Below are positions 1 through 64,000 of a DNA stretch of 64,000 nucleotides, piece after piece (the stretch's first letter is position 1; the number at the start of each line of letters is the position of its first letter). The DNA is from a virus, in the IMG/VR virus record IMGVR_UViG_3300025085_002722, positions 1 to 64,000 of that record; one strand, written 5' to 3'. The notes beneath the pieces were generated by a model. That model searched no databases. It was not told where the DNA came from and was given only the letters and a program-made list of their open reading frames with translations. Made by a program: the position numbers and the translations under genes.

Positions 1-555
1 TTTACACCCATATCAGAAAAGTACATGAAAGCAGATGACCCAGAAGGATTAGTAGAACTAATAAACAGTTTCTTAGATAAAATGACTAAGATAGTTTTGA
101 AGAACGGCGGTACAATAGACAAGTTCATGGGCGACTGTATAATGGCGTTTTGGAATGCACCTTTACCATGTGAAAATCATGCTGAGATGGCAGTTAAAAC
201 AGCAATAGAAATTGAACTACTTGGCGACGAACTAGAAAAAGAAATGGAACAACGTGGCTTGCCAAGAGTGAAATTTGGTACAGGTGTAAACACTGGTACA
301 TGTATTGTCGGCAACATGGGTGCTGAAACTAGATTGGATTATAGTGTTGTAGGTGATGCTGTAAACTTAGGTGCTAGACTCGAAGCACAAACAAGAGCAG
401 AAGACACACCAATTATTGTTTCTGAATATACATACTTGCAATGCAGTGATATAGCATTTAGTAGCATAGGCGAAGTTACTGTGAAAGGTAAGGAAGAGCC
501 AGTTAGAATGTATGCTCCATTATTTGATGGTAAAGTTAGAAAACTTTACAAGTAA
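1..555 (+). CDS. Class III adenylate/guanylate cyclase catalytic domain, 5' end cut by window
   Basis: The reading frame is open to base 1, so the N-terminus lies outside the window. The visible 184 residues are the C-terminal part of a class III nucleotidyl cyclase, which makes cyclic nucleotide from NTP. The first residues (FTPISEKY) match the block just after the first metal-binding Asp, which is itself off-window. The second metal Asp is in MGDCIMAFW (codon at 133-135). The base-recognition Lys is in IDKFMGD. The transition-state Asn and Arg are in VNLGARLE. The position usually Asp or Thr for adenine choice appears to be Ser (DYSVVGD). The domain looks intact and active. Similar bacterial proteins often carry CHASE2 or other sensor domains upstream, which cannot be seen here. 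The gene converges on the minus-strand operon with adjacent stop codons. Product identity (cAMP, cGMP or other) is not decided by sequence. Confidence 0.9.
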   Translation, partial: FTPISEKYMKADDPEGLVELINSFLDKMTKIVLKNGGTIDKFMGDCIMAFWNAPLPCENHAEMAVKTAIEIELLGDELEKEMEQRGLPRVKFGTGVNTGTCIVGNMGAETRLDYSVVGDAVNLGARLEAQTRAEDTPIIVSEYTYLQCSDIAFSSIGEVTVKGKEEPVRMYAPLFDGKVRKLYK

Positions 556-1179
556 TTATTCGTCAGGTGACCAATGTTCCATAGAACGGAACACACTTCT
601 TGCAGTAACTAGATCTTTTTTAAGTTCTATTAAATAAAGAAATTCAAAAGGCTTCTCGCCAATTTTTTCTAATGGGTAATGATATGTTGATGTTATATGA
701 TCTATTGCATTAATGTCTCTTTGCACACAATTAATAATAGTATTACGCCATTCTGCATCTTTAAACATATCTAGTACAAAAACATGTACATGACTTTCGG
801 GGTTATAACTGTTCATTATATTAAGTAATTCGTAGTATAATGCTCGAATAGGATTTAAGTTTTCTCTGTACTTAGAACTAACAATAGGAAATTTCCATTT
901 ATCTTCTTTGGTACATTGATGTTTATAAAAATACAAGTACTCTTCCATAAACGATTCATAAATGTTTTCTTGACTTTTACGCAATCTACTAGCAAGTATG
1001 CGTCTTATTTTATTGAGAAGTTTGAGATGATACTCGGATAATGCACCTTTATACATACTATGCAAATCATCAGGATTCATGCGACCATCGATAAATTCGA
1101 TTGGCACTTCGTTAGACTTTGCAAACTTTATCAGTAAGTTTTCTAGTCTTATCTTTTTAAAATCTATTATGTCTGGCAT
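556..1179 (-). CDS. Conserved-looking phage protein of unknown function, 207 aa
   Basis: I do not recognise this 207-residue protein. It is mostly helical in appearance, rich in Lys, Arg, Tyr and His, with no signal peptide, membrane segment or obvious catalytic motif. It is the last gene of the minus-strand operon gp14-gp15-Nudix-this gene, and its start overlaps the end of the Nudix gene by 13 bases, which suggests translational coupling. Its stop codon abuts that of the convergent cyclase gene. It is probably expressed late from the promoter upstream of gp14. Confidence 0.75.
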   Translation of the reverse strand: MPDIIDFKKIRLENLLIKFAKSNEVPIEFIDGRMNPDDLHSMYKGALSEYHLKLLNKIRRILASRLRKSQENIYESFMEEYLYFYKHQCTKEDKWKFPIVSSKYRENLNPIRALYYELLNIMNSYNPESHVHVFVLDMFKDAEWRNTIINCVQRDINAIDHITSTYHYPLEKIGEKPFEFLYLIELKKDLVTARSVFRSMEHWSPDE

Positions 1180-1682
1180 TTATGTAAATTTAATATAGTT
1201 TCAAGTTTTTCGTTACCTTTATTGTAACTTAAGGTTGCTCTGGCACCCTCGTGTAATGGCTTTGGCCATGTACCGATGTTTACCCAAGCATACCCACAAC
1301 TTTCACCATTTAAATTTGGCATAAATTCGTGTTCTATGACTGCAACAAAACTATAATACATAAAGTTTTTGTCCTTACTTTGATAAACATCAATAGGATT
1401 TAGTTTATTAATATCTGGAACTAACCCTAATTCTTCATCAAGTTCACGTGTTAAGGCTTCATACGGTGACTCGCCTTTTTCAACAAGTCCTCCCCAAAAC
1501 CCCCAAGTGTGTTTATGTCGTTTGTCGCTGTTTCTGAATTGTAAAAGTACACGTTCTGTATCAAGAGCAAGAAATAATGTGCCTACGCCTATAACACCTA
1601 CAAAAGGTTCTATAGGACTAGAGTCCAATATCCCGGATTGTATTCCCCCTCGTATATGCTCAGCCATTGTGTTCCTGTCCAT
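1167..1682 (-). CDS. Nudix hydrolase
   Basis: This 171-residue protein belongs to the Nudix family, which cleaves nucleoside diphosphates linked to another moiety. A complete Nudix box (G-x5-E-x7-REL-x-EE-x-G-L) lies at about residues 65-87, including the REL and EE metal-binding residues. It could clean up modified or capped nucleotides, but the substrate is not readable from sequence. The ATG start at 1682 lies 73 bases inside the end of gene 15 in another frame. An internal TTG near 1631 would shorten the overlap. The box is far downstream of either start, so both are possible. It sits in the late minus-strand operon, unlike the early setting usual for phage nucleotide enzymes. Confidence 0.88.
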   Translation of the reverse strand: MDRNTMAEHIRGGIQSGILDSSPIEPFVGVIGVGTLFLALDTERVLLQFRNSDKRHKHTWGFWGGLVEKGESPYEALTRELDEELGLVPDINKLNPIDVYQSKDKNFMYYSFVAVIEHEFMPNLNGESCGYAWVNIGTWPKPLHEGARATLSYNKGNEKLETILNLHKCQT

Positions 1683-2971
1683 TTGTATACTTTGTTTGTA
1701 TTTAAGTTTCTGGTTACTGCTGTAGTATTAATGTTGGCACTTGCATCATATGAAACCGTCCAATTAGAACCGTTAAATTCTATTATGTCATTTTCTGATG
1801 CGTCAATGTTCCACTCTGGATAACCAGTTTTTGAAAGATCTTCTGTAATTAAGTATCGCTGACCAATTTCTAGGTTTGCTAGTGTACCATCACCTGGTAT
1901 ATTATTATGTGGATTGATAATTTTTTCAATATTGCCTATAGTAGGAGCGGGTAATGTATCAGTATCTAGATTAAAAATTAATTGGCTGTCGTCTGACGGA
2001 TGTTTTGCAATAGTTCCTGCAATATCCTGCGAGTCGTCTTCCATATCATTTGTAATTTTTAATTTTAAAATGCTGGTATCATCTATTAATTCTTTGTCGT
2101 ACATGGCTAGTAATTCAGTCCAACTCTTTGTCTCTATACCACCTGAGTCATATAGAGTTGCAGAATTGCTTAAAATACTAACTTTGTAATTACCTGGTGA
2201 AACAATTAAACGTGATTGGATATCAAAACTTCTAAAGAAATCATGTATGTCTTCATCATATCCAATTTCGCTAAGTGATTGCCCACCAAAATCTGTTATA
2301 ATATTGCTATGTATTTCGTGTATAATACTTTGTCTTTTAACTTTAGCAGGTGGATTAATCCAAATAGGCAAAGTAAATGTTAATGTTGTAACATCTATTT
2401 GCTCGTCTACACCTGCAGGAATACTTCTATTAGTAAACTGTATATCGGTTAATTCTACTTCAACAATTTGTGTCCAATCAAACGGATTAGAGTTTTGTTG
2501 TAACTGTATTGTTGGATTAAATAGAACTAGTATTTGTTCCATTAACTGTAATTTAGTATCAGTATTGGGTGTCCATATATCAACTTGCATGGTTAAGTTA
2601 TATGGAACTGGCATATATCTATTAATTGTATATTGATTGCCTTGTTCTGCTTCATAACTTTGTGTATCGTTATTAAACTTTCTTTCTGTGATACTTTTAG
2701 TATCTGTAAAGAAAGGATCTTGAGTTCTATCTCTAGCAATTTGCAAACTTTGTATGCTAACACCTATAAAAGGTGTACTGTTAATAACATTTTCTGAATT
2801 TTGTCTAAGAATATGCGAAACCATTCTGCTTGGATCTGCATATCTTATAGGCACAGTATTGTATCTTTCGTCCTCACCGTCCCTACTGCCTTCTTTAACT
2901 TTGAATGCATGAAATATTCTAATAAATTGTAGAATATATCGTCTTATTTGTTCATCATACCAGTACTGCAT
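1610..2971 (-). CDS. 15: Tail sheath stabiliser/terminator, T4 gp15-like, with C-terminal extension
   Basis: T4 gp15 caps the top of the contractile tail and joins it to the neck. The N-terminal part resembles gp15: an opening YxYDEQIRRY-type segment, then VPIRYADPSRM (compare the VPITYAS block of T4 gp15), followed by beta-rich sequence ending in a WINPP block. At 453 residues it is much longer than T4 gp15 (272). The extra C-terminal region, from about residue 260, contains two copies of a short motif with a beta strand, a Tyr-x-Trp pair and a closing Trp (near residues 370-450). Related motifs occur in gp14 and the sheath of this phage. It starts 2 bases after the gp14 stop, so the two are in one operon, on the strand opposite to gp13. 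Confidence 0.8.
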   Translation of the reverse strand: MQYWYDEQIRRYILQFIRIFHAFKVKEGSRDGEDERYNTVPIRYADPSRMVSHILRQNSENVINSTPFIGVSIQSLQIARDRTQDPFFTDTKSITERKFNNDTQSYEAEQGNQYTINRYMPVPYNLTMQVDIWTPNTDTKLQLMEQILVLFNPTIQLQQNSNPFDWTQIVEVELTDIQFTNRSIPAGVDEQIDVTTLTFTLPIWINPPAKVKRQSIIHEIHSNIITDFGGQSLSEIGYDEDIHDFFRSFDIQSRLIVSPGNYKVSILSNSATLYDSGGIETKSWTELLAMYDKELIDDTSILKLKITNDMEDDSQDIAGTIAKHPSDDSQLIFNLDTDTLPAPTIGNIEKIINPHNNIPGDGTLANLEIGQRYLITEDLSKTGYPEWNIDASENDIIEFNGSNWTVSYDASANINTTAVTRNLNTNKVYKWTGTQWLSIYEGEYNPGYWTLVL

Positions 2972-2973
2972 AG

Positions 2974-4047
2974 TTAATTATCCGTCTTAGGTTTAACAAC
3001 TTTACTGAGGTTTGTTCTTTCATTAGTTATAGTACCGTCTGTGTTTGTTGTCTCTGCTGTGTTATTTATAAACCCATCTAATATTCTATTAGCACTCGAG
3101 AACACTCGCGTACTATCATCTGCAACTTTAACCCAGCGATTACCTGATTTTTTAAATATCCTGCTAGGATTAAAATCTGTCCTTAAGAAATAATCGCCAT
3201 CAACTGCGGCTAATGGAAATGTTATACCACTACCTAATAATGTTGCACCATTTGGAGCACCTTCGACAGTTCCAATAAATGGTTTGCCCTTGGCATTTTC
3301 ATCTACAAATAAATGAGCACCGGCGGCATAGTATGGATCATGTGGTACATTATTTTCTGCTTGTTGCACAATAGCATCTGAAATATCAATTTCATCCTTA
3401 TATGTACTAATAATATTTCGTAAATCGTCTTCTTCGTCGCCATAGCCAATAATATCTCTGTATTCTTGACTGTCGCTTATTGGGCCTAACTTACATCTCC
3501 ACATATGAGGCCACCAATTAGGATCAAATCCTTCGGAAGGCCTACTTGCATCTGTAATTACATAAAATCTGTTTATAGCATCTTTGCGATCATCTAGTAA
3601 TAAGTCATCTCTCAAATGAGGCAACTCGATAACATCGCCTGCCATAAGTTTTCTGCCTAGTGTAGATACCATTGTTTCAATATGAAAATTCATAAACAAT
3701 GTATCATTCTGTAAGAACATACCAAATTGTGTCAGATCAAAGTCTGAATCACTTACAGTATATGTTCCTCTTAGTTCATATATGTTATCATCATACTTTC
3801 TGTCTCTGTTTTCTAAAAACAACACATCTTGTATAAATGTTTCACCAGTTTTTTGATTACCGTCTGAATCGTAACTGTTATCTTGTTGTGGTTGTGTAAA
3901 ATCATTAGTGTCACCTTGATCGTGTACACCTAAGTATTTGTGAATATTTACGCCAGTGCCTCCGGCATAAATATTTTCCGCCACAATACCATCAACAAAC
4001 TTATAGTCGTTACGTTTTACTGGATTCCATAAACTAATTTTAGGCAT
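2974..4047 (-). CDS. 14: Neck protein, T4 gp14-like
   Basis: In T4, gp13 and gp14 form the neck that seals the filled head. The order gp14-gp15, the N-terminal region with IVAENIYAGG, the block FGMFLQNDTLFMNFHI and the following GDVIELP are similar in kind to T4 gp14 (LADVLVAESI, FGMQVQDEVTLSI, GDLIYFP). It has 357 residues against 256 in T4, the extra being C-terminal, including a GDYFLRTD...RWVKV motif related to repeats in gp15 and the sheath. The ATG lies exactly five bases after a late promoter box (GATAAATA, minus strand 4053-4060), so the mRNA may be leaderless. Confidence is good for the family and moderate for the extension. Confidence 0.78.
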   Translation of the reverse strand: MPKISLWNPVKRNDYKFVDGIVAENIYAGGTGVNIHKYLGVHDQGDTNDFTQPQQDNSYDSDGNQKTGETFIQDVLFLENRDRKYDDNIYELRGTYTVSDSDFDLTQFGMFLQNDTLFMNFHIETMVSTLGRKLMAGDVIELPHLRDDLLLDDRKDAINRFYVITDASRPSEGFDPNWWPHMWRCKLGPISDSQEYRDIIGYGDEEDDLRNIISTYKDEIDISDAIVQQAENNVPHDPYYAAGAHLFVDENAKGKPFIGTVEGAPNGATLLGSGITFPLAAVDGDYFLRTDFNPSRIFKKSGNRWVKVADDSTRVFSSANRILDGFINNTAETTNTDGTITNERTNLSKVVKPKTDN

Positions 4048-4052
4048 AACAC

Positions 4053-4060
4053 TATTTATC
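4053..4060 (-). promoter_or_regulatory. T4-type late promoter of gene 14
   Basis: The minus strand reads GATAAATA, then GTGTT, then the ATG of gene 14. By T4 late promoter geometry the first transcribed base would be the A of the ATG. Confidence 0.8.
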
Positions 4061-4063
4061 AGA

Positions 4064-4092
4064 TTGACAACGGTTTAATTTTTTGCTATTAT
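4064..4092 (+). promoter_or_regulatory. Sigma70-type promoter of the small membrane gene
   Basis: TTGACA at 4064-4069, a 17-base spacer and TATTAT at 4087-4092. Six bases separate the -10 box from the ATG at 4099, so the transcript start falls on or next to the start codon. It is back to back with the gene 14 late promoter. Confidence 0.75.
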
Positions 4093-4098
4093 AAGAAC

Positions 4099-4308
4099 AT
4101 GGAAATTGCAGAATACATTATATTTGGCTTTTGTATATTAGGTGTAGGTTACACTTCATACAATATTGGTTACAAAGAAGGCATAGACACAGGTATCAAA
4201 CTTGGTGCTGGATTTATGTTTGAGAAGTTCTGGGCGTTGGGTAAACCACGCAAAAGAGACCCTCAAATAAGATACGTCGAAATGACAAAAGACGAGATTA
4301 TACTATAA
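4099..4308 (+). CDS. Small membrane protein, 69 aa
   Basis: This 69-residue protein has one N-terminal hydrophobic segment (about residues 5-20, IIFGFCILGVGYTSY) followed by Gly-rich sequence and a charged, Lys/Arg-rich tail. It would insert once in the inner membrane. I do not recognise the family. It has its own strong sigma70-like promoter, so it is likely expressed early by host polymerase, unlike the neighbouring late genes. An ATG at the predicted transcript start and the lack of any ribosome-binding site suggest leaderless translation. Confidence 0.65.
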   Translation: MEIAEYIIFGFCILGVGYTSYNIGYKEGIDTGIKLGAGFMFEKFWALGKPRKRDPQIRYVEMTKDEIIL

Positions 4309-4319
4309 TATATCTTTAT

Positions 4320-4349
4320 TTGACACCTTTTTTGCCAAAAAAATTATAT
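4320..4349 (+). promoter_or_regulatory. Possible sigma70-type promoter for the 387-aa gene
   Basis: TTGACA at 4320-4325 and TTATAT at 4344-4349 with an 18-base spacer. The transcript would start near 4356, about 20 bases before the ATG at 4378. Confidence 0.55.
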
Positions 4350-4377
4350 ATAGTTTTTAAAATGAGTAATTATTGGT

Positions 4378-5541
4378 ATGGCTAGACAGAAAAAACAGCG
4401 ATCAGTGTATATCACTACAGAGCCCGATTGGAAGACTCTGAAGTTAATCACTGACCCAGAAAAACAAAAAGAAGCATTTCGCAGTTGCGAATACTTTGCT
4501 AGAACAGAAGTTAGTAAAACTAAAGGATTACCTATTGTCAAAAGTTGGATCAAAGATCATGCAGGATGGACGCCTGAGGAAGTAAAAATTATTTTAGCAA
4601 ATCCAGACTGGACTTTTAGTTCTTGCATAAGCACACTTTTTGTATGGCACAAATTAGGATACATGCCAGACCATTTACGCGAACATTACGAAAAACGTAA
4701 AAATGAAGAATGGATGCCAAGAGGCAAAAAGGCTCTAGCAGAGAAGATAGAAAAAGTCGAAGCAAAATTAGCCAAGCCTGTAATCAGTATACAGCAAAGA
4801 ATGAAAGAACAAGTATCTGATTTATGCGGTGAGTTTGAATTCTTTATTGATCAATGGATTGATGGAGAAAAAACACTCAAAGAGTTTGACCCGTATAAAA
4901 TGATGATGTCTTATCAGCCTGAAATTAAAGGCCCTCATGCTAAAATAATTAAAGAAGATTTTGAAGCACAATACAACGAAGCAAAATTAGTAGTTGAATG
5001 GCAAGACGAAGACATAAAAGAAGGCTATAGTCACTTTGATGCTAAAATGCGTAAAACCTTCTTACAAGTGTTTGAAAAGATCAATACTGCTTGTGATACT
5101 ATTGTGGCAACAAAAGCCACTACACGCAAGGCTCGTAAGCCTAAGGCACGGTCTAAAGAGGCTATCGTAAAGAAATTAAAGTATGCTGTAAACTTTCCAG
5201 AGTTAGGATTAGCAAGTTTGCACCCAACAGATATAGTTTATGCTAATGAAGTTTGGGTATACAACACTAAGACTAGAAAGATAGGTGTTTATCATGCTAA
5301 AACAATAGATCCAAAAAACATGCAAAGACCTGGAACAGGTATAATGGTTAAAGGAACAACACTACAGGATTTTGATGAAGAAACTAGTATACAAAAAACA
5401 CTGAGAAAACCAGCAGAAATGCTTAAAGGATTTGATGCAGGTAAAATGAAATGCAAAAAATCCTTTGAAGAACTCACTACAACACCTACTAAAATGAACG
5501 GTAGATTTAACGAGCATACTATTATACTTAAGAGTTTTTGA
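4378..5541 (+). CDS. Unknown phage protein, 387 aa
   Basis: I do not recognise this protein. The first 190 residues look helical and charged. A Lys/Arg-rich stretch (TTRKARKPKARSKEAIVKK) lies near residues 244-262. The last 120 residues look beta-rich, with a segment around YANEVWVYNTKTRKIGVYH that resembles a small nucleic-acid-binding or SH3-like fold. The basic linker fits a DNA- or RNA-binding role, but that is only inference. Its promoter is sigma70-like and it has no clear ribosome-binding site. It separates gp13 from gp14/gp15, which are contiguous in T4. Confidence 0.75.
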   Translation: MARQKKQRSVYITTEPDWKTLKLITDPEKQKEAFRSCEYFARTEVSKTKGLPIVKSWIKDHAGWTPEEVKIILANPDWTFSSCISTLFVWHKLGYMPDHLREHYEKRKNEEWMPRGKKALAEKIEKVEAKLAKPVISIQQRMKEQVSDLCGEFEFFIDQWIDGEKTLKEFDPYKMMMSYQPEIKGPHAKIIKEDFEAQYNEAKLVVEWQDEDIKEGYSHFDAKMRKTFLQVFEKINTACDTIVATKATTRKARKPKARSKEAIVKKLKYAVNFPELGLASLHPTDIVYANEVWVYNTKTRKIGVYHAKTIDPKNMQRPGTGIMVKGTTLQDFDEETSIQKTLRKPAEMLKGFDAGKMKCKKSFEELTTTPTKMNGRFNEHTIILKSF

Positions 5542-5547
5542 TAAATA
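5540..5547 (+). promoter_or_regulatory. T4-type late promoter of gene 13
   Basis: GATAAATA overlaps the stop codon of the preceding gene, followed by GTTGT and the ATG of gene 13 at 5553. The predicted transcript begins on the start codon. Confidence 0.82.
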
Positions 5548-5552
5548 GTTGT

Positions 5553-6308
5553 ATGAGTGCAACAGAAACCCCTAGAGATAGACTAATTACAGAGATCAAG
5601 TTACGTTTAGGTGACGGAATGATCGACGTGGAATTAGATCCAGAACACTATAATCTAGCAATAGACAGAGCAATACAAACAATCAGAAGTAGAAGTGATT
5701 CTGCTGTAGAAGAAAGTTATGCTTTTTTGCAAACACAACCAGATGTACAAGAATATACACTTCCAGGTGAAGTGTTAAATATCAGAAGAGTATATCGAAG
5801 AGGTGTTGGTGGTGGTAACATAGGTACAGGTACAAACTTTGATCCGTTTGACGTTGCATTTCAAAACACATATCTAATCAATGCAGGTGTTGTTGGTGGT
5901 CTAGCCAACTATGATGCATTTACTCAATACAAAGAAACACTTAATAGAATATTTGGCGGTGATTACGACTTTACATTCAACACAAATACCAAAGTGTTAA
6001 AATTATTGCGTAAGATATCTATAACAGAAGACATAATGATACAGATTTCTAATTTAGTGCCAGAACAAAATTTATTAGAAAACGAGTATTCCAGACCATG
6101 GATGGCAGATTGGGCATTAGCAGAAGCAAAAATGATGCTTGGTGAAGCAAGAAGTAAGTATGCTTCAGGCTTGCCAGGGCCACAAGGTTCCGTTCAGTTA
6201 AACGGCGAGGCTTTAAAGCAAGAGGCCATGACTGAGAAGGAAAGATTACTACAGTCAATAATTAACATGGAAGAAGGAAATAAAAATTACGGCTTTGTTA
6301 TAGGATAA
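5553..6308 (+). CDS. 13: Neck protein, T4 gp13-like
   Basis: T4 gp13 forms the dodecameric neck ring under the portal. This 251-residue protein has the layout seen in gp13 of marine T4-like phages: N-terminal RLITEIKLRLGDGMIDVELDP, a helix with YNLAIDRAIQTIR, the IRRVYRRG block, and a C-terminal helical region ending MTEKERLLQSIINMEE. I chose the ATG at 5553 (MSATETP) rather than the in-frame ATG at 5538, because the earlier codon overlaps the promoter box and upstream gene, and 5553 lies exactly five bases after the late promoter. No ribosome-binding site is possible on that transcript. Confidence 0.8.
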   Translation: MSATETPRDRLITEIKLRLGDGMIDVELDPEHYNLAIDRAIQTIRSRSDSAVEESYAFLQTQPDVQEYTLPGEVLNIRRVYRRGVGGGNIGTGTNFDPFDVAFQNTYLINAGVVGGLANYDAFTQYKETLNRIFGGDYDFTFNTNTKVLKLLRKISITEDIMIQISNLVPEQNLLENEYSRPWMADWALAEAKMMLGEARSKYASGLPGPQGSVQLNGEALKQEAMTEKERLLQSIINMEEGNKNYGFVIG

Positions 6309-6989
6309 ATGAACACAATAGGATTATTAGGTAATATAGGATCAGGTAAAAACACCGTAGCACAATATTTGGCAACTAAAGGTTGCATTCCAACATCATT
6401 CGCAGGCCCACTAAAAGACTTATGTGCAAACGTATTTGGCTGGGAAAGAGAATTACTAGAAGGTGAATCAGACGAAAGTAGACAGTTCAGAGAAACTGTT
6501 GATATGTTTTGGAGCAAAAAATTAAGTATTCCTAATTTTACTCCAAGATTAGCATTACAATTAATAGGCACAGATGTAATGCGTAATCATTTCAACGAAA
6601 ATATATGGATAAGCAGTTTAGAATACAGAGTTAAAAAACTGCATCATCAAAATGAATGTGTTGTTATAAGCGATTGTCGTTTTCAAAACGAAGTCAACAT
6701 TATACAGTCAATGAATGGTACTGTTATTTTAGTAGAAAGAGAAGAAAAACCTGAATGGTATGATATTGCACTTAAGGCCAATGAAGGTGATGCTGTAGCA
6801 AGGCACATAATGAATAGAGATTTCAAACATGTTCACGCAAGTGAATGGGATTGGATTGGTTGCCATATAGACTTTACAGTAAAAAATAACGGAACCAAAG
6901 AAGAACTATTTGAACAAATAGATGAAATTATTGAAAAACTTCCACAAAAACCAGAAATATTCACAGATAATACCATAGAGATAATTTAA
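6309..6989 (+). CDS. 1: Deoxynucleoside monophosphate kinase, T4 gp1-like
   Basis: This 226-residue P-loop kinase should phosphorylate dNMPs to dNDPs for phage DNA synthesis. The Walker A motif GNIGSGKNT is at residues 8-16. The segments SFAGPLKDLCANVFGW, LALQLIGTDVMRNHF and VVISDCRFQNEVNII match the order in T4 gp1 and related kinases. The ATG directly follows the stop of gene 13, so it is probably translated from the late gp13 transcript. It is unusual for a nucleotide kinase to sit inside a head-tail gene cluster. Confidence 0.85.
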   Translation: MNTIGLLGNIGSGKNTVAQYLATKGCIPTSFAGPLKDLCANVFGWERELLEGESDESRQFRETVDMFWSKKLSIPNFTPRLALQLIGTDVMRNHFNENIWISSLEYRVKKLHHQNECVVISDCRFQNEVNIIQSMNGTVILVEREEKPEWYDIALKANEGDAVARHIMNRDFKHVHASEWDWIGCHIDFTVKNNGTKEELFEQIDEIIEKLPQKPEIFTDNTIEII

Positions 6990-7061
6990 GGTCTTATTTA
7001 TCATTTTTTATAAGAATTACTGATTTGTTATTTTTATAATACCACATTTATTGCATTTTTT

Positions 7062-7069
7062 AATAAATA
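7062..7069 (+). promoter_or_regulatory. T4-type late promoter of the sheath gene
   Basis: AATAAATA about 30 bases ahead of the sheath gene. The predicted leader carries the ribosome-binding site AGGAG before the ATG at 7104. The rest of the 114-base gap 6990-7103 is AT-rich without another clear signal. Confidence 0.65.
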
Positions 7070-7103
7070 CATGTAACCAAATAAGGTATTATAGGAGAAA
7101 AAT

Positions 7104-9965
7104 ATGGCAACATTAGTATCACCTGGTGTAGATATTTCAGTATCAGACGAATCGTTTTATTCGCCTGGCGGTCCTGGAACAGTACCTTTGATTGTAATTG
7201 CAACAGCAAAGAACAAATCTAATCCTGATGGATCGGGTCTAGCACCTTACTCCAAAGCAGAAACAGACAATGAACTTTACTTAATTACAAGTCAAAGAGA
7301 ATTGTTACAGCAATACGGAAATCCACAATTCTACAGCACAGGAGGAACTCCACAACATGGTTACGAATTAAACGAGTACGGTTTATTAGCCGCACATAGT
7401 TTTCTAGGTCTGGCTTCAAGAGCATACGTTCTTAGATCAGATGTAGACTTAGATGAATTAAAACCATTGTCAAATGCACCGTCGGCTGATCCGGCAGATG
7501 CAACTATATGGGTAGACTCAAGTGCTACTAAGTGGGGTATCTTCGAATATAACACATCTTCATCAAAGTATGAAGAAAAAACAGACGTAAAAATATTTAC
7601 AAAAGACGAAATTACCAGCGGTGGCGTACCAAAACCATCAGTAGGTAAAAATGGCGATATCGGGATCTTAGGTATAGATCAAAACGGTAAAGCAAAAGCA
7701 GAAGTAGTATATTACTTAAAAGCATCATCTGTATGGCATGAGTTGACAGATGCAAGTACATTTGTATCTAATACTTCTAAAGACTGTCAGTTTGTGACTC
7801 ATTTAAACAGACCAACTACAAGAAAAGACAGTAGTGCTCTTCAAAGTGGCGATTTAATTGTTCAAACAACATCAGCCGCAAGTGGATTAAAGTATGGACT
7901 AAAAGTTTATAACTCATCTACTGCATCATGGGTCAGTACAACAGCAGAAGGTTATGCCAATTCAGCAAGTGCTTATGCAAGTACAAGCATTGGTGCAACA
8001 CCAGACGCCGGCACATTCTTTGTAGAATATGATTCAGGTAATAAACTGGACTCAGACGTACATGGAAGATTTGCTTTAAGAAGACATAACGGTCAAAGCA
8101 GTTTACAAATACAAAGTTCAGCCGCTATTAGCGATACTGCAATAGCAAAACAAACAGGCGGTTCAGACTATGGTATCAGATTAAAAATTGATAATAGTGC
8201 ATCAAATATTGATGTTAAATTTTCAACTGATACAAGTGGCGACGGTAACGTTAGTGTTGATGACATTGTTCAAGACATAAATGACCAATTATCATCAACA
8301 AATGTAGTAGCATCAAACGTATCTGGTAAACTTACACTTGTTTCCAATGACGGTAAAGACATTGATGTTTTCAATGGAGATGTAGGTGGTGTATCATTTA
8401 ATGTATTCACAGAATTAAACATTGCTACAGGTAATTACAGTAACTTTAAAGTTGCAGACGTTTCTGGAACAGTTGCACAAATTGATAGTAAAAATTATGA
8501 ATTTGGTACTACAGCACCAACTGGTGATTTAGCAACAGGTAAACTTTGGTATGATAGCAGTAACAATGTTGACATTTGGTACAACAAAAATGTTGGCGGA
8601 ACTGCAACATGGACAAAATACTCAGCAGACTACGATGTAAACGTAGCGGCGAGTGAGCCTACAACACAAAGCGATGGCGGTTCTTTAGTGGACGGCGACC
8701 TTTGGGTTGATTCAGATAATTTAGAAGATTATCCATTAATTTACAAAAGAAAATCAAGTGCATGGGTACTAGTTGATAATTCAGATCAAGTATCAGCAGA
8801 CGGCGTCCTGTTCTTAGATTTAGCATCATATGGCGCATCAGTGGTAGACGCAGATGCAAAAGATCCAGCAACAGTACCATTTGGTATTTTAGCATGGAAC
8901 TTTAGAGCCAGTGGTAAAAACGTTAAGAAATACTACACTTCATATTCTTACAGTGGCGGTACACTATCTAACGTATGGGTAAGTGAGTCAGGCAACAAAG
9001 CAGACGGTTCACCATACATGGGTAGAAAAGCACAAAGAAAAGTTATTGTACAATCAATGCAGGCCGCATTAGCAAACAATAGCGAAATCAGAAGTGAAGT
9101 TAATTTCTACAACTTGATTGCCGCTCCTGGATATCCAGAACTAATAGATGAGATGATTACTCTTAACACAGATAAGAAAGAAGTCGCATTTATTGTTGGT
9201 GATAGTCCAATGAGATTAAAATCAGATGCAACCAGCATTAAAAACTGGTCAACCAATGCCAATAACGCAAGTGAAAACGGTGAAGATGGACTTATTGCAA
9301 GTAATCCATACGTTTCAGTTCACTATCCATCAGGTTTAACAACAAACTTAGACGGAAGTAGTGTTGCTGTACCGGCTTCTCATATTGCATTAAGAACATT
9401 TGCATTTAATGACAATGTGGCATATCAATGGTTTGCACCAGCAGGGTATCAAAGAGGTATAGTACAAAACGCAACTAGTGTCGGTTATGTTGACGGACCA
9501 AGTGGCGAGTTTGTACCTGTTTCATTAAACAACGGACAAAGAGATACACTTTATGCAAATAAAGTTAATCCAATTGCTAACTTCCCAGGAAGAGGCTTAG
9601 TTGTATTTGGACAGAAGACTCTAAACCCAACTGCAAGTGCATTAGATAGAATTAACGTAGCAAGGCTTGTAAACTATATTAGATATCAATTAGATATCGC
9701 AGTTAAGCCTTTCTTATTTGAACCAAATGATGGTATAACCAGATCAGGTGTTAAGCGAGTTGCTGATTCATTATTATCAGAACTAGTTACACTAAGAGGT
9801 CTATTTGACTTTATTAGTGTTTGTGATACAACAAATAACACACCTGCAAGGATTGACAAAAACGAATTATACTTGGATATAGCAATTCAGCCAACTAAAG
9901 CAGTTGAATTTATATACATTCCGATTAGAATTCAGTCAACTCTTGGTCAAACAGGCTCAGAATAA
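7104..9965 (+). CDS. 18: Contractile tail sheath protein, T4 gp18-like
   Basis: The sheath surrounds the tail tube and contracts during infection. The N-terminus (MATLVSPGVDISVSDESFY) and the C-terminal block from ALDRINVARLVNYIRYQLDI to AVEFIYIPIRIQ are typical of gp18-type sheaths. At 953 residues it is well above the 659 of T4, with extra surface domains in the middle. Three copies of a motif with a Trp-x-Asp-Ser start and a Tyr...Trp end lie near residues 131-155, 478-510 and 531-565. Related motifs occur in gp14 and gp15. A strong ribosome-binding site and a terminator downstream indicate high late expression. Confidence 0.92.
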   Translation: MATLVSPGVDISVSDESFYSPGGPGTVPLIVIATAKNKSNPDGSGLAPYSKAETDNELYLITSQRELLQQYGNPQFYSTGGTPQHGYELNEYGLLAAHSFLGLASRAYVLRSDVDLDELKPLSNAPSADPADATIWVDSSATKWGIFEYNTSSSKYEEKTDVKIFTKDEITSGGVPKPSVGKNGDIGILGIDQNGKAKAEVVYYLKASSVWHELTDASTFVSNTSKDCQFVTHLNRPTTRKDSSALQSGDLIVQTTSAASGLKYGLKVYNSSTASWVSTTAEGYANSASAYASTSIGATPDAGTFFVEYDSGNKLDSDVHGRFALRRHNGQSSLQIQSSAAISDTAIAKQTGGSDYGIRLKIDNSASNIDVKFSTDTSGDGNVSVDDIVQDINDQLSSTNVVASNVSGKLTLVSNDGKDIDVFNGDVGGVSFNVFTELNIATGNYSNFKVADVSGTVAQIDSKNYEFGTTAPTGDLATGKLWYDSSNNVDIWYNKNVGGTATWTKYSADYDVNVAASEPTTQSDGGSLVDGDLWVDSDNLEDYPLIYKRKSSAWVLVDNSDQVSADGVLFLDLASYGASVVDADAKDPATVPFGILAWNFRASGKNVKKYYTSYSYSGGTLSNVWVSESGNKADGSPYMGRKAQRKVIVQSMQAALANNSEIRSEVNFYNLIAAPGYPELIDEMITLNTDKKEVAFIVGDSPMRLKSDATSIKNWSTNANNASENGEDGLIASNPYVSVHYPSGLTTNLDGSSVAVPASHIALRTFAFNDNVAYQWFAPAGYQRGIVQNATSVGYVDGPSGEFVPVSLNNGQRDTLYANKVNPIANFPGRGLVVFGQKTLNPTASALDRINVARLVNYIRYQLDIAVKPFLFEPNDGITRSGVKRVADSLLSELVTLRGLFDFISVCDTTNNTPARIDKNELYLDIAIQPTKAVEFIYIPIRIQSTLGQTGSE

Positions 9966-9983
9966 GATTATTCTAAAAATTAT

Positions 9984-10013
9984 AAAGGGTGGATTTTTCC
10001 GCCCTTTATTTTT
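9984..10013 (+). terminator. Rho-independent terminator after the sheath gene
   Basis: AAAGGGTGG pairs with CCGCCCTTT (nine pairs, one G-U) around a 6-base loop, followed by ATTTTT. It separates the sheath and tube transcripts. Confidence 0.85.
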
Positions 10014-10024
10014 GGCCGAAAGAT

Positions 10025-10032
10025 GATAAATA
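10025..10032 (+). promoter_or_regulatory. T4-type late promoter of the tube gene
   Basis: GATAAATA followed by a leader of about 37 bases with TAGGAG before the ATG at 10075. Confidence 0.78.
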
Positions 10033-10074
10033 AATGTAATTAGCATGTATAACATGTGATTAGGAGATCGAAAG

Positions 10075-10695
10075 ATGGCAGTAACAAAAGATAAATTTGG
10101 TGTACCTATTGAAGGTGCTCGATTAGGTATTTTACAACCTAAACTCAAATACAGATTCCGTGTAATCGTAACTGGATTTGGAGCAGGTGGTAGAACCGAT
10201 GAGTTTACAAGTAACATCGTGAGTGTAACTAGACCAACATTTAATGTTGACGAAGTTGAAGTTCACAGTTATAACTCTCGTGCATATATTTCAGGTAAAC
10301 ATCAATGGGAAGCGATTAATCTCAGTTTAAGGGATGATATTACTAACCAAGTTTCCGCTTTAGTCGGTCAGCAAATCCAAAGACAATTTAACCATTTCGA
10401 ACAAACTACCGCAGTTAGTGGTGGAGACTATAAATTCGATATGCTTATCCAAGTCTTAGATGGTACAAATGCTGAGCCAACAGAGCAATGGGAACTAGAA
10501 GGATGTATGCTACAACAGGTTAACTATAGTGATCACTCATATGATGCCAGCGAAATTGTTCAACTAGACTTGAACGTCAGATACGATAACGCGGTACATG
10601 TGGCAGGACCTAATACACTCGGTGGTAAAGTTGCCGCAGGTGACCCATTCCCATTGGTATCACCACTACCAGCAACACCAGGCACTGGAGTATAA
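10075..10695 (+). CDS. 19: Tail tube protein, T4 gp19-like
   Basis: This 206-residue protein forms the inner tail tube. Family features are the YRFRVIVTGFGAG strand near the start, the block VTRPTFNVDEVEVHSYNS, the NLSLRDDITN segment, and WELEGCMLQQVNYSDHSY with a final strand IVQLDLNVRYDNA. It lies directly after the sheath gene as in T4, and has its own late promoter and ribosome-binding site. The Pro-rich last 20 residues look like a short extension. Confidence 0.92.
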   Translation: MAVTKDKFGVPIEGARLGILQPKLKYRFRVIVTGFGAGGRTDEFTSNIVSVTRPTFNVDEVEVHSYNSRAYISGKHQWEAINLSLRDDITNQVSALVGQQIQRQFNHFEQTTAVSGGDYKFDMLIQVLDGTNAEPTEQWELEGCMLQQVNYSDHSYDASEIVQLDLNVRYDNAVHVAGPNTLGGKVAAGDPFPLVSPLPATPGTGV

Positions 10696-10723
10696 TTTAG
10701 GCCTATATCTATAGGGAGGACCG

Positions 10724-11788
10724 ATGGCGAAATTCTGGAAAGAGTTAATCGGCGGACAAGTTAAAAACGGGATTTATGTAGCCGGACCTAGACACGCAAG
10801 TAGTAAACTAGCGAGTTTTAGTACCGGCAATCCCCCTCGTTTGCCGTTTCAGTATATAGTTCATTTTGAACTAAATCCCACATTACAAGCATTATTTTTA
10901 AATAAGACTGGGCCTTATTCCCTAGCACAAATGGTCAAAACAATTGATATGCCAAGTATGGCTGTGACAGTTGAAAAAAGACCAAAGTATAATAAAAATG
11001 TTCCAGTAATTTTAACAAAAGAATTCAAACCTTTTAATGTAACAGTACATGATGATGTATCGAGTACATGGCAAGAACTGTGGCAAGTATATTACAATTA
11101 TCATTTTACTGATGGCAGACATACTCAAGCAGTTCCAGGAGTTGCTTCAGGTGAACTCCAAGACTGGAATAGTGTAATACATAATAGTAAACTAATAAGA
11201 CACGAAGGCGACCATATGAGTCAATTCGATGGTATAGATGTTCATAATGCCACAAATGCACAATTCTTTAATAATATTCATGTTTATCAAATACATGGTC
11301 AAACAGTACAACGCACAACAGCCGTCAATCCGATGATCAGTGATGTGTCGTTTACGCCACTAGATTACGCAGGAGCAGGAAGTTCACAGGAAATAACTTT
11401 TGCATTTGAATACGAAAAGTTACATTATTCTCCTGTTATAAATTTTGATTTTGATGAGGAAAGCACATTCTTACAAGAGGCTATAGAAGATTATACTAAA
11501 GCAACACCATTCAATCCAACCGGTGATAGACTAAGAGGAATTGTAAAAGGTTTATTTGGATTAACTCAACGTGCCGGCAATAGAGGCAAAAATTTAACTG
11601 CTGTAAATACAGCACCAAGACAAGACTACGGTGGCGATTTAAGTAGTATAAAAACAGCAGGTGAAGATCCCGAAGCAGTTGGATTCTTTGGTAACCTAGT
11701 TCGTAATGCTGTTAGAAAAAAAGCAAATGAACTTACCGATGGATTACTCAAGAAAAATAACAAAAACCTTAGCAAGTTCAAGATATAA
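10724..11788 (+). CDS. 54: Tube-fold baseplate protein, probably gp54-like tail tube initiator
   Basis: This 354-residue protein shows the tube/hub fold pattern: LPFQYIVHFELN strand, VKTIDMPSMAV, then FNVTVHDDVSSTWQELWQVYYNYHFTDG and a late strand pair ending ITFAFEYEKLHY. The combination of a His-Asp block and a YYxYxFxDG block is typical of baseplate tube-initiator proteins of marine T4-like phages, which nucleate the tube on the baseplate. The basic C-terminus (from about 265) is less conserved. It follows the tube gene with a GGGAGG ribosome-binding site. T4 gp48-like identity is the alternative. Confidence 0.62.
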   Translation: MAKFWKELIGGQVKNGIYVAGPRHASSKLASFSTGNPPRLPFQYIVHFELNPTLQALFLNKTGPYSLAQMVKTIDMPSMAVTVEKRPKYNKNVPVILTKEFKPFNVTVHDDVSSTWQELWQVYYNYHFTDGRHTQAVPGVASGELQDWNSVIHNSKLIRHEGDHMSQFDGIDVHNATNAQFFNNIHVYQIHGQTVQRTTAVNPMISDVSFTPLDYAGAGSSQEITFAFEYEKLHYSPVINFDFDEESTFLQEAIEDYTKATPFNPTGDRLRGIVKGLFGLTQRAGNRGKNLTAVNTAPRQDYGGDLSSIKTAGEDPEAVGFFGNLVRNAVRKKANELTDGLLKKNNKNLSKFKI

Positions 11789-11791
11789 AAC

Positions 11792-12223
11792 ATGAGTAAC
11801 ATATACAAAAATTTTGGAGTAGATTTTGACACAAATAAGTCTGATAACTCCTATAAAATTATATCCAAAACAGGTGAAGATTTAAGTATCAATCCTGAAG
11901 TACTACAAATAAAACAATTAACAACACAGGCAAACACAATTAAAAACGGTGTAGACGGATATAAAATTGAGCAGGTATTTGCAGATTTTAAAAGTGCTGG
12001 TTTAACAGAAAAATTAGCAAACTTCTATACAATCACACTAAAAGAAATTGCAGATAACACAGAAGTAGATATGCTATCTCTGTATACAAAAGAAGATAAC
12101 AAAATACTGATTAACAATAGTGTAATGGCTCTTATCAACAATACCTTACCAAATTCGGTAAGATTTCAAAACTCTGTAAACATCAAATCAAATAAATACG
12201 TTCGCCTACTCATAGGGGCGTAA
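11792..12223 (+). CDS. Unknown protein in the tail gene cluster, 143 aa
   Basis: I do not recognise this 143-residue protein. It lies 3 bases after the tube-initiator-like gene and immediately before gene 4, so it is co-transcribed with virion assembly genes. The C-terminus (NSVNIKSNKYVRLLIGA) looks like beta strand, and the middle looks helical. A small baseplate or tail assembly role is plausible from position only. Confidence 0.7.
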   Translation: MSNIYKNFGVDFDTNKSDNSYKIISKTGEDLSINPEVLQIKQLTTQANTIKNGVDGYKIEQVFADFKSAGLTEKLANFYTITLKEIADNTEVDMLSLYTKEDNKILINNSVMALINNTLPNSVRFQNSVNIKSNKYVRLLIGA

Positions 12224-12224
12224 C

Positions 12225-12665
12225 ATGGCCAAATACGCCAAAGGCACATTCGAACCACAAAATCCCGGAAAGTACACAGGTGCTAAAACTCCTTACTATC
12301 GCAGTAGTTGGGAACTAGCATTTATGAACATGTGTGACAGTCATCCTAATATTACACAATGGGCAAGTGAAAATTTAAAAATCCCATACAGACACCCTGT
12401 AACAGGAAAGCATACAGTATATGTACCAGACTTTACAGTAATTTACACTGATAAAGATGGCAAGAATCATATGGAAGTAATTGAGATAAAACCAGGCAGT
12501 CAAAGTACAATGGAAAGTGCAAGAAGTAGTGCAGAAAAAATTCAAGTTGCCATTAACTTAGCCAAATGGACAGCCGCAAATGAGTGGTGCCAACGCAAAG
12601 GTGTACGGTTTAGAGTGTTAAATGAGAATCACATATACATGAACACCAAGAAGAGAAAGAACTAA
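12225..12665 (+). CDS. 4: Head completion nuclease-like protein, T4 gp4-like
   Basis: T4 gp4 is needed for head completion and is related to TnsA-like nucleases. This 146-residue protein has the family blocks YYRSSWELAFMNMCD, TQWASENLKIPY, VYVPDFTVIY and EVIEIKPGSQ. The candidate PD-(D/E)XK residues are Glu30, Asp69, Glu87 and Lys89. Length and block order agree with T4 gp4. It is packed between structural genes and the small terminase, two bases after the preceding stop. Confidence 0.85.
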   Translation: MAKYAKGTFEPQNPGKYTGAKTPYYRSSWELAFMNMCDSHPNITQWASENLKIPYRHPVTGKHTVYVPDFTVIYTDKDGKNHMEVIEIKPGSQSTMESARSSAEKIQVAINLAKWTAANEWCQRKGVRFRVLNENHIYMNTKKRKN

Positions 12666-12673
12666 ATACAACT

Positions 12674-13138
12674 ATGACACGCAAACTAGAAGAAGAATTT
12701 AATTTGCCTCCAATAGAAGACGTGTTGCCTGTTGAGAAAAAAGAAGAAAGCAAAGAAATTACAGAAGTAGAAATCAAAGAAGCATTAACAAATGCAGAAA
12801 AAATTGATTCTGCTTTACCTAGAGTTAAAGATTTAGAAACACATGATAAAGAAATGGAAGATATTGCACAGAAGGCAATTGATAGTTATGATGAACTTAT
12901 GAATTTAGGTATGAATGTGCAAGATGCTCATGCAGGAAGAGTATTTGAAACAGCAAGTAAAATGTTACAAATAGCAATGGACAGTAAAAATGCCAAAGTC
13001 GACAAAAAATTAAAGATGATTGACTTGCAAATACGCAAAATGAGGCTAGATCAGAATGAAGGAACAGAGACTAGTAGCGATGGCGGTGTAATGGATAGAA
13101 ATCACATCCTCCAAATTTTAAACAAAAAAGATAAATAA
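12674..13138 (+). CDS. 16: Terminase small subunit, T4 gp16-like
   Basis: The small terminase regulates the packaging motor gp17. This 154-residue protein has an acidic N-terminus and a central helical pair (about residues 54-118: DKEMEDIAQKAIDSYDELMNLG and the following GRVFETASKMLQIAMDSKNA block) like that of gp16 proteins in marine T4-like phages, followed by a charged tail. It is not adjacent to gene 17 as in T4: two unknown genes intervene. Low sequence conservation of this family keeps confidence moderate. Confidence 0.7.
   Translation: MTRKLEEEFNLPPIEDVLPVEKKEESKEITEVEIKEALTNAEKIDSALPRVKDLETHDKEMEDIAQKAIDSYDELMNLGMNVQDAHAGRVFETASKMLQIAMDSKNAKVDKKLKMIDLQIRKMRLDQNEGTETSSDGGVMDRNHILQILNKKDK
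13130..13137 (+). promoter_or_regulatory. T4-type late promoter upstream of the 229-aa gene
   Basis: GATAAATA overlaps the last codons of gene 16. The predicted leader of about 12 bases contains AGGAG, so this late transcript does have a ribosome-binding site. Confidence 0.72.
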
Positions 13139-13154
13139 CTACATAGGAGATAGT

Positions 13155-13844
13155 ATGAAAGCACCTTTTAAACAAATTATAAAAGAAAGTTTTAGTAAAA
13201 CATTTAATTATAGAATCAAATTTGCTGGCGATGTTACCAACGAAGGTATCAAGCAATTAGAAAATATTCTTGGCAAGTATGGTGTTGAGAGTGTTAGTAG
13301 TGCTAAAAGAACTCCTATTCAAGATGAGCCTTTGGACTTTAAAAACAAAAGACTAAAAGGACCAACAGAAGTAACAAGTGTAGATGTTGTACTTAAATAT
13401 CCAATAAACGAAAGATTATTAGAAGTTTGGGTAGCAGTAAATATGCAAATGCTTTCAGAATATGTTGTAATTCAACCAGTAGAAAGTCCTAGAACATTAG
13501 AAGATGAAGTCACAAAAAACAGAATCGAAAATGACAAGGATAGATATGCTGATATGGAAGAAGCAGAATTAACAAACGAAGAACAAGCACATTACGAAAT
13601 TGAAAACAAAGATTTAGACTTTGCAGAATTAGGAATGTACGGCGAAGAGTTTAATTCAAAATTTATAGCAGAATTACAAAAAATCAAAGATGAAAAAGGT
13701 GCTGATTATTTTAGAAACTATCCTAGCAAAAGCATGATGATGGGCGATGACCTCAAACCATTAGCAGACGCAGTAGGACTAGCACACGATCCAAGTGTAC
13801 AAGGTAACGAGTATCCAATTAATCAAGGACCGGTAGTACAATAA
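13155..13844 (+). CDS. Unknown phage protein, 229 aa
   Basis: The first 115 residues form an alternating strand-helix pattern (YRIKFAGDV, then KQLENILGKYGVESVSS, then SVDVVLKYPIN) and the rest is acidic. I do not recognise a named family, although this type of protein occurs beside terminase genes in marine T4-like phages. The N-terminus MKAPFKQIIKES is weakly like the capsid-targeting motif seen in other genes here. It has an AGGAG ribosome-binding site and its stop overlaps the start of the next gene. A structural or packaging role is inferred from context only. Confidence 0.72.
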   Translation: MKAPFKQIIKESFSKTFNYRIKFAGDVTNEGIKQLENILGKYGVESVSSAKRTPIQDEPLDFKNKRLKGPTEVTSVDVVLKYPINERLLEVWVAVNMQMLSEYVVIQPVESPRTLEDEVTKNRIENDKDRYADMEEAELTNEEQAHYEIENKDLDFAELGMYGEEFNSKFIAELQKIKDEKGADYFRNYPSKSMMMGDDLKPLADAVGLAHDPSVQGNEYPINQGPVVQ

Positions 13845-14329
13845 TGTCAGACGAAATTAGAAACTATATTTCCATCATGGAGTCATTTTATATGTCTTCT
13901 CCATATGGACAACAAAGCGAAAGCGATGATAAGGAAACAGTAACTTATAGCAAGACTAAGAAGCAAGGCGATAATACTGTTACTGTGAGTGCTAATGCTG
14001 ACAGCATGGACGAACTACACGACATTTTAAAACTTGCAGGTATCACATTACCTAAAGGCAAAGATTCAGAAGAAGAACACGACCACGAAGAACATGATCA
14101 CGATGAAGAACCAAAACAAGGCGAGTACGCAGACGATATGTGTGATGGTTGCGGAAAGCCTGGTGATGAGTGCGAATGTGAAGACTGCGATCAACACGGC
14201 GATGACGATGAAGGTGAAAAGAAGCCTGTGGTAATTAGTCTCAAACCAAAAGGAATGGGATATGATCCAGTAGGTGGTGATAAAAAAGAAATTCTTAACG
14301 CATTAATGAACCGTTACAAAAGCCTGTAA
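13844..14329 (+). CDS. Cys/His/Asp-rich protein, possible metal binder
   Basis: This 161-residue protein has a low-complexity middle with His-Asp-Glu runs (about residues 75-90) and then a Cys cluster with pattern C-x2-C-x6-C-x-C-x2-C-x2-H. These are plausible zinc or other metal ligands. The start (MSDEIRNYISIMES) looks helical and the end (ILNALMNRYKSL) is a short helix. Function is unknown. It overlaps the preceding gene by one base and precedes the large terminase. Confidence 0.7.
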   Translation: MSDEIRNYISIMESFYMSSPYGQQSESDDKETVTYSKTKKQGDNTVTVSANADSMDELHDILKLAGITLPKGKDSEEEHDHEEHDHDEEPKQGEYADDMCDGCGKPGDECECEDCDQHGDDDEGEKKPVVISLKPKGMGYDPVGGDKKEILNALMNRYKSL

Positions 14330-14353
14330 ACACTTTTCTTAACCAAAAACCCA

Positions 14354-14361
14354 CATAAATA
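14354..14361 (+). promoter_or_regulatory. T4-type late promoter of gene 17
   Basis: CATAAATA, then ACTGT, then the ATG of gene 17. The predicted transcript starts at the initiation codon. Confidence 0.78.
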
Positions 14362-14366
14362 ACTGT

Positions 14367-15935
14367 ATGCCTAAAGGAACGCAGGATTACAGTTTAACCA
14401 AACGAGCATTTGCAAAGCAAAACTTCACCGAAGATCAAATCGTTGAGTTACAAAATTGTATGGATCTAATGACTGGTCCAGCATACTTTATGGAACATTT
14501 TGTAAAAATACAACACCCTACAAAAGGCGGAATTAAGTTTGAGCCTTTTGAATTCCAAGAAAGATTAATTGATACATATTCTAAATATCGATACAGTATT
14601 AACATGTTACCCAGACAGACTGGTAAAACAACATGTGCGGCCGCATACTTACTTTGGTATGCAATGTTTGTAGCAGACAGCACAATACTTGTAGCGGCAC
14701 ATAAACACACAGGTGCTCAAGAGATCATGCAACGTATTAGGTATGCTTACGAAAGTGTACCTGATCATATTAGAGCAGGTGTTACAGAATACAACAAAGG
14801 TAGTTTAAGTTTTGATAATGGTAGCAGGATAGTTAGTGCTACAACAACTGAAAATACTGGTAGGGGTATGTCACTTTCATTGGTATACTTAGATGAGTTT
14901 GCATTCGTACCGCCACGCATCGCGTCTGAGTTTTGGACAGCACTATCGCCGACATTAAGTACAGGCGGTAAGTGTATTGTTACAAGTACACCTAACAGTG
15001 ACGACGACACATTTGCAAACATATGGCATCAAGCAATACAACAAGTAGACGAATACGGAGAAGAACAAGACGTAGGCACAAATGGATTTAAAGCATTTCG
15101 TGTTAATTGGCAAGAGCACCCAGACAGAGACGAACTTTGGGCAAAAGCAGAACGTAGTAGAATTGGCGAAGAAAGATTTAGACGTGAACACGAATGTGAA
15201 TTTATTATATACGATGAAACACTTATAGATTCTCTTAAATTAGTTGACATGAAAGGTGTTGATCCAATCAGACGCAGTGGCCAAATACGTTGGTATGAAA
15301 ACATTGACCCAAACAAAATATATGTAATAACACTTGACCCTAGTACAGGAACAGGCGGCGACAATGCGGCCATAGTGTGTTATGATTTACCTAGTATGAA
15401 TCAAGTGTGCGAATGGCAACACAATAAAACTCCCATAGAAGGACAAATAAAACTACTACGAGATATAGCATTAGAATTAAAAAGCGAAGGTGCTACAGAA
15501 ATATACTGGACTGTAGAAAATAATGCTATCGGCGAAGCGGCATTAGTAGTAATCAGAGACACAGGCGAAGAAAGTTTCCCAGGCACATTCTTGCATGAAC
15601 CAAATAAAGTACAAGGCAAAAAAGGAAGAAAAGGTTACCACACACATCATAAAAACAAAATGGAAGGTGCGTTAGCAATGAAACGACTTATAGAAAGTGG
15701 TAAACTTAAATTGCGTAGTAAAAACATTATTAGAGAATTAAAAGAATTTGTAGCACGTGGTACAACCTTTGCGGCAAAACCAGGAGGCAGTGATGACTTG
15801 GTTATGGCTACATTAGTAGCAGTTAGAATGATAACATACATAGCACAATACGAAGATGCTATATATGACGAAATAGAAACCAGTGTAGGCGATGATGACG
15901 ATTACAGTGGTCCTATGCCAATAGGTGTTTTATAA
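14367..15935 (+). CDS. 17: Terminase large subunit, T4 gp17-like
   Basis: This is the packaging motor: an ATPase that pumps DNA into the head and a nuclease that cuts it. The Walker A-like motif PRQTGKTT is at residues 82-89 and Walker B with catalytic Glu in LVYLDEFAF (Asp176, Glu177). The nuclease domain begins near VITLDPSTGTGGD (Asp324), with Glu384 in WTVENNAIGEA and Asp residues in GGSDDLVMATLVA. The length of 522 is somewhat shorter than T4 gp17 (610). The ATG is placed on the predicted start point of its late promoter, without a ribosome-binding site. Confidence 0.95.
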   Translation: MPKGTQDYSLTKRAFAKQNFTEDQIVELQNCMDLMTGPAYFMEHFVKIQHPTKGGIKFEPFEFQERLIDTYSKYRYSINMLPRQTGKTTCAAAYLLWYAMFVADSTILVAAHKHTGAQEIMQRIRYAYESVPDHIRAGVTEYNKGSLSFDNGSRIVSATTTENTGRGMSLSLVYLDEFAFVPPRIASEFWTALSPTLSTGGKCIVTSTPNSDDDTFANIWHQAIQQVDEYGEEQDVGTNGFKAFRVNWQEHPDRDELWAKAERSRIGEERFRREHECEFIIYDETLIDSLKLVDMKGVDPIRRSGQIRWYENIDPNKIYVITLDPSTGTGGDNAAIVCYDLPSMNQVCEWQHNKTPIEGQIKLLRDIALELKSEGATEIYWTVENNAIGEAALVVIRDTGEESFPGTFLHEPNKVQGKKGRKGYHTHHKNKMEGALAMKRLIESGKLKLRSKNIIRELKEFVARGTTFAAKPGGSDDLVMATLVAVRMITYIAQYEDAIYDEIETSVGDDDDYSGPMPIGVL

Positions 15936-15946
15936 TTAGTTTTTTT

Positions 15947-15954
15947 GATAAATA
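15947..15954 (+). promoter_or_regulatory. T4-type late promoter of the 411-aa gene
   Basis: GATAAATA, then TAAGT, then ATG at 15960, giving a predicted leaderless transcript. Confidence 0.78.
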
Positions 15955-15959
15955 TAAGT

Positions 15960-17195
15960 ATGAACAATAAAGCAGAAATTAACAGTAAACTATTTGATTT
16001 CCTAAAAGGTAATGGTTTAAAACTGACTTTAAAAGACGACCAGGGCAACGATACATTAGAAGTTGAGGATGCCGAGAGATTTTTTAGCAGTGATCCAAAC
16101 TTAATGGTCACTATAGATCCAGAAGAAAAAGAAGTTAAGTTAAGTAGATCTAAAGTTGTTCATGAAGACATCATAAATAAAATACATAAAGGTGTAAAGG
16201 AAATTGCCCATAACGGATTATACAGTTTTAAATATAAAATATACGGCAAAAATATAACACCAAAACATGATGAGTATAAAGTGAAATCAGAAGTTACAGA
16301 AGCAAGTTTAGGAAAAATGTATGGTAGCACCAAAACAAGTTACCAACCATTAGACGCAGTCAAAATAGTTGTAAGACACACTAAACCTGTGAACGAAGAA
16401 GTTAGAGGTTCTAGAAGCAGACAAATATCTAAAATCTTTATACAACGAGCAGATGAAAGATTTGCACTACCTCATAAAAGTTTAGCAGGTGCCAGAGCAA
16501 TGGCACGTCACGTACATAACGGCGGTAATCCTTTTGACCAAGTAGGTCATTCCATTAATGAAATGGTACAAAATATCACAGACTTATCACAGTTTGTTAG
16601 ATATGTAGACAGAAAAGGTTTAGTTAATGAAGAAAACAACGAGTATGTACAAATAGCAAAAGAATCAATATCTACAATGAGACAAAACTTAAAACAATTA
16701 AGTGGAGCAAAATCATATGCTAAAGCAGTAGATACAATTGATGCAATGAATACATTGACATTAAGTGAAGATGAACAAGATTTATCAAGTTTATTCACAG
16801 AAAAGCATGTTGACAATACTGTACAATCTGCATTTCCTAGCATTAATAGACTAGTTAATATTCAACGTTCAGTTACAGAATACATTGAAAATTCTATTGA
16901 AAATAATAGATTCAGTGTACCAGCAATTAACGAAGATGCTGTTGAATTTCCTAATAAAAAATCTGAAATTGCACACAAATTAAATACAATTAGTGAAAGC
17001 ATTGATGATAAGATTTTAAAAGAATTTATCAACAACACAACAGTTAAGATTCTGAAAGATCAGAAACTTGACGAATTTACTGTAAACATGGTTAAGAAAT
17101 TAATCAGTAAAGTAAACGAGAAAGTAGAAAGTAATATAGACCAAGATTTAGTAGAATTTGTTGATTTTACCGAAAAACTAAACAAAATCTGTTAA
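15960..17195 (+). CDS. Unknown phage protein, 411 aa
   Basis: The N-terminal third looks beta-rich with acidic loops. The middle holds the block KIFIQRADERFALPHKSL followed by AGARAMARHVHNGG. The C-terminal 200 residues look helical. I do not recognise it. I start it at the ATG at 15960 because an upstream in-frame TTG (15945) lies inside the promoter. Its late promoter and position after the terminase suggest a virion or assembly protein, by context only. Confidence 0.75.
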   Translation: MNNKAEINSKLFDFLKGNGLKLTLKDDQGNDTLEVEDAERFFSSDPNLMVTIDPEEKEVKLSRSKVVHEDIINKIHKGVKEIAHNGLYSFKYKIYGKNITPKHDEYKVKSEVTEASLGKMYGSTKTSYQPLDAVKIVVRHTKPVNEEVRGSRSRQISKIFIQRADERFALPHKSLAGARAMARHVHNGGNPFDQVGHSINEMVQNITDLSQFVRYVDRKGLVNEENNEYVQIAKESISTMRQNLKQLSGAKSYAKAVDTIDAMNTLTLSEDEQDLSSLFTEKHVDNTVQSAFPSINRLVNIQRSVTEYIENSIENNRFSVPAINEDAVEFPNKKSEIAHKLNTISESIDDKILKEFINNTTVKILKDQKLDEFTVNMVKKLISKVNEKVESNIDQDLVEFVDFTEKLNKIC

Positions 17196-17268
17196 ATCTG
17201 ATATATATTAGAGTAAAGTTAATTTAGAAGAAATTTTAAATTAGATTACATAACATGGCAAAAAGAGG

Positions 17269-17297
17269 TTGACTTCAACTTCAAAAGGCATTATAAT
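17269..17297 (+). promoter_or_regulatory. Sigma70-type promoter of gene 32
   Basis: TTGACT at 17269-17274, a 17-base spacer and TATAAT at 17292-17297. The predicted leader of about 50 bases ends with AAGGAG before the ATG at 17354. This marks the shift from late to early/middle genes. The rest of the gap 17196-17268 is AT-rich with no other clear signal. Confidence 0.8.
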
Positions 17298-17353
17298 AGG
17301 CAAACAAGTGTAAGAATTTATGTTTACACGACATGGCAAACAAGGAGAAAAAC

Positions 17354-18361
17354 ATGGCAACATTGGCTGAAATTAGAGCAAAACTAGCCGCAATGGATAC
17401 TAAACCAGGCGGTTCACAAACAGGTGGCGATAATGCTATCTACCCATTTTGGAACATCTCAGAGGGCACTAGTGCTACACTAAGATTTCTTCCAGACGGA
17501 GACCCCAACAACACATTCTTTTGGACTGAACGACAAATGATTCGTTTACAGTTCCCTGGCATAAAGGGTGGTGATATGAAACCTACAACTGTACAAGTAC
17601 CTTGTATGGAAATGTGGGGAGAACAATGTCCGGTTCATAACGAAATCAGACCTTGGTTCAAAGATTCTTCATTAGAAGATATGGGTCGTAAGTATTGGAA
17701 AAAGAGAAGTTATATTTTCCAAGGGTATGTAGTAGATAGTCCACTACAAGAGGACACAACTCCAGAGAATCCAATCAGAAGATTCATCATTGGACCTCAA
17801 ATATTCAACATTATCAAGGGTGCATTAATGGACCCAGATATGGAAAATATTCCAACAGATTATGTCAACGGTACAGACTTTAGATTGACAAAAACCACAA
17901 AAGGTCAGTATGCTGACTATTCAACAAGTAAGTGGGCAAGAAAAGAAAGATCATTAGATGAGAATGAACTTGCCGCAGTTGATACAAATGGGTTATTTGA
18001 TCTAAAAGACTTTTTACCTAAGAAGCCATCAGCAGAGGAAGTAGATGTTATTTACAACATGTTCCAAGATTCTGTAAATGGTGAACTTTATGACAACGAT
18101 AAGTACGGTAACTTTTTTAGACCTATTGGCCAGGCCGCACCTGCTAAGGTACAAACACCTTCAGCACCGGCTCAGGCTCCAGCAACTCCAGTAGCAGAAA
18201 CTACTCCGGCACCAGCACCAGCGGCTGAGCCTGTAGCACCTGCACCGGCAGTTCAACCAGTAACAGAAACAGTAAGTGCTTCTGCCGAAAACACTTCTAA
18301 TGAAACTGGTAAAGCATCAGCAGATGACATCCTGCAGATGATTAGGAATCGTCAACAGTAA
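17354..18361 (+). CDS. 32: Single-stranded DNA-binding protein, T4 gp32-like
   Basis: gp32 coats single-stranded DNA in replication and recombination. This 335-residue protein shows the basic N-terminus (LAEIRAKLAAMDTK), the core with YPFWNISEG and FLPDGD, and the zinc-site region PCMEMWGEQCPVH (Cys84, Cys92, His95; the fourth ligand is not certain). The C-terminal 70 residues are Ala/Pro/Glu-rich and end in a helix, matching the acidic partner-binding tail of the family. I prefer the ATG at 17354, which has AAGGAG upstream, over the in-frame ATG at 17333. A large hairpin follows the gene. Confidence 0.88.
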   Translation: MATLAEIRAKLAAMDTKPGGSQTGGDNAIYPFWNISEGTSATLRFLPDGDPNNTFFWTERQMIRLQFPGIKGGDMKPTTVQVPCMEMWGEQCPVHNEIRPWFKDSSLEDMGRKYWKKRSYIFQGYVVDSPLQEDTTPENPIRRFIIGPQIFNIIKGALMDPDMENIPTDYVNGTDFRLTKTTKGQYADYSTSKWARKERSLDENELAAVDTNGLFDLKDFLPKKPSAEEVDVIYNMFQDSVNGELYDNDKYGNFFRPIGQAAPAKVQTPSAPAQAPATPVAETTPAPAPAAEPVAPAPAVQPVTETVSASAENTSNETGKASADDILQMIRNRQQ

Positions 18362-18374
18362 TTGTTGATGACTG

Positions 18375-18442
18375 GTAGCCATACTTAGGGATTTGAATAC
18401 TTGGTCCTGTTTACTTCAAAGAACTAGTATGGCTACATTTTT
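18375..18442 (+). terminator. Nested hairpin with T-run after gene 32, terminator or regulatory RNA
   Basis: GTAGCCATACT (18375-18385) is perfectly complementary to AGTATGGCTAC (18426-18436), and the stem can extend past one bulged T. Inside it TTTGAA (18392-18397) pairs with TTCAAA (18415-18420). ATTTTT follows the outer stem. The loop is long for a simple terminator. It has no anticodon-arm or T-arm pattern, so it is not a tRNA. Confidence 0.6.
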
Positions 18443-18453
18443 AAGGAATAAAA

Positions 18454-19188
18454 ATGAGTACATTATTAGCAATAGGCGATAGCCACACATTTGGGTCAGA
18501 GATATATGGCGAAGGCGATAATCGCCCTGAATCAATATACAAGGCTTACCCAGAGAAACTAAAACAACTATTAGAAATAGATGAATGTGTTAATCTAGGG
18601 CAACCTGGTGCTAGTATTATGCGAACTGAAAGACTATTAGTCGAATACTTAGCAGACAATCCCAAACCAGACTTAGTTATACTAGGTTGGACATGTTTAG
18701 GCAGATATGAATATGCTGACGGTTTTGATGATGACGGTTCGTATCATTATAATTTAGTGAACAGTTGGAGAGCACCAGAAATGGTAGAAGGCTCAGAAAG
18801 ATATGAAACTTATAAACAGTTTTTGCCTATCTGTTTAGCAGAAGACTTATTAGCACAAAAATATAGGGCAATGTATATATGTGAAAATATATGCAAAAAT
18901 AATAACATTCCATATCTAATGTTTGATGTAATGACAAACACAAAGGATGAAGCACCGCTAGAAGGCGAAGACGTAAAATTTTGGTCAGGTGATCATCCAG
19001 TTGATAAATCATTATATAAGGCAATAGATAAAAACAATTATATGGAAACAAGTTATTGGGACTGGATTATGAATGGCAAATTTCCAGAAGTTAAAATTAA
19101 CGGAGGCCATGCCAATGAAGCAGGGCACGAGAGATGGGCACAGAAACTAGTCGAAGAATTAAAAGAAAGGAATATATACGGAGTATAA
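18454..19188 (+). CDS. SGNH/GDSL-family hydrolase-like protein
   Basis: The N-terminus LLAIGDSHTFGSE carries the GDS block with the nucleophile Ser, NLGQPGAS matches the Gly block, and HANEAGHERWA near the C-terminus matches the His block. The expected Asp three residues before that His is Asn, and the GxND block is replaced by LGWTCLG, so activity may be altered. The family includes esterases acting on acyl or acetyl groups of sugars and lipids. It lies between gp32 and UvsX, an odd place for an esterase, with AAGGA as ribosome-binding site. The substrate is unknown. Confidence 0.78.
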   Translation: MSTLLAIGDSHTFGSEIYGEGDNRPESIYKAYPEKLKQLLEIDECVNLGQPGASIMRTERLLVEYLADNPKPDLVILGWTCLGRYEYADGFDDDGSYHYNLVNSWRAPEMVEGSERYETYKQFLPICLAEDLLAQKYRAMYICENICKNNNIPYLMFDVMTNTKDEAPLEGEDVKFWSGDHPVDKSLYKAIDKNNYMETSYWDWIMNGKFPEVKINGGHANEAGHERWAQKLVEELKERNIYGV

Positions 19189-19189
19189 A

Positions 19190-20299
19190 ATGCAAAAACC
19201 ATTTGATTTAAGCAAATTTAGAACCGGCATCACTAAAAGTATTAGTGGTATTAGTGCCGGTTTTCACGATCCAGTAGATTGGATCAGCACAGGAAACCAC
19301 ACACTCAATTATTTGATCAGTGGTGATTTTAACAAAGGCGTACCACTAGGTAAAGTTAGTGTGTTCGCTGGTGAGTCCGGTTCAGGTAAAAGTTTTATTT
19401 GTTCAGGTAATTTAGTCAGAAATGCACAAGACCATGGCTGTCAGGTTGTGTTATTTGACTCAGAAAATGCTCTTGACGAAGATTGGCTCAAAGCATTAAA
19501 CGTTGACACTAGTCCAGAGAAACTATTAAAGATTAGTGTGTCAATGATTGATGATGTGGCAAAATCTATTTCAGAGTTTATGAAAGACTATAAAAGCAAT
19601 TATGGTGATTTAGAGTATGATGAAATGCCTAAGTTATTATTTGTTGTGGACAGTTTGGGTATGTTGCTAACCCCTACAGATGTAGATCAGTTTCAAAAAG
19701 GTGACATGAAAGGTGACATGGGTCGTAAGCCAAAGGCTCTTACAGCATTGGTTAGAAATACTGTTAACCAATTAGCACCATACCCAATCGGCTTAGTGTG
19801 TACTAACCACACTTATGCATCACAGGATATGTTTGACCCAGATGATAAAATCAGTGGCGGACAAGGCTTTGTGTATGCAAGTAGCATAGTAGTTGCTATC
19901 AAAAAACTAAAACTCAAAGAAGATGCAGACGGTAACAAGGTGTCAACAGTACAAGGTATTAGAGCGGCATGTAAAGTAATGAAGTCAAGATACAGCAAAC
20001 CTTTTGAAGGTGTACAAATTAAGATTCCATATGAAACTGGCATGGACCCTTACAGTGGTATGTTAGAAATGCTTGAAGCAAAAGGCATTGTGGAAAAAGT
20101 TGGTAACAAACTGTCGTATGTTTCGCCTGTAACTGGAGAAGAAATAAAAGAGTTCAGAAAAGGCTGGTCAGGAGAAAAACTTCAGGTAATTATAGATGAA
20201 TGGGGTCAAAATCCTAAAGCAGTAGCAGAAGATATCGATGACGATATTGACGAGAATGAAATTGACGACCCTTCAGTATACGAGGAGAATGTTGAATGA
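19190..20299 (+). CDS. uvsX: RecA-like recombinase, T4 UvsX
   Basis: UvsX performs strand exchange in recombination-dependent replication. This 369-residue protein has Walker A GESGSGKS at residues 61-68, Walker B in LLFVVDSLGML, the second-half motif ISGGQGFVYASSIVVAI and an acidic C-terminal tail. The length is close to T4 UvsX (391). It begins one base after the SGNH gene, and its stop overlaps the start of the next small gene, so the group is one operon. A RecA from the host is a less likely alternative given the neighbours. Confidence 0.92.
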   Translation: MQKPFDLSKFRTGITKSISGISAGFHDPVDWISTGNHTLNYLISGDFNKGVPLGKVSVFAGESGSGKSFICSGNLVRNAQDHGCQVVLFDSENALDEDWLKALNVDTSPEKLLKISVSMIDDVAKSISEFMKDYKSNYGDLEYDEMPKLLFVVDSLGMLLTPTDVDQFQKGDMKGDMGRKPKALTALVRNTVNQLAPYPIGLVCTNHTYASQDMFDPDDKISGGQGFVYASSIVVAIKKLKLKEDADGNKVSTVQGIRAACKVMKSRYSKPFEGVQIKIPYETGMDPYSGMLEMLEAKGIVEKVGNKLSYVSPVTGEEIKEFRKGWSGEKLQVIIDEWGQNPKAVAEDIDDDIDENEIDDPSVYEENVE

Positions 20300-20532
20300 C
20301 TGTAGATCTAGCATTAATAATTGAGACTTGGGAATGTGTCAAGCCTTCTGTAAACGTTAAAGAACGTGACGAGGTTTGTGCAAACTTAGTTAGAGTTTTT
20401 GATGAACACGGAATGGTCGACTATGATGAGGTGGGTATTAATGAATGTGATAAACATTTACGCCAAGCCATAGAAGAATATTTTGAAGTGGACTATCAAG
20501 ACGATGACGAAGAAGAGGAAGACTGGGATTAG
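20296..20532 (+). CDS. Small acidic protein after uvsX, 78 aa
   Basis: This 78-residue protein ends in a run of Asp and Glu (about residues 67-78) after a helical region with two Cys. It overlaps the uvsX stop by 4 bases (ATGA), indicating coupled translation with UvsX. Acidic tails of this sort occur in proteins that contact single-strand-binding proteins or mimic DNA, so a recombination accessory role is conceivable. I do not recognise the family. Confidence 0.7.
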   Translation: MTVDLALIIETWECVKPSVNVKERDEVCANLVRVFDEHGMVDYDEVGINECDKHLRQAIEEYFEVDYQDDDEEEEDWD

Positions 20533-20534
20533 TA

Positions 20535-20993
20535 ATGGCAGGATGGTATAACAAAGTTTCAGATAATTTAAGTAACATTGTAGATGCAATAGACTACTTT
20601 GAAGCAGAGTTAGAAGAGGCAAAAAAAGAGTGTTATATTAGAGGTAATGTGGAACGTAATAGTGCCGCATTACCTGGCATTACTGAACACAGGTTCAATC
20701 AATTACAAGAAATAGAAGCAATACTAGAACACATAAACATTCAATTGCGTAAAACACGCAGTAAAGTATTTAGAAACTTTTTGGAAAGTTACAACAGACA
20801 ATTAACCTCTAGAGATGCAGACAAATATGTTGACGGCGATGATGAAGTAGTTACACTGACATCATTGGCAAATCAATTTGGTTTGTTGAGAAACAAGTAT
20901 CTCGGTATAATGAAAGGATTAGACACCAAACAATGGCAGATAGGACACATAGTGAAATTGAGGACAGCAGGTATGGAAGATATATCAATTTAG
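20535..20993 (+). CDS. Conserved phage protein in the recombination cluster, possible UvsY analogue
   Basis: This 152-residue all-helical protein includes LPGITEHRFNQLQEIEAIL and the C-terminal block YLGIMKGLDTKQWQIGHIVK followed by LRTAGMEDISI. The end resembles in layout the C-terminus of T4 UvsY (a Trp/Gly/Ile start, then Ile-x-x-Ile and Arg-Ala), the mediator that loads UvsX on gp32-coated DNA. Position between uvsX and uvsW supports a recombination role, but similarity is too weak to name it. The next gene starts inside it in another frame. Confidence 0.75.
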   Translation: MAGWYNKVSDNLSNIVDAIDYFEAELEEAKKECYIRGNVERNSAALPGITEHRFNQLQEIEAILEHINIQLRKTRSKVFRNFLESYNRQLTSRDADKYVDGDDEVVTLTSLANQFGLLRNKYLGIMKGLDTKQWQIGHIVKLRTAGMEDISI

Positions 20994-21844
20994 ATATATT
21001 AGATGACTTACTTGAATCAATACACGAACTCAAAAACGACGACAAATTTGTACTATCACTCGACGAGTCTGTTGAGCCTACACTCGAAGATGTACTAAAA
21101 TCATATCTTAAATGGCATCAAATAAAAGTAATACCTAATGCAAAAGGTAACAATGTCTTTGCAACATTACATCAATCACCAAGCAGATTAGTACTAGAAT
21201 CAGAAGTAAATATTTCGTTTTCATATTTTTATGATAACCTAGAAAAAGATATTGACGTCTCTGATATAAGAAAAAATATACTTTCATTAACAGGATATTT
21301 TGATATTACATTTCAATCTACTAACAATGGCAATGATATATTTACAGCAATAATGACTGCAAGAGAGTATTTTAGACATAATATGTTAGCACATAAGGAT
21401 TGTGTTATTACTGTTAATAACGCAGATATGAATACAATAAATGCATTGTCAAATACTAATTCTACAGGACTTGCTGTAGGATTTAAAGATAACAAAATTG
21501 ACATTGAAACTCTTAAAACACATTGTGAGGAATCAGCAGAATTTATCTCTTGTATTATTTTACCAGACGACACAGAAAATGTTAAAGAAGTATGCGACTT
21601 AGTTAAGGACTATAATATTATAACAATTAAAATTGCATCATACGAAGATTTTTTAAGAGGTAAAGAACTGTACAACAACGGTGTTGACATCATTGTGTTT
21701 GGACCTGTAGCAACTATAGAAAAGTTGCATTATTATTTGCCATATCATAAGCAAGACAACACAGGATATTCATTAGGATTTGGTACAGTATCGCAATCAG
21801 GTTACAACAGAAGAAGCATAGAAATTTGTAAAAGTATACTATGA
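20933..21844 (+). CDS. Unknown phage protein, 303 aa
   Basis: I do not recognise this protein. The last 200 residues alternate strands and helices (AEFISCIILP, IITIKIASYEDFLRGKELY, GVDIIVFGPVATIEKL), suggesting an alpha/beta fold. The ATG at 20933 gives a 61-base out-of-frame overlap with the preceding gene. An in-frame TTG near 21012 would remove the overlap and shorten the protein by about 26 residues. It ends just before the uvsW promoter. Confidence 0.72.
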   Translation: MADRTHSEIEDSRYGRYINLDILDDLLESIHELKNDDKFVLSLDESVEPTLEDVLKSYLKWHQIKVIPNAKGNNVFATLHQSPSRLVLESEVNISFSYFYDNLEKDIDVSDIRKNILSLTGYFDITFQSTNNGNDIFTAIMTAREYFRHNMLAHKDCVITVNNADMNTINALSNTNSTGLAVGFKDNKIDIETLKTHCEESAEFISCIILPDDTENVKEVCDLVKDYNIITIKIASYEDFLRGKELYNNGVDIIVFGPVATIEKLHYYLPYHKQDNTGYSLGFGTVSQSGYNRRSIEICKSIL

Positions 21845-21849
21845 ATAGA

Positions 21850-21877
21850 TTGACAACACACATATATAATGTATAAT
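21850..21877 (+). promoter_or_regulatory. Sigma70-type promoter of uvsW
   Basis: TTGACA at 21850-21855, a 16-base spacer and TATAAT at 21872-21877. Seven bases then lead to the ATG at 21885, so the transcript is predicted to start at the codon. Confidence 0.78.
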
Positions 21878-21884
21878 AAATTTT

Positions 21885-23348
21885 ATGGCTAGACAAACAA
21901 GATTAGAAATAAGAGATGAAGTAAACATCAAGTTTCATGACTTAGACGTAGCCACACGCAGAAAACTATCTGACACTTGCAAATACTTCTTGCCATATGC
22001 ATATCACATGCCGGCATACAAACTAGGTCGTTGGGACGGCTATGTGAGATTTTGTGATGTTGGTGGCAGAAGTTATTTGAATCTTTTAGACCAACTTATT
22101 CCTGTAGTAACTGAATTAGGTTACGAAGTTGTACTTGATGATAAAAGAGAAAAATGGGATTTTGGTTTTGATGAAGTAAAGCAAGATACATATGAAGAAT
22201 TTAGTTGGCCTAAGAAACACCCTGCAGAAGGATTACCAATTATACTTAGAGATTATCAAGTAGAAATAATTAACAAGTTTTTAGCCAACCCACAATGTAT
22301 ACAAGAGATTGCCACAGGTGCTGGTAAAACACTAGTAACAGCCGCACTAAGTCATCAATGCGAGAAGTATGGTAGAACAATAGTGATAGTGCCTAATAAG
22401 GACCTTGTAACGCAAACAGAAGCGGACTACAAGCATTTAGGACTAGATGTTGGTGTTTTCTACGGGGACAGAAAAGAATACAATAAAACGCACACAATTT
22501 GCACTTGGCAAAGTTTAGAAATATTACACAAAAAGTCTAAGGCCAAAGAAGCAGTAGATTTTGATATAGGTGAATTCATTGACGGTGTTGTGTGTATTAT
22601 GATTGACGAAGTACACAAAGCAAAAGCAGATGTACTAAAACAATTACTTAGTAGTGTGTTTTCTAATGTGCCAATTCGTTGGGGATTAACAGGAACAATA
22701 CCCAAAGACCAGCATGAAGCAGTTGCAATGACTAGCACAATTGGTCCTGTAATTGGTCAATTAAGTGCAAAAGAATTACAAGACAAAGGTGTACTATCTA
22801 ACTTAGAAGTAAATGTTTTACAGTTAGCAGATACGCATGTAGGCTTTAGTAACTATGCACAAGAACTAAAATGGATAACAACCAATCCTGAAAGAATAGA
22901 ATTTATAAGTCAACTAATAAACGGCATGACGGACAATGGAAATACATTAATTTTAGTAGACAGAATAAAAACAGGCGAGTTGTTAATAGAACAAAACCCA
23001 GACTGGGTCTTTGTAAGCGGTGGCATGAAGCAGTCAGAAAGAAAAGAAAACTATGACGAAGTCAGTGAAGCAGAAGGCAAAGTAATTGTTGCAACTTATG
23101 GTGTTGCGGCAGTTGGTATTAACATACCAAGGATATTTAATTTAGTACTTATTGAGCCTGGTAAAAGTTTTGTTAGAGTTATACAAAGTATTGGTAGGGG
23201 TATAAGAAAAGCCAAAGACAAAGACTTTGTGAATGTGTTTGATATTACTAGCACATTAAAATACAGTAAAAAACATTTAACAGAAAGAAAGAAATTTTAC
23301 AGAGAAGCAGAGTATCCGTTTAAGGTTACAAAAATAGAATATATTTAA
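21885..23348 (+). CDS. uvsW: UvsW recombination helicase
   Basis: UvsW is a superfamily 2 helicase that branch-migrates and unwinds R-loops and recombination intermediates. This 487-residue protein has an N-terminal domain (1-115) typical of UvsW, motif Q region LRDYQ, Walker A ATGAGKT at 143-149, DEVH at 241-244, the LTGT motif, and motif VI as VIQSIGRGIRKAK. Length is close to T4 UvsW (503). The start ATG coincides with the predicted transcription start of a strong sigma70 promoter and has no ribosome-binding site. Confidence 0.92.
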   Translation: MARQTRLEIRDEVNIKFHDLDVATRRKLSDTCKYFLPYAYHMPAYKLGRWDGYVRFCDVGGRSYLNLLDQLIPVVTELGYEVVLDDKREKWDFGFDEVKQDTYEEFSWPKKHPAEGLPIILRDYQVEIINKFLANPQCIQEIATGAGKTLVTAALSHQCEKYGRTIVIVPNKDLVTQTEADYKHLGLDVGVFYGDRKEYNKTHTICTWQSLEILHKKSKAKEAVDFDIGEFIDGVVCIMIDEVHKAKADVLKQLLSSVFSNVPIRWGLTGTIPKDQHEAVAMTSTIGPVIGQLSAKELQDKGVLSNLEVNVLQLADTHVGFSNYAQELKWITTNPERIEFISQLINGMTDNGNTLILVDRIKTGELLIEQNPDWVFVSGGMKQSERKENYDEVSEAEGKVIVATYGVAAVGINIPRIFNLVLIEPGKSFVRVIQSIGRGIRKAKDKDFVNVFDITSTLKYSKKHLTERKKFYREAEYPFKVTKIEYI

Positions 23349-23355
23349 ATATAGA

Positions 23356-23383
23356 TTGACTTTTAAAATAAAGGTGCTATAAT
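23356..23383 (+). promoter_or_regulatory. Sigma70-type promoter after uvsW
   Basis: TTGACT at 23356-23361, a 16-base spacer and TATAAT at 23378-23383, then a short leader with CGGAG before the ATG at 23402. Confidence 0.75.
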
Positions 23384-23401
23384 TATGTTTACGGAGAAGA
23401 T

Positions 23402-23905
23402 ATGAATATACTAACAATTGAAAACGATGTCTATGATTTAGATAGTGTGCCTGATCAAATAAACGATCTCAGGTACTGCATATTAGACGTTAGCGACCCA
23501 GAATTTTATGACTACTATTGGCTAGAATTAATTTTTCTAGAAAGTTTTTATTCACCAGCAGTTGTTCTGAACATTGGCGGGCATGAAGTAAAAATGCCAA
23601 TGGATTGGAGTATAGCAATTTGCGATGACGACTATCACACAGAAATAGAGATTGTACCTCTTACAAGTTTAAATAATAGAGGATTTAAAACTCCTGTTTT
23701 TAATCCTATGAATAATAAGATACCAGAAATAGAAGAGGTATTTATTACAAATTATTACCAAGACATCAAATGGTTTTTTCCAAAGTTAAAGCCAGGGCAT
23801 TTATTAGTAACTCCTATAGAACAAAAGGCAGTTCCTAAAAGTGTATTATTTGTTAAAGAAGCAAATAAGATACCAGATGTAGTAGATTTAGCAGATGTAT
23901 TTTAA
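23402..23905 (+). CDS. Conserved unknown phage protein, 167 aa
   Basis: This protein is compact and mixed alpha/beta, with blocks LRYCILDVSDPEFYDYYWLE, MPMDWSIAICDDD, LTSLNNRGFKTPVFNP and IKWFFPKLKPGHLL. From memory, proteins of this layout are widespread in T4-like phages of marine hosts and have no assigned function. It leads a new transcription unit with its own sigma70 promoter and a CGGAG ribosome-binding site. It precedes an acidic protein and the nucleotide enzyme group. Confidence 0.75.
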   Translation: MNILTIENDVYDLDSVPDQINDLRYCILDVSDPEFYDYYWLELIFLESFYSPAVVLNIGGHEVKMPMDWSIAICDDDYHTEIEIVPLTSLNNRGFKTPVFNPMNNKIPEIEEVFITNYYQDIKWFFPKLKPGHLLVTPIEQKAVPKSVLFVKEANKIPDVVDLADVF

Positions 23906-23914
23906 GGAGAAATA

Positions 23915-24685
23915 ATGGCAAAAAGAAGATTTAGAATAGATAGCGGTTATTACGGTGGCGAAACGGTAATAGGCGAAGTTACCAATGAATTTGTAACAAA
24001 AACAATAGGTATGGATGAAGGTGAACTAGTTGATACAGTTTTATCATTTGATAACTGGGGTGGCGACGAAGAACTTGATGAAAATGCAGAGCATGATGAT
24101 CCTGAACAAATTCCTGCACCAAGAGAAGATTATTACATGTGGGAATGTGATGATATAGAACACATTAATAGTGCGTACGGTGATTCAGAATTAACAGTAT
24201 TCGAAGTTCCAGCAGACGGTGAAGACGACTATGCCTACGATAACGAAGTCGGTAGTTTTAGTCCTATTCATATGTATGGTAGAGAAGGCGGGTATTTTGG
24301 TAATGAAGAACCTGAACTTGTAAATGAAGATGATGACGAAGGTAACCATTATGTGCCAGTGTTAGCATTTCACAGTTGTGAGAAAGGAACTTTTGCCAGT
24401 TACTTTGTAGAAACAGACGGCGACGACTTTGATCAATACAAATTAGGCATGGGCATTGTGGAAACTAATGTGGGCGAATTCATTGATAGAGTGTACTATG
24501 ACAAGGTAGAACTTGACGCAGAATATGATCAAAATGATACTACCGGTAAAAGTTATCACGCAGAAGTTGGTTGGTTAAATAAGAAGTGGCACGACTCAGA
24601 AGACAAGTACAATGAACTCGATGAGGAGTACTTGCAAGATTTCGACGATAACGCCGAATGGGAACGTGAACAAAACGAGGAATAA
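23915..24685 (+). CDS. Very acidic unknown protein, 256 aa
   Basis: The protein is rich in Asp, Glu and Tyr through almost its full length, with a basic first seven residues (MAKRRFR). Two segments look folded: an N-terminal region with Gly-rich turns (SGYYGGETVIGEV) and a central strand region HYVPVLAFHSCEKGTFASYF. Strong negative charge could reflect DNA mimicry or protein binding, but this is inference. It has a good AAGGAG ribosome-binding site and ends next to the fused kinase gene. Confidence 0.72.
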   Translation: MAKRRFRIDSGYYGGETVIGEVTNEFVTKTIGMDEGELVDTVLSFDNWGGDEELDENAEHDDPEQIPAPREDYYMWECDDIEHINSAYGDSELTVFEVPADGEDDYAYDNEVGSFSPIHMYGREGGYFGNEEPELVNEDDDEGNHYVPVLAFHSCEKGTFASYFVETDGDDFDQYKLGMGIVETNVGEFIDRVYYDKVELDAEYDQNDTTGKSYHAEVGWLNKKWHDSEDKYNELDEEYLQDFDDNAEWEREQNEE

Positions 24686-25462
24686 ATGAGAGTATTAATT
24701 TTTGGTTTGCCAGGTAGTGGTAAAACATACTTGGCAGAACGACTAGTTGAATATTTAGGCGACAAAGTTGCTTGGTTCAACGCAGATAAAGTCAGAGAAG
24801 AAGCAGACGATTGGGACTTCTCTGAAGAAGGTAGATTAAGACAGAATCAGCGAATGTTGTCTTTGTGTGAAAACGCAGAAGCAGAAGGCAAGATTGCAAT
24901 CGCAGATTTTGTTGCTCCTTTTGAAAAGGCAAGAAATAATTTTAGTGCTGACTATGAAATATTTGTAGACACAATAAAGGAAGGTAGGTTTGAAGACACT
25001 AATAAAGTATTTGAAAGACCTTATGTGTCAGACTACAATGTACACGAACAACGTGGCGATGTAGATGCTAAAATAATTGCTTATGAAATTGGACAAAGAT
25101 TTATATGGGACAACCAAGCACCCACAACACAAATGCTTGGAAGATTTCAACCTTGGCATCCTGGGCACCAAGCATTGTTCGACAGAGCATTAGCAAAACA
25201 CGGACAGGTGTTTTTGATGGTTAGAGATATGCCAACAGATGAAAAGAATCCTTTTCCAGCATATGAAGTTATAGAAAACTTACAACAGAGTTTATATAAA
25301 TTTGCTGGCAAGGTAAAAATACAAGTTGTACCTAACTTGTTAAACATAACGTATGGTAGAGATGTTGGATATAAAATTGAGCAAGAAGTTTTTGACGATG
25401 CTATACACGATATCAGTGCTACTAAAATACGTGAACAAATGAGAGAAGAAGGAAAACTGTAA
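24686..25462 (+). CDS. Fusion of APS-kinase-like domain and NMN-adenylyltransferase-like domain
   Basis: Residues 1-120 resemble adenylylsulfate kinase: P-loop GLPGSGKT (7-14), NADKVREEADDWDFSEEGR (compare the GFSEEDR block of CysC), and FVAPFEKAR (compare the ISPYRADR-type block). APS kinase makes PAPS, the donor for sulfation. Residues 145-258 belong to the HxGH nucleotidylyltransferase superfamily: GRFQPWHPGH (152-161) and ISATKIR (243-249), closest in look to NMN adenylyltransferases. Which substrates the phage enzyme uses is unknown. ATP sulfurylase shares the HxGH fold, so a PAPS-synthase-like activity cannot be excluded. It begins directly after the acidic gene and its stop overlaps the MazG start. 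Confidence 0.78.
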   Translation: MRVLIFGLPGSGKTYLAERLVEYLGDKVAWFNADKVREEADDWDFSEEGRLRQNQRMLSLCENAEAEGKIAIADFVAPFEKARNNFSADYEIFVDTIKEGRFEDTNKVFERPYVSDYNVHEQRGDVDAKIIAYEIGQRFIWDNQAPTTQMLGRFQPWHPGHQALFDRALAKHGQVFLMVRDMPTDEKNPFPAYEVIENLQQSLYKFAGKVKIQVVPNLLNITYGRDVGYKIEQEVFDDAIHDISATKIREQMREEGKL

Positions 25463-25785
25463 TGGCAGACGACCACGGTATGGCAACAGCATATCACTTA
25501 ATGAGAAAAATTACGCAATGGCACCATGATCGAAATCTTATTGATGGTGCAACAGACAAAGATCAATTAGCAAAACTCATACAAGAAATGGGCGAACTAA
25601 GTGACAATATTTGTAAAGGTAAAGACGTTGCAGACGACATTGGTGATATGATTGTTGTATTAATAAACATAGCAGAAAGGAACGGCCTTACTATAGAGGA
25701 CTGTTTAGAACAAGCATGGAATGATATCAAAGACCGTAAAGGTAAAATGGTAGATGGTATCTTTGTTAAAGAAGGAGATTTATGA
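25462..25785 (+). CDS. MazG-like nucleotide pyrophosphohydrolase
   Basis: This 107-residue protein has the all-alpha NTP pyrophosphatase signature: EMGE in LAKLIQEMGELSDNI, then DDIGDMIVVLINIAE, giving the metal-binding E-x2-E and D-x2-D pairs. Such enzymes hydrolyse (d)NTPs to monophosphates or lower ppGpp in some phage proposals. It overlaps the stop of the kinase fusion and the start of metK. A second, shorter MazG-like gene lies at 29221. Confidence 0.85.
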   Translation: MADDHGMATAYHLMRKITQWHHDRNLIDGATDKDQLAKLIQEMGELSDNICKGKDVADDIGDMIVVLINIAERNGLTIEDCLEQAWNDIKDRKGKMVDGIFVKEGDL

Positions 25786-26873
25786 GTTACGAATTTACAA
25801 GCGAAAGTGTCAGCATAGGACACCCAGACAAAATAGCAGACTTAATATCAGATGCTGTAGCAACATATTTGATAAATGGCAAACAAACACATAGAGCGGC
25901 TGTAGAAACATTAGTGACAACTAATATGGTTACACTAGCAGGTGAATACAAAAGCGATATGTTTGACAAGGCAGAGATTGAAAAAATTGTTAGAGACGTT
26001 GTTAGAGGTATTGGGTACGAACAAGAAGGCTTTCACTGGAAACATCTAAAAGTATATAATGAACTACACGGGCAGTCCCCAGATATTGCATTAGGTACAG
26101 ATGATTTTGGTGCAGGTGATCAAGGACTTATGTTTGGATATGCTTGTAATGAAACTCCTAATTATATGCCAAGTGCTATTCATTACAGTCACAAAATTCT
26201 AAAAAGACTTCAAGTAGAAAGAGAAGGCGGTGAAGACTGGATTGGACCAGATAGTAAAGCACAGGTAACAATGGCGTATGACAATGTAAATACACCAACA
26301 GGTATTACAAAAATTGTATGCAGTACGCAACATAATGATGATGTAAGTATTCAAATGGTACGTGATAGAGTTGAGCAAATTATTAGAGATGAAATCACAG
26401 ATCAAGATTTAAGTAATACAGAATTCTTAATCAATCCAACTGGTAGATTTGTTATCGGTGGACCAGATGGAGATACTGGACTTACTGGAAGAAAAATTAT
26501 CGTTGATACTTATGGCGGTTATGCTCCACATGGAGGTGGTGCTTTTTCAGGTAAAGACTGTACTAAAGTTGACAGAAGTGCGGCCTACATGGCACGTTAC
26601 TTGGCAAAGAATATTGTAGCAAGTGGTAAGGCAAATAATGCCACAGTACAATTAAGTTATGCAATTGGTGTAGTAGAACCAACTAGTTTGTATGTGTATG
26701 CAGACGGACAAGTAAGAACAGACTTAGTAGATTGGATTACAGAAAATGTTGATCTAACACCAAAAGGTATTATTGATAAATTTAATTTGTTTAGTTTAGA
26801 TTTAACTACAACCACATTATATGGGCACTTCGGAAAAGACAATCTTCCGTGGGAACAAATTGATTTATTTTAA
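25782..26873 (+). CDS. metK: S-adenosylmethionine synthetase
   Basis: MetK makes S-adenosylmethionine from methionine and ATP. This 363-residue protein has GHPDK at 13-17, the block GAGDQGLMFGYAC, NPTGRFVIGGPDGDTGLTGR, the P-loop-like GGGAFSGKD and a C-terminal LYGHFG segment, all in order. The protein is near complete length (bacterial forms are about 380-390). It overlaps mazG by 4 bases and shares its stop with the apt start. In phages it may feed DNA or other methylation, or replenish SAM destroyed during infection. Confidence 0.95.
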   Translation: MSYEFTSESVSIGHPDKIADLISDAVATYLINGKQTHRAAVETLVTTNMVTLAGEYKSDMFDKAEIEKIVRDVVRGIGYEQEGFHWKHLKVYNELHGQSPDIALGTDDFGAGDQGLMFGYACNETPNYMPSAIHYSHKILKRLQVEREGGEDWIGPDSKAQVTMAYDNVNTPTGITKIVCSTQHNDDVSIQMVRDRVEQIIRDEITDQDLSNTEFLINPTGRFVIGGPDGDTGLTGRKIIVDTYGGYAPHGGGAFSGKDCTKVDRSAAYMARYLAKNIVASGKANNATVQLSYAIGVVEPTSLYVYADGQVRTDLVDWITENVDLTPKGIIDKFNLFSLDLTTTTLYGHFGKDNLPWEQIDLF

Positions 26874-27421
26874 TGAAAGAATTTTGGCAAGACCTAAAAC
26901 AAGCAATTAGGACTGTACCTGATTTTCCTATTCCAGGAATACAATTTAGGGACATTACTAGTCTAATTGAAAACCCTTTAGCATTTAATAAGGCATTAGT
27001 TGACCTAACCAATGTTGCATTTCAAGGTACAAAAATTATTGGTATAGAAAGCAGAGGATTTGTGTTTGGAGCACCGTTGGCAAGAGATATGGATGTTCCT
27101 TTTATTATGGCTCGTAAGCCAGGTAAGTTACCAAACGAAACCTATAAAAAAGAATACCAACTAGAGTATGGCACAGCAACATTAGAGATACAAAAAAATA
27201 CAGAAATATTACCAGATGACAAAGTTGTGATTGTTGACGACTTAATTGCAACAGGTGGCACAGCACTTGCCTGTGCAGAATTAGTACATGCAAATTGGAA
27301 TGTGCCTAAAGAAAATATTTTAGTTGTGGCTGTAATAAACTTGACAGACTTAGGCGGCTCTGCTAAAATAGTTGCTGAAGGGTATAAAGTTAGAACCCTA
27401 ATTGAATACGAGGGCGAGTAA
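26873..27421 (+). CDS. apt: Adenine phosphoribosyltransferase
   Basis: Apt converts adenine and PRPP to AMP. The PRPP-binding motif is VVIVDDLIATGGTA. The flexible-loop region with RKPGKLPNETYKKEYQLEYG and the N-terminal FPIPGIQFRDIT block are diagnostic. Its 182 residues match the usual length. Its overlap with metK suggests a joint pathway: adenine is released when SAM-derived S-adenosylhomocysteine is broken down, and Apt would recycle it for nucleotide synthesis. No nucleosidase gene is visible in the window. Confidence 0.93.
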   Translation: MKEFWQDLKQAIRTVPDFPIPGIQFRDITSLIENPLAFNKALVDLTNVAFQGTKIIGIESRGFVFGAPLARDMDVPFIMARKPGKLPNETYKKEYQLEYGTATLEIQKNTEILPDDKVVIVDDLIATGGTALACAELVHANWNVPKENILVVAVINLTDLGGSAKIVAEGYKVRTLIEYEGE

Positions 27422-27885
27422 TGGCAAAAAAGCCTCTGCTACAAATTAAAGATATCATGGCGGCAGTAGATCGCAAAGACTACAACTACTATGCAAACCT
27501 ATCAGACGAGCAACGCAAGAGCATGAATTTGTGGATGACGCAAAGATATGCTAGTAGTGTACAAGGAAAATTTGCTGGTCATTATCTTGTAATGATAAAC
27601 GAGTTTATGAATACTAATTGGAGTGACATTAGTAAACACCCTGAACTGCAATGGAAACTAATGTGTTTAGCAGGTGTTGGCAAAAGTCAATTTCACCCTT
27701 TTGTAAAAGTGCCTAAAGCAAAACGTAAAAAAGATAAAGTTGAAGAACTAATTAGAGAAATATTTCCGTTAGCAAAGAGCGATGAAGTAGAGTTATTGCT
27801 AAGTATTAACACTAAAGAAGATTTAAAAGTATTAGCAGAAATCAATGGTATCGATGACAAAGAAATAAAGGAAATATTTAAGTGA
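27421..27885 (+). CDS. 62: Possible clamp-loader small subunit, gp62-like
   Basis: This 154-residue helical protein has the outline of gp62-type small clamp-loader subunits of T4-like phages: an N-terminal segment with LSDEQRKSMNLWMTQRYAS, a middle with a Lys-rich block (VPKAKRKKDK) and a C-terminal three-helix part. gp62 joins gp44 to load the sliding clamp. Sequence similarity in this family is weak and gp44 is not in the window, so this is tentative. It overlaps apt and the next gene by one to four bases. Confidence 0.5.
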   Translation: MAKKPLLQIKDIMAAVDRKDYNYYANLSDEQRKSMNLWMTQRYASSVQGKFAGHYLVMINEFMNTNWSDISKHPELQWKLMCLAGVGKSQFHPFVKVPKAKRKKDKVEELIREIFPLAKSDEVELLLSINTKEDLKVLAEINGIDDKEIKEIFK

Positions 27886-28556
27886 GTTTAACTTGCACAT
27901 ATTGTAAAAAGACATTTATGAGTGAAAGAACTCTAAGTGCTCATATGTGCCCACAAAAAAGAAGGCACACAGATAAAGATTTAACTCATGTAAGATTAGC
28001 ATTCAGAACTTATCAAAAATTTTATGAAATAAACATGCATAATGCAAAGACAAAAACGTATGATGAATTTGCTGAAAGCAAATACTACACAGGTTTTGTA
28101 AAGTTTGGAAGAAAGATGGTTAAAGAAGATTTACTAGAGCCAAATAATTATGCAGAATGGTTAATTAGAGAAAGTGTTAAATTAGCAGACTGGACAAAAG
28201 ATGCAACATATGACGTTTACTTAAAAGAATTAATTAAAAAAGAACCTGCACAACGAGGCATAGAAAGAAGTGTTAAATGTATGCAGGCATGGGGAGAAGA
28301 GAAAAGTGAAGACTGGGCAGATTATTTTAGAAAAGTAGCACCACAACTAGCAGTCTATCACATAAGGGGTGGTAAAATTTCTCCATGGTTTTTATTCCTA
28401 AGCGAGAGCGGACAAGAACTATGGGGAAAGTTTAACAGTGAACAAGTTGAACTTATAAAGGATATTGCTGATCCAGGATTTTGGAAAAGAATATTTTTAA
28501 AAAACACAGAAGAAGTTAATCTAGTACAAGACATAGCGGAGGCGTCAGGATTATGA
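27882..28556 (+). CDS. Zinc-finger-bearing conserved phage protein, 224 aa
   Basis: The first 25 residues form a C2HC-type finger: Cys5, Cys8, His21 and Cys23 with hydrophobic spacing (CTYCKKTFMSERTLSAHMC), followed by a basic QKRRH stretch. The remaining 190 residues are helical with conserved-looking blocks YYTGFVKFGRKM, HIRGGKISPWFLFLSESG and DPGFWKRIF. Similar proteins seem common in marine T4-like phages without assigned function. The finger suggests DNA or RNA binding. It lies between the possible gp62 and thyX. Confidence 0.78.
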   Translation: MSLTCTYCKKTFMSERTLSAHMCPQKRRHTDKDLTHVRLAFRTYQKFYEINMHNAKTKTYDEFAESKYYTGFVKFGRKMVKEDLLEPNNYAEWLIRESVKLADWTKDATYDVYLKELIKKEPAQRGIERSVKCMQAWGEEKSEDWADYFRKVAPQLAVYHIRGGKISPWFLFLSESGQELWGKFNSEQVELIKDIADPGFWKRIFLKNTEEVNLVQDIAEASGL

Positions 28557-29224
28557 ACGTAAAAATAGTAAGTCACAGCCAAGCACCATATAATGATGCT
28601 TTGCACAAACATTCAGCATTAGACTTAATAGCCTATTGCGCCAGGGTAAGTAACCCAAACAATCAAAATAATATAGAAACAAATGAAAAACTTGTGAAGT
28701 ATTTGATGAAACACAAACATTGGTCACCACTTGAAATGGTGTCAGCATGTTTGGAGATTGAAACAACCAGAGACATTGCACGTCAAATACTAAGGCACAG
28801 AAGTTTTAGTTTCCAAGAGTTTAGTCAACGTTATGCTGACCCTACACAGGATTTAAGTTTTGAAATCCGTGAGGCTAGATTACAAGATCTTAAAAATAGG
28901 CAGAACAGTATTAAAACAGATAACGAAGAGTTAGAATTAGAATGGAGACAAAAACAAGAGGATCTAATCAAACAAGCAACAGACACATATACTTGGGCAA
29001 TAGAAAACGGTATTGCTAAAGAACAAGCAAGGGCAGTATTACCAGAAGGTAATACAATGAGTAGAATGTATGTTAACGGTACGTTGCGTAGTTGGATTCA
29101 CTACATTGAATTACGTGGTGCTAATGGTACACAGCAAGAGCACATTGACATTGCTCATGCAGTAGCAGATGTGATAGCAAACATATTTCCACTTGCAGAA
29201 GAATTTAAAGGTAAAGAGATATGA
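28553..29224 (+). CDS. thyX: Flavin-dependent thymidylate synthase ThyX
   Basis: ThyX methylates dUMP to dTMP using FAD and methylenetetrahydrofolate. The RHR-x7-S signature is present as RHRSFSFQEFSQRY from residue 81. The following blocks YADPTQDLSF and ARAVLPEGNTMSRMYVNGTL fit the family. The length of 223 is typical. It overlaps its neighbours by four bases, in the dNTP synthesis group with MazG and dNMP kinase. Confidence 0.95.
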   Translation: MNVKIVSHSQAPYNDALHKHSALDLIAYCARVSNPNNQNNIETNEKLVKYLMKHKHWSPLEMVSACLEIETTRDIARQILRHRSFSFQEFSQRYADPTQDLSFEIREARLQDLKNRQNSIKTDNEELELEWRQKQEDLIKQATDTYTWAIENGIAKEQARAVLPEGNTMSRMYVNGTLRSWIHYIELRGANGTQQEHIDIAHAVADVIANIFPLAEEFKGKEI

Positions 29225-29472
29225 AAAAACGAGAAGAAATGTTAGTAATCACAATGGAGGAATGTGCAGAACTTATTCAGGCATGTAGCAAAATGATAAG
29301 ATTTGACGAACCGTGTGATTATAAACAATTACAAGATGAGATCGGCGATGTCATGTGTATGATAGATATACTCAAAAATGGCGGCCTTGTTACTGATGAA
29401 CAAATACAAAAACGTATGGCAGTTAAAAAAGAAAAACTAATGAAGTGGAGTTTATTGTTCAGTGAAGATTGA
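29221..29472 (+). CDS. Second MazG-like pyrophosphohydrolase, short
   Basis: This 83-residue protein has the MazG-type ligands in ITMEECAELIQAC and LQDEIGDVMCMIDIL. It is close in length to other minimal phage MazG-like proteins. It likely trims unwanted NTPs or dNTPs. It overlaps thyX by four bases and the next gene by 11 bases. Confidence 0.82.
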   Translation: MKKREEMLVITMEECAELIQACSKMIRFDEPCDYKQLQDEIGDVMCMIDILKNGGLVTDEQIQKRMAVKKEKLMKWSLLFSED

Positions 29473-30037
29473 TTTTGATGTAGATATCGATATGGCTAAC
29501 CGCGATAAACTGCTTTGTGTGTTAGATAATATCACAGGTAGTATCAAACGTCCAGGTGGTATGGAAAAACACAACACAGGCGTTTATATACAGCCTATAC
29601 CCCATGATCCTGTAACAGGATTAAGTAATATTGATCACAAAGAAGCAGATGATTTAGGTTATTTTAAATTAGATGTACTGAACAATAGTGTATACAACAA
29701 TATAGAATCAGAGCAGGAGTTAGATAAATTATGTAATCAAGAACCTGTATGGGATTTATTTGGTGCTAAAGAAATTGTAGAACAACTATTTCATATCAGC
29801 AATCATTTTGATATTGTGAACCAACATAGGCCTACAAACATAGACCAACTAGCAATGATACTTGCAATGATAAGGCCTGGTAAAAGATATCTTGTAGGTA
29901 AAAGTTGGAGTGAGATTGAAAAGGAAGTATGGATTAAAGGTGACAACGAAACGTACTCCTTTAAGAAGTCTCACGCATATAGTTACGCAATGGCTATAAT
30001 TGTTCAGTTAAATAAATTAGTCAGCCTTCTTGACTAA
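29462..30037 (+). CDS. DnaE-like fragment (family C DNA polymerase palm-like), 191 aa
   Basis: The start FDVDIDMANRDKLL resembles the DnaE palm motif PDFDIDF with its two Asp residues. HNTGVYIQPIP resembles the KTGVHPCG-type block, and GYFKLDVLNNSVYNNI the GLVKFDFLGL block. These appear in the same order as in bacterial replicases but in a 191-residue protein with no thumb, fingers or PHP domain. A similar small protein occurs in other marine T4-like phages. It is probably not a polymerase by itself. A GTG at 29462 is the start, inside the preceding gene. Confidence 0.6.
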   Translation: MKIDFDVDIDMANRDKLLCVLDNITGSIKRPGGMEKHNTGVYIQPIPHDPVTGLSNIDHKEADDLGYFKLDVLNNSVYNNIESEQELDKLCNQEPVWDLFGAKEIVEQLFHISNHFDIVNQHRPTNIDQLAMILAMIRPGKRYLVGKSWSEIEKEVWIKGDNETYSFKKSHAYSYAMAIIVQLNKLVSLLD

Positions 30038-30388
30038 TTGAATTGTTCTTCTTTTAATTCTTTTCTTAACTAGATTATGAATGCTGGTCACTGGACCAAA
30101 TATGATATCTATATCTTTGTTATTGAATGTTTTTAAACAATTCCTAAACTCTCTCATCTCATTAAATAAAAACACATCAATTGGGATTTGACGATTACTT
30201 TCCCACCACCATGTTTCGCCTAATTCTACAAATTGTTTCTTTTCTTCAGGTGCTACTAGCACATTATAATCGTAGAAAGATGTGACTGCATTGTCTTGAT
30301 TTTGAACTATACCAAAGTATTCTTTCTCACCATATGTAAGCATAGTAAAGAAAGGAAACTTTTCTTGTATTTCCTGTTGGTCCTGCAT
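30017..30388 (-). CDS. Conserved late phage protein, 123 aa
   Basis: I do not know its function. Blocks such as FPFFTMLTYGEKEYFGIVQN, VTSFYDYN, ELGETWWWESNRQIPIDVF and FGPVTSIHNLVKKR recall a family widespread in T4-like marine phages. I start it at the ATG at 30388, five bases after a minus-strand TATAAATA box, rather than at upstream in-frame codons lying in the divergent promoter region. Its 3' end overlaps the last 21 bases of the DnaE-like gene on the other strand. Late expression suggests a structural or assembly role. Confidence 0.78.
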   Translation of the reverse strand: MQDQQEIQEKFPFFTMLTYGEKEYFGIVQNQDNAVTSFYDYNVLVAPEEKKQFVELGETWWWESNRQIPIDVFLFNEMREFRNCLKTFNNKDIDIIFGPVTSIHNLVKKRIKRRTIQLVKKAD

Positions 30389-30393
30389 ATTTT

Positions 30394-30401
30394 TATTTAT
30401 A
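30394..30401 (-). promoter_or_regulatory. T4-type late promoter, minus strand
   Basis: The minus strand reads TATAAATA, then AAAAT, then the ATG at 30388. It is back to back with the plus-strand late promoter at 30410. Confidence 0.8.
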
Positions 30402-30409
30402 CCTTTGTA

Positions 30410-30417
30410 GATAAATA
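30410..30417 (+). promoter_or_regulatory. T4-type late promoter of the 272-aa gene
   Basis: GATAAATA, then a short leader with AAGGA before the ATG at 30439. An out-of-frame ATG lies 4 bases ahead of it. Confidence 0.75.
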
Positions 30418-30438
30418 CATTATAAGGAATGAACATGT

Positions 30439-31257
30439 ATGAGCAATTTAACACTATTAATGTATCAATCAAACACACTGAATCTTGTAAAGAAGCAGGA
30501 AAATTATTATGTGGATAACAGAAGTATGAACAGAAAAGAATTTATAGTACACAAAGGTATGGACAATATCGTGTACATCAATATTACAAATCAAGACAGA
30601 AAAAAAGAAAATGTGTATAATAATGATATACAAGCAGACATTATCAAATACTCTACTAACGAAAAAGTATTGACAAGGTTTGCAGTACCTGGTCTTAATA
30701 AAGGTACAGCAGAACTCAAACTGTCAGAAGAAGATATGAATTCTTTAGTCGAAGGACAATACAAAGTGTCATTTAAAAATGTTGCAGACGATGGTACTAA
30801 GACTCCAATCTATTCTGATTACAACAATGGAATACTTTGCACATTAATAGTAAAGAATGATGCAAATCCTTCGCCAGTACCAACACAGGTTGCAAATGTA
30901 TGGAACCAAACAAGTAGTTTAGAAAACGGCGATGCGGCAAATGTTTTCACAAGCGGTTCATTTGAAGGCAATCAACACAAAAACTTTAGAGATGCAACAC
31001 ATACAATAGGAATATACTCAACCGAATTTACAGGAAACGTGTTTGTAGAAGGCAGTTTAAGTTTACAAGCACCTTCAAGCGATGATTCAAATTGGGCAAG
31101 TGTACCTGTAGTAAACAATTTAGAAAGAATACCAATGGCAAATGTGTCCGGTGTAACTTATTACAGTTTCACGGGCAACTTCAATTTCTTAAGATTTAAA
31201 TATTCTCCTGGTTCAACTAATTCAGGATCATTTGATAAAATTCTTTTAAGAAATTAA
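30439..31257 (+). CDS. Probable virion structural or fibre-associated protein, 272 aa
   Basis: The N-terminal half looks like an Ig-like or beta-sandwich domain (YINITNQDRKKENVYNNDIQ, then GQYKVSFKNVADDG), similar in style to baseplate or fibre adaptor proteins. The C-terminal half (about 165-272) is beta-rich with FTGNVFVEGSLSLQ and ends in a strand FDKILLRN, as in small capping or jelly-roll modules. A divergent late promoter drives it. Precise function is unknown. Confidence 0.68.
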   Translation: MSNLTLLMYQSNTLNLVKKQENYYVDNRSMNRKEFIVHKGMDNIVYINITNQDRKKENVYNNDIQADIIKYSTNEKVLTRFAVPGLNKGTAELKLSEEDMNSLVEGQYKVSFKNVADDGTKTPIYSDYNNGILCTLIVKNDANPSPVPTQVANVWNQTSSLENGDAANVFTSGSFEGNQHKNFRDATHTIGIYSTEFTGNVFVEGSLSLQAPSSDDSNWASVPVVNNLERIPMANVSGVTYYSFTGNFNFLRFKYSPGSTNSGSFDKILLRN

Positions 31258-31265
31258 ATAACAAT

Positions 31266-31796
31266 ATGCATAAATTAAACAATGGCATTCATGCCTGTGT
31301 GTTTCCTACCCGGTGTGGGACCAGATGGATAGCACAGAAATTATTTGAAAACAAATTATTAGATTATACCGCACCTAATCATGTATTGGACACTAACGAG
31401 TATGACAGTAATTTACAAAATATTATGTTTGTGAGAAATCCATTTACTAGAGAACGCAGTATATTTAGGTGGAAGGCCGTAATACAAAAAGACATTTATG
31501 AAAATATCACTTTTAGTGATTATGTAAACAGTGAATTATTCTACCACGAGCCATCGTTTGTAGGAACATACCAAGACAACATAAAACTAATTGATAAATT
31601 TGTACATCTGGAAGACGTAAGTAATTTTTTGCATAAAACATTTAACATAACAAGCAAGTACATACTCGACTATCATATTCCAGCAGATGAATTAGATGAC
31701 ATAACAGCATTTGATAACAATATGAAAGACCGAGTACTAGACAAGTATGCACAAGACATAAAACTGATAGATTTTAACTTGACTTCATACTTATAA
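31266..31796 (+). CDS. Sulfotransferase-family protein
   Basis: This 176-residue protein shows the PAPS-binding elements of sulfotransferases: the 5'-phosphosulfate loop FPTRCGTRWI near residues 13-22 and the 3'-phosphate motif FVRNPFTRERS near 56-66. It is short for the family, but the two key motifs and their spacing are intact. Such enzymes transfer sulfate from PAPS to sugars, proteins or small molecules. Its acceptor is unknown; virion glycans or host surface are options. The possible PAPS-forming fusion protein at 24686 offers a donor source. It precedes the primase promoter, which overlaps its last codons. Confidence 0.8.
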   Translation: MHKLNNGIHACVFPTRCGTRWIAQKLFENKLLDYTAPNHVLDTNEYDSNLQNIMFVRNPFTRERSIFRWKAVIQKDIYENITFSDYVNSELFYHEPSFVGTYQDNIKLIDKFVHLEDVSNFLHKTFNITSKYILDYHIPADELDDITAFDNNMKDRVLDKYAQDIKLIDFNLTSYL

Positions 31797-31807
31797 TCTA
31801 GTATAAT
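31779..31807 (+). promoter_or_regulatory. Sigma70-type promoter of the primase gene
   Basis: TTGACT at 31779-31784, a 17-base spacer and TATAAT at 31802-31807. Seven bases then lead to the ATG at 31815, predicting a leaderless transcript. Confidence 0.78.
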
Positions 31808-31814
31808 AACAGCA

Positions 31815-32804
31815 ATGGAGCACTCTGACGCAATACAACAGGTACATGAGTTGTTGACAACTCACTTGCCTCACAAACATAAAAAGACACCTGCAGGTTG
31901 GGTGACTTTTAATTGTCCTATGTGCAATGACAAACGAGGCAGAGCAGGAGTAATATCCACAGGTCCTAAGATTGCGTATAATTGTTTTAACTGTGGTTTC
32001 TCAACTGGCTGGAGTCCTAGCAAAAAGATTGGTAAAAAATACAAAGACCTTGCAGTAAAGTTAGGTGCAACTAACGAAAGTGTAAAGAAACTTGTACTAG
32101 AACTAATGAAAATAGAAGAGTTTGATAACGAAAGTGACGATATTGTTATAAGTTATGAAAAATTCAAACCAGTAGAATTACCAAATGTAATAAATGTAAG
32201 AGATGTTCCGCAATTACCATACAACGAAACACATGAAAAAATAATGTTGTATGCAAAAGAAAGAAAACTGTTAGATACAAATTATGATTTGTTTATTTGC
32301 GATGACTTTATGTTAAAAAATAGACTAATTATTCCTTTTTACTACAACCAAGAAGTAGTAGGTTATGTAGGTAGACATATAAATCCGCCTACAAAAGAAA
32401 CTCCTAAGTACATAAACAACAGTCAAGCAGGATATGTGTTTAACATAGACAAATACATTTACTCAGATAGAGATATTGTAGTAGTAACAGAAGGTGTTAT
32501 TGATGCTATACTAATAGATGGTGTAAGTGTGTTAGGTAATACTATGAACGAAAGACAGATACAACAGATAAATTCGTTAAATAAAAAAGTAATACTTTGC
32601 CCGGACAGAGATGCGCCAGGTAAAGATTTAATAAGGCAGGCCGCTGAACTAGGGTGGGAAGTAAGTTTCCCACCTTGGCACACAGACATAAAAGATGTAG
32701 GCGATGCGGTACTCAAATATGGCAGACTTTTGACATTATCTAGTATAATTAAATATGCTGTCGCAAATAAAATTAAGATTGAAGTACAGAGTAAAATGTT
32801 ATGA
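31815..32804 (+). CDS. 61: DNA primase, T4 gp61-like
   Basis: gp61 makes primers for Okazaki fragments with the gp41 helicase. This 329-residue protein has a zinc ribbon with Cys34, Cys37, Cys57 and Cys60. Its TOPRIM domain has Glu226 in VVVTEGVIDAILIDG and Asp264/Asp266 in LCPDRDAPG. The length is close to T4 gp61 (342). Its stop overlaps the helicase start by four bases. The start codon sits on the predicted transcription start of its sigma70 promoter. Confidence 0.92.
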   Translation: MEHSDAIQQVHELLTTHLPHKHKKTPAGWVTFNCPMCNDKRGRAGVISTGPKIAYNCFNCGFSTGWSPSKKIGKKYKDLAVKLGATNESVKKLVLELMKIEEFDNESDDIVISYEKFKPVELPNVINVRDVPQLPYNETHEKIMLYAKERKLLDTNYDLFICDDFMLKNRLIIPFYYNQEVVGYVGRHINPPTKETPKYINNSQAGYVFNIDKYIYSDRDIVVVTEGVIDAILIDGVSVLGNTMNERQIQQINSLNKKVILCPDRDAPGKDLIRQAAELGWEVSFPPWHTDIKDVGDAVLKYGRLLTLSSIIKYAVANKIKIEVQSKML

Positions 32805-34186
32805 GTGATATAAAAGAATACGGCGAAGATATACAAGAACTGTTTCTAAGATTTTTAGTTACAGATCCTGATGTATTTGTAAGGGTAAACAATATTGTTG
32901 AGCCTTATATGTTTAATAGAAAATACAGAGATGCTGTAGAGTTCTTAAAAGATCATGCTAACAAATATGCTAGTATTCCTACATTAGAGCAACTTGAAGC
33001 AGTAAATGGCTTAGATTTAAAGCCAGTTGAAGATGCACATGACAGTCACATGAGTTGGTTTATGGATGAGTTTGAAACATTCTGTAGACATAAAGCATTA
33101 GAAAAAGCAATACTAGATAGTACAGACTTATTAGAAAATAAAGACTATGGTAGTGTAGAGGCACTTATCAAAGAAGCAACTGGCGTAGGTTTAGTAAGTG
33201 ATTTTGGTTTAGATTATTATGAAAATCCTAAAGAAAGATTACAATGGATTAAAGATCAAGCAGGAGCAATAAGCACAGGCTGGAAAAACTTCGATCAAAA
33301 GTTATATGGTGGACTTAATAGGGGAGAACTTACAGTATTTGCAGGTGGTTCAGGTGCAGGTAAGAGTTTGTTTTTACAAAACTTAGGTGTAAACTGGAGT
33401 CAAGCAGGACTTAATACTGTTTATTTGAGTCTAGAGTTAAGTGAACAACTGTCAAGTATGCGTATTGATGCTATGGTTAGTGAGTATGCCACTAGAGATG
33501 TTATGAAAAACATGGATGATGTGGACTTAAAAGTGCGTATGAAAGGTAAAGGTGCAGGTAAATTCCGCATAAAACAGATGAGCAATGGTGTAAATGCCAA
33601 TGATATTAGGTCGTTTTTGAGAGAATATGAGATACAAACAGGCATCAAAGTAGACGCATTATTGGTAGATTACTTGGATTTGATGATGCCAATTAGCGGA
33701 AAAGTTAGTCCGAGTGACTTGTTTATTAAAGACAAGTATGTATCAGAAGAATTGCGTAACTTAGCAGTTGAATTAAATGTGTTATTAGTTACAGCATCGC
33801 AGTTGAACAGGGGTGCTGTGGAAGAAATAGAATTTGATCACAGTCATATTGCAGGTGGTATTAGTAAAATACAAACAGCAGATAATGTTGTGGGTATTTT
33901 TACAAGCAACGCCATGCGAGAACGTGGTAGATATCAAATACAGTTTATGAAAACACGTTCTAGTAGCGGTGTTGGTAGTAAAGTAGACCTAAAATTCAAC
34001 CCAGAAACCCTAAGAATTGAAGATTTAGAAGAAGATGAAGAGACGTATGACACTATTAATACGATAACTATGACCGAAACACTTAAAAGATCATCAGCAA
34101 TCAGAAGCGACGAAGACGCAACTGACGACAATGTCGACATAGTACAGCAAGGTTTGGAACTTAGGAATCTCCTCAAGAAGAAGTAA
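32801..34186 (+). CDS. 41: Replicative DNA helicase, T4 gp41-like
   Basis: This DnaB-family hexameric helicase unwinds the fork. Walker A GGSGAGKS is at residues 182-189, and Walker B in VDALLVDYLDLMMP. The arginine-finger region lies in MKTRSSSGVGSKVDLKF near the C-terminus. Residues 1-150 form the N-terminal helical domain. Its 461 residues match T4 gp41 (475). It is coupled to the primase gene upstream and followed by a late promoter for the internal head protein region. Confidence 0.93.
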   Translation: MSDIKEYGEDIQELFLRFLVTDPDVFVRVNNIVEPYMFNRKYRDAVEFLKDHANKYASIPTLEQLEAVNGLDLKPVEDAHDSHMSWFMDEFETFCRHKALEKAILDSTDLLENKDYGSVEALIKEATGVGLVSDFGLDYYENPKERLQWIKDQAGAISTGWKNFDQKLYGGLNRGELTVFAGGSGAGKSLFLQNLGVNWSQAGLNTVYLSLELSEQLSSMRIDAMVSEYATRDVMKNMDDVDLKVRMKGKGAGKFRIKQMSNGVNANDIRSFLREYEIQTGIKVDALLVDYLDLMMPISGKVSPSDLFIKDKYVSEELRNLAVELNVLLVTASQLNRGAVEEIEFDHSHIAGGISKIQTADNVVGIFTSNAMRERGRYQIQFMKTRSSSGVGSKVDLKFNPETLRIEDLEEDEETYDTINTITMTETLKRSSAIRSDEDATDDNVDIVQQGLELRNLLKKK

Positions 34187-34191
34187 TTTAG

Positions 34192-34199
34192 ATAAATAT
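34192..34199 (+). promoter_or_regulatory. T4-type late promoter of the internal-protein region
   Basis: GATAAATA with a leader of about 12 bases containing CGGAG before the ATG at 34217. It heads the long late operon of predicted internal head proteins. Confidence 0.75.
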
Positions 34200-34216
34200 G
34201 CTTAAACGGAGATAAA

Positions 34217-34483
34217 ATGTCCTTAAATCACAGATCAATTCTACAAGAACTTAACTCAATAGTTTCAGAAAGAGACAAATTAAATGTAATTGAGTCTAGA
34301 GGCAATCATATTATTAAAAGTGCCTTAAATCTTATTGAATTAATACAAGAAAACTTTGACGAAGCAGAGGCGTTAGATCTTCAACGACGTCTGATAAATT
34401 CTATTAAAGGTAATAGACCTGAAAGATTTGTTAAGGGCGTACAGATTATTAAAGAATCAAGGTCCAAAACAAATGAAGATTAA
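34217..34483 (+). CDS. Small helical protein, 88 aa
   Basis: This 88-residue protein is predicted all-helical and amphipathic (ILQELNSIVSERDKLNVIES, then SALNLIELIQENFDEAEALD). I do not recognise it. It is the first gene after a late promoter with a good CGGAG ribosome-binding site, and its last codons overlap the start of the next gene by 11 bases. Late timing suggests a virion or assembly role. Confidence 0.7.
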   Translation: MSLNHRSILQELNSIVSERDKLNVIESRGNHIIKSALNLIELIQENFDEAEALDLQRRLINSIKGNRPERFVKGVQIIKESRSKTNED

Positions 34484-35267
34484 CGAAGTCATATTACGCG
34501 AAGAGGATAGTTTAGCAGACTATCAAAAAAAAGCACCTGCTAAAAAATGGAAAAACATTGTTAGTGATCCAGCATACTCTCATGTAGAATTTGAAGTTGA
34601 CGGCTATCCGTACAAAGGATATATAGACAATAAAGCCAATATATTTTATGTATATGACGAAAGGCAACAAGATTTTATTCCTGCAGATCCTTCTTTTACT
34701 AGAAGAGCATTTCAAAGAAACACATCAGCAAGAATTAAAAACCTATTAAACTTTAAAAGATGGGACGATGTTAAAGCATGGTGGGATGCCACTAATCAAG
34801 ATAAGCCAGGCGCAGGTGTTGCCGCTAGGTATCAAGATGACAACTGGTTTGTAAAAGGCATGGCAACAGTTGGAGCCAGAGCAGGTGGTAAATTAGATAA
34901 CTATATTAAAAATCGTAGAACTAATAAACAACAGGGCACTACATGGGAACAAGTGTATGGTGTCCAACCTCCAAAACCTGGTGATAAAATACAATGGAAA
35001 ACTAGCGATAATGTTTTAAAAACTGGTGAGTTTATACAATTTACAGCAGATTCAGACGGCGACGGAGTACCAGATGTACAAATAAAAGGATTCTTTAACC
35101 CAGATAACCCAAAACAATCAACTACAACAGGTATCCCTAGTAAAAAAATTATCAGTATTAACGGTGTTAAACTTGTAACACAAAAATTATCAGGTAAGCA
35201 AAAGAAAAAATTAACTACACTAGATCCTGCAGATTCAGGAATAGAAAAAATAGACACGAGTTATTAA
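34473..35267 (+). CDS. Predicted internal head protein with capsid-targeting-like N-terminus, 264 aa
   Basis: The start MKINEVILREEDS fits a motif shared by several genes here and resembles T4 capsid-targeting peptides, with a possible prohead protease site after LRE. I use the ATG at 34473; upstream in-frame codons lie inside the previous gene. The protein contains a Trp/Lys-rich central region and a C-terminal beta domain with the acidic loop TADSDGDGVPDVQIKG, which resembles a calcium-binding DxDxDG loop. The function is unknown. Overlap with flanking genes indicates one operon. Confidence 0.68.
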   Translation: MKINEVILREEDSLADYQKKAPAKKWKNIVSDPAYSHVEFEVDGYPYKGYIDNKANIFYVYDERQQDFIPADPSFTRRAFQRNTSARIKNLLNFKRWDDVKAWWDATNQDKPGAGVAARYQDDNWFVKGMATVGARAGGKLDNYIKNRRTNKQQGTTWEQVYGVQPPKPGDKIQWKTSDNVLKTGEFIQFTADSDGDGVPDVQIKGFFNPDNPKQSTTTGIPSKKIISINGVKLVTQKLSGKQKKKLTTLDPADSGIEKIDTSY

Positions 35268-36535
35268 TGAGAGCAGTCGATCTTACTAAAGGATACTTAA
35301 CTGAATGTGTGATTCATCACAGACTAGATGAAAGCAAAAACACTCACCTTGAACATTTAGAAGATTTAATTTTTAATGACGGATTACCTGGAGGTAAACA
35401 AGCAATACAATACCTTCACAGTTTTCATGAGATGCTGAAAGGTAGTGCTAAAACAAAATTCAACTTAACAACAAAATGGGACGGTGCTCCAGCAGTATTT
35501 GTAGGTACAGACCCAGCAGACGGTAAGTTTTTTGTAGGTACTAAAAGTGTATTCAACAAAAGAAATCCATTAGTAAACAAAAGCATCGAAGACATCAAAG
35601 CAAATCACGAAGCAGAAGGCTTACAAGAAAAATTAATTAGTGCATTTATGCATTTACAAAAATTAAATTTTAAAGGAAAAGTTGTACAAGGAGATTTACT
35701 GTACACAGACGACAGCATATCAGAAGCAAATATCAAAGGCGAAGAATTTATAGTGTTTAAACCAAACACAATTATATATGCCATTCCTAAAAACAGTAAT
35801 CTTGCAAATGATATTCTACGTTCAAAAATAGGCATAGTGTTTCACACAGAATATGTTGGCGGTGGCGGATTAGCAGACTTGTCAGCAAAGTTTGGGTTCG
35901 ACGCAAGTAGTTTAGGCAGTCACCCTGATGTCTGGCACAGAGATGCAATCATAAGAGACTACTCAGGGCAAGTTACTTTTACACAAGAAGAGTCACAAGA
36001 AATGGCTGAACTAATTAACAATGCAGATCAAAACTTGAAAGCAGTTACAGATTTAGACTTTCTTAAAAATAACGAATTTGGTGATGATTTAAGAACAAGA
36101 ATCAAAGCAAGTGTAAATAAAATTATCAGAGAATTAGTAGGTTTCGAACAAGATCCAAAAGTATTTGCTCAAAGATTTATTGCAGAGTATAAAGGCACAC
36201 TCAAATCAGCAGTTGAAAAACTAAAAAGTGATGACGGTAAAGTAAGAAAAACAAAATTAATGATAGACGGTATTAAATTTTTAGAAAGCAACCAAGAAGA
36301 GATAGAAAAAGCATACGTTGTGTATTTAGATTTGATCAAAGCAAAAGAAATGATAATTAAAAAATTAGCAAACATAAGACAAATAGACACGTTTGTACAA
36401 AACCAAGAAGGCGACTATGATGTTACAGGTGAAGAAGGCTTTGTTGCTGTTGATCATATTGGAAACGCAATTAAATTAGTTGACAGATTAGACTTTAGTG
36501 TTAAGAATTTTGGTACAGGGAGACCAGGAGCATAA
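35267..36535 (+). CDS. Ligase-like nucleotidyltransferase, possible internal head protein
   Basis: This 422-residue protein has the KxDG active-site motif of DNA/RNA ligases and capping enzymes at residues 70-73 (TTKWDGAPAVFVG), and late EGFVAVDHIGNAIKLV (about 390-405), which resembles the EGxV and KL motifs IV and V. Between them is GDLLYTDD and a helical insertion near 270-380. Similar ligase-like proteins occur in marine T4-like phages. The N-terminus MRAVDLTKGYLTE fits the capsid-targeting-like motif with an LTE site. Whether it seals nucleic acid is untested. It begins on the stop codon of the preceding gene. Confidence 0.7.
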   Translation: MRAVDLTKGYLTECVIHHRLDESKNTHLEHLEDLIFNDGLPGGKQAIQYLHSFHEMLKGSAKTKFNLTTKWDGAPAVFVGTDPADGKFFVGTKSVFNKRNPLVNKSIEDIKANHEAEGLQEKLISAFMHLQKLNFKGKVVQGDLLYTDDSISEANIKGEEFIVFKPNTIIYAIPKNSNLANDILRSKIGIVFHTEYVGGGGLADLSAKFGFDASSLGSHPDVWHRDAIIRDYSGQVTFTQEESQEMAELINNADQNLKAVTDLDFLKNNEFGDDLRTRIKASVNKIIRELVGFEQDPKVFAQRFIAEYKGTLKSAVEKLKSDDGKVRKTKLMIDGIKFLESNQEEIEKAYVVYLDLIKAKEMIIKKLANIRQIDTFVQNQEGDYDVTGEEGFVAVDHIGNAIKLVDRLDFSVKNFGTGRPGA

Positions 36536-37302
36536 TGGAAACACCCAAAGAGCAAAAACAAGCACAATATCAATTCATAGGCGATCTACAAGAAAGTAGA
36601 TTATATAGAACCACTGAAGGATTTAAGCCATATAATAAAGTTGATCTAGCAGAATTACTAATGGTAACAACTATGCTGGTGTATGTGTTTGCACAAGATA
36701 AGAAATATAGGCCATTTGCAATACAATATGCAAATGCAAATGTAAGACACGGAAAATATCGTGCAAGTAGATTAGGTGCTAATGATCATTACATGATTGC
36801 TTACACAATAAATTCTAAGTATAAAAAAGATTATAAATTTAACGAACAACTTATGCATCAGTTTATGACAGACATAGCAAAAGGTAAAATTCCAAATTCA
36901 CTTTACTTTTTAAGATTACAAAGACAACTTAAAATTAAAGATATGGTAATACAAAATGTTAGAAGATTAATATCAGACTGGAGCAGATTGAAATATAGGC
37001 AAAAGCAATTAGCAGTTACAAAAATGTTACACATAATGCGAGCCAAAGCAGTAAGAAGTGATTTATACAAAACATTAAATAAGTTTGCAAAAGAAAGAAA
37101 CTATAAATTAGTTAATGCAACTAACACAGAATTAGACAAAGCAACTGATCAAACAACACTTAAACGTTTAGCAGTAGCAGGTGCATCGGCATACGTTGGT
37201 GCAGAATTTGGCCCAAGAATAACAGGCGGAAGGTTAGGACCTAAATCCGCGGCTGGGTTGGCAGGTATTGCCGCATACTGGCAAAGTAGAAAAAGGTCAT
37301 AA
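36535..37302 (+). CDS. Unknown protein, 255 aa, with Gly/Ala-rich C-terminus
   Basis: Residues 1-190 are helical and rich in Lys, Arg, Tyr and Gln. The segment from about 214 to 245 (LAVAGASAYVGAEFGPRITG, then a Gly/Ala-rich stretch) could be a membrane-interacting or Gly-zipper region. It lacks the capsid-targeting-like start of its neighbours. I do not recognise the family. It overlaps the preceding gene by one base. Confidence 0.68.
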   Translation: METPKEQKQAQYQFIGDLQESRLYRTTEGFKPYNKVDLAELLMVTTMLVYVFAQDKKYRPFAIQYANANVRHGKYRASRLGANDHYMIAYTINSKYKKDYKFNEQLMHQFMTDIAKGKIPNSLYFLRLQRQLKIKDMVIQNVRRLISDWSRLKYRQKQLAVTKMLHIMRAKAVRSDLYKTLNKFAKERNYKLVNATNTELDKATDQTTLKRLAVAGASAYVGAEFGPRITGGRLGPKSAAGLAGIAAYWQSRKRS

Positions 37303-37305
37303 ATA
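37298..37305 (+). promoter_or_regulatory. T4-type late promoter of the 193-aa gene
   Basis: CATAAATA, then GTATT, then the ATG at 37311, giving a predicted leaderless transcript. Confidence 0.75.
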
Positions 37306-37310
37306 GTATT

Positions 37311-37892
37311 ATGAGAATCGACGAAGTAATAATCCAAGAAATCAGTCAGGCACAAAAAGATGCAATGAAACAGATGCGAGATATCCATATTCAGCGAAGA
37401 ATACAGGGTGTTGGTACTGATACATCTACATATGGTCGCGATATGGGGCAGGCAGTTGGAACAGATGTAGAGGTGGGAGATTTAAAAAATGTACCTGATA
37501 AAGGCACTACTGATGCCGATGTAAGAGGCACGTCACAAAAAGATAAAATAAGCAAAAGGACAGAGCCTCGTAAAAAAGACGGTCCTAGTGATGCTGAGTT
37601 AAGAGCCAAAGCAAGAACAGCCGCACTAAAAGGTACATCACGTAGAGGATTAAACACCAAAGACGGTGATGATGTTAGAACTGGTAGCGATGGCAGAAAA
37701 TTAAGACATCAAAAATACTACGGTAATCCTGCATTTGATCCTGATGCAGAATACGATTCAGTACTACCAAGTTTTGGCATTAAAAAAGGTCTTTCAAAAG
37801 CAAGAAATACAGTAGCATCTTATATCCGAAATCCAAGCGATACAATGGCTAATTTACGATATAAATTTAAAGATTTACTGTCTGGAAAGTAA
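37311..37892 (+). CDS. Basic predicted internal head protein, 193 aa
   Basis: The N-terminus MRIDEVIIQEISQ fits the shared capsid-targeting-like motif, with a possible cleavage after IQE. The remainder is hydrophilic, rich in Arg, Lys, Asp and Gly, and looks largely disordered, with a more ordered C-terminal 50 residues (FGIKKGLSKARNTVASYI). This fits a DNA-associated internal protein. The ATG follows a late promoter by exactly five bases. No family is recognised. Confidence 0.7.
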   Translation: MRIDEVIIQEISQAQKDAMKQMRDIHIQRRIQGVGTDTSTYGRDMGQAVGTDVEVGDLKNVPDKGTTDADVRGTSQKDKISKRTEPRKKDGPSDAELRAKARTAALKGTSRRGLNTKDGDDVRTGSDGRKLRHQKYYGNPAFDPDAEYDSVLPSFGIKKGLSKARNTVASYIRNPSDTMANLRYKFKDLLSGK

Positions 37893-37941
37893 AAAATCCA
37901 ATAATTTTCAATTTCAAAACTCCAAAAAATCAATAGTCTTT

Positions 37942-37949
37942 GATAAATA
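37942..37949 (+). promoter_or_regulatory. T4-type late promoter of the 80-aa gene
   Basis: GATAAATA with a predicted leader of about 60 bases ending in TAGGAG before the ATG at 38016. Confidence 0.75.
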
Positions 37950-38015
37950 AAAGTAACCAAGTTACAAAGATATGTTAAACAAAACACTTTGTAACACAGA
38001 ATTAGGAGACCAATA

Positions 38016-38258
38016 ATGGCATTAGTAAGATTAGAGGCAAACCCAGCATCAGCAGGTGAAGGTAACGGATTAGGTTCACAAACACATATCGTAACATATG
38101 ACGATTTAGATTTAGCAATCGCTCAGTGTTCAGCAGGTGGATCTATTGCAGGTGTTGACGTTTCAACAACAAATTTAGCAGTTCAAACAACTCAATCTGC
38201 TTCAGACGTTTTAGCATTCGCTAACGTAACAGCAGTAGTGGCAAGTTTTTCAGGCTAA
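38016..38258 (+). CDS. Small, probably abundant virion protein, 80 aa
   Basis: This 80-residue protein is rich in Ala, Ser, Thr and Val, with predicted strands (THIVTYDDLDLAIAQ, then AFANVTAVVASF). It forms its own transcription unit: late promoter, about 60-base leader, strong TAGGAG site and a perfect terminator 26 bases after the stop. That setting fits an abundant structural protein such as a decoration protein, but there is no motif to confirm it. Confidence 0.75.
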   Translation: MALVRLEANPASAGEGNGLGSQTHIVTYDDLDLAIAQCSAGGSIAGVDVSTTNLAVQTTQSASDVLAFANVTAVVASFSG

Positions 38259-38284
38259 TAACTAACTTAAAATTTAGAAATTTT

Positions 38285-38311
38285 AACCCCCTTTTTAAGG
38301 GGGTTTTTTTT
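38285..38311 (+). terminator. Rho-independent terminator
   Basis: AACCCCC pairs with GGGGGTT around a 7-base loop, followed by eight T. It ends the transcript of the 80-aa gene. Confidence 0.93.
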
Positions 38312-38348
38312 GGCTATTAAAATAGTGCCTGAATATACTGAGAAAATG

Positions 38349-38356
38349 ATAAATAT
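38349..38356 (+). promoter_or_regulatory. T4-type late promoter of the 134-aa gene
   Basis: GATAAATA with a leader containing CAGGAG before the ATG at 38383. Confidence 0.72.
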
Positions 38357-38382
38357 GCTTATAACAGTGACAGGAGACACAT

Positions 38383-38787
38383 ATGGCACAAACAAGATCA
38401 GGTGGACTTCTAACATCAAGTGAGGTACTCACAGGAGATGTAGAATTTTTTACGTTGTTCACCACAATAGACATAACTGCCACAGACGATTTTACAGACG
38501 ATACACAAAAAGATTTTGAAAGTTTAGTACAGGTAATTAGTTTGAGAGCACAACCTATGCTGATGAATACACCAATTGCAGTCGACGGAGTTTCGGCAGG
38601 ACTAGATGATTACGGTGCACCAACATTGACAGGTGCAGGTTGGGTATTTAAGTTTGCATTTGAGAGACTAGGTGCTCACACATTAGACACACTGAAAGAA
38701 GAATTAAACGGTATTGTTCTAAACGGCGGTACAGTTGATACAAAAAGTTCAGTAAATACTGAATTTTCTAAACAGGATGTATTATAA
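38383..38787 (+). CDS. Unknown, probably structural protein, 134 aa
   Basis: The sequence looks beta-rich at the N-terminus (LLTSSEVLTGDVEFFTLFTT) and contains the acidic stretch DITATDDFTDDTQKDFESL, then a Gly-rich hairpin region GAPTLTGAGWVFKFAFERLG. I do not recognise it. It has its own late promoter and a CAGGAG ribosome-binding site, and its stop overlaps the start of the next gene by one base. Confidence 0.7.
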   Translation: MAQTRSGGLLTSSEVLTGDVEFFTLFTTIDITATDDFTDDTQKDFESLVQVISLRAQPMLMNTPIAVDGVSAGLDDYGAPTLTGAGWVFKFAFERLGAHTLDTLKEELNGIVLNGGTVDTKSSVNTEFSKQDVL

Positions 38788-39029
38788 TGGCAGACAAAAA
38801 ATTAGATAGCAAACCAGCAGAACAGTTGTATGCTAATGAACCAGATTTAAAATCACAAGTTATTGCTGACATGCTGAGAATAGAGCAAGTCACAACAGAA
38901 ATAAAAGAATTCAAAGTCGAAGTAAAAGATCATTTTGCTAAAATAGAGAATTGGCTTGTAGGTATTATGGCAGGTGTATTTGCAACAATGTCGAGTTTGA
39001 TAATCGCATTAATATTTAAGTTATTTTAA
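38787..39029 (+). CDS. XhlA-like membrane protein, possible holin-associated
   Basis: This 80-residue protein has a coiled-coil-like helix (about 25-52, ADMLRIEQVTTEIKEFKVEV) and then one C-terminal transmembrane helix (about 56-80, LVGIMAGVFATMSSLIIALI) ending in Lys-Leu-Phe. This layout matches XhlA-type phage membrane proteins that assist lysis. No endolysin is visible nearby, so a holin role is uncertain. It sits in the late operon just before the predicted internal proteins. Confidence 0.65.
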   Translation: MADKKLDSKPAEQLYANEPDLKSQVIADMLRIEQVTTEIKEFKVEVKDHFAKIENWLVGIMAGVFATMSSLIIALIFKLF

Positions 39030-39030
39030 A

Positions 39031-39309
39031 ATGAGAATAGTTGAAGTAGAAGGAGTAATGGAGGCCAAAATGGTCTGGGCCAAGCGAGGCAGTAAAATTG
39101 TTCGTAAGGTCAGATGTACTAGTGGCCCACGCAAAGGCAGAATGGTGTCTAATGCAGGTCAATGCTCAAAACCTATCAACTTAAAAAAACGCATGACGCT
39201 CAAAAAGACCAGAGCAAAAATGGGTAGAAGAATGGCAAGGAGAGCCGCAAGAACAAAAAGGCGTAATCCAGTTAGCAAAAGAGTTGCAAGGCTTAATAGA
39301 AGAAGATGA
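39031..39309 (+). CDS. Highly basic predicted internal head protein, 92 aa
   Basis: The first residues MRIVEVEGVMEAK fit the shared capsid-targeting-like motif with a possible site after VME. From residue 14 the protein is dominated by Arg and Lys, with the block VRCTSGPRKGRMVSNAGQC and a C-terminal Arg-rich tail. It would bind DNA strongly. Similar basic proteins occur in other marine T4-like phages. A role in condensing packaged DNA is likely but inferred. Its stop overlaps the start of the giant gene by four bases. Confidence 0.72.
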   Translation: MRIVEVEGVMEAKMVWAKRGSKIVRKVRCTSGPRKGRMVSNAGQCSKPINLKKRMTLKKTRAKMGRRMARRAARTKRRNPVSKRVARLNRRR

Positions 39310-42300
39310 AACTAGCAGACTTATACGAATATAACAAAGGAATACAAGACCCAAATTCCAACGCAAAACAGTCAAATAAAAATGACGACGAAATGGAATT
39401 GGAGCCATTCACACCTGACCAAGAAAAGGAAGTAGCAAAAGGTTTTAAGGCACTAGGAGCCAAGTTAGGTCAGCCTATACAAAATCCTAAAATGGCCGCC
39501 AAAGGCATAAACAAGGCCATACAAGGCGACAAGCCAACACCACAGCAATTACAATCAAAATTACCAATTGATGTACAATTAACAAAAGCAATGCAGACTC
39601 CTGCATTGAGAAATCAATTAGCAAACATACTTAAAAAAGCAAACCAAATAGACATCGACGAAAACACCCTTGCTAAAAAAATATTAAAAAAATTAACAGG
39701 TAAAAAAGCACTAACAAAATTCAAAAGAAGATCTAAACTACTCAAAGAAGCAGATCCTACATTATGCGAAATAAATTTTAATAAAAAAGAAATAGTAAAA
39801 GGTTCGTTGGAACTGCCTATAAAATGTGGATTTGAAGCAGAAACATTTTTCTATTCAGTAGAAAGCAGTGGCGCCAGTGACGATGTAGACAACATGAGTA
39901 TCAGTGATATCGAATACGAATACGGTGATATGCCAGATAGTGCATATGAAGATTATCAGTCCTGGTTGTACACTAAAGGGCAAGATGAATACTTAGATGA
40001 CTTAATTACAGACAAAGTAAACGAAGTCAAAGAAGATGAAGACTGGTTAAACGAGTTTATTGACAGTAGCGATGGCCCAAGTTCAGAAGCAATAGAACAA
40101 TACAAAAAAGATTTTGAAGACGCCGATCCCAAAGAATATGAAAACCGTGAAGAAGATGGTTGGGAGTATATGAATTGGGTCAGAGAATATGTTGAAGAAG
40201 AATATGAAAACGAATATTTGATATGGTTAGAGGATGCTGTCAGAGAAGACAGCGACCTAGATCAAGAAGCCAAAGAACTTGCTGAAGGTGATTACAGCAT
40301 GGATGATTGGGTAAACGATACCTATGATTACATGAGTAGTTTCCTCGATGATTATGGTTTTGATTACAGTAGGTCAGGCGGTGATGTTGAAGGTGTAGCA
40401 GATGAATTAAATAACTGGATTAAAGATAATAGTAAATTTACAGACTATCCAGATTCAGGGGAATACGGCGAAACAAATACTACAACTGCTTGGTCAGTTG
40501 AGACTGACAGCAGTATAGATCCGGACGAAGGTGCCGGCGCAGAACTTATTTCTCCTGTATTTGATAGTCCAAGAGATATGCTTGAAGAAATGAAAAGTTT
40601 ATTTGACTGGAGCGAAACAAACTTTGGCACAAACAATTCCACAGGACTACATGTAACAATGAGTTGGCATGGTAAAAATCCTGATACAGTACAAGATGAA
40701 GACGGCGAATTTTGGGGAGATGAACCATCAGGACCAAACAAATTAAAAATGGCATTACTGTTAGGTGATGAATATTTACTTGCAGAATTTGGCAGGTTAA
40801 AAAACAGTTACACAAAAAGTCAATACAATAATGTATTAAAACATGCAGAAGGCATGAAACGTGGTGAGGCAAAAAGTTTTAAAGAATTTGAAAAGATACT
40901 CACAAAAGGCATAGACACTGGCAAGTTTAACAGTATACATTTTAAAAACGAAAAAGACAGAATAGCAGGAACCAATCTTGTAGAGTTTAGAATTGCCGGC
41001 GGTGCAAATTACAATGAAATGTATGAAAAAGTTGTTAAAGCAGTTATTAGATACGCAACTATCATGCAAGCCGGATATGAAAAAGACGCATATAAAAGAG
41101 ATTATGTTAATGCTGTGTTCAGGCTTTTGCGTAAATCACAAGAAATAGACCCTAAAAGATTAAAAGCATTATCAGTTGTTAATCACGAAGTTATAGACTC
41201 TGCTAAAAATATAGTAGGTAAAAAAGACTACTTTGATGTTATTAATTTTTTAAGCAATAGTGTTGAAAGTTTGAGATATTATGAAGAATTAAGCAAACCA
41301 GGTGCTGACAAAGAATGGTTAAAAAGTGTTAAAGAATATGAAAAAAATACTGGTACAAAATTAGATATAAAAGAAGTAGAAGAACGCGAACCAATAGAAG
41401 GTTATTTACAGCCAGACAGAATCAGACCAAGCAAAGGTGCGGCAAGCGAATTAAAAAAAGCACAAGAAAAATTTGCATCGGCTGTTACTATAATAGCAAG
41501 AGATATAGCAGACGGTAATAACAGAAGTACTGTTTCAGCAAAAGATATAGGCGCATTTAGAAAATATGCAAATTTAGTTAAGTTAGATGATAAAGAATTA
41601 GAAAAAATTGTCATGACAAAAATGGATGATTTTAACTGGGGTGATCCTGATAAAAGCAATATTAACAGATTGAAAAAAGGTATAGATACTTTATTCAAAA
41701 GAAATATAATTTCAGAACCAGAATATCTTACACCGCAAGATGCTGACAGGATTGCTACAGGTATGTGGCAATTTTATCAAACAGACGATGTAAAAGACAA
41801 TGCTAAAACTGACAAACTTGCAGAATTATTCATGCAATTAAATCCAAAAAATGATAAACCTAATGTTGTAGATATATTAAAAGATTTAATGCATGAAAGA
41901 CAACAAAATGGATTTAGTGCTAAACTAAAAGGCTCAGGTTGGAATACCGGTATTACTTTGATAGGCACAGGAAAAATTACCACACCAGGAGCATCTGCAG
42001 AATTATTAAAATTCTTAGAACCATATAGTGGTTACAAACACCCAACCGGCAAACAGCATCATATTAATATCAAAAGCGATGACCCTTATGCATCTGTGTT
42101 TGACATGAGACTTCGACAACGTTTAAGAGAAAGATTAGTACATATAAGAGAGTTAGAAACAGACGATCCAGAAAAAGCAACTAAACTACAGCAACAATTA
42201 GTCAAAATTGGACTTGAATTATTAGAAGGCCTAAAGCCTAGACCAGATCTTTGGGATGAAGATGATGACGGATTCGCCCAAATTAGACGGGGTAATGATG

Positions 42301-45300
42301 GAACAGCAGATTTGGCTTCACATAGTGATTTAGAACGTTGGAATAATACTATGGACAGGATTGTAAAATTAGAAAGTGAACTAACATCAAGCGATAAAAC
42401 ATATAATTTTTTTAGTGCGTATGACGACTATATTTTAGGTGTTATACATTTAGATAGATATTATTCTTGGAAAGAAAACAACGGACCTACGCAACATGCT
42501 GTTTTGAAAAACTTACACAAAGAAAGATTTGCATCAATTAAAAAATTCTTATCAGAATTTGATAAAGTATTCCGCAAAGAAGGCTTCTTGGATTTAAAAG
42601 CAGAAATACAAGCAAAAAATACATTAGATAGAAGAAATAGAGACTTTGAAAAGAATGTCAGAGATAATTCAAAAGGAAAACTAAACATACCAAGTCACAG
42701 TTGGATGTACATAGACAAAGACTTTTTTGATACAATAACAGATAAAAGTTATGGTGATAGAGAAGCATATTTAGATAATCATATAGACAACTTTAACAAA
42801 AATGTAAACAATACCAAAGTGTATGTTATACCTTCAAGTCACTGGAGTGATGCCGAAGATGCCACAAACGGTTTAGAACTTATAGATACATTTGAAAAAA
42901 ACAAAAACTATTATCACACTTGGAGAAAGAAAAATTATAAACGAGTAATCAACAAATTCCAGAACACATATGGGTATAGTTGGAAAAATTTAACCGACAA
43001 CGAAAAGTTTTATTCAGGCAACGGAGACTTGTATGCAAAACTCAAAGACATTGGTATCGAAATCACTCACAAAGGCGACAGTAGAAAAGGTGCACCTGGT
43101 CAAACAGATTTACTGTCAGACGAATTAACTAAGAATCCTACCAGCGGTGAACCACTAAACAGAAGTAGTGCAACAAGTTGGTCATTGAACAACGACGAAG
43201 CAAGCCAAAAACAATTTGATGCATTTGATTGGGAACAGTACCCAGCAAAAATGAAAGATATTGTTGCTAAGGTTATGAAGCAAGATCGATATGGTAGTTT
43301 TAAAGTAGCATTAGAAGATGTACTTAGAAAAGTTTTAGATGGTAAAGTGTCAATAGACAAAGAAGATTTAGGAAGACCTATAGACAGAATGGCGAATGCG
43401 GCAGGCATTGAAACAGACGATGGTGGTTCCTCAAACGGTATAGCAAGTAAAACAAATTGGAAAACTTTATCAGACTACTTAAAGATTGAAAGAGGTGTAA
43501 ATGATCAAGGTCCAAACTTACTTTTAAAAGTTTATAATCAATTTGATGGCAATCACGAATGGAGACCTCAAGAAACCGACGAGGATGGTAGAGACGTAAT
43601 TGGATTAAAAAGATGGGCCGCCGCAGTTAAAGAAGCAGAAAAATATATCAGAGACAACTACAATGTAAGTGGAGGAAACTACTTTAGAAAGAATGTAGAT
43701 GGCAGTGACGGCGACAATGTAAGCAGTATGTATAGTAATAATACAATATCAACATCACCAGAAAATGAGTTTGATTCAGATTACGACAAAGCCAGAGCAG
43801 ACCATCCAGGCTTTGATAGAATGATGAATCGTGGTATGCAAAATTACTTAGCACGTGGCGAAGTAAATGACCTAGTAGGATTTTTAAACAATCCAGACAA
43901 TGATAATGTTTTCAAATCGCAGGTTTTAAATACTATAACGAATCGAGGTGATATGGAAAACGGTCCTTTTGCTACTTTCCAAGATGCATTAGCAGTTACT
44001 CGTAGACAAGGCAATGAAAGTGTATTTGATAAATTTGATGCATTGCCTTTACAAGAACAGTTGCGTATTATAAATCAATCAAATGTATTAGAAAAATTTA
44101 CTGAAAGAAAATTATCTAAAGATGAAAAAGAAGACAAAGAAAAATACGTCAAAGGCATGAAGAAAAACAAAAAAGGTTTCAAAAAAAGATATGGAGATGA
44201 CGCAGAAGCAGTAATGTATGCAACCGCAACTAAGATGGCAAAGGAAAATAAAATAAATACTAATATGAAAAATGTTTTTGAACAGTTTGAAAATTTATCA
44301 CTAGAAAAGCAATTAGAAATATTGCACAGTCCTGTAGTAGAAGGATTTTTCAGTGACGTAGATGTTGACATGAGAGAGTTGTCATACAAAGCATTTGCTA
44401 AAAAATATCCAGAATACGCACATTTACATCCTGGTGCAGAAGAGTTATCTACAAAGCCAATCAAAATGAAAAAAGCACCTTACAATAAAGAACAGCATAT
44501 CAAGAACACATTTGCTAAATTTAAAAGAGACCACGGCGAAGCAAAAGCAAAAATAATGTTGGATAAAATGATGCAGAGAGGATACTTTGATAAGGACATG
44601 TCAGAAAGTTTACTGGGCATTGATATTTTAACCAGAACTAAAAAACTCACAGAAAATATGCCTAACAATAATAAATTAGCAATACTAAGAAGATTACTGT
44701 CAAGAACTTTTCCTGTAGGTGACTTAGATATGCAATTCCAAGCATATTTAGCCTTGCCAATACCAAAAATGATGACAGCATTTAGTCAATTAAAAAGCAT
44801 AAAAGGACCAGATGCATGTGCAAGGGATATACTTAGGCATTATGCAAAAAATAGATTACCAGATGCAGAAGTAAAGCAACTTGATCTCAATGAAAGTTAT
44901 ATTAGAGAAGATGCAGATGAAGACAGATTAAACAGTATAATGACTGCATTAGAAAATAATCCAAGTTTTGCAAAACGAGTTTACAAAATGTTAAAACTTG
45001 ATAAAGAATCAGCAGACCATTTGGACATCGAAGATAGACTTAAAAATAATGACACCGGTAAGGAAAACGATCATAGAATTAACAAGAATATCATGAGACA
45101 ATTAGTTACCTCTTTAGAACAACTAGATCATGATTTTGATGAATTAAATTCATTTGTTGAAACTTACGGACACACAGATTATGTAAACACAGAATTATTA
45201 AACAAGTCTGGTGTATTTAAAATTTCAGATATGCTGGTTGGTAGCGACACAGTATCTAAAGAATTTATAGATGATCTTTATGAAAAATTATTTGACTTTA

Positions 45301-45974
45301 GAATTAATATTTCTGGATCAAACAGAGGGCCAGGTGAACTTGGATTATGTTTACTGTCACCTAATGTAGAACTTGCTTCGGTAGGTGATATCAAAGTTAA
45401 TGGCGAAGAAATAGAAGTTAAAGGTGAGGTATCGTCAGGTGGCGGTAGAATGGTTAACGGTATTGACGACTTTAAGTTTAGTGGATTAGCACAGGTCAAA
45501 TCACAACTAGTACCATTTTATGAAAAGCATGATATTCCAGAAGAATTAAGAATTTACAATTTAAAAGGTGCAGTTGGCGGAGGCCGTAATCAGGGTCAGG
45601 CTCATATACTAGATCAAGCACAACAATTAGAACAAGTAAAACAAGGTGTAGGTGCTGAATTTTTAAAATTAATTGTTAGCACATATCAATTTGTTATTGA
45701 CTCAGAAGAAGAAGCAGAATTAACAGGTTCATTTATGAATATGGATAAGACTAGGTTCTTAACACTTGTAGGATTAATGTCATTTAAAAATTATGCATAT
45801 ATGTTAAACAAAAAAGGATTCAATAGATTAATATTTTTAAATTGGAGATATGATAAAGTAGTAAATTGTACAACAGAAGAATTTCCAAAATACAGTGAGC
45901 ATTTAGCATTTACAAGTTTAGATATGGCAGACAGTCAAAATGGTCCAGCAGTACAGGTATCAGTGTTAAAATGA
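39306..45974 (+). CDS. Giant 2222-aa predicted virion protein with amidoligase-like and nuclease-like domains
   Basis: The N-terminus [12 protein letters not shown] fits the capsid-targeting-like motif (possible site after LYE). About residues 170-470 resemble amidoligases (ATP-grasp-related peptide-bond-forming enzymes): CGFEAETFF (174-182), [19 protein letters not shown] (399-417) and [12 protein letters not shown] (about 445-456), with an acidic insertion between the first two. The middle is helical and charged. Residues near 1620-1650 contain [20 protein letters not shown], a block common in marine phage proteins. The C-terminus (GELGL at 2010, GDI at 2027, IEVK near 2036-2039, then SSGGGR) fits a PD-(D/E)XK nuclease. 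This suggests a very large protein packaged in the head and acting on entry. It overlaps both neighbouring genes by four bases. Confidence 0.78.
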
Positions 45975-47791
45975 GATTATACGAAGTAACTAAACCTGGA
46001 CAATGCCCAAGAACAAAAGCAACCGAATGCAGTTGCGAAAGGCTAAGGCAATTATCAGAAGCAGAAAAGCCTATAAAAGCAGTTGCAGTACTAGAACACG
46101 GCGATGCTAAAGGCATAATTAATTTTGTACAAAAGCCAGGTAAAGCAACAATTATTAGCGGTACTATTAGCGGTTTAACAGAAGGGTTACATGGATTTCA
46201 CATACACGAATTTGGTGATCTCAGTGATGGGTGCGATAGTGCAGGTGGTCATTATAATCCGCATGGTGTCGATCACGGCGATGTAGATAATGGACATATA
46301 GGCGACTTAGGAAATATAGAAGCCAACAGCAAAGGTGTAGCAGAATTTAAAATAAAATCCAAAACAATTCAATTACAAGGTGCTACAAGCATAGTTGGTA
46401 GAGCAGTTGTAGTACACGAAGACGAGGACGATTTAGGTAAAGGTGGTGACGAAGAAAGTTTAAAAACAGGCAACGCAGGTAACAGAGCAGGCTGTGGTGT
46501 AATAACATTATCTGAATTAACAGAATCAGCAATAGCAGATTTAGATAAAAATATAAGCGACAAACATTTCAAAAGAAATGAAATGCCGCAAGTTAAAGAA
46601 CCAGATTTAATAGATAATGAAATACCTTACAAAAAAGGCAAAATAAGTATAGTAAATATCAAACCAGTTCAAACAGATAGAGTACCAGGATTAGCACAAA
46701 AAGTTGCAAAAAACTTTCACGGCAAAGACAAGCCTTTTATACTAGACAAAAACAATTACTTAGTTAACGGACATCATAGATATGATGCGGCTAGATTACT
46801 GGGCATAGAAAAAGTAGATGCAATTAAAGTAGATGTGCCAATTGAATTATTAATGAAAAAATTTAGCCATACAACTAGTGATGCAATGGTCGAACATTTA
46901 AGTGACAAAGCATCGACACCAGAGATACATAACAAAGCATTACAAATGGCCAAAGATGCATACAGAAAGTCTAATGAGCAAATATCATTTACTAAATTAT
47001 ATGATAAAGCATTAGAAATTTTAGAACCTGCAAAAGTAGACGAAAACTTTGCAGACGGTAAGAAGAAAGGTAAAAGTCGTCCAGGCAGAGTTAAAAAAGC
47101 AGGAGCCAGTTGTAAAGGTTCTGTAACAAGTTTAAGAGCAAAGGCTAAAAAGTATAGTGGTGAACGTGGTAAAATGTATCACTGGTGTGCTAACATGAAA
47201 GGTGGCAAGAAAAAGAAAAATGAATCATTATTAGTATCAACATTTGATAATGAGTTTGTGAAAAAAGCAAAAGAATTATACAACGCAGGCCAACAAGGTC
47301 AATTGATTAGACACATATATAAATTTTCTAAAGAAAATTCAGAAAGAATACATCAAAAACCAGAACTGAAAAAGATGCTACAAGATATTTTTTATGAAGT
47401 ATCAGATAATTTTCAAGACGAGGATCAAATAGAAGAACTGCTATTCATAATAGATGATACATTGAGCAACCCAGTCAATGAATCAGCATTTGAAAATTTA
47501 AAATTACCAACTTGGATATCACATACCAGTTTAGAAAAATTATTTGCACAAGAGTACGGTCCTAGATACGGTGACTATGTTGCACATATGGATCTAGACA
47601 GTGACGACGACTTGGCAATGAATGCCAGTGGCATGGGCGATATGGCTTTTGAAATGGTTAAAGCAAATGACATTAAAGTTATGCAAAAATTCTTAGCACA
47701 AATGCCTGTGCAGTTCACAGTAGATGACCTTAGATTAGATAAAGGTATTCAAGTTTGGCATCTAGTTCAACAAAACAAAACGGTACATTAA
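45971..47791 (+). CDS. Cu/Zn superoxide dismutase fused to ParB-like domain, predicted internal head protein
   Basis: Residues 35-180 are a Cu/Zn superoxide dismutase with all expected ligands: His77 and His79 (FHIHEF), His94 (GGHYNP), His102, His109, Asp112 and His149 (VVVHEDEDD). The structural Cys88 and Cys175 and the active-site Arg172 (NRAGCG) are also present. There is no signal peptide; instead [10 protein letters not shown] fits the capsid-targeting-like motif. Residues 222-300 resemble a ParB/sulfiredoxin-like domain with [10 protein letters not shown] and [14 protein letters not shown]. Residues 350-410 hold a basic Cys-containing block ([20 protein letters not shown]), followed by a helical C-terminus. 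An early Cys cluster (C12, C20, C22) may bind metal. It would remove superoxide either in the virion or at entry. Confidence 0.88.
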
Positions 47792-47797
47792 ATATTC

Positions 47798-47805
47798 AAT
47801 AAATA
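47798..47805 (+). promoter_or_regulatory. T4-type late promoter of the glycosyltransferase-like gene
   Basis: AATAAATA, then six bases, then the ATG at 47812. The spacing is one base longer than in the exact leaderless cases. Confidence 0.65.
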
Positions 47806-47811
47806 TGTACT

Positions 47812-49269
47812 ATGCAAATAGTACATCACCCTAATTGGTACAGAGATTTTTTAGAAGACATGGCCCGCAGAGGCCCAACTCACTTAAGAGATGCCAGTCA
47901 GCATTGTCCAGTAGATAATACAATCAATAGTTTTACACACTTCTACGGAGATAAAAGTTTTATCAAACCAAGAGATCAAATCGACGAATCCAAAAGTTTC
48001 TTTTATTTAATAAGTATCGATTGCTGTGATGATGACAGTATTGCAGAATTAATTTACTTTGGTAGAGAATTAGTAAATCAAAATTTAGTTAGACCTTACA
48101 TAACACAAGAAGCAATAGATGATCTAAATAATTTTCACAACTGTGGATTAATTATTGAAAATGCGGCAGAAGGACATGCCAGTGACAAACTATTTGATGC
48201 ATTGCATGTGTTAGTAAGTCAGGTTGGCATACCATTTGAAAAAACATATTACACCAACAGCACACAAAATCTAAGAGATATGTATGACAGATACTTGCTC
48301 AATAAACCTTATGCAACCATAGACAAAATTAAAATGTTTAACTGCGGTGGCTGGAATGAATTAGTATGTCAGCAAATGCTCGATGATAATTATCAAATAG
48401 AAAAAGATGAAGACATGTGCGAGTTTAGAGCAGAAAATCTTATCGACTCTGATGAACCATGGAGTTTATCTGTAGAATGCACAAAGCAACTAGAACATAT
48501 TAGAGAAGATGTTAATAAACCGCATTTATTTTTATATAAACATATGAACGCAAAGCGAGGCTTTAGGACTTTGTTTTTAGCATTACTACACAAAGAACAC
48601 TTACTTGATAATAATTTATTTAGTACTCCTGAAGAATGGAGAGGTACACAAAGTAGTGCTGTAAAATACATAAATTCTATTACATGGGACAGGAATTGGG
48701 CAGAGGGGTTTGAAGAACTTTATCCAACATTGTTAAATGTAAAAGGAAAAATACCTACTTATATTGATAGAGAACACAATCATTTAGACTTTGATCCTAA
48801 CACAAATTTTAGTAGCGACAATTATATGTATTACAATGCTAGAAGAAATTGTGATATAGAAATTGTCGGTGAAAGCGAATTCGAAGGTTCTATATTTTTA
48901 ACAGAAAAGTTTCTAAAAGCAATCATATTTAAACAACCCTTTATGATTTTAGGTTCACCTAACAGTTGGACTAAAATTAAAGAAATGGGTTACATATCAT
49001 ACGAGCCGTACATTAAAGAATCATATGATAAAAACGAAGATGAATTGCAACGCATGAATGAAATGATTCAAGAAATAAAACGTTTAAGAGATTTGAAACG
49101 TGACAAACACGCATGGAAAGATTGGTTAGAAGGCATCAATAGAATTGCTGTACAGAATTATAATATATATTTAAATAATTTAATACGTCGTGTGAGAATG
49201 ACCACCTTAGATGATTATGTAGCAGGCACAGGTGAATTAGTAATTCCAATGCAAGAGTTAGGCGATTAA
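47812..49269 (+). CDS. Glycosyltransferase-like conserved phage protein, 485 aa
   Basis: This 485-residue protein has the C-terminal signature seen in many marine phage proteins linked to glycosyl transfer: IFLTEKFLKAIIFKQPFMIL then SPNSWTKIKEMGY (about residues 362-397). In such proteins this segment resembles the donor-binding end of GT-B enzymes. The N-terminal half is unfamiliar, with a DCCDDDSIAELIYFGREL segment. The acceptor is unknown; phage fibre or capsid proteins are options given the late promoter. Naming it a glycosyltransferase is moderate inference. Confidence 0.58.
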   Translation: MQIVHHPNWYRDFLEDMARRGPTHLRDASQHCPVDNTINSFTHFYGDKSFIKPRDQIDESKSFFYLISIDCCDDDSIAELIYFGRELVNQNLVRPYITQEAIDDLNNFHNCGLIIENAAEGHASDKLFDALHVLVSQVGIPFEKTYYTNSTQNLRDMYDRYLLNKPYATIDKIKMFNCGGWNELVCQQMLDDNYQIEKDEDMCEFRAENLIDSDEPWSLSVECTKQLEHIREDVNKPHLFLYKHMNAKRGFRTLFLALLHKEHLLDNNLFSTPEEWRGTQSSAVKYINSITWDRNWAEGFEELYPTLLNVKGKIPTYIDREHNHLDFDPNTNFSSDNYMYYNARRNCDIEIVGESEFEGSIFLTEKFLKAIIFKQPFMILGSPNSWTKIKEMGYISYEPYIKESYDKNEDELQRMNEMIQEIKRLRDLKRDKHAWKDWLEGINRIAVQNYNIYLNNLIRRVRMTTLDDYVAGTGELVIPMQELGD

Positions 49270-49270
49270 A

Positions 49271-49278
49271 GATAAATA
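49271..49278 (+). promoter_or_regulatory. T4-type late promoter of the 51-aa gene
   Basis: GATAAATA, then CATGT, then the ATG at 49284, giving a predicted leaderless transcript. Confidence 0.75.
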
Positions 49279-49283
49279 CATGT

Positions 49284-49439
49284 ATGCGTATAAAAGAGGT
49301 TGACACAAACATAGATTCGTTCTATAATAGTATCAATGAAACAGTAGCAGGTGCTATTGGTGGTGTTGCGATGCCTCTATTTAAAGAACCAATCAAACGC
49401 AAGCCTAGTAAAAAGAAGAAGAAAAAGAAAAATGCGTAG
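49284..49439 (+). CDS. Lys-rich predicted internal head peptide, 51 aa
   Basis: This short gene starts MRIKEVDTNIDSF, matching the shared capsid-targeting-like motif, and ends with a run of Lys after VAMPLFKEPIKRKPS. A Gly-rich linker lies between. Short proteins with this layout resemble DNA-condensing internal peptides of T4-like phages. The ATG is exactly five bases after a late promoter. A sigma70 promoter also lies inside the gene. The stop overlaps the next start codon region. Confidence 0.68.
   Translation: MRIKEVDTNIDSFYNSINETVAGAIGGVAMPLFKEPIKRKPSKKKKKKKNA
49300..49328 (+). promoter_or_regulatory. Consensus sigma70 promoter inside the 51-aa gene
   Basis: TTGACA at 49300-49305, a 17-base spacer and TATAAT at 49323-49328. 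The predicted start falls on an ATG at 49336 that opens only a three-codon frame (ATG AAA CAG TAG). The likely target is the gene at 49432. Confidence 0.7.
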
Positions 49440-49653
49440 CATAGACAGTAAATACGGATTAACATACATAATGGGCGATGAGATCTCATTTTGTGAAACA
49501 TTAAAAGAGTTTGGAACATATTATAAAAGCAAAATGAATGAAAGACAGGTTCAAATTGCTGAAGATTTAAGAAAAAGAGAGATAATTAAACTAGTAAAAC
49601 TCAAAGATGGACAAACCGGATATAAACTCTATGCATCAACTAAACGAATCTGA
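49432..49653 (+). CDS. Small unknown protein, 73 aa
   Basis: I do not recognise this 73-residue protein, which looks helical with a C-terminal strand pair (IIKLVKLKDGQTGYKLYAST) reminiscent of small DNA-binding winged-helix ends. I start it at the ATG at 49432; the frame is open further upstream but there is no better start. It overlaps the 51-aa gene and the following gene in other frames. It could be transcribed from the internal sigma70 promoter. Confidence 0.6.
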   Translation: MRSIDSKYGLTYIMGDEISFCETLKEFGTYYKSKMNERQVQIAEDLRKREIIKLVKLKDGQTGYKLYASTKRI

Positions 49654-50050
49654 TTTAAAATCTCAGTTACAAGACATTCTAAGTGGTATTATTTCCACAC
49701 TAGATATCTACGAAGTTATAGATAATGGCGACACATATGACATTGTAAACTTAAAGAACAATGACATTGTGGTTGAAAATATACATCTTAATGTTGTAGC
49801 AGACATATTATCCGCGGCTATGAATACAGGCGAAGAACTAAATATTTCTACTATTGATAAGATACTAGAAATCGAAAGATATGCTGTATCTAAAATGGTC
49901 GAAGTCAAAATTTATGAAGAATTATCAGATAATGCTTCAAGTGTAGACAAATTAGCAATATATGAAACAAAATTAACTGAAGCAGAACATAAATCCCAAC
50001 ACGCAATTACTAATTTACTAAATTATTGCCAACTGTTAATCTCCATATAA
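49607..50050 (+). CDS. Unknown phage protein, 147 aa
   Basis: The protein is acidic and mostly helical (DLKSQLQDILSGIISTLDIY, then MVEVKIYEELSDNASSVDKL). The ATG at 49607 overlaps the preceding gene by 47 bases in another frame; a second ATG at 49631 (MHQLNES) would cut the overlap in half. I cannot choose between them. Function unknown. Confidence 0.62.
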   Translation: MDKPDINSMHQLNESDLKSQLQDILSGIISTLDIYEVIDNGDTYDIVNLKNNDIVVENIHLNVVADILSAAMNTGEELNISTIDKILEIERYAVSKMVEVKIYEELSDNASSVDKLAIYETKLTEAEHKSQHAITNLLNYCQLLISI

Positions 50051-50062
50051 TTATACTTCTTT

Positions 50063-50070
50063 GATAAATA
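50063..50070 (+). promoter_or_regulatory. T4-type late promoter of the 401-aa gene
   Basis: GATAAATA with a short leader containing AGAAGGG before the ATG at 50092. Confidence 0.75.
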
Positions 50071-50091
50071 TAACTATTAGAAGGGACTACT

Positions 50092-51297
50092 ATGGAAGTA
50101 AAACATTTAAATTCAGATAACTTAACTAGATTAGGTAAAATACAAAATTACCTAACAGAAAATTATGACATCAACGTCAAAAAAGTTTTACCTAAGCAGA
50201 AGTTAGAACAAGCATATCAAAATGTTGAAAAAAGACTTGTAAATTTAAGAAATAAAAGCAACAAGTTTCAACAAGATCCTAACTATGGTATGAATATTAT
50301 GGTTAGAGATGCATTAGGCATTATGATAAACGAAGGACTATACTACGAAGGTGAAACATATCGCAGACTAATGGATGAACTGTATGAATACAGTTGTCAA
50401 CTTGCAGAAAGCGGCGATGATTATGATACTGTTATGGACAGTTGCAACAAAAAGTATGAGGCTATGCCTGCCAGATATCCAAAGGATATGATACTGGCCG
50501 CTCTTGCTGAAAGACTTATGCCTATGTTTGATGGCTCAATGGCAGTTGAAGAAGACATGGAAGACGAAATACTGGACGTTATTGACGAACCAGAAGTAAA
50601 AATTGATGTAGACAATTCAGAAGAAATCCCTTCAAACTTTGAGTCTGCAACAGAAGAAATGTTAGCAGAATTAATAGGCGATCATTTAAACAAAGGTGAT
50701 TGGAGAGAATACACACTAGGCGAATTATTTGCAGAGTTAGAAAGTGTAGATATAGATAAAGCAAACAAGGTGGAAAAAATGGCAAAAAAATATGGAATTA
50801 CAGACTTAAAGGAAATGAAAGACTTTGAATCATTCTTAGACAATTTAGTAAGCGAAATGGTTTCAGAAGAAACTATTACTGAAGAAATTTCAGGTACTAG
50901 TGTCGAAGAAGCAGAAGTTGTTATGGCGGCAAGAGCATTAAGCAACGACATCCAAGATCACATTGAAAGAATTGGTAGAATGGCAAACGAGGATATACCT
51001 TCAATTGCTGATTCAATGGCACATGAATTTGGTGCACAAAAAGCCGCAGATTTCAAAAATCAAATGGAAGGTTTACTAAGTTCATTATTAGACGCAAACA
51101 AATCATCTAAAGAAGGTGTTGATGCACTTATTGGTACAATGACTGGAGAAGAGTCAGCCGCACCAATGCCAGCAGAAGACCCACTAGCAGGTGACATGAT
51201 GGAACCAGCAATAGACGAACCAGTAGACGATTTTGCTGGTGCAGATGCTGAAGCAGGTCCTGAAGAAGAGCCACTAGGTAGAGCAGAAAAGATTTAA
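50092..51297 (+). CDS. Acidic virion-associated or scaffold-like protein, 401 aa
   Basis: Residues 1-140 are helical and basic to neutral, 140-260 acidic, and 265-360 contain the block EAEVVMAARALSNDIQDHIE followed by RIGRMANEDIPSIADSMAHE, a helical layout seen in structural proteins of marine T4-like phages. The last 40 residues are Glu/Pro/Ala/Met-rich and disordered. A scaffold or inner-capsid function is plausible but not shown. It has a late promoter and an AAGGG ribosome-binding site, and is followed at once by a capsid-targeting-like protein. Confidence 0.68.
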   Translation: MEVKHLNSDNLTRLGKIQNYLTENYDINVKKVLPKQKLEQAYQNVEKRLVNLRNKSNKFQQDPNYGMNIMVRDALGIMINEGLYYEGETYRRLMDELYEYSCQLAESGDDYDTVMDSCNKKYEAMPARYPKDMILAALAERLMPMFDGSMAVEEDMEDEILDVIDEPEVKIDVDNSEEIPSNFESATEEMLAELIGDHLNKGDWREYTLGELFAELESVDIDKANKVEKMAKKYGITDLKEMKDFESFLDNLVSEMVSEETITEEISGTSVEEAEVVMAARALSNDIQDHIERIGRMANEDIPSIADSMAHEFGAQKAADFKNQMEGLLSSLLDANKSSKEGVDALIGTMTGEESAAPMPAEDPLAGDMMEPAIDEPVDDFAGADAEAGPEEEPLGRAEKI

Positions 51298-51299
51298 TT

Positions 51300-51656
51300 A
51301 TGAGGTTTACGGACTTTGCAATCACAGAATCTGACATGGATGATGTAAAGTCTGATGTGGAAGAACTGGTAATTAATAAAATTGAAAGCAATGTAAAGAG
51401 TGCAAGCCTAGACGCATTTGTAGAAGAAGTAAATGAACTAGGAATAGGTATTTCTAAATCAATGCTTAGATTAATTTTAGAATCTCCAGAGTTTCAAAAC
51501 TTAATTGCAAACGTAAGCAATTCAGAAATAGAATTTAATTTACCTGGCAATGTACCAGACGAAATGGTACCAGAGCCAGAAGATATGGAAAATAATGTTT
51601 CCAATCTAGCAACATCGGCCGCTAACAAAGGCATAGGAGACGAACTTAATGTCTGA
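51300..51656 (+). CDS. Predicted internal head protein with capsid-targeting-like start, 118 aa
   Basis: The start MRFTDFAITESDMD fits the shared motif, with a possible prohead protease site after ITE. The rest is acidic and helical (VEELVINKIESNVKSASLDA, then ISKSMLRLILESPEFQNLI). No family is recognised. It lies two bases after the acidic structural-type gene, and its stop overlaps the next start. Confidence 0.65.
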   Translation: MRFTDFAITESDMDDVKSDVEELVINKIESNVKSASLDAFVEEVNELGIGISKSMLRLILESPEFQNLIANVSNSEIEFNLPGNVPDEMVPEPEDMENNVSNLATSAANKGIGDELNV

Positions 51657-51972
51657 TAGTATTTTTATAAACGCAACAGAGGCTCGAAGAAGAAGTCGCG
51701 ATAGTGTTATTATACTGAACGAAGTTAGAGCACTCGAGGCTAACGTACTAGCAAATATCAGTGCTGGTTCACTCCAATTACTACAATCAACAGGAACAAC
51801 AATGACCGGTAATACTTCTTATTACCAAGCCTACAATGGCATCACAACTAATACCACAATCACTGACCAGATTAATACGGTCAAGAAACATTTCACTGAC
51901 AAAGGATATTCGGTAAATATTAGCACTAACGCATCAACCGGAAATACAATTCAGTGGACAATCAAGTGGTAA
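51649..51972 (+). CDS. Conserved-looking small phage protein, 107 aa
   Basis: This protein has an N-terminal helix (INATEARRRSRDSVIILNEV), a helix RALEANVLANISAGSL, and a C-terminal half that is strand-rich and ends in a Trp strand (TIQWTIKW). Similar small proteins are found near structural genes of T4-like marine phages, without an assigned function. It overlaps the preceding gene by 8 bases and the exonuclease gene by 19 bases in other frames. Confidence 0.68.
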   Translation: MSDSIFINATEARRRSRDSVIILNEVRALEANVLANISAGSLQLLQSTGTTMTGNTSYYQAYNGITTNTTITDQINTVKKHFTDKGYSVNISTNASTGNTIQWTIKW

Positions 51973-52670
51973 CAGAAAGCCTTTTAGAAAACAAATACAA
52001 TTATCCCCAATTAAAAAGAGTAACAGCAAAGTCAGGGCAACGTCAATATACTGGCGATGATAATAATCCTGTTCCTAGTGTTACAACTATCCTTTCAGAT
52101 ACAGGAGACAAGACTGCTCTTATAGCCTGGCGTAAACGTGTAGGCGAAGCAGAAGCAACTAGAATCAGTACTGAAGCCGCAGGACTAGGTACCAAAGTAC
52201 ATAATGCATTAGAAAAGTATATTCTTGGAGAAGAGTGGAATACCTTTGGTAATAACCATGTGAGTATATTAGCAGAAAGTATGACAAACGAAATGGTTAA
52301 TAACGGACTAACAAAAATAGATGAACTGTGGGGTGTTGAAGTAGCCTTAATTGCAAAAGGCTTATACGCAGGTACAAGCGATGCTATAGGTATGTACGAG
52401 GGCGAAGAAGCAATTATTGACTTCAAGACTGCTAAAAAGATCAAGAAACGTGAGTGGATTGAAGATTATTTCCTACAAGGTTGTGCATACGCACTTGCAC
52501 ACAACGAAATGTTTGAAACAAAGATAAGAAAAGTAGTCATACTTATGGTTGATAGAGAATCTAAGTTTAAAGAATTCATTATTGAAGGCGAAGAATTCGA
52601 TAAGTACTGTGGTAAATGGGCCGAGAGATTGGCTGACTACTATGGTAAAGTCGATGCACAAAAAGTCTAG
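51954..52670 (+). CDS. RecB/Cas4-family PD-(D/E)XK exonuclease-like protein
   Basis: This 238-residue protein has the family motifs in order: VTTIL near the start, GTKVHNALEKYI with His83, GLYAGTSDAIGMY with Asp143, AIIDFKTAKK with Asp156 and Lys158, and the QGCAYALA block (Gln175, Tyr179). It lacks an iron-sulfur Cys cluster, so it is closer to RecB-like phage exonucleases than to Cas4. It probably degrades or processes DNA. The GTG at 51954 is the likely start. It lies in a late structural cluster rather than in the replication region. Confidence 0.85.
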   Translation: MDNQVVTESLLENKYNYPQLKRVTAKSGQRQYTGDDNNPVPSVTTILSDTGDKTALIAWRKRVGEAEATRISTEAAGLGTKVHNALEKYILGEEWNTFGNNHVSILAESMTNEMVNNGLTKIDELWGVEVALIAKGLYAGTSDAIGMYEGEEAIIDFKTAKKIKKREWIEDYFLQGCAYALAHNEMFETKIRKVVILMVDRESKFKEFIIEGEEFDKYCGKWAERLADYYGKVDAQKV

Positions 52671-52700
52671 CATCAGTTTATCTGCAAAGTAAACAAAAAA

Positions 52701-52708
52701 GATAAATA
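52701..52708 (+). promoter_or_regulatory. T4-type late promoter of the fibre-like gene
   Basis: GATAAATA, then GTTGT, then the ATG at 52714. It is identical over all 16 bases (GATAAATAGTTGTATG) to the gene 13 promoter and start. Confidence 0.82.
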
Positions 52709-52713
52709 GTTGT

Positions 52714-54486
52714 ATGGCAGACAAAGAAATAATTATATCGCGAATGCAACAACGCAGAGGAAATCGCATAGATTTACCTCAACCTCTACGAGCAGGGGAA
52801 ATTGCATTAGCATCAGACAGCAAAGAAGTATTTATAGGCTTAGATCCTGAGATAGGCGTAACGGCTCAAAATGCAAATGTTGTAACTATAAACAACATAC
52901 CCGAAGGCTTTAATTATGCCAATTCATATTTAAATAATAATTTTATTAGACTTATTATGCCTAGTAAAAGATTCCCTACAGGCACTTTTAACGGTACTGC
53001 AAACAGTACAACGTTTACAGTTAAAGATGATAGCGGACAAGCACATGGTGAAAAAGTATTTAACGAAACAGTAACCGGAAATGCAAATACAAGTTTAAGT
53101 AATATTAAAAATGTATTTGACGGTAATGCATTCGAATCTACAGATTTTACAGGTGCAAAAAATGGTGTAGCATTAAGTACAAATGCAACAAGATCAACAG
53201 CAAACTTGCTTAATAATGAATTTTTTGTTTCTTCGCCAGTTAGTTCAGGACAAAATACAACAATAACATTTGGTAGTAATCCAACTGGCACAGATGATAT
53301 TACAATAAATTATTATAGTAATGCAGATATAATTAGTGCTATGTTTGACACAGGCGTCATAGGAACTACTTCAACAACGGGATTTTATGAAGCAAAAAGT
53401 GTTGCTAGTTTTAGACAATTTAATAATGCATATATTAGATCAGATTACGAAGTAGGTACAGCATTTATAGGTTTAGAAAATAAACATACAGAAGTTTTTG
53501 CAGATTCAGGCACAGTGGGTTCACCTGCCGGGTTAACATTAACTGATATAATTTTAGAAGCCGCACCTGACCTCACCGACCCATCCGCTAATGTTATTGC
53601 AGATATTGATTTAAGTAGTGCAAGTAATTTAGATCTAGTTGTCAGCACAATTAATAATGATGCAACATTTAGAGCAAGTAAAGTAGCAGGTACAGAAAAC
53701 CAATTCTTTATTTCATGTGATAGCCAGTTCCAAGTTAGATTTACTGATATTGCAGATGCTACAGCATTATCATTAACAAACAATGCAACCTACACCAAAG
53801 CAGACCATTCCATAAAAGGACAATTGGAAGACTGGATACATGACGCATTAAATGATGACGAATTTAATATGTTTGTTACTGCAGAAGTAGGTAATAAATT
53901 TAATTCAAATGCAACAAATGTTGGTCAGTACACCCCATCAACTAGCAGTGAAAACTTAACATTAACTTTTACAGGTAATCAAGAAGCAGAAAACTTTTCA
54001 ACAATAACAAATAAAATTTTTGGTGCTAGTGAAAATTCTGATATTACTGGACTAACAAATGTAAAAACAAACCAAAGACTATTAACACAAGATGACTATG
54101 CTGTATTATTAACAGGTTCTGCTAATTCATTATTCGAAGCAATAACAAAAAGTTGTCCAGCAGGCGCAACTGGTATTGTAACTTTTAGTGCAGTTGATGT
54201 AACTGCTGTGATCATAGAATATTCTGTAACAGCGGCTGGCGGTACAGGTAATGCATATTCTAGAACAGGTACATTACATCTTACAGCAAATCAAACTTTA
54301 CAAGATGCATCATTAAATGACACTGGTGCTGTAATGCAAAATGGATTCGGAACAACAACATTTGATTTAAGCACAACATATGATGATGGTACAAATACTT
54401 TTGTTTTAACAGCAACCAACAATTTAAGTGATGGCACAGCCAGAACCGCAACCTTTAAATACATAGTTAGGAAGTGGCTGGGATAA
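52714..54486 (+). CDS. Tail fibre or baseplate-associated structural protein, 590 aa
   Basis: The N-terminus has a motif common to phage fibre proteins: RRGNRIDLPQPLRAGEIALA followed by SKEVFIGLD, which recurs in fibre and tropism-determinant N-terminal domains. The rest is long, Asn/Thr/Ser-rich and beta-repetitive, with several similar strands and no enzyme motif. It probably belongs to the receptor-binding apparatus. The start codon coincides with the predicted transcription start of its late promoter. The next gene begins directly at its stop. Confidence 0.75.
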   Translation: MADKEIIISRMQQRRGNRIDLPQPLRAGEIALASDSKEVFIGLDPEIGVTAQNANVVTINNIPEGFNYANSYLNNNFIRLIMPSKRFPTGTFNGTANSTTFTVKDDSGQAHGEKVFNETVTGNANTSLSNIKNVFDGNAFESTDFTGAKNGVALSTNATRSTANLLNNEFFVSSPVSSGQNTTITFGSNPTGTDDITINYYSNADIISAMFDTGVIGTTSTTGFYEAKSVASFRQFNNAYIRSDYEVGTAFIGLENKHTEVFADSGTVGSPAGLTLTDIILEAAPDLTDPSANVIADIDLSSASNLDLVVSTINNDATFRASKVAGTENQFFISCDSQFQVRFTDIADATALSLTNNATYTKADHSIKGQLEDWIHDALNDDEFNMFVTAEVGNKFNSNATNVGQYTPSTSSENLTLTFTGNQEAENFSTITNKIFGASENSDITGLTNVKTNQRLLTQDDYAVLLTGSANSLFEAITKSCPAGATGIVTFSAVDVTAVIIEYSVTAAGGTGNAYSRTGTLHLTANQTLQDASLNDTGAVMQNGFGTTTFDLSTTYDDGTNTFVLTATNNLSDGTARTATFKYIVRKWLG

Positions 54487-54939
54487 TTGCTTGACAAAAT
54501 AGTTAATCCCCAACAACGATTGTCAATATGGCGAGAATATAAAAATGGTCGCCCATCGTTGAAAAATGTGTTACAATACATCAATAGAATAGAAACAAAG
54601 CCTAGAAGTTTTGACTATTTTACGCCAAGTACTTGGCCTACACCGTGGGAAGTACTTGAAGCAGAAATGTTTTGTATGAGTGGTAAAGCAATATTATTGT
54701 ATCATACATTAGCACAATTAGAATACATAGATACAAAAAACGTAAGGTGGCTTGTAGCCGAAAATAAAGAAATTTATCATGAAGGACTTGTGTTTTTTGA
54801 CGGAGTATGTTATTATAACATTTTACCGAATACAAGTGTAAATATTGAAAATTTTGATAATTACATAACAGTTAGAGAAATTATTAGACAGGAAAAACTC
54901 ACAAAGATTCATGAAAGTTACAAAGAGAGACGGCACTAG
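54487..54939 (+). CDS. Unknown phage protein, 150 aa, likely TTG start
   Basis: The protein contains blocks FDYFTPSTWPTPWEVLEAEM, AILLYHTLAQLEY and HEGLVFFDGVCYYNIL, looks globular, and is not recognised. A TTG right after the upstream stop (TAATTG) is the only start near the beginning of the frame; the next ATG lies about 60 residues in. It overlaps the nrdA start by 29 bases. Confidence 0.62.
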   Translation: MLDKIVNPQQRLSIWREYKNGRPSLKNVLQYINRIETKPRSFDYFTPSTWPTPWEVLEAEMFCMSGKAILLYHTLAQLEYIDTKNVRWLVAENKEIYHEGLVFFDGVCYYNILPNTSVNIENFDNYITVREIIRQEKLTKIHESYKERRH

Positions 54940-57199
54940 AGAAGACCTAAATATCGACAAATTACACAAGGTCGTGATGTATGCAGTAGAAGACCTTACT
55001 GGTGTTAGTGCATCACAAGTCGAAATCAATAGCCAAATACAATTCTATGATGGCATCAACTCAACTGATATTCAAGAAACATTAATTAAAAGTACAGCGG
55101 ATCTTATATCAGAAGAGACACCAAATTATCAGTATGTAGCAGGTAGATTAATCAACTATCATTTGCGTAAGCAAGTGTATGGCACATTTGAGCCACCGTG
55201 TCTTTGTGATATTGTACAAAAAAATATTGATGATGGCTTTTATGATTCAGAGTTCACAGACCTCTACACCAAAGACGAAATAAATCAATTACAAACTTAT
55301 ATCAAGCATGAACGCGATGAAGATTTAACTTATGCGGCTATGGAACAGTTCCGTGGTAAGTACCTAGTACAGAACAGAGCAACAGGTCAAATTTACGAAA
55401 CACCGCAAGTAGCATACATGATGATTGCGGCTACATTGTTTGGTAGATATCCTGAAAAGAAAAGAATGGCGTATGTGAAAGCATACTACGATGCTATCAG
55501 TACATTTAGAATTTCCTTGCCTACGCCAGTTATGGCAGGTGTAAGAACACCGCAAAGGCAATTCAGCAGTTGCGTATTGATTGAAACTGATGACAGTTTA
55601 GATAGCATTAACGCAACGTCTAGTGCTGTTGTTAAGTATGTAAGTCAAAAGGCAGGCATTGGTATAGGTGCAGGTAGTATTAGGGCAATTGGCTCGCCTA
55701 TTAGGAGTGGAGACGCAACTCACACAGGAGTTATCCCCTTCTATAAACTATTCCAATCAGCAGTTAAAAGTTGCAGTCAGGGTGGAGTAAGAGGTGGAGC
55801 GGCTACCTTATATTACCCAATTTGGCATTTAGAAGTAGAAGACTTGCTAGTACTAAAGAACAACAAAGGTACTGAAGACAATCGTGTTAGACACATGGAC
55901 TACGGTGTACAGTTTAACAAACTTATGTATGAAAGGCTCATCAGCGGTGGTAACATCACATTGTTCTCACCTAAAGATGTTCCTGAATTATACGAAAGTT
56001 TCTTTACTGATCAAGACAAATTTAAAGAATTATACGAAGCGGCTGAACGTAAAACAAGTATTAGGAAAAAGTCTATTCCTGCTATTGAATTGTTTTCTGC
56101 GTTCGTACAAGAACGCAAGGACACAGGTAGAATTTACTTAATGAACGTTGACCATGCTAACACACATGGTGCATTTATTGAAGACGTAGCACCAGTTAGG
56201 CAGAGTAACTTATGCTGTGAAATTGATTTGCCTACTAAACCACTAACACATATCAATGATGAAGAGGGCGAGATCAGTTTGTGTACGTTGAGTGCAGTCA
56301 ATTGGGGTGTTATCAAAGACTTTGAAGAAATGAACAAAGTATGTAAACTTGCAGTTAGGGGATTAGACGAACTATTAGACTATCAACAATACCCAGTATT
56401 GGCGGCAGAACTCAGCACAATGAAAAGAAGACCACTGGGAATTGGTATTATTAACTTTGCATATTGGATGGCAAAGCATGGCATGACATATCAAGAGCCA
56501 AACCTGGAACTAATCGACGAGTGGGCAGAGGCATGGAGTTATAGTTTAATTAAAGCCAGTAACAAACTAGCAATGGAAAAAGGCAAATGCCCAGGCACAA
56601 ACGAAACAAAATACGGTTTAGGCATTACTCCTAACCAAACATACAAAAAAGATGTCGACGAATTAGTACCACATAAAGAAAGACAAAATTGGAAAGAACT
56701 TAGAAAGAATTTGAAGGAGCATGGTATAAGAAACTCTACTTTGATGGCATTAATGCCGGCAGAAACGTCTGCACAGATAAGTAACAGCACGAATGGAATT
56801 GAGCCACCGCGAGGATACATCAGCATAAAGCAAAGCAAACATGGTGTATTAAAACAGGTTGTACCAGGCTTTCCATACTATAAAAACAAATATGATCTAC
56901 TGTGGGATCAAAAGTCACCACAAGGCTATTTAAAAATAATGGCTGTACTACAAAAGTATATTGATCAGGGAATTTCGGTAAATACTTCTTACAATCCCGA
57001 ACACTATGAAGATGAAAAAGTACCAATGAGTGTGCTAATTCAGGATCTTCTAATGTTTTATAAGTATGGTGGAAAGCAGTTGTACTACAACAACACATAC
57101 GATGGGCAAGGCGAGATTGATATTAACAAAGATGATAAACTAGAAGATTTGCCCATGGGCGAACTAGATGACGAAGATTGCGAGAGTTGTAAAATTTAA
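54911..57199 (+). CDS. nrdA: Ribonucleotide reductase large subunit, class Ia
   Basis: NrdA reduces ribonucleoside diphosphates to deoxy forms. Residues 1-90 look like an ATP-cone (KVTKRDGTREDLNIDKLHKV). The active-site Cys lie in RQFSSCVLIET and SNLCCEIDLP (with the Asn, Cys and Glu of the NxCxE triad), and the C-terminal redox pair in the final DCESCKI. The length of 762 is typical. Its stop overlaps the nrdB start, so the two are coupled. It supplies dNTPs for phage DNA synthesis. Confidence 0.96.
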   Translation: MKVTKRDGTREDLNIDKLHKVVMYAVEDLTGVSASQVEINSQIQFYDGINSTDIQETLIKSTADLISEETPNYQYVAGRLINYHLRKQVYGTFEPPCLCDIVQKNIDDGFYDSEFTDLYTKDEINQLQTYIKHERDEDLTYAAMEQFRGKYLVQNRATGQIYETPQVAYMMIAATLFGRYPEKKRMAYVKAYYDAISTFRISLPTPVMAGVRTPQRQFSSCVLIETDDSLDSINATSSAVVKYVSQKAGIGIGAGSIRAIGSPIRSGDATHTGVIPFYKLFQSAVKSCSQGGVRGGAATLYYPIWHLEVEDLLVLKNNKGTEDNRVRHMDYGVQFNKLMYERLISGGNITLFSPKDVPELYESFFTDQDKFKELYEAAERKTSIRKKSIPAIELFSAFVQERKDTGRIYLMNVDHANTHGAFIEDVAPVRQSNLCCEIDLPTKPLTHINDEEGEISLCTLSAVNWGVIKDFEEMNKVCKLAVRGLDELLDYQQYPVLAAELSTMKRRPLGIGIINFAYWMAKHGMTYQEPNLELIDEWAEAWSYSLIKASNKLAMEKGKCPGTNETKYGLGITPNQTYKKDVDELVPHKERQNWKELRKNLKEHGIRNSTLMALMPAETSAQISNSTNGIEPPRGYISIKQSKHGVLKQVVPGFPYYKNKYDLLWDQKSPQGYLKIMAVLQKYIDQGISVNTSYNPEHYEDEKVPMSVLIQDLLMFYKYGGKQLYYNNTYDGQGEIDINKDDKLEDLPMGELDDEDCESCKI

Positions 57200-58287
57200 T
57201 GAGTGTACTTAATACTAAATCAAAATATACAGAAAAGAGTAAAATGTTCTTGTCTGCCGACATGGGAGTACAGAGGTTTGACGTACTTAAATACAGACAG
57301 TTTGATAAACTCACAGAAAAGCAGTTAGGATTCTTTTGGCGACCAGAAGAAGTTGATATTACCAAAGACAGCAAGGATTTTAAAGACTTAACAGACTTCG
57401 AGCAACACATCTTTACTAGTAATTTAAAAAGACAAATACTGTTAGATAGTGTACAAGGACGGTCACCTAACTTGGCATTACTACCAATTGTGAGTTTACC
57501 TGAATTAGAAACATGGATTGAAACATGGGCATTTTCAGAAACTATTCACAGTAAAAGTTATACACATATCATTAGAAATGTGTACCCAGATCCAAGTAAA
57601 GTGTTTGATGAAATGATGAGTATCAAAGAAATTATTGATTGTTCAGACAGCATAACACAATACTACGATTCATTAATTGAGTATAACAGACTTAGAGAAA
57701 ACGGCAGTTCTAAATACAGCGAGTATGAACACAAGAAACGTATTTGGATGTGTTTAATGAGTGTAAACATTTTAGAAGGTGTACGTTTTTATGTATCCTT
57801 TGCATGTAGTTGGGCATTTGCAGAACTTAAAAAGATGGAAGGCAATGCAAAAATTATTAAACTGATTGCTAGAGATGAAAATGTTCACTTAGCAAGTACA
57901 CAACAAATGCTAAAACTTTTACCACGTGAAGACAAGGACTTTGAAAAAATTAAAAATGAAACTTATAAAGAGTGTACACAACTTTTCTTAGACGCAGTTG
58001 AGCAAGAGAAAAAATGGGCAGACTACTTATTCAAAGACGGCAGTATCATTGGTTTGAATGCTGAACTATTAAAACAATATGTTGAGTACATAGCAGGTAA
58101 AAGAATGCATGCCGTAGGACAAGAAAAAATATTTAATACAGGCACTAATCCTTTACCTTGGACCCAAGCATGGATCACAGGTGGAGAAGTACAAGTAGCA
58201 CCACAAGAAACTGAAATTAGCAGTTATGTTATTGGGGGTACTAAACAAGACGTTGACAAAGAAACCTTCTCAGGCTTCTCGTTATAA
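57199..58287 (+). CDS. nrdB: Ribonucleotide reductase small subunit, class Ia
   Basis: NrdB houses the di-iron tyrosyl radical site. Metal ligands and the radical Tyr are visible: Asp in ILLDSVQGR, Glu and His with Tyr in AFSETIHSKSYTHI, and Glu/His in ARDENVHLAS. Its 362 residues match T4 NrdB (388) closely enough. It is coupled to nrdA by a one-base overlap. A late promoter overlaps its stop region. Confidence 0.95.
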   Translation: MSVLNTKSKYTEKSKMFLSADMGVQRFDVLKYRQFDKLTEKQLGFFWRPEEVDITKDSKDFKDLTDFEQHIFTSNLKRQILLDSVQGRSPNLALLPIVSLPELETWIETWAFSETIHSKSYTHIIRNVYPDPSKVFDEMMSIKEIIDCSDSITQYYDSLIEYNRLRENGSSKYSEYEHKKRIWMCLMSVNILEGVRFYVSFACSWAFAELKKMEGNAKIIKLIARDENVHLASTQQMLKLLPREDKDFEKIKNETYKECTQLFLDAVEQEKKWADYLFKDGSIIGLNAELLKQYVEYIAGKRMHAVGQEKIFNTGTNPLPWTQAWITGGEVQVAPQETEISSYVIGGTKQDVDKETFSGFSL

Positions 58288-58295
58288 TATAAATA
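58288..58295 (+). promoter_or_regulatory. T4-type late promoter of the LSm-like gene
   Basis: TATAAATA directly after the nrdB stop, with a short leader containing AGAGGA before the ATG at 58316. Confidence 0.72.
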
Positions 58296-58315
58296 TTCAC
58301 ACACAGAGGAAACAC

Positions 58316-58612
58316 ATGTTAGTAAATAAATCTCATACAAAAGGTGACGTTGTCACTATCAAATTAACCAGCGATACAGAAATTATTACACGTTTTATCA
58401 GTCAAGATGAAAACGGTATTACTATTGAAAAGCCTATGGCAGTACAAATTACTCAACAAGGTTTAGGATTGATGCCATGGTTGTTTAGTGCTGATGCATC
58501 AAAAGAAATTACTATTTCAAATGAAAAAGTATTTTGTACAATGGATACACTGAAGGATCTTGCTGATCAATATATCGAAGGTACTACAGGTATTAGTTTA
58601 GCAAAGGCTTAA
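58316..58612 (+). CDS. LSm/SH3-like small phage protein, 98 aa
   Basis: This 98-residue protein opens with strands in the order of an LSm/Hfq-like barrel: GDVVTIKLTSDTEIITRFIS, then NGITIEKPMAVQIT. The remainder has a Trp-containing loop and a C-terminal helix (TLKDLADQYIEG). The fold call is from strand pattern only. I use the ATG at 58316 after an AGAGGA site; upstream in-frame sequence overlaps nrdB. It converges on the minus-strand gene with a 4-base overlap of their 3' ends. Confidence 0.65.
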   Translation: MLVNKSHTKGDVVTIKLTSDTEIITRFISQDENGITIEKPMAVQITQQGLGLMPWLFSADASKEITISNEKVFCTMDTLKDLADQYIEGTTGISLAKA

Positions 58613-59190
58613 AGAAGATCTAAATCCATTCCGTGTTCAGCAATTAAAGATTGTTTTTCTTCTTCGCTTAGTTCTGTCCTACCTGGATTATTAGGAAATA
58701 CACAACAAGGTTGAACGTTGTAGAAACTGCTGTTTTCTTCACACCATTCTCTGCGATAGAATTTACCAGTACCATTCTTGTCCCATTCGATGTGAATTTT
58801 TTCAGCAGAATCTTGTATTACTGTTATCATATCTGAGCCAACTTGTACACAAGAATCTCTCTGTAAGCGATCTAAATATCTACCCTCATGTAGACCAAAG
58901 GCCGGAAATGCTTCTTTGTATGCAGGGTGGTCAGCAAGCCATTGCTCCATTTCTTGAGCAGATGCATCGTGAAATTCATAGACACCAAATCTATCAGAAT
59001 AATTATCACTAATCCAGTGTTTTTCTTTTTCCCATGGGTCATTTTCATCATGTTTGCCTAAGTCAGCAACTTGATTACCGTTGATAAATTTAAGAATATT
59101 ATCGCCACCGTTGTAAGATTTGTATGTAATATTGTCTATTTCACAATATATGTAGCCTTCTTCTTGATTATGGTACCATTCTAGTTTCAT
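58609..59190 (-). CDS. Unknown late phage protein, 193 aa
   Basis: I do not recognise this protein. It has an N-terminal strand-rich part (YHNQEEGYIYCEIDNITYKS), an acidic central helix with AQEMEQWLADHPAYKEAFPA, a strand pair (SDMITVIQDSAEKIHIEWD) and Cys in WCEENSSFYNVQPCCVFP. I set the start at the ATG at 59190, exactly five bases after a minus-strand TATAAATA; the longer upstream frame lies in the divergent promoter. Confidence 0.72.
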   Translation of the reverse strand: MKLEWYHNQEEGYIYCEIDNITYKSYNGGDNILKFINGNQVADLGKHDENDPWEKEKHWISDNYSDRFGVYEFHDASAQEMEQWLADHPAYKEAFPAFGLHEGRYLDRLQRDSCVQVGSDMITVIQDSAEKIHIEWDKNGTGKFYRREWCEENSSFYNVQPCCVFPNNPGRTELSEEEKQSLIAEHGMDLDLL

Positions 59191-59195
59191 ACTAG

Positions 59196-59203
59196 TATTT
59201 ATA
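59196..59203 (-). promoter_or_regulatory. T4-type late promoter, minus strand
   Basis: The minus strand reads TATAAATA, then CTAGT, then ATG at 59190. It is separated by two bases from the divergent plus-strand box at 59206. Confidence 0.82.
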
Positions 59204-59205
59204 AT

Positions 59206-59213
59206 GATAAATA
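59206..59213 (+). promoter_or_regulatory. T4-type late promoter of the PAAR gene
   Basis: GATAAATA, then eight bases, then the ATG at 59222. The predicted leader is about three bases long. Confidence 0.75.
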
Positions 59214-59221
59214 ATATTACT

Positions 59222-59488
59222 ATGTCAAAAGCCGCACTCAAAGGAACATCAATAGCAGGAGGTCCAATTACTTCAGGAGCCTCTAGAACTACAATTGAAG
59301 GTATTGCTCCAGCAAGAAAAGGCGACACAGTTCAAGGTCATGGCGACTCGCCACATTCCAATCCTACAGTAGCATCTGGTTCCAGTAAAGTAAATATAGA
59401 AGGTAAACCAGCCGCCAGAGATGGGATCGATAGTGCTTCTTGTATGCACGGTATATCCGGCGGCGCAAGTAAGACTAACATTGGATAA
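59222..59488 (+). CDS. 5.4: PAAR-domain spike-tip protein, T4 gp5.4-like
   Basis: PAAR proteins form the sharp tip of the contractile-tail spike. This 88-residue protein has the pattern of Gly- and Ser-rich repeats seen in the family: GGPITSGASRTTIEGIAPAR, then GDTVQGHG with His, PHSNPTVASGSSKVNIEGKP, then Cys and His in SASCMHG and a final GGASKTNIG. His and Cys residues fit the usual metal site. Length agrees with gp5.4. I use the ATG at 59222, immediately after its late promoter. Confidence 0.88.
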   Translation: MSKAALKGTSIAGGPITSGASRTTIEGIAPARKGDTVQGHGDSPHSNPTVASGSSKVNIEGKPAARDGIDSASCMHGISGGASKTNIG

Positions 59489-60521
59489 ACTATTTAATAA
59501 CAAATGTGAACTAGACGAACGCAAATATTTTAAAGTTCTGCGTGACGACATAGATAACACCAAACTAAAAAAATACAAAAAAGATATCTTGTATCTTGGC
59601 GGCGAAATTGAAAGACAAAAAGCAATTAATACTCGTGCAAATATAAACGAAAATTTATCCGAGTTTGACGATACGCATGAGTACATTATCTCTACTGTTA
59701 AAAAAGATATTAATTATAAAAACTTTGACGATCTGTTTGAAAAAGTATACAGAGAAAGATTAGAATTAAAACCCCATAATGTTTTTATAAGTGGTGGTAT
59801 TGATAGCACTACATTGTATAACCTGCTTAAACGCAAGGACATTGCGTTTAAACCATACTGTATACGATACAAATCTCAGGGCATTATATTCAATGATTAT
59901 GAAATAAAAAATGTTGCTGACGATGTTGAAATAATAGATTTTGATATTTTAAAGTTTTTTGATAGCGGTGATTTCTTAGAAACTGCACAAAAATATCATT
60001 GTGTTACTCCACAATTTTTACCATTACTAAAGGTATTTGAATCAATAGACGGACCTATTATAGAAACATCAAGTGCACCAAACGGCAGTATAAATGACAT
60101 AGTATCTGTTGACAGGCTAAGTACAAAATATCTATCTTATAGATATGCCCTAGATTTAAGAAATGATGATAGTATTTTTAATTTTTATAGAAGCCATCAT
60201 TTTATAGATCAATTATCTACAGATGCATACAAAGATTTAAACAAGAAATATGGAAGAGACGTTTCGCGAGGTGCAGGTGTTGATGCATGGGACCAAGAAT
60301 ACAATATTAAAATACAGTTGTATAAAAATATATTTAATACTGTTGGCCATAAGGCTGTCAAATTCACTGGTTTTGAGGCACTAAAAACTTGGTATGCAGA
60401 TAAATATATAGGTAACGATCCTTATCTACAAGTGTTCGATAAGCATTTTAGACAACCATTACTGAAACGCAATATTGACAAGTTTAAGGATTTATTAATT
60501 ATTAACATATTGAAGGGATAA
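59481..60521 (+). CDS. PP-loop ATPase, asparagine-synthetase-like, TTG start
   Basis: This protein belongs to the ATP-pyrophosphatase (PP-loop) family. The SGGIDS motif (VFISGGIDSTTLYNLL, near residues 100-115) binds ATP as in asparagine synthetases and related amide-forming or adenylating enzymes. It lacks an N-terminal glutaminase domain, so it probably adenylates a substrate without its own ammonia source. The length is about 346 residues from a TTG at 59481 that overlaps the PAAR stop; the frame is open farther upstream inside the PAAR gene. The substrate is unknown. Confidence 0.78.
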   Translation: MDKLFNNKCELDERKYFKVLRDDIDNTKLKKYKKDILYLGGEIERQKAINTRANINENLSEFDDTHEYIISTVKKDINYKNFDDLFEKVYRERLELKPHNVFISGGIDSTTLYNLLKRKDIAFKPYCIRYKSQGIIFNDYEIKNVADDVEIIDFDILKFFDSGDFLETAQKYHCVTPQFLPLLKVFESIDGPIIETSSAPNGSINDIVSVDRLSTKYLSYRYALDLRNDDSIFNFYRSHHFIDQLSTDAYKDLNKKYGRDVSRGAGVDAWDQEYNIKIQLYKNIFNTVGHKAVKFTGFEALKTWYADKYIGNDPYLQVFDKHFRQPLLKRNIDKFKDLLIINILKG

Positions 60522-60525
60522 TAAA

Positions 60526-62226
60526 ATGGCTGTTAAATCATATATCGTATCGTTTGAACACGAACACATAGATGGTGATTCTGTTTCTTTTGACCAGTCT
60601 GCAACAGAAACTGCACTTACGGGTGCAGGTGCAACAATAGATAGTAGTTTTGATCATGCTAAGTCTGGTATGTATAAAATTAGTATCGACGAGACTAACA
60701 TAAGTAGCATTTCATCACTAACAGGTTACGTTGCATCAGAGAATGTAACGGACCAAGCAGATGCCACACTATTAATTAGTGAAGCAACAAGCGAATGGCA
60801 CAAACAAAGAATAGTAACTAGAAACTTACCACTAAGAACAACTTTTGACCCTGTATATACAGGAAATAACTCAGTAGTATATCTAATGGACAGTGGTGTT
60901 GACCAAGGTCACCCAGAGTTCTCAGGAAAAAGTTTTGAACCTATATATTCAGTAATGGAATCACCCGGTGGATTTGCTGAATTTATAGAAGACGGCAACG
61001 CCGGTACAGATTTTGATACATCAGACAAACACGGTCATGGAACAGCAATGGCTAGTTTAATCAATGGTGCTACATACGGTGTAGCCGGAGATGCCACAAT
61101 AGGAATTGTTAAAATTTCCGACCCTTCAGTAGATGGCGGTGCTATCAAATTAGAAAATGTACTAAATGCCTTTAAAGCAATAAGATTAGCAGACATTAAC
61201 TTTCTTGATGAGGGTGGGTCAACTTATACTAATGCACCAACTGTATGCATGGCATGGAGTTTTCCAAAATCACAAGTACTAGACAGATATGTTTCCTTAA
61301 TGCAAAATCGCGAAGGCTTCTTAATGGTTGCCGCGGCAGGTAACAACGGTGGAGATGTTGATAATTATTCACCAGCAGGCATTAACGAAATTTTAACAGT
61401 AGGCGCAAGTGACAGTTCAGATAACGTACCTTCATTCTCAAATGATGCAGGTGCTATCGTAGAACAAGGTACTGGACTACAAACAAACGGTGGTGAAGAA
61501 GTCGATGTATTTGCTCCAGGTGTTGCAGTAAACTATGCAGACATCAGCAATAGATTAAATGACAGCGATTACACAGGCGTTACAGGCGATGATCTAAAAA
61601 CTACAGGTAGTGGAACAAGTATATCTTGTGCCATAGTTGCAGGTATGGGTGCTATGTCTTCTGAAAGATTTGGAAGTAGTAGAGCAACAGGAAATGCACT
61701 CAAAGAACTAGTTATTGAACAATCATTAACTGGACTACTTTTCCAAGATCCAGGATTATACAGCAGTACACCAAATAACATCGTGTTTGCAGAAAACGAA
61801 TATTATGCAACTGTATGGAATACAGCCGCTGGTAACTTAGGAGACTTTTTACTTACAGGTGCTGGCGATATTGATATTAGTTTAGATGTTGCTAATACTG
61901 TAACAGAAATTACTAGTTCAGAATTTGCCGCAATGCCACCAGCATTAGAATTAAATGGTAATGCGTCAACCGGTTGGAATATTACAGCAAATACCAGTGT
62001 AACAGGTACTATGAGTAATACAACAATATATAACTTTATTCTAACTGCAACTAAAAGCGATAACACAAAATATAACAGACACTTTTCAGTAAGTTTATTT
62101 GGTGGTAGCGAAATTACAGAAGACGAAAGAACTGCAGGTAATGAAACATACTTTGTAAACGACGGCGGAACATTAAGTGAAGTTGTTTATGGCTCAGGTC
62201 AGTATGCAGGTAGACAGTTAAAATAA
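60526..62226 (+). CDS. Subtilisin-like serine protease (S8) with prodomain-like N-terminus
   Basis: This 566-residue protein contains an S8 peptidase with the full catalytic triad: Asp122 in YLMDSGVDQGH, His171 in KHGHGTAMAS, Ser365 in GSGTSISCAIVAG. AAGNNGG near 270 supplies the oxyanion-hole Asn. Residues 1-90 resemble an inhibitor I9-type prodomain. The last 120 residues look like an Ig-like beta domain. There is no signal peptide. It has a GAAGGGA ribosome-binding site and a strong terminator. It may be a virion or fibre-linked protease. The target is unknown. Confidence 0.88.
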   Translation: MAVKSYIVSFEHEHIDGDSVSFDQSATETALTGAGATIDSSFDHAKSGMYKISIDETNISSISSLTGYVASENVTDQADATLLISEATSEWHKQRIVTRNLPLRTTFDPVYTGNNSVVYLMDSGVDQGHPEFSGKSFEPIYSVMESPGGFAEFIEDGNAGTDFDTSDKHGHGTAMASLINGATYGVAGDATIGIVKISDPSVDGGAIKLENVLNAFKAIRLADINFLDEGGSTYTNAPTVCMAWSFPKSQVLDRYVSLMQNREGFLMVAAAGNNGGDVDNYSPAGINEILTVGASDSSDNVPSFSNDAGAIVEQGTGLQTNGGEEVDVFAPGVAVNYADISNRLNDSDYTGVTGDDLKTTGSGTSISCAIVAGMGAMSSERFGSSRATGNALKELVIEQSLTGLLFQDPGLYSSTPNNIVFAENEYYATVWNTAAGNLGDFLLTGAGDIDISLDVANTVTEITSSEFAAMPPALELNGNASTGWNITANTSVTGTMSNTTIYNFILTATKSDNTKYNRHFSVSLFGGSEITEDERTAGNETYFVNDGGTLSEVVYGSGQYAGRQLK

Positions 62227-62245
62227 AATATTTTTTATAAAAAAG

Positions 62246-62270
62246 TAGGCTGGGAACAGCCTATTTTTTT
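62246..62270 (+). terminator. Rho-independent terminator after the subtilase gene
   Basis: TAGGCTG pairs with CAGCCTA around a GGAA tetraloop, followed by seven T. It ends the PAAR/PP-loop/subtilase transcript. Confidence 0.92.
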
Positions 62271-62280
62271 GACCGCACAA

Positions 62281-62288
62281 AATAAATA
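62281..62288 (+). promoter_or_regulatory. T4-type late promoter of the acetyltransferase gene
   Basis: AATAAATA, then CTACT, then a GTG start codon at 62294. The five-base spacing is kept although the start codon is GTG. Confidence 0.72.
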
Positions 62289-62293
62289 CTACT

Positions 62294-62770
62294 GTGGAAA
62301 CAACCAATATATCATTTGAAACTATTTGTCATGTGTGGCAAAAACATTTATGGCAAAATAGAGTAAGTCCAATTGAAACTCATAGTGCAATGACTTGGCC
62401 ATTTGACGGCAATCCATTAGAATACGATATGGATATTTTTAATTATACACCAACTTTTTTTGCTATCTTTCTAAGGCAAGAGATAGTAGGAGTAAACAGC
62501 GGACACAGAACAAAGGATAATATCTATAGAAGCAGAGGTATATGGGTACGACCCGAATACAGAAAAAGAGGTATATCGACAATGTTATTTGATGCTACAG
62601 AAAAACAAGCAATCAAAGAAGGTTGCAATATGATATGGAGCATACCTCGTAAAAGTGCCTTACCGGCATATACTAAATTTGGCTTTGAAACTGTAGGTAA
62701 CTATTTTGACGAAGGCATGGAGTTTGGGCCTAACATATATGTAACCAAGGAACTAAATGTATCCAACTAA
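62294..62770 (+). CDS. GNAT-family N-acetyltransferase, GTG start
   Basis: This 158-residue protein has the acetyl-CoA-binding motif A in GIWVRPEYRKRGISTMLFD, preceded by the strand FAIFLRQEIVGVNSG, and motif B in LPAYTKFGFETVGNY. GNAT enzymes acetylate amines of proteins, peptides or small molecules. The GTG at 62294 is the expected start because it sits five bases after a late promoter. It overlaps the radical SAM gene by 14 bases, suggesting coupled expression. Confidence 0.85.
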   Translation: METTNISFETICHVWQKHLWQNRVSPIETHSAMTWPFDGNPLEYDMDIFNYTPTFFAIFLRQEIVGVNSGHRTKDNIYRSRGIWVRPEYRKRGISTMLFDATEKQAIKEGCNMIWSIPRKSALPAYTKFGFETVGNYFDEGMEFGPNIYVTKELNVSN

Positions 62771-63779
62771 AGTACATGGACCTAGACCAGAGGTACTGTC
62801 GAAAGATATCACTATACAATGGAGTATGGGCAATAGTTGTAACTTTGAATGTGAATACTGCCCCGCACAATTACATGATGGCAGTTTAGGTTGGCACGAT
62901 ACAAGTAAGTATATAGACATTATAGAAAAAATATGTAAACACTATCAAGAACAAGACAAAGTAGTAAACTTTGAATTTATTGGCGGCGAAGTTACAGTTA
63001 TACCTGGCTTTATAGAAATATTAGAAAAAGTAAAAGAGTACAACGGGCACAATATAATTTTTACAAATGGTAGCAGAACAGTTAATTGGTGGAGCAAAGC
63101 AAAACATTTAATTGATGATTTAGTGATCAGTTACCACCCACAATCAATGGACGAAGATTCGCTGATAGAAATCGCTGAAGAAATAAAAGACTCGGTGTAT
63201 ACAAGTTATCAACTAGCAGGTGTAAAAGATTACTTACCAAGACTAGAACTGTTAGCAGAGAGGCTTAGAACAGTATATAAGCATAGTACAGTACAGGACT
63301 ACTGGGGTGTTAATATTGCAATCAAAACCATGTATAAAAAACTATTAGGTCCTGGTGCTAAACAAGATACATTTTATGACTATAGTGGCAATGATTGGCG
63401 TATATTAAATTTACCCACATGGAAAGAAAATCCAGACACACCTCCGCCACCGCCGCCAGATCCAAATGCTCCGCCTCCACCAGAGCCACATCCAAGTAGA
63501 TTTTTATTCACATACCAGACACCTGAAGAAACAAACTACTACAATGCAGATCAAATTATGGATCAAGGACTAAACAAATTTCAGGGCATGATGTGTCATA
63601 TAGGCGAGCGAGGTTTTAATATCGACATGCGTGGCAATATTGTTAGCAGTTGGTGTGGTGCTAAAACATATGGTAATGTGTTTGAATCTGATTTTGAATT
63701 GCCGACACCCGAAGGCGTAGTTTGTCCACATGAGCATTGTAATAATCCCAAAGATATTCAAATACTCAAAACTGCCTAA
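62757..63779 (+). CDS. Radical SAM protein with extra C-terminal Cys and a polyproline insert
   Basis: The CxxxCxxC motif that binds the radical SAM iron-sulfur cluster is at residues 28-35 (SCNFECEYC). The barrel continues with FEFIGGEVTVIPGF (the GGE motif). A C-terminal set of five Cys (MMCHIGE, SSWCGAK, VVCPHEHCNN, plus spacing like SPASM-type domains) suggests one or more auxiliary clusters. A Pro-rich loop near residues 226-246 is unusual. Such enzymes often modify peptides or proteins. The start overlaps the GNAT gene. The product is unknown. Confidence 0.85.
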   Translation: MYPTKVHGPRPEVLSKDITIQWSMGNSCNFECEYCPAQLHDGSLGWHDTSKYIDIIEKICKHYQEQDKVVNFEFIGGEVTVIPGFIEILEKVKEYNGHNIIFTNGSRTVNWWSKAKHLIDDLVISYHPQSMDEDSLIEIAEEIKDSVYTSYQLAGVKDYLPRLELLAERLRTVYKHSTVQDYWGVNIAIKTMYKKLLGPGAKQDTFYDYSGNDWRILNLPTWKENPDTPPPPPPDPNAPPPPEPHPSRFLFTYQTPEETNYYNADQIMDQGLNKFQGMMCHIGERGFNIDMRGNIVSSWCGAKTYGNVFESDFELPTPEGVVCPHEHCNNPKDIQILKTA

Positions 63780-63804
63780 AACCCCTACTAAATCAATAAC
63801 ATAA

Positions 63805-63812
63805 TATAAATA
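63805..63812 (+). promoter_or_regulatory. T4-type late promoter near the right end
   Basis: TATAAATA, then GACTG and TATAAAAGGATAT. No start codon lies at the expected spacing. The next ATGs are over 60 bases away, so a leader would be present. The region 63813-63911 is AT-rich with no clear gene. Confidence 0.55.
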
Positions 63813-63935
63813 GACTGTATAAAAGGATATAACTTACTTTTATATTATTTTTGCCCACATTCAAGATAAAATTTTAATAACATGCTAGGTTGTATGTTGT
63901 GATATCCTATTTATGGGCACATACAACAGACAAAG

Positions 63936-64000
63936 ATGGAAAAACTTAGAGACAAAGCAGAGTTATTTACACTCATATCAGTATTCTTATTCAGCATTAT
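63936..64000 (+). CDS. Possible N-terminus of a membrane protein, cut by window
   Basis: An ATG at 63936 opens a frame that runs past the window edge. The visible 21 residues include a hydrophobic run (AELFTLISVFLFSII) after a charged start (MEKLRDK), as in a membrane anchor. An alternative frame from an ATG at 63913 is also open to the edge and is hydrophilic. No ribosome-binding site supports either, so this is weak. Confidence 0.3.
   Translation, partial: MEKLRDKAELFTLISVFLFSI

Follow-up and report, generated by a model that had tools for sequence, protein, structure and literature searches.

The gene at positions 35267..36535 (plus strand, ATG start) of the 64,000-nucleotide stretch of viral DNA analysed here (the window), which belongs to a virus record of 130,385 bases, encodes a protein of 422 aa of the DUF6267 family (PF19782), a predicted ligase-fold nucleotidyltransferase. 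On the whole the evidence favours a head-packaged ligase-type enzyme, with the sealing of RNA as its probable function, which would be delivered with the phage DNA. The open reading frame is a real gene and is under strong purifying selection, with dN/dS values of 0.034-0.075 against six relatives.

A widespread phage family without assigned function

The window protein is a member of Pfam DUF6267 over residues 25-417 (E 1.2e-102, 344.5 bits, with a curated cut-off of 27 bits) and is matched by phrog_455 with an E-value of 3.9e-97, neither entry carrying a function; the DUF6267 family is one of T4-like marine phages. A search of NCBIfam with the protein returned no match, and no Pfam family besides DUF6267 matched it at E <= 0.5 or 1. 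Homologues are present in 467 of 50,697 phage records, chiefly of cyanophages (Synechococcus, Prochlorococcus), and a search of 72,556 plasmid records found none. Scans of viral contigs yielded 21 loci with the single protein as query, at least 80 loci with alignment A1, of which 79 among those listed were new, and 80 loci with alignment A2; a scan of genome bins added 36 DUF6267 loci. Clustering at 90% identity retained 88 long and 64 short non-redundant sequences, with the loci L040, L087, L179 and L054, the phage-collection loci L022-L027, the fusions L220/L221, truncated ORFs and X-containing sequences left out beforehand. The alignments A3 (93 sequences) and A6 (58 sequences) were hand-picked from the non-redundant lists, A6 also from further short loci.

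Searched by name, DUF6267 was not described in any paper found, nor did a head-packaged ligase turn up among titles and beginnings of abstracts in a search for virion-associated RNA ligases of phages. The ligase fold is known and so is the T4 head tag; their combination in one protein family was not found described in the literature searched.

Catalytic motifs

Across all 93 relatives of alignment A3, 24 positions are identical, namely H27, H30, K70, D72, G73, P75, F89, K93, Q141, D143, N167, Y171, H193, T194, Y196, N284, K360, E390, G391, V393, K403, R407, F410 and N414. The KWDG, EGFV and KLV motifs on which an earlier sequence-only reading of this DNA had relied are found at residues 70-73, 390-393 and 403-405, and their catalytic positions are among those conserved in 93 of 93 sequences. 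Motif I, KWDGAP (35474..35491), contains the predicted nucleophile K70 together with the likewise invariant D72, G73 and P75, while motif IV, EGFV (36434..36445), contributes E390, G391 and V393, and motif V, KLVDR at residues 403-407 (36473..36487), has a single lysine and the invariant R407. Between motifs I and IV lie three segments for which we infer the motif names: FFVGTK, residues 88-93 (35528..35545), with F89 and K93 invariant, proposed as motif Ia-like; QGD, residues 141-143 (35687..35695), with Q141 and D143 invariant, proposed as motif III-like; and PNTIIY, residues 166-171 (35762..35779), with N167 and Y171 invariant, proposed as motif IIIa-like. Two further elements, the N-terminal NxHLEHxED at residues 25-33 (35339..35365), with invariant H27 and H30, and the invariant, family-specific HTxY at residues 193-196 (35843..35854), fall with H27xxH30 and HTxY outside the standard ligase motif set.

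Motifs I and IV and the first lysine of motif V are intact, as all are invariant in 93/93 relatives. The second position of motif V, however, is Val in 84 and Ile in nine sequences, in place of the second lysine of a K-x-K motif. The motif V residues of DpRNL, an enzyme placed in RNA ligase 2, are K175 and V177, the same K-x-V change (PMC4599027), so that Val or Ile at this position does not by itself exclude a ligase or a member of the superfamily.

Predicted fold and structural neighbours

The covalent nucleotidyltransferase fold claimed in the sequence-only reading is supported by two AlphaFold2 models along with the complete conservation of the catalytic positions. The model of the window protein has a pLDDT of 88.8 and a pTM of 0.85, with residues 1-23 mostly disordered, and that of a short relative of 296 aa a pLDDT of 94.3 and a pTM of 0.89. 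An unrelated predicted fold had been named as the outcome that would speak against the assignment; instead, the models gave a nucleotidyltransferase fold, with ligases in 48 of the best 50 VIA-align rows for the window model (the remaining two being DnaK helices) and in all of the best 50 for the short model. The Naegleria gruberi RNA ligase (NgrRnl) is the top match of the window model (Z 9.0, 185 aligned residues, 3.6 A), followed by REL1 (Z 7.8), Rnl1 (7.6), Rnl2 (7.5), tRNA ligase (7.4) and human LIG1 (6.5), and the Naegleria RNA ligase also leads the list of the short model (Z 8.8). K33 and E267/K279 of the short form fall about at K170 and E312/K326 of NgrRnl by offset arithmetic, not by residue alignment, the offset being taken from the range matched by VIA-align (2-293 of the short model against 143-339 of NgrRnl).

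A mainly helical stretch at about residues 240-370 (35984..36376), partly missing in the short form, sits between the core sheet and motifs IV/V in the window model and explains the distance of about 320 residues between motif I and motifs IV/V, in agreement with the helical insertion already suspected to part the motifs.

At the level of sequence profiles the family stands apart. Comparison of DUF6267 with 16 Rnl2 sequences by hhalign gave a probability of 0.1 and no profile link to T4 Rnl2, the models of RNA ligase 2 (PF09414) and DNA ligases (PF01068, PF01653) did not match the window protein, and ligase models are absent from the 25 most frequent of the 88 Pfam families matched by 93 DUF6267 members. 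A PDB sequence search with the single window protein returned nothing at E <= 10; a PDB search with the family profile gave weak matches, which fell mostly on helical or coiled-coil proteins along the insert and were rejected as composition. With Foldseek, neither model had a PDB match at E <= 0.001. The superfamily fold and motifs of a covalent nucleotidyltransferase are nevertheless supported for DUF6267 by the sequence conservation and the models, and a divergent branch of this (ligase/capping) superfamily, employed as head cargo by T4-like phages, would be the best explanation, one we hold with some confidence; as neither a profile link to Rnl2 nor another Pfam match was found, DUF6267 would lie outside every named ligase family.

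With respect to the substrate, RNA ligases head the structural lists of both models and an OB domain does not follow motif V, which favours RNA as a serious if uncertain candidate; a target other than RNA or DNA is rather doubtful, and DNA a little more so. A DNA ligase or nick sealer, packaged in the head to repair or circularise the genome on entry, is not a likely alternative. DNA ligases are among the structural matches too, as human LIG1 illustrates, and three of the records examined for ligases (G000, G003 and G004, which may be incomplete) gave no match to a PF09414, PF01068 or PF01653 ligase. On the other hand, RNA ligases rank above DNA ligases for both models, no OB-fold domain is visible in the window model, the chain of which ends just after motif V, and two related records (G001 and G002) already have separate matches to RNA and DNA ligases. 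Ligase redundancy therefore varies between records.

Just as unlikely, in our estimate, is an enzyme of the capping or AMPylation type, which would pass a nucleotide on to RNA or protein of the host without joining strands, comparable to T4 Alt, which is injected and has a chemistry that differs from the nucleotide transfer proposed here. In the Foldseek list of the short model the top 16 rows are ligases or capping enzymes, human capping enzymes included, at E-values that are not significant, and the conserved H27xxH30 and HTxY lie beyond the standard ligase motifs. A precedent for an injected effector is the T4 head protein IPI, which is known to inhibit host factors (PMC3012670). Against such an enzyme stand the VIA-align lists, which are filled by ligases and not by capping enzymes.

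The N-terminal leader as a proposed head tag

Residues 1-22 (35267..35332), of low confidence in the model, form a leader proposed to act as a capsid targeting sequence, and leaderless relatives start at the residues that follow. Two possible prohead-protease sites are present, LTE at residues 11-13 (35297..35305) and LDE at residues 20-22 (35324..35332), the latter directly before SKNTHLEH, where relatives show LxE and then [AS]KNxHLEH. Both [LI]xE sites (LTE13 and LDE22) are conserved in all 23 loci of the protein's own clade, the first as LTE, LIE or IKE.

In 72 of the 88 non-redundant complete long forms, [LIVM]xE occurs within 5 aa of the domain anchor. A stricter leader pattern is found in 48/88 long forms, compared with a mean of 0.65 and a maximum of 4 in 200 shuffles and with 52 among the 719 remaining ORFs of these loci. 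Leaders of T4 have aromatic residues at positions 4 and 7, Leu or Ile at position 8 and Glu at position 10. The exact spacing of the T4 IPIII leader (residues 4, 7, 8, 10) is present in 28/88 long forms, against a shuffled mean of 0.035 and 22/719 other same-locus ORFs, and is absent from the window protein itself. In IPIII, ten N-terminal residues are enough to direct a protein to the T4 head; positions 4 and 7 matter for this targeting, positions 8 and 10 for processing (PMC9026906). Isolates with a leader-bearing DUF6267 include HTVC008M, Melnitz and DLP6, and the copy of P-HM2 is leaderless. Cyanophage copies have no leader and start at M-x-KNTHLEH or nearby, and the short forms inspected have no leader.

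In the lineage of the window, the leader takes the form M[KR]-hydrophobic-x-[DE]-hydrophobic, which nine ORFs carry out of 137 non-overlapping ones with a length of 80 aa or more, counted over the window and loci L263-L266; seven of the nine cluster at 34.4-51.3 kb of the window (shuffled mean 0.35, maximum 3, 300 shuffles). Among the carriers of this leader type are the upstream gene of 264 aa (34473..35267, plus strand) and a gene of 193 aa (37311..37892, plus strand). The same leader is also seen on a 2222 aa protein (39306-45974, plus strand), for which Pfam gives nothing better than E 0.29, and on a 606 aa protein (45971-47791, plus strand), which has a Cu/Zn superoxide dismutase domain (PF00080, E 6.3e-44) and weak ParB-like matches and is possibly another head-packaged enzyme.

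A T4-type prohead protease and gp23 are both found in four of nine records with a long-form DUF6267, which are the four longest, and neither is matched in the other five, of about 72 kb or less. In the window's own record, which may be incomplete, the gp21 and gp23 models are silent, as are the controls.

An NMNAT-like partner and virion composition

An NMNAT-like enzyme with a HIGH motif is encoded within 3 kb downstream of DUF6267 in 26/49 long and 12/32 short loci holding enough DNA, and it carries a leader of its own in 12/12 short-locus and 8/26 long-locus partners (strict pattern). The two proteins are fused in S-PM2d (L022) and in the loci L220 and L221, and the phrog_455 profile spans both parts, columns 7-334 corresponding to DUF6267 and columns 406-748 to the NMNAT-like enzyme. 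In the S-PM2 record AJ630128.1 the DUF6267 match comes in two pieces, and in LN828717.1, from a deletion mutant, it is in one frame fused to a cytidylyltransferase domain. L220:1828-4635 and L221:288-3101, on contigs binned as Firmicutes, encode proteins of 936 and 938 aa with a leader, DUF6267, the NMNAT-like domain and an extra C-terminal part, which by eye resembles a PD-(D/E)xK nuclease and in L220:3700-4632 has no PHROG match. As 46 of 62 short DUF6267 forms are without an adjacent partner, a role in the head may be limited to part of the family.

Nor is there an adjacent NMNAT-like gene in the window lineage. The HIGH-type domain at 24686-25462 (plus strand) was considered as a partner and rejected; it is fused to an APS_kinase-like kinase as an NMNAT/cytidylyltransferase-like domain, has no leader and does not adjoin the DUF6267 gene. 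Further genes follow in this part of the window, at 25782-26873, the product of which belongs to phrog_1569 (function not given) and has an N-terminus that we take by eye to resemble S-adenosylmethionine synthetase, and at 26873-27421, with an N-terminus presumably, again by eye, resembling adenine phosphoribosyltransferase. Outside the window, on the same record, a 705 aa protein (L263:7202-9319) has an N-terminal HIGH-type nucleotidyltransferase (phrog_395, E 2e-6) and no leader, and may by its sequence be a distant candidate partner.

The NMNAT-like enzyme type has been found in the virions of S-SM1 (PMC3037559), S-SCSM1 (PMC9602691), S-SZBM1 as ORF140 (PMC9146016) and S-CREM2 (PMC10665884), with the caution of the authors that such proteins may be unpackaged leftovers in the particle preparation (PMC10665884, PMC9602691). 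The virion-found copies of S-SCSM1, S-SZBM1 and S-CREM2 carry leaders. When the profiles of DUF6267 and of these partners were compared, the leader was the only part that aligned (E 0.049, 11 columns). The gene that immediately follows the NMNAT-like one on its downstream side encodes an uncharacterised virion protein in both S-SCSM1 (ORF92, L229:15062-16624) and S-SZBM1 (ORF139, L226:7304-8677). ORF89 and ORF90 of the S-SCSM1 virion were considered as DUF6267 and rejected, neither being among the DUF6267 matches.

Relatives' leaders, in some cases with the exact T4 spacing, together with the detection in virions of leader-bearing NMNAT-like partners, support the head tag that the sequence-only reading had proposed, and packaging of the putative enzyme in the heads of the window virus is likely. 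The alternative, a leader unrelated to head targeting on an enzyme that works late within the cell, is considerably less probable. Such a late role would fit the lack of a leader in cyanophage copies and the virion table of S-SZBM1, where ORF139 and the partner ORF140 appear but ORF141, the leaderless DUF6267 protein encoded next to the partner, does not (PMC9146016); the literature examined contained no report of DUF6267 in virions. It would leave unexplained the leader statistics and T4 spacing in relatives, and the alignment of the leader alone with virion-found enzymes. It also fits poorly with the distribution of the partner gene, which lies within 40 nt of the long DUF6267 gene in 5/8 leaderless as compared with 1/68 leader-bearing copies (Fisher p 1.8e-5, relatedness ignored).

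Proposed role

The window protein is very likely an active covalent nucleotidyltransferase, as predicted. An assembly or DNA-condensing head protein built on a catalytically dead ligase fold, to which the virion-type leader and a motif V degenerate at one position would be suited, is very improbable given the 24 invariant positions in 93 diverse relatives, which include the other expected catalytic residues, the low dN/dS and the occurrence of the same K-x-V change in an RNA ligase 2, DpRNL (PMC4599027).

For the preferred head-packaged, RNA-sealing enzyme, the leader would bind the scaffold core during prohead assembly and would subsequently be cut off after [LI]xE by a gp21-type protease, upon which the mature protein would stay in the head and enter the host together with the DNA. 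In the host a Lys70-nucleotidyl intermediate would form, and the enzyme would seal broken nucleic-acid ends, most likely of RNA, before phage gene expression; RNA of host or phage that defence nucleases of the host have cut would be one example target. The phage probably injects in this way a ready-made repair enzyme with its DNA, and formation of a lysine-nucleotide adduct followed by the sealing of ends is the most likely activity of the putative enzyme. In many relatives, DUF6267 would work beside, or fused with, the NMNAT-like enzyme.

A more speculative and rather improbable extension is that the head delivers DUF6267 and its NMNAT-like neighbour as a single unit of two enzymes. The ligase-fold enzyme would spend NAD+ (or ATP) in sealing or modifying nucleic acids at entry and the partner would rebuild NAD+ from NMN, with the leader on either partner while the other rides along. 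This reading is compatible with the single-lysine motif V, which we take to be LigA-like, with the fusions and with the complementary leader pattern.

If the proposed role holds, a very common marine phage protein without known function becomes a testable enzyme, and a ligase-type nucleotidyltransferase would be present in the capsid ahead of all phage gene expression. It would also offer a possible explanation for the recurrence of NMNAT-like enzymes in cyanophage virions, and the leader pattern would provide a simple rule to find other head cargo in uncultured T4-like phages.

Comparison with known systems

By sequence, the window protein belongs to the same family as DUF6267, phrog_455 and the cyanophage cluster T4-GC 71, to which the present analysis newly adds the leader and the predicted ligase fold. 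With the internal head proteins IPI, IPII and IPIII of T4, 28/88 DUF6267 relatives share the short leader with the mature domain following directly, whereas the cargo is a predicted ligase-fold enzyme and the leader of the window lineage is modified. The NMNAT-like or cytidylyltransferase proteins of cyanophage virions (T4-GC 190, phrog_395) share the neighbourhood and leader type of DUF6267 and are sometimes fused to it, but as HIGH-type CTP_transf_like enzymes they belong to an unrelated fold family and do not adjoin the window gene. The likeness to NgrRnl, T. brucei REL1 and T4 Rnl1/Rnl2 consists in the predicted nucleotidyltransferase domain fold, KxDG, EGxV and the motif V lysine, while DUF6267 differs from these ligases by the helical insert before motif IV, the K-x-V-x-R form of motif V, its own NxHLEHxED and HTxY motifs and the proposed head-targeting leader.
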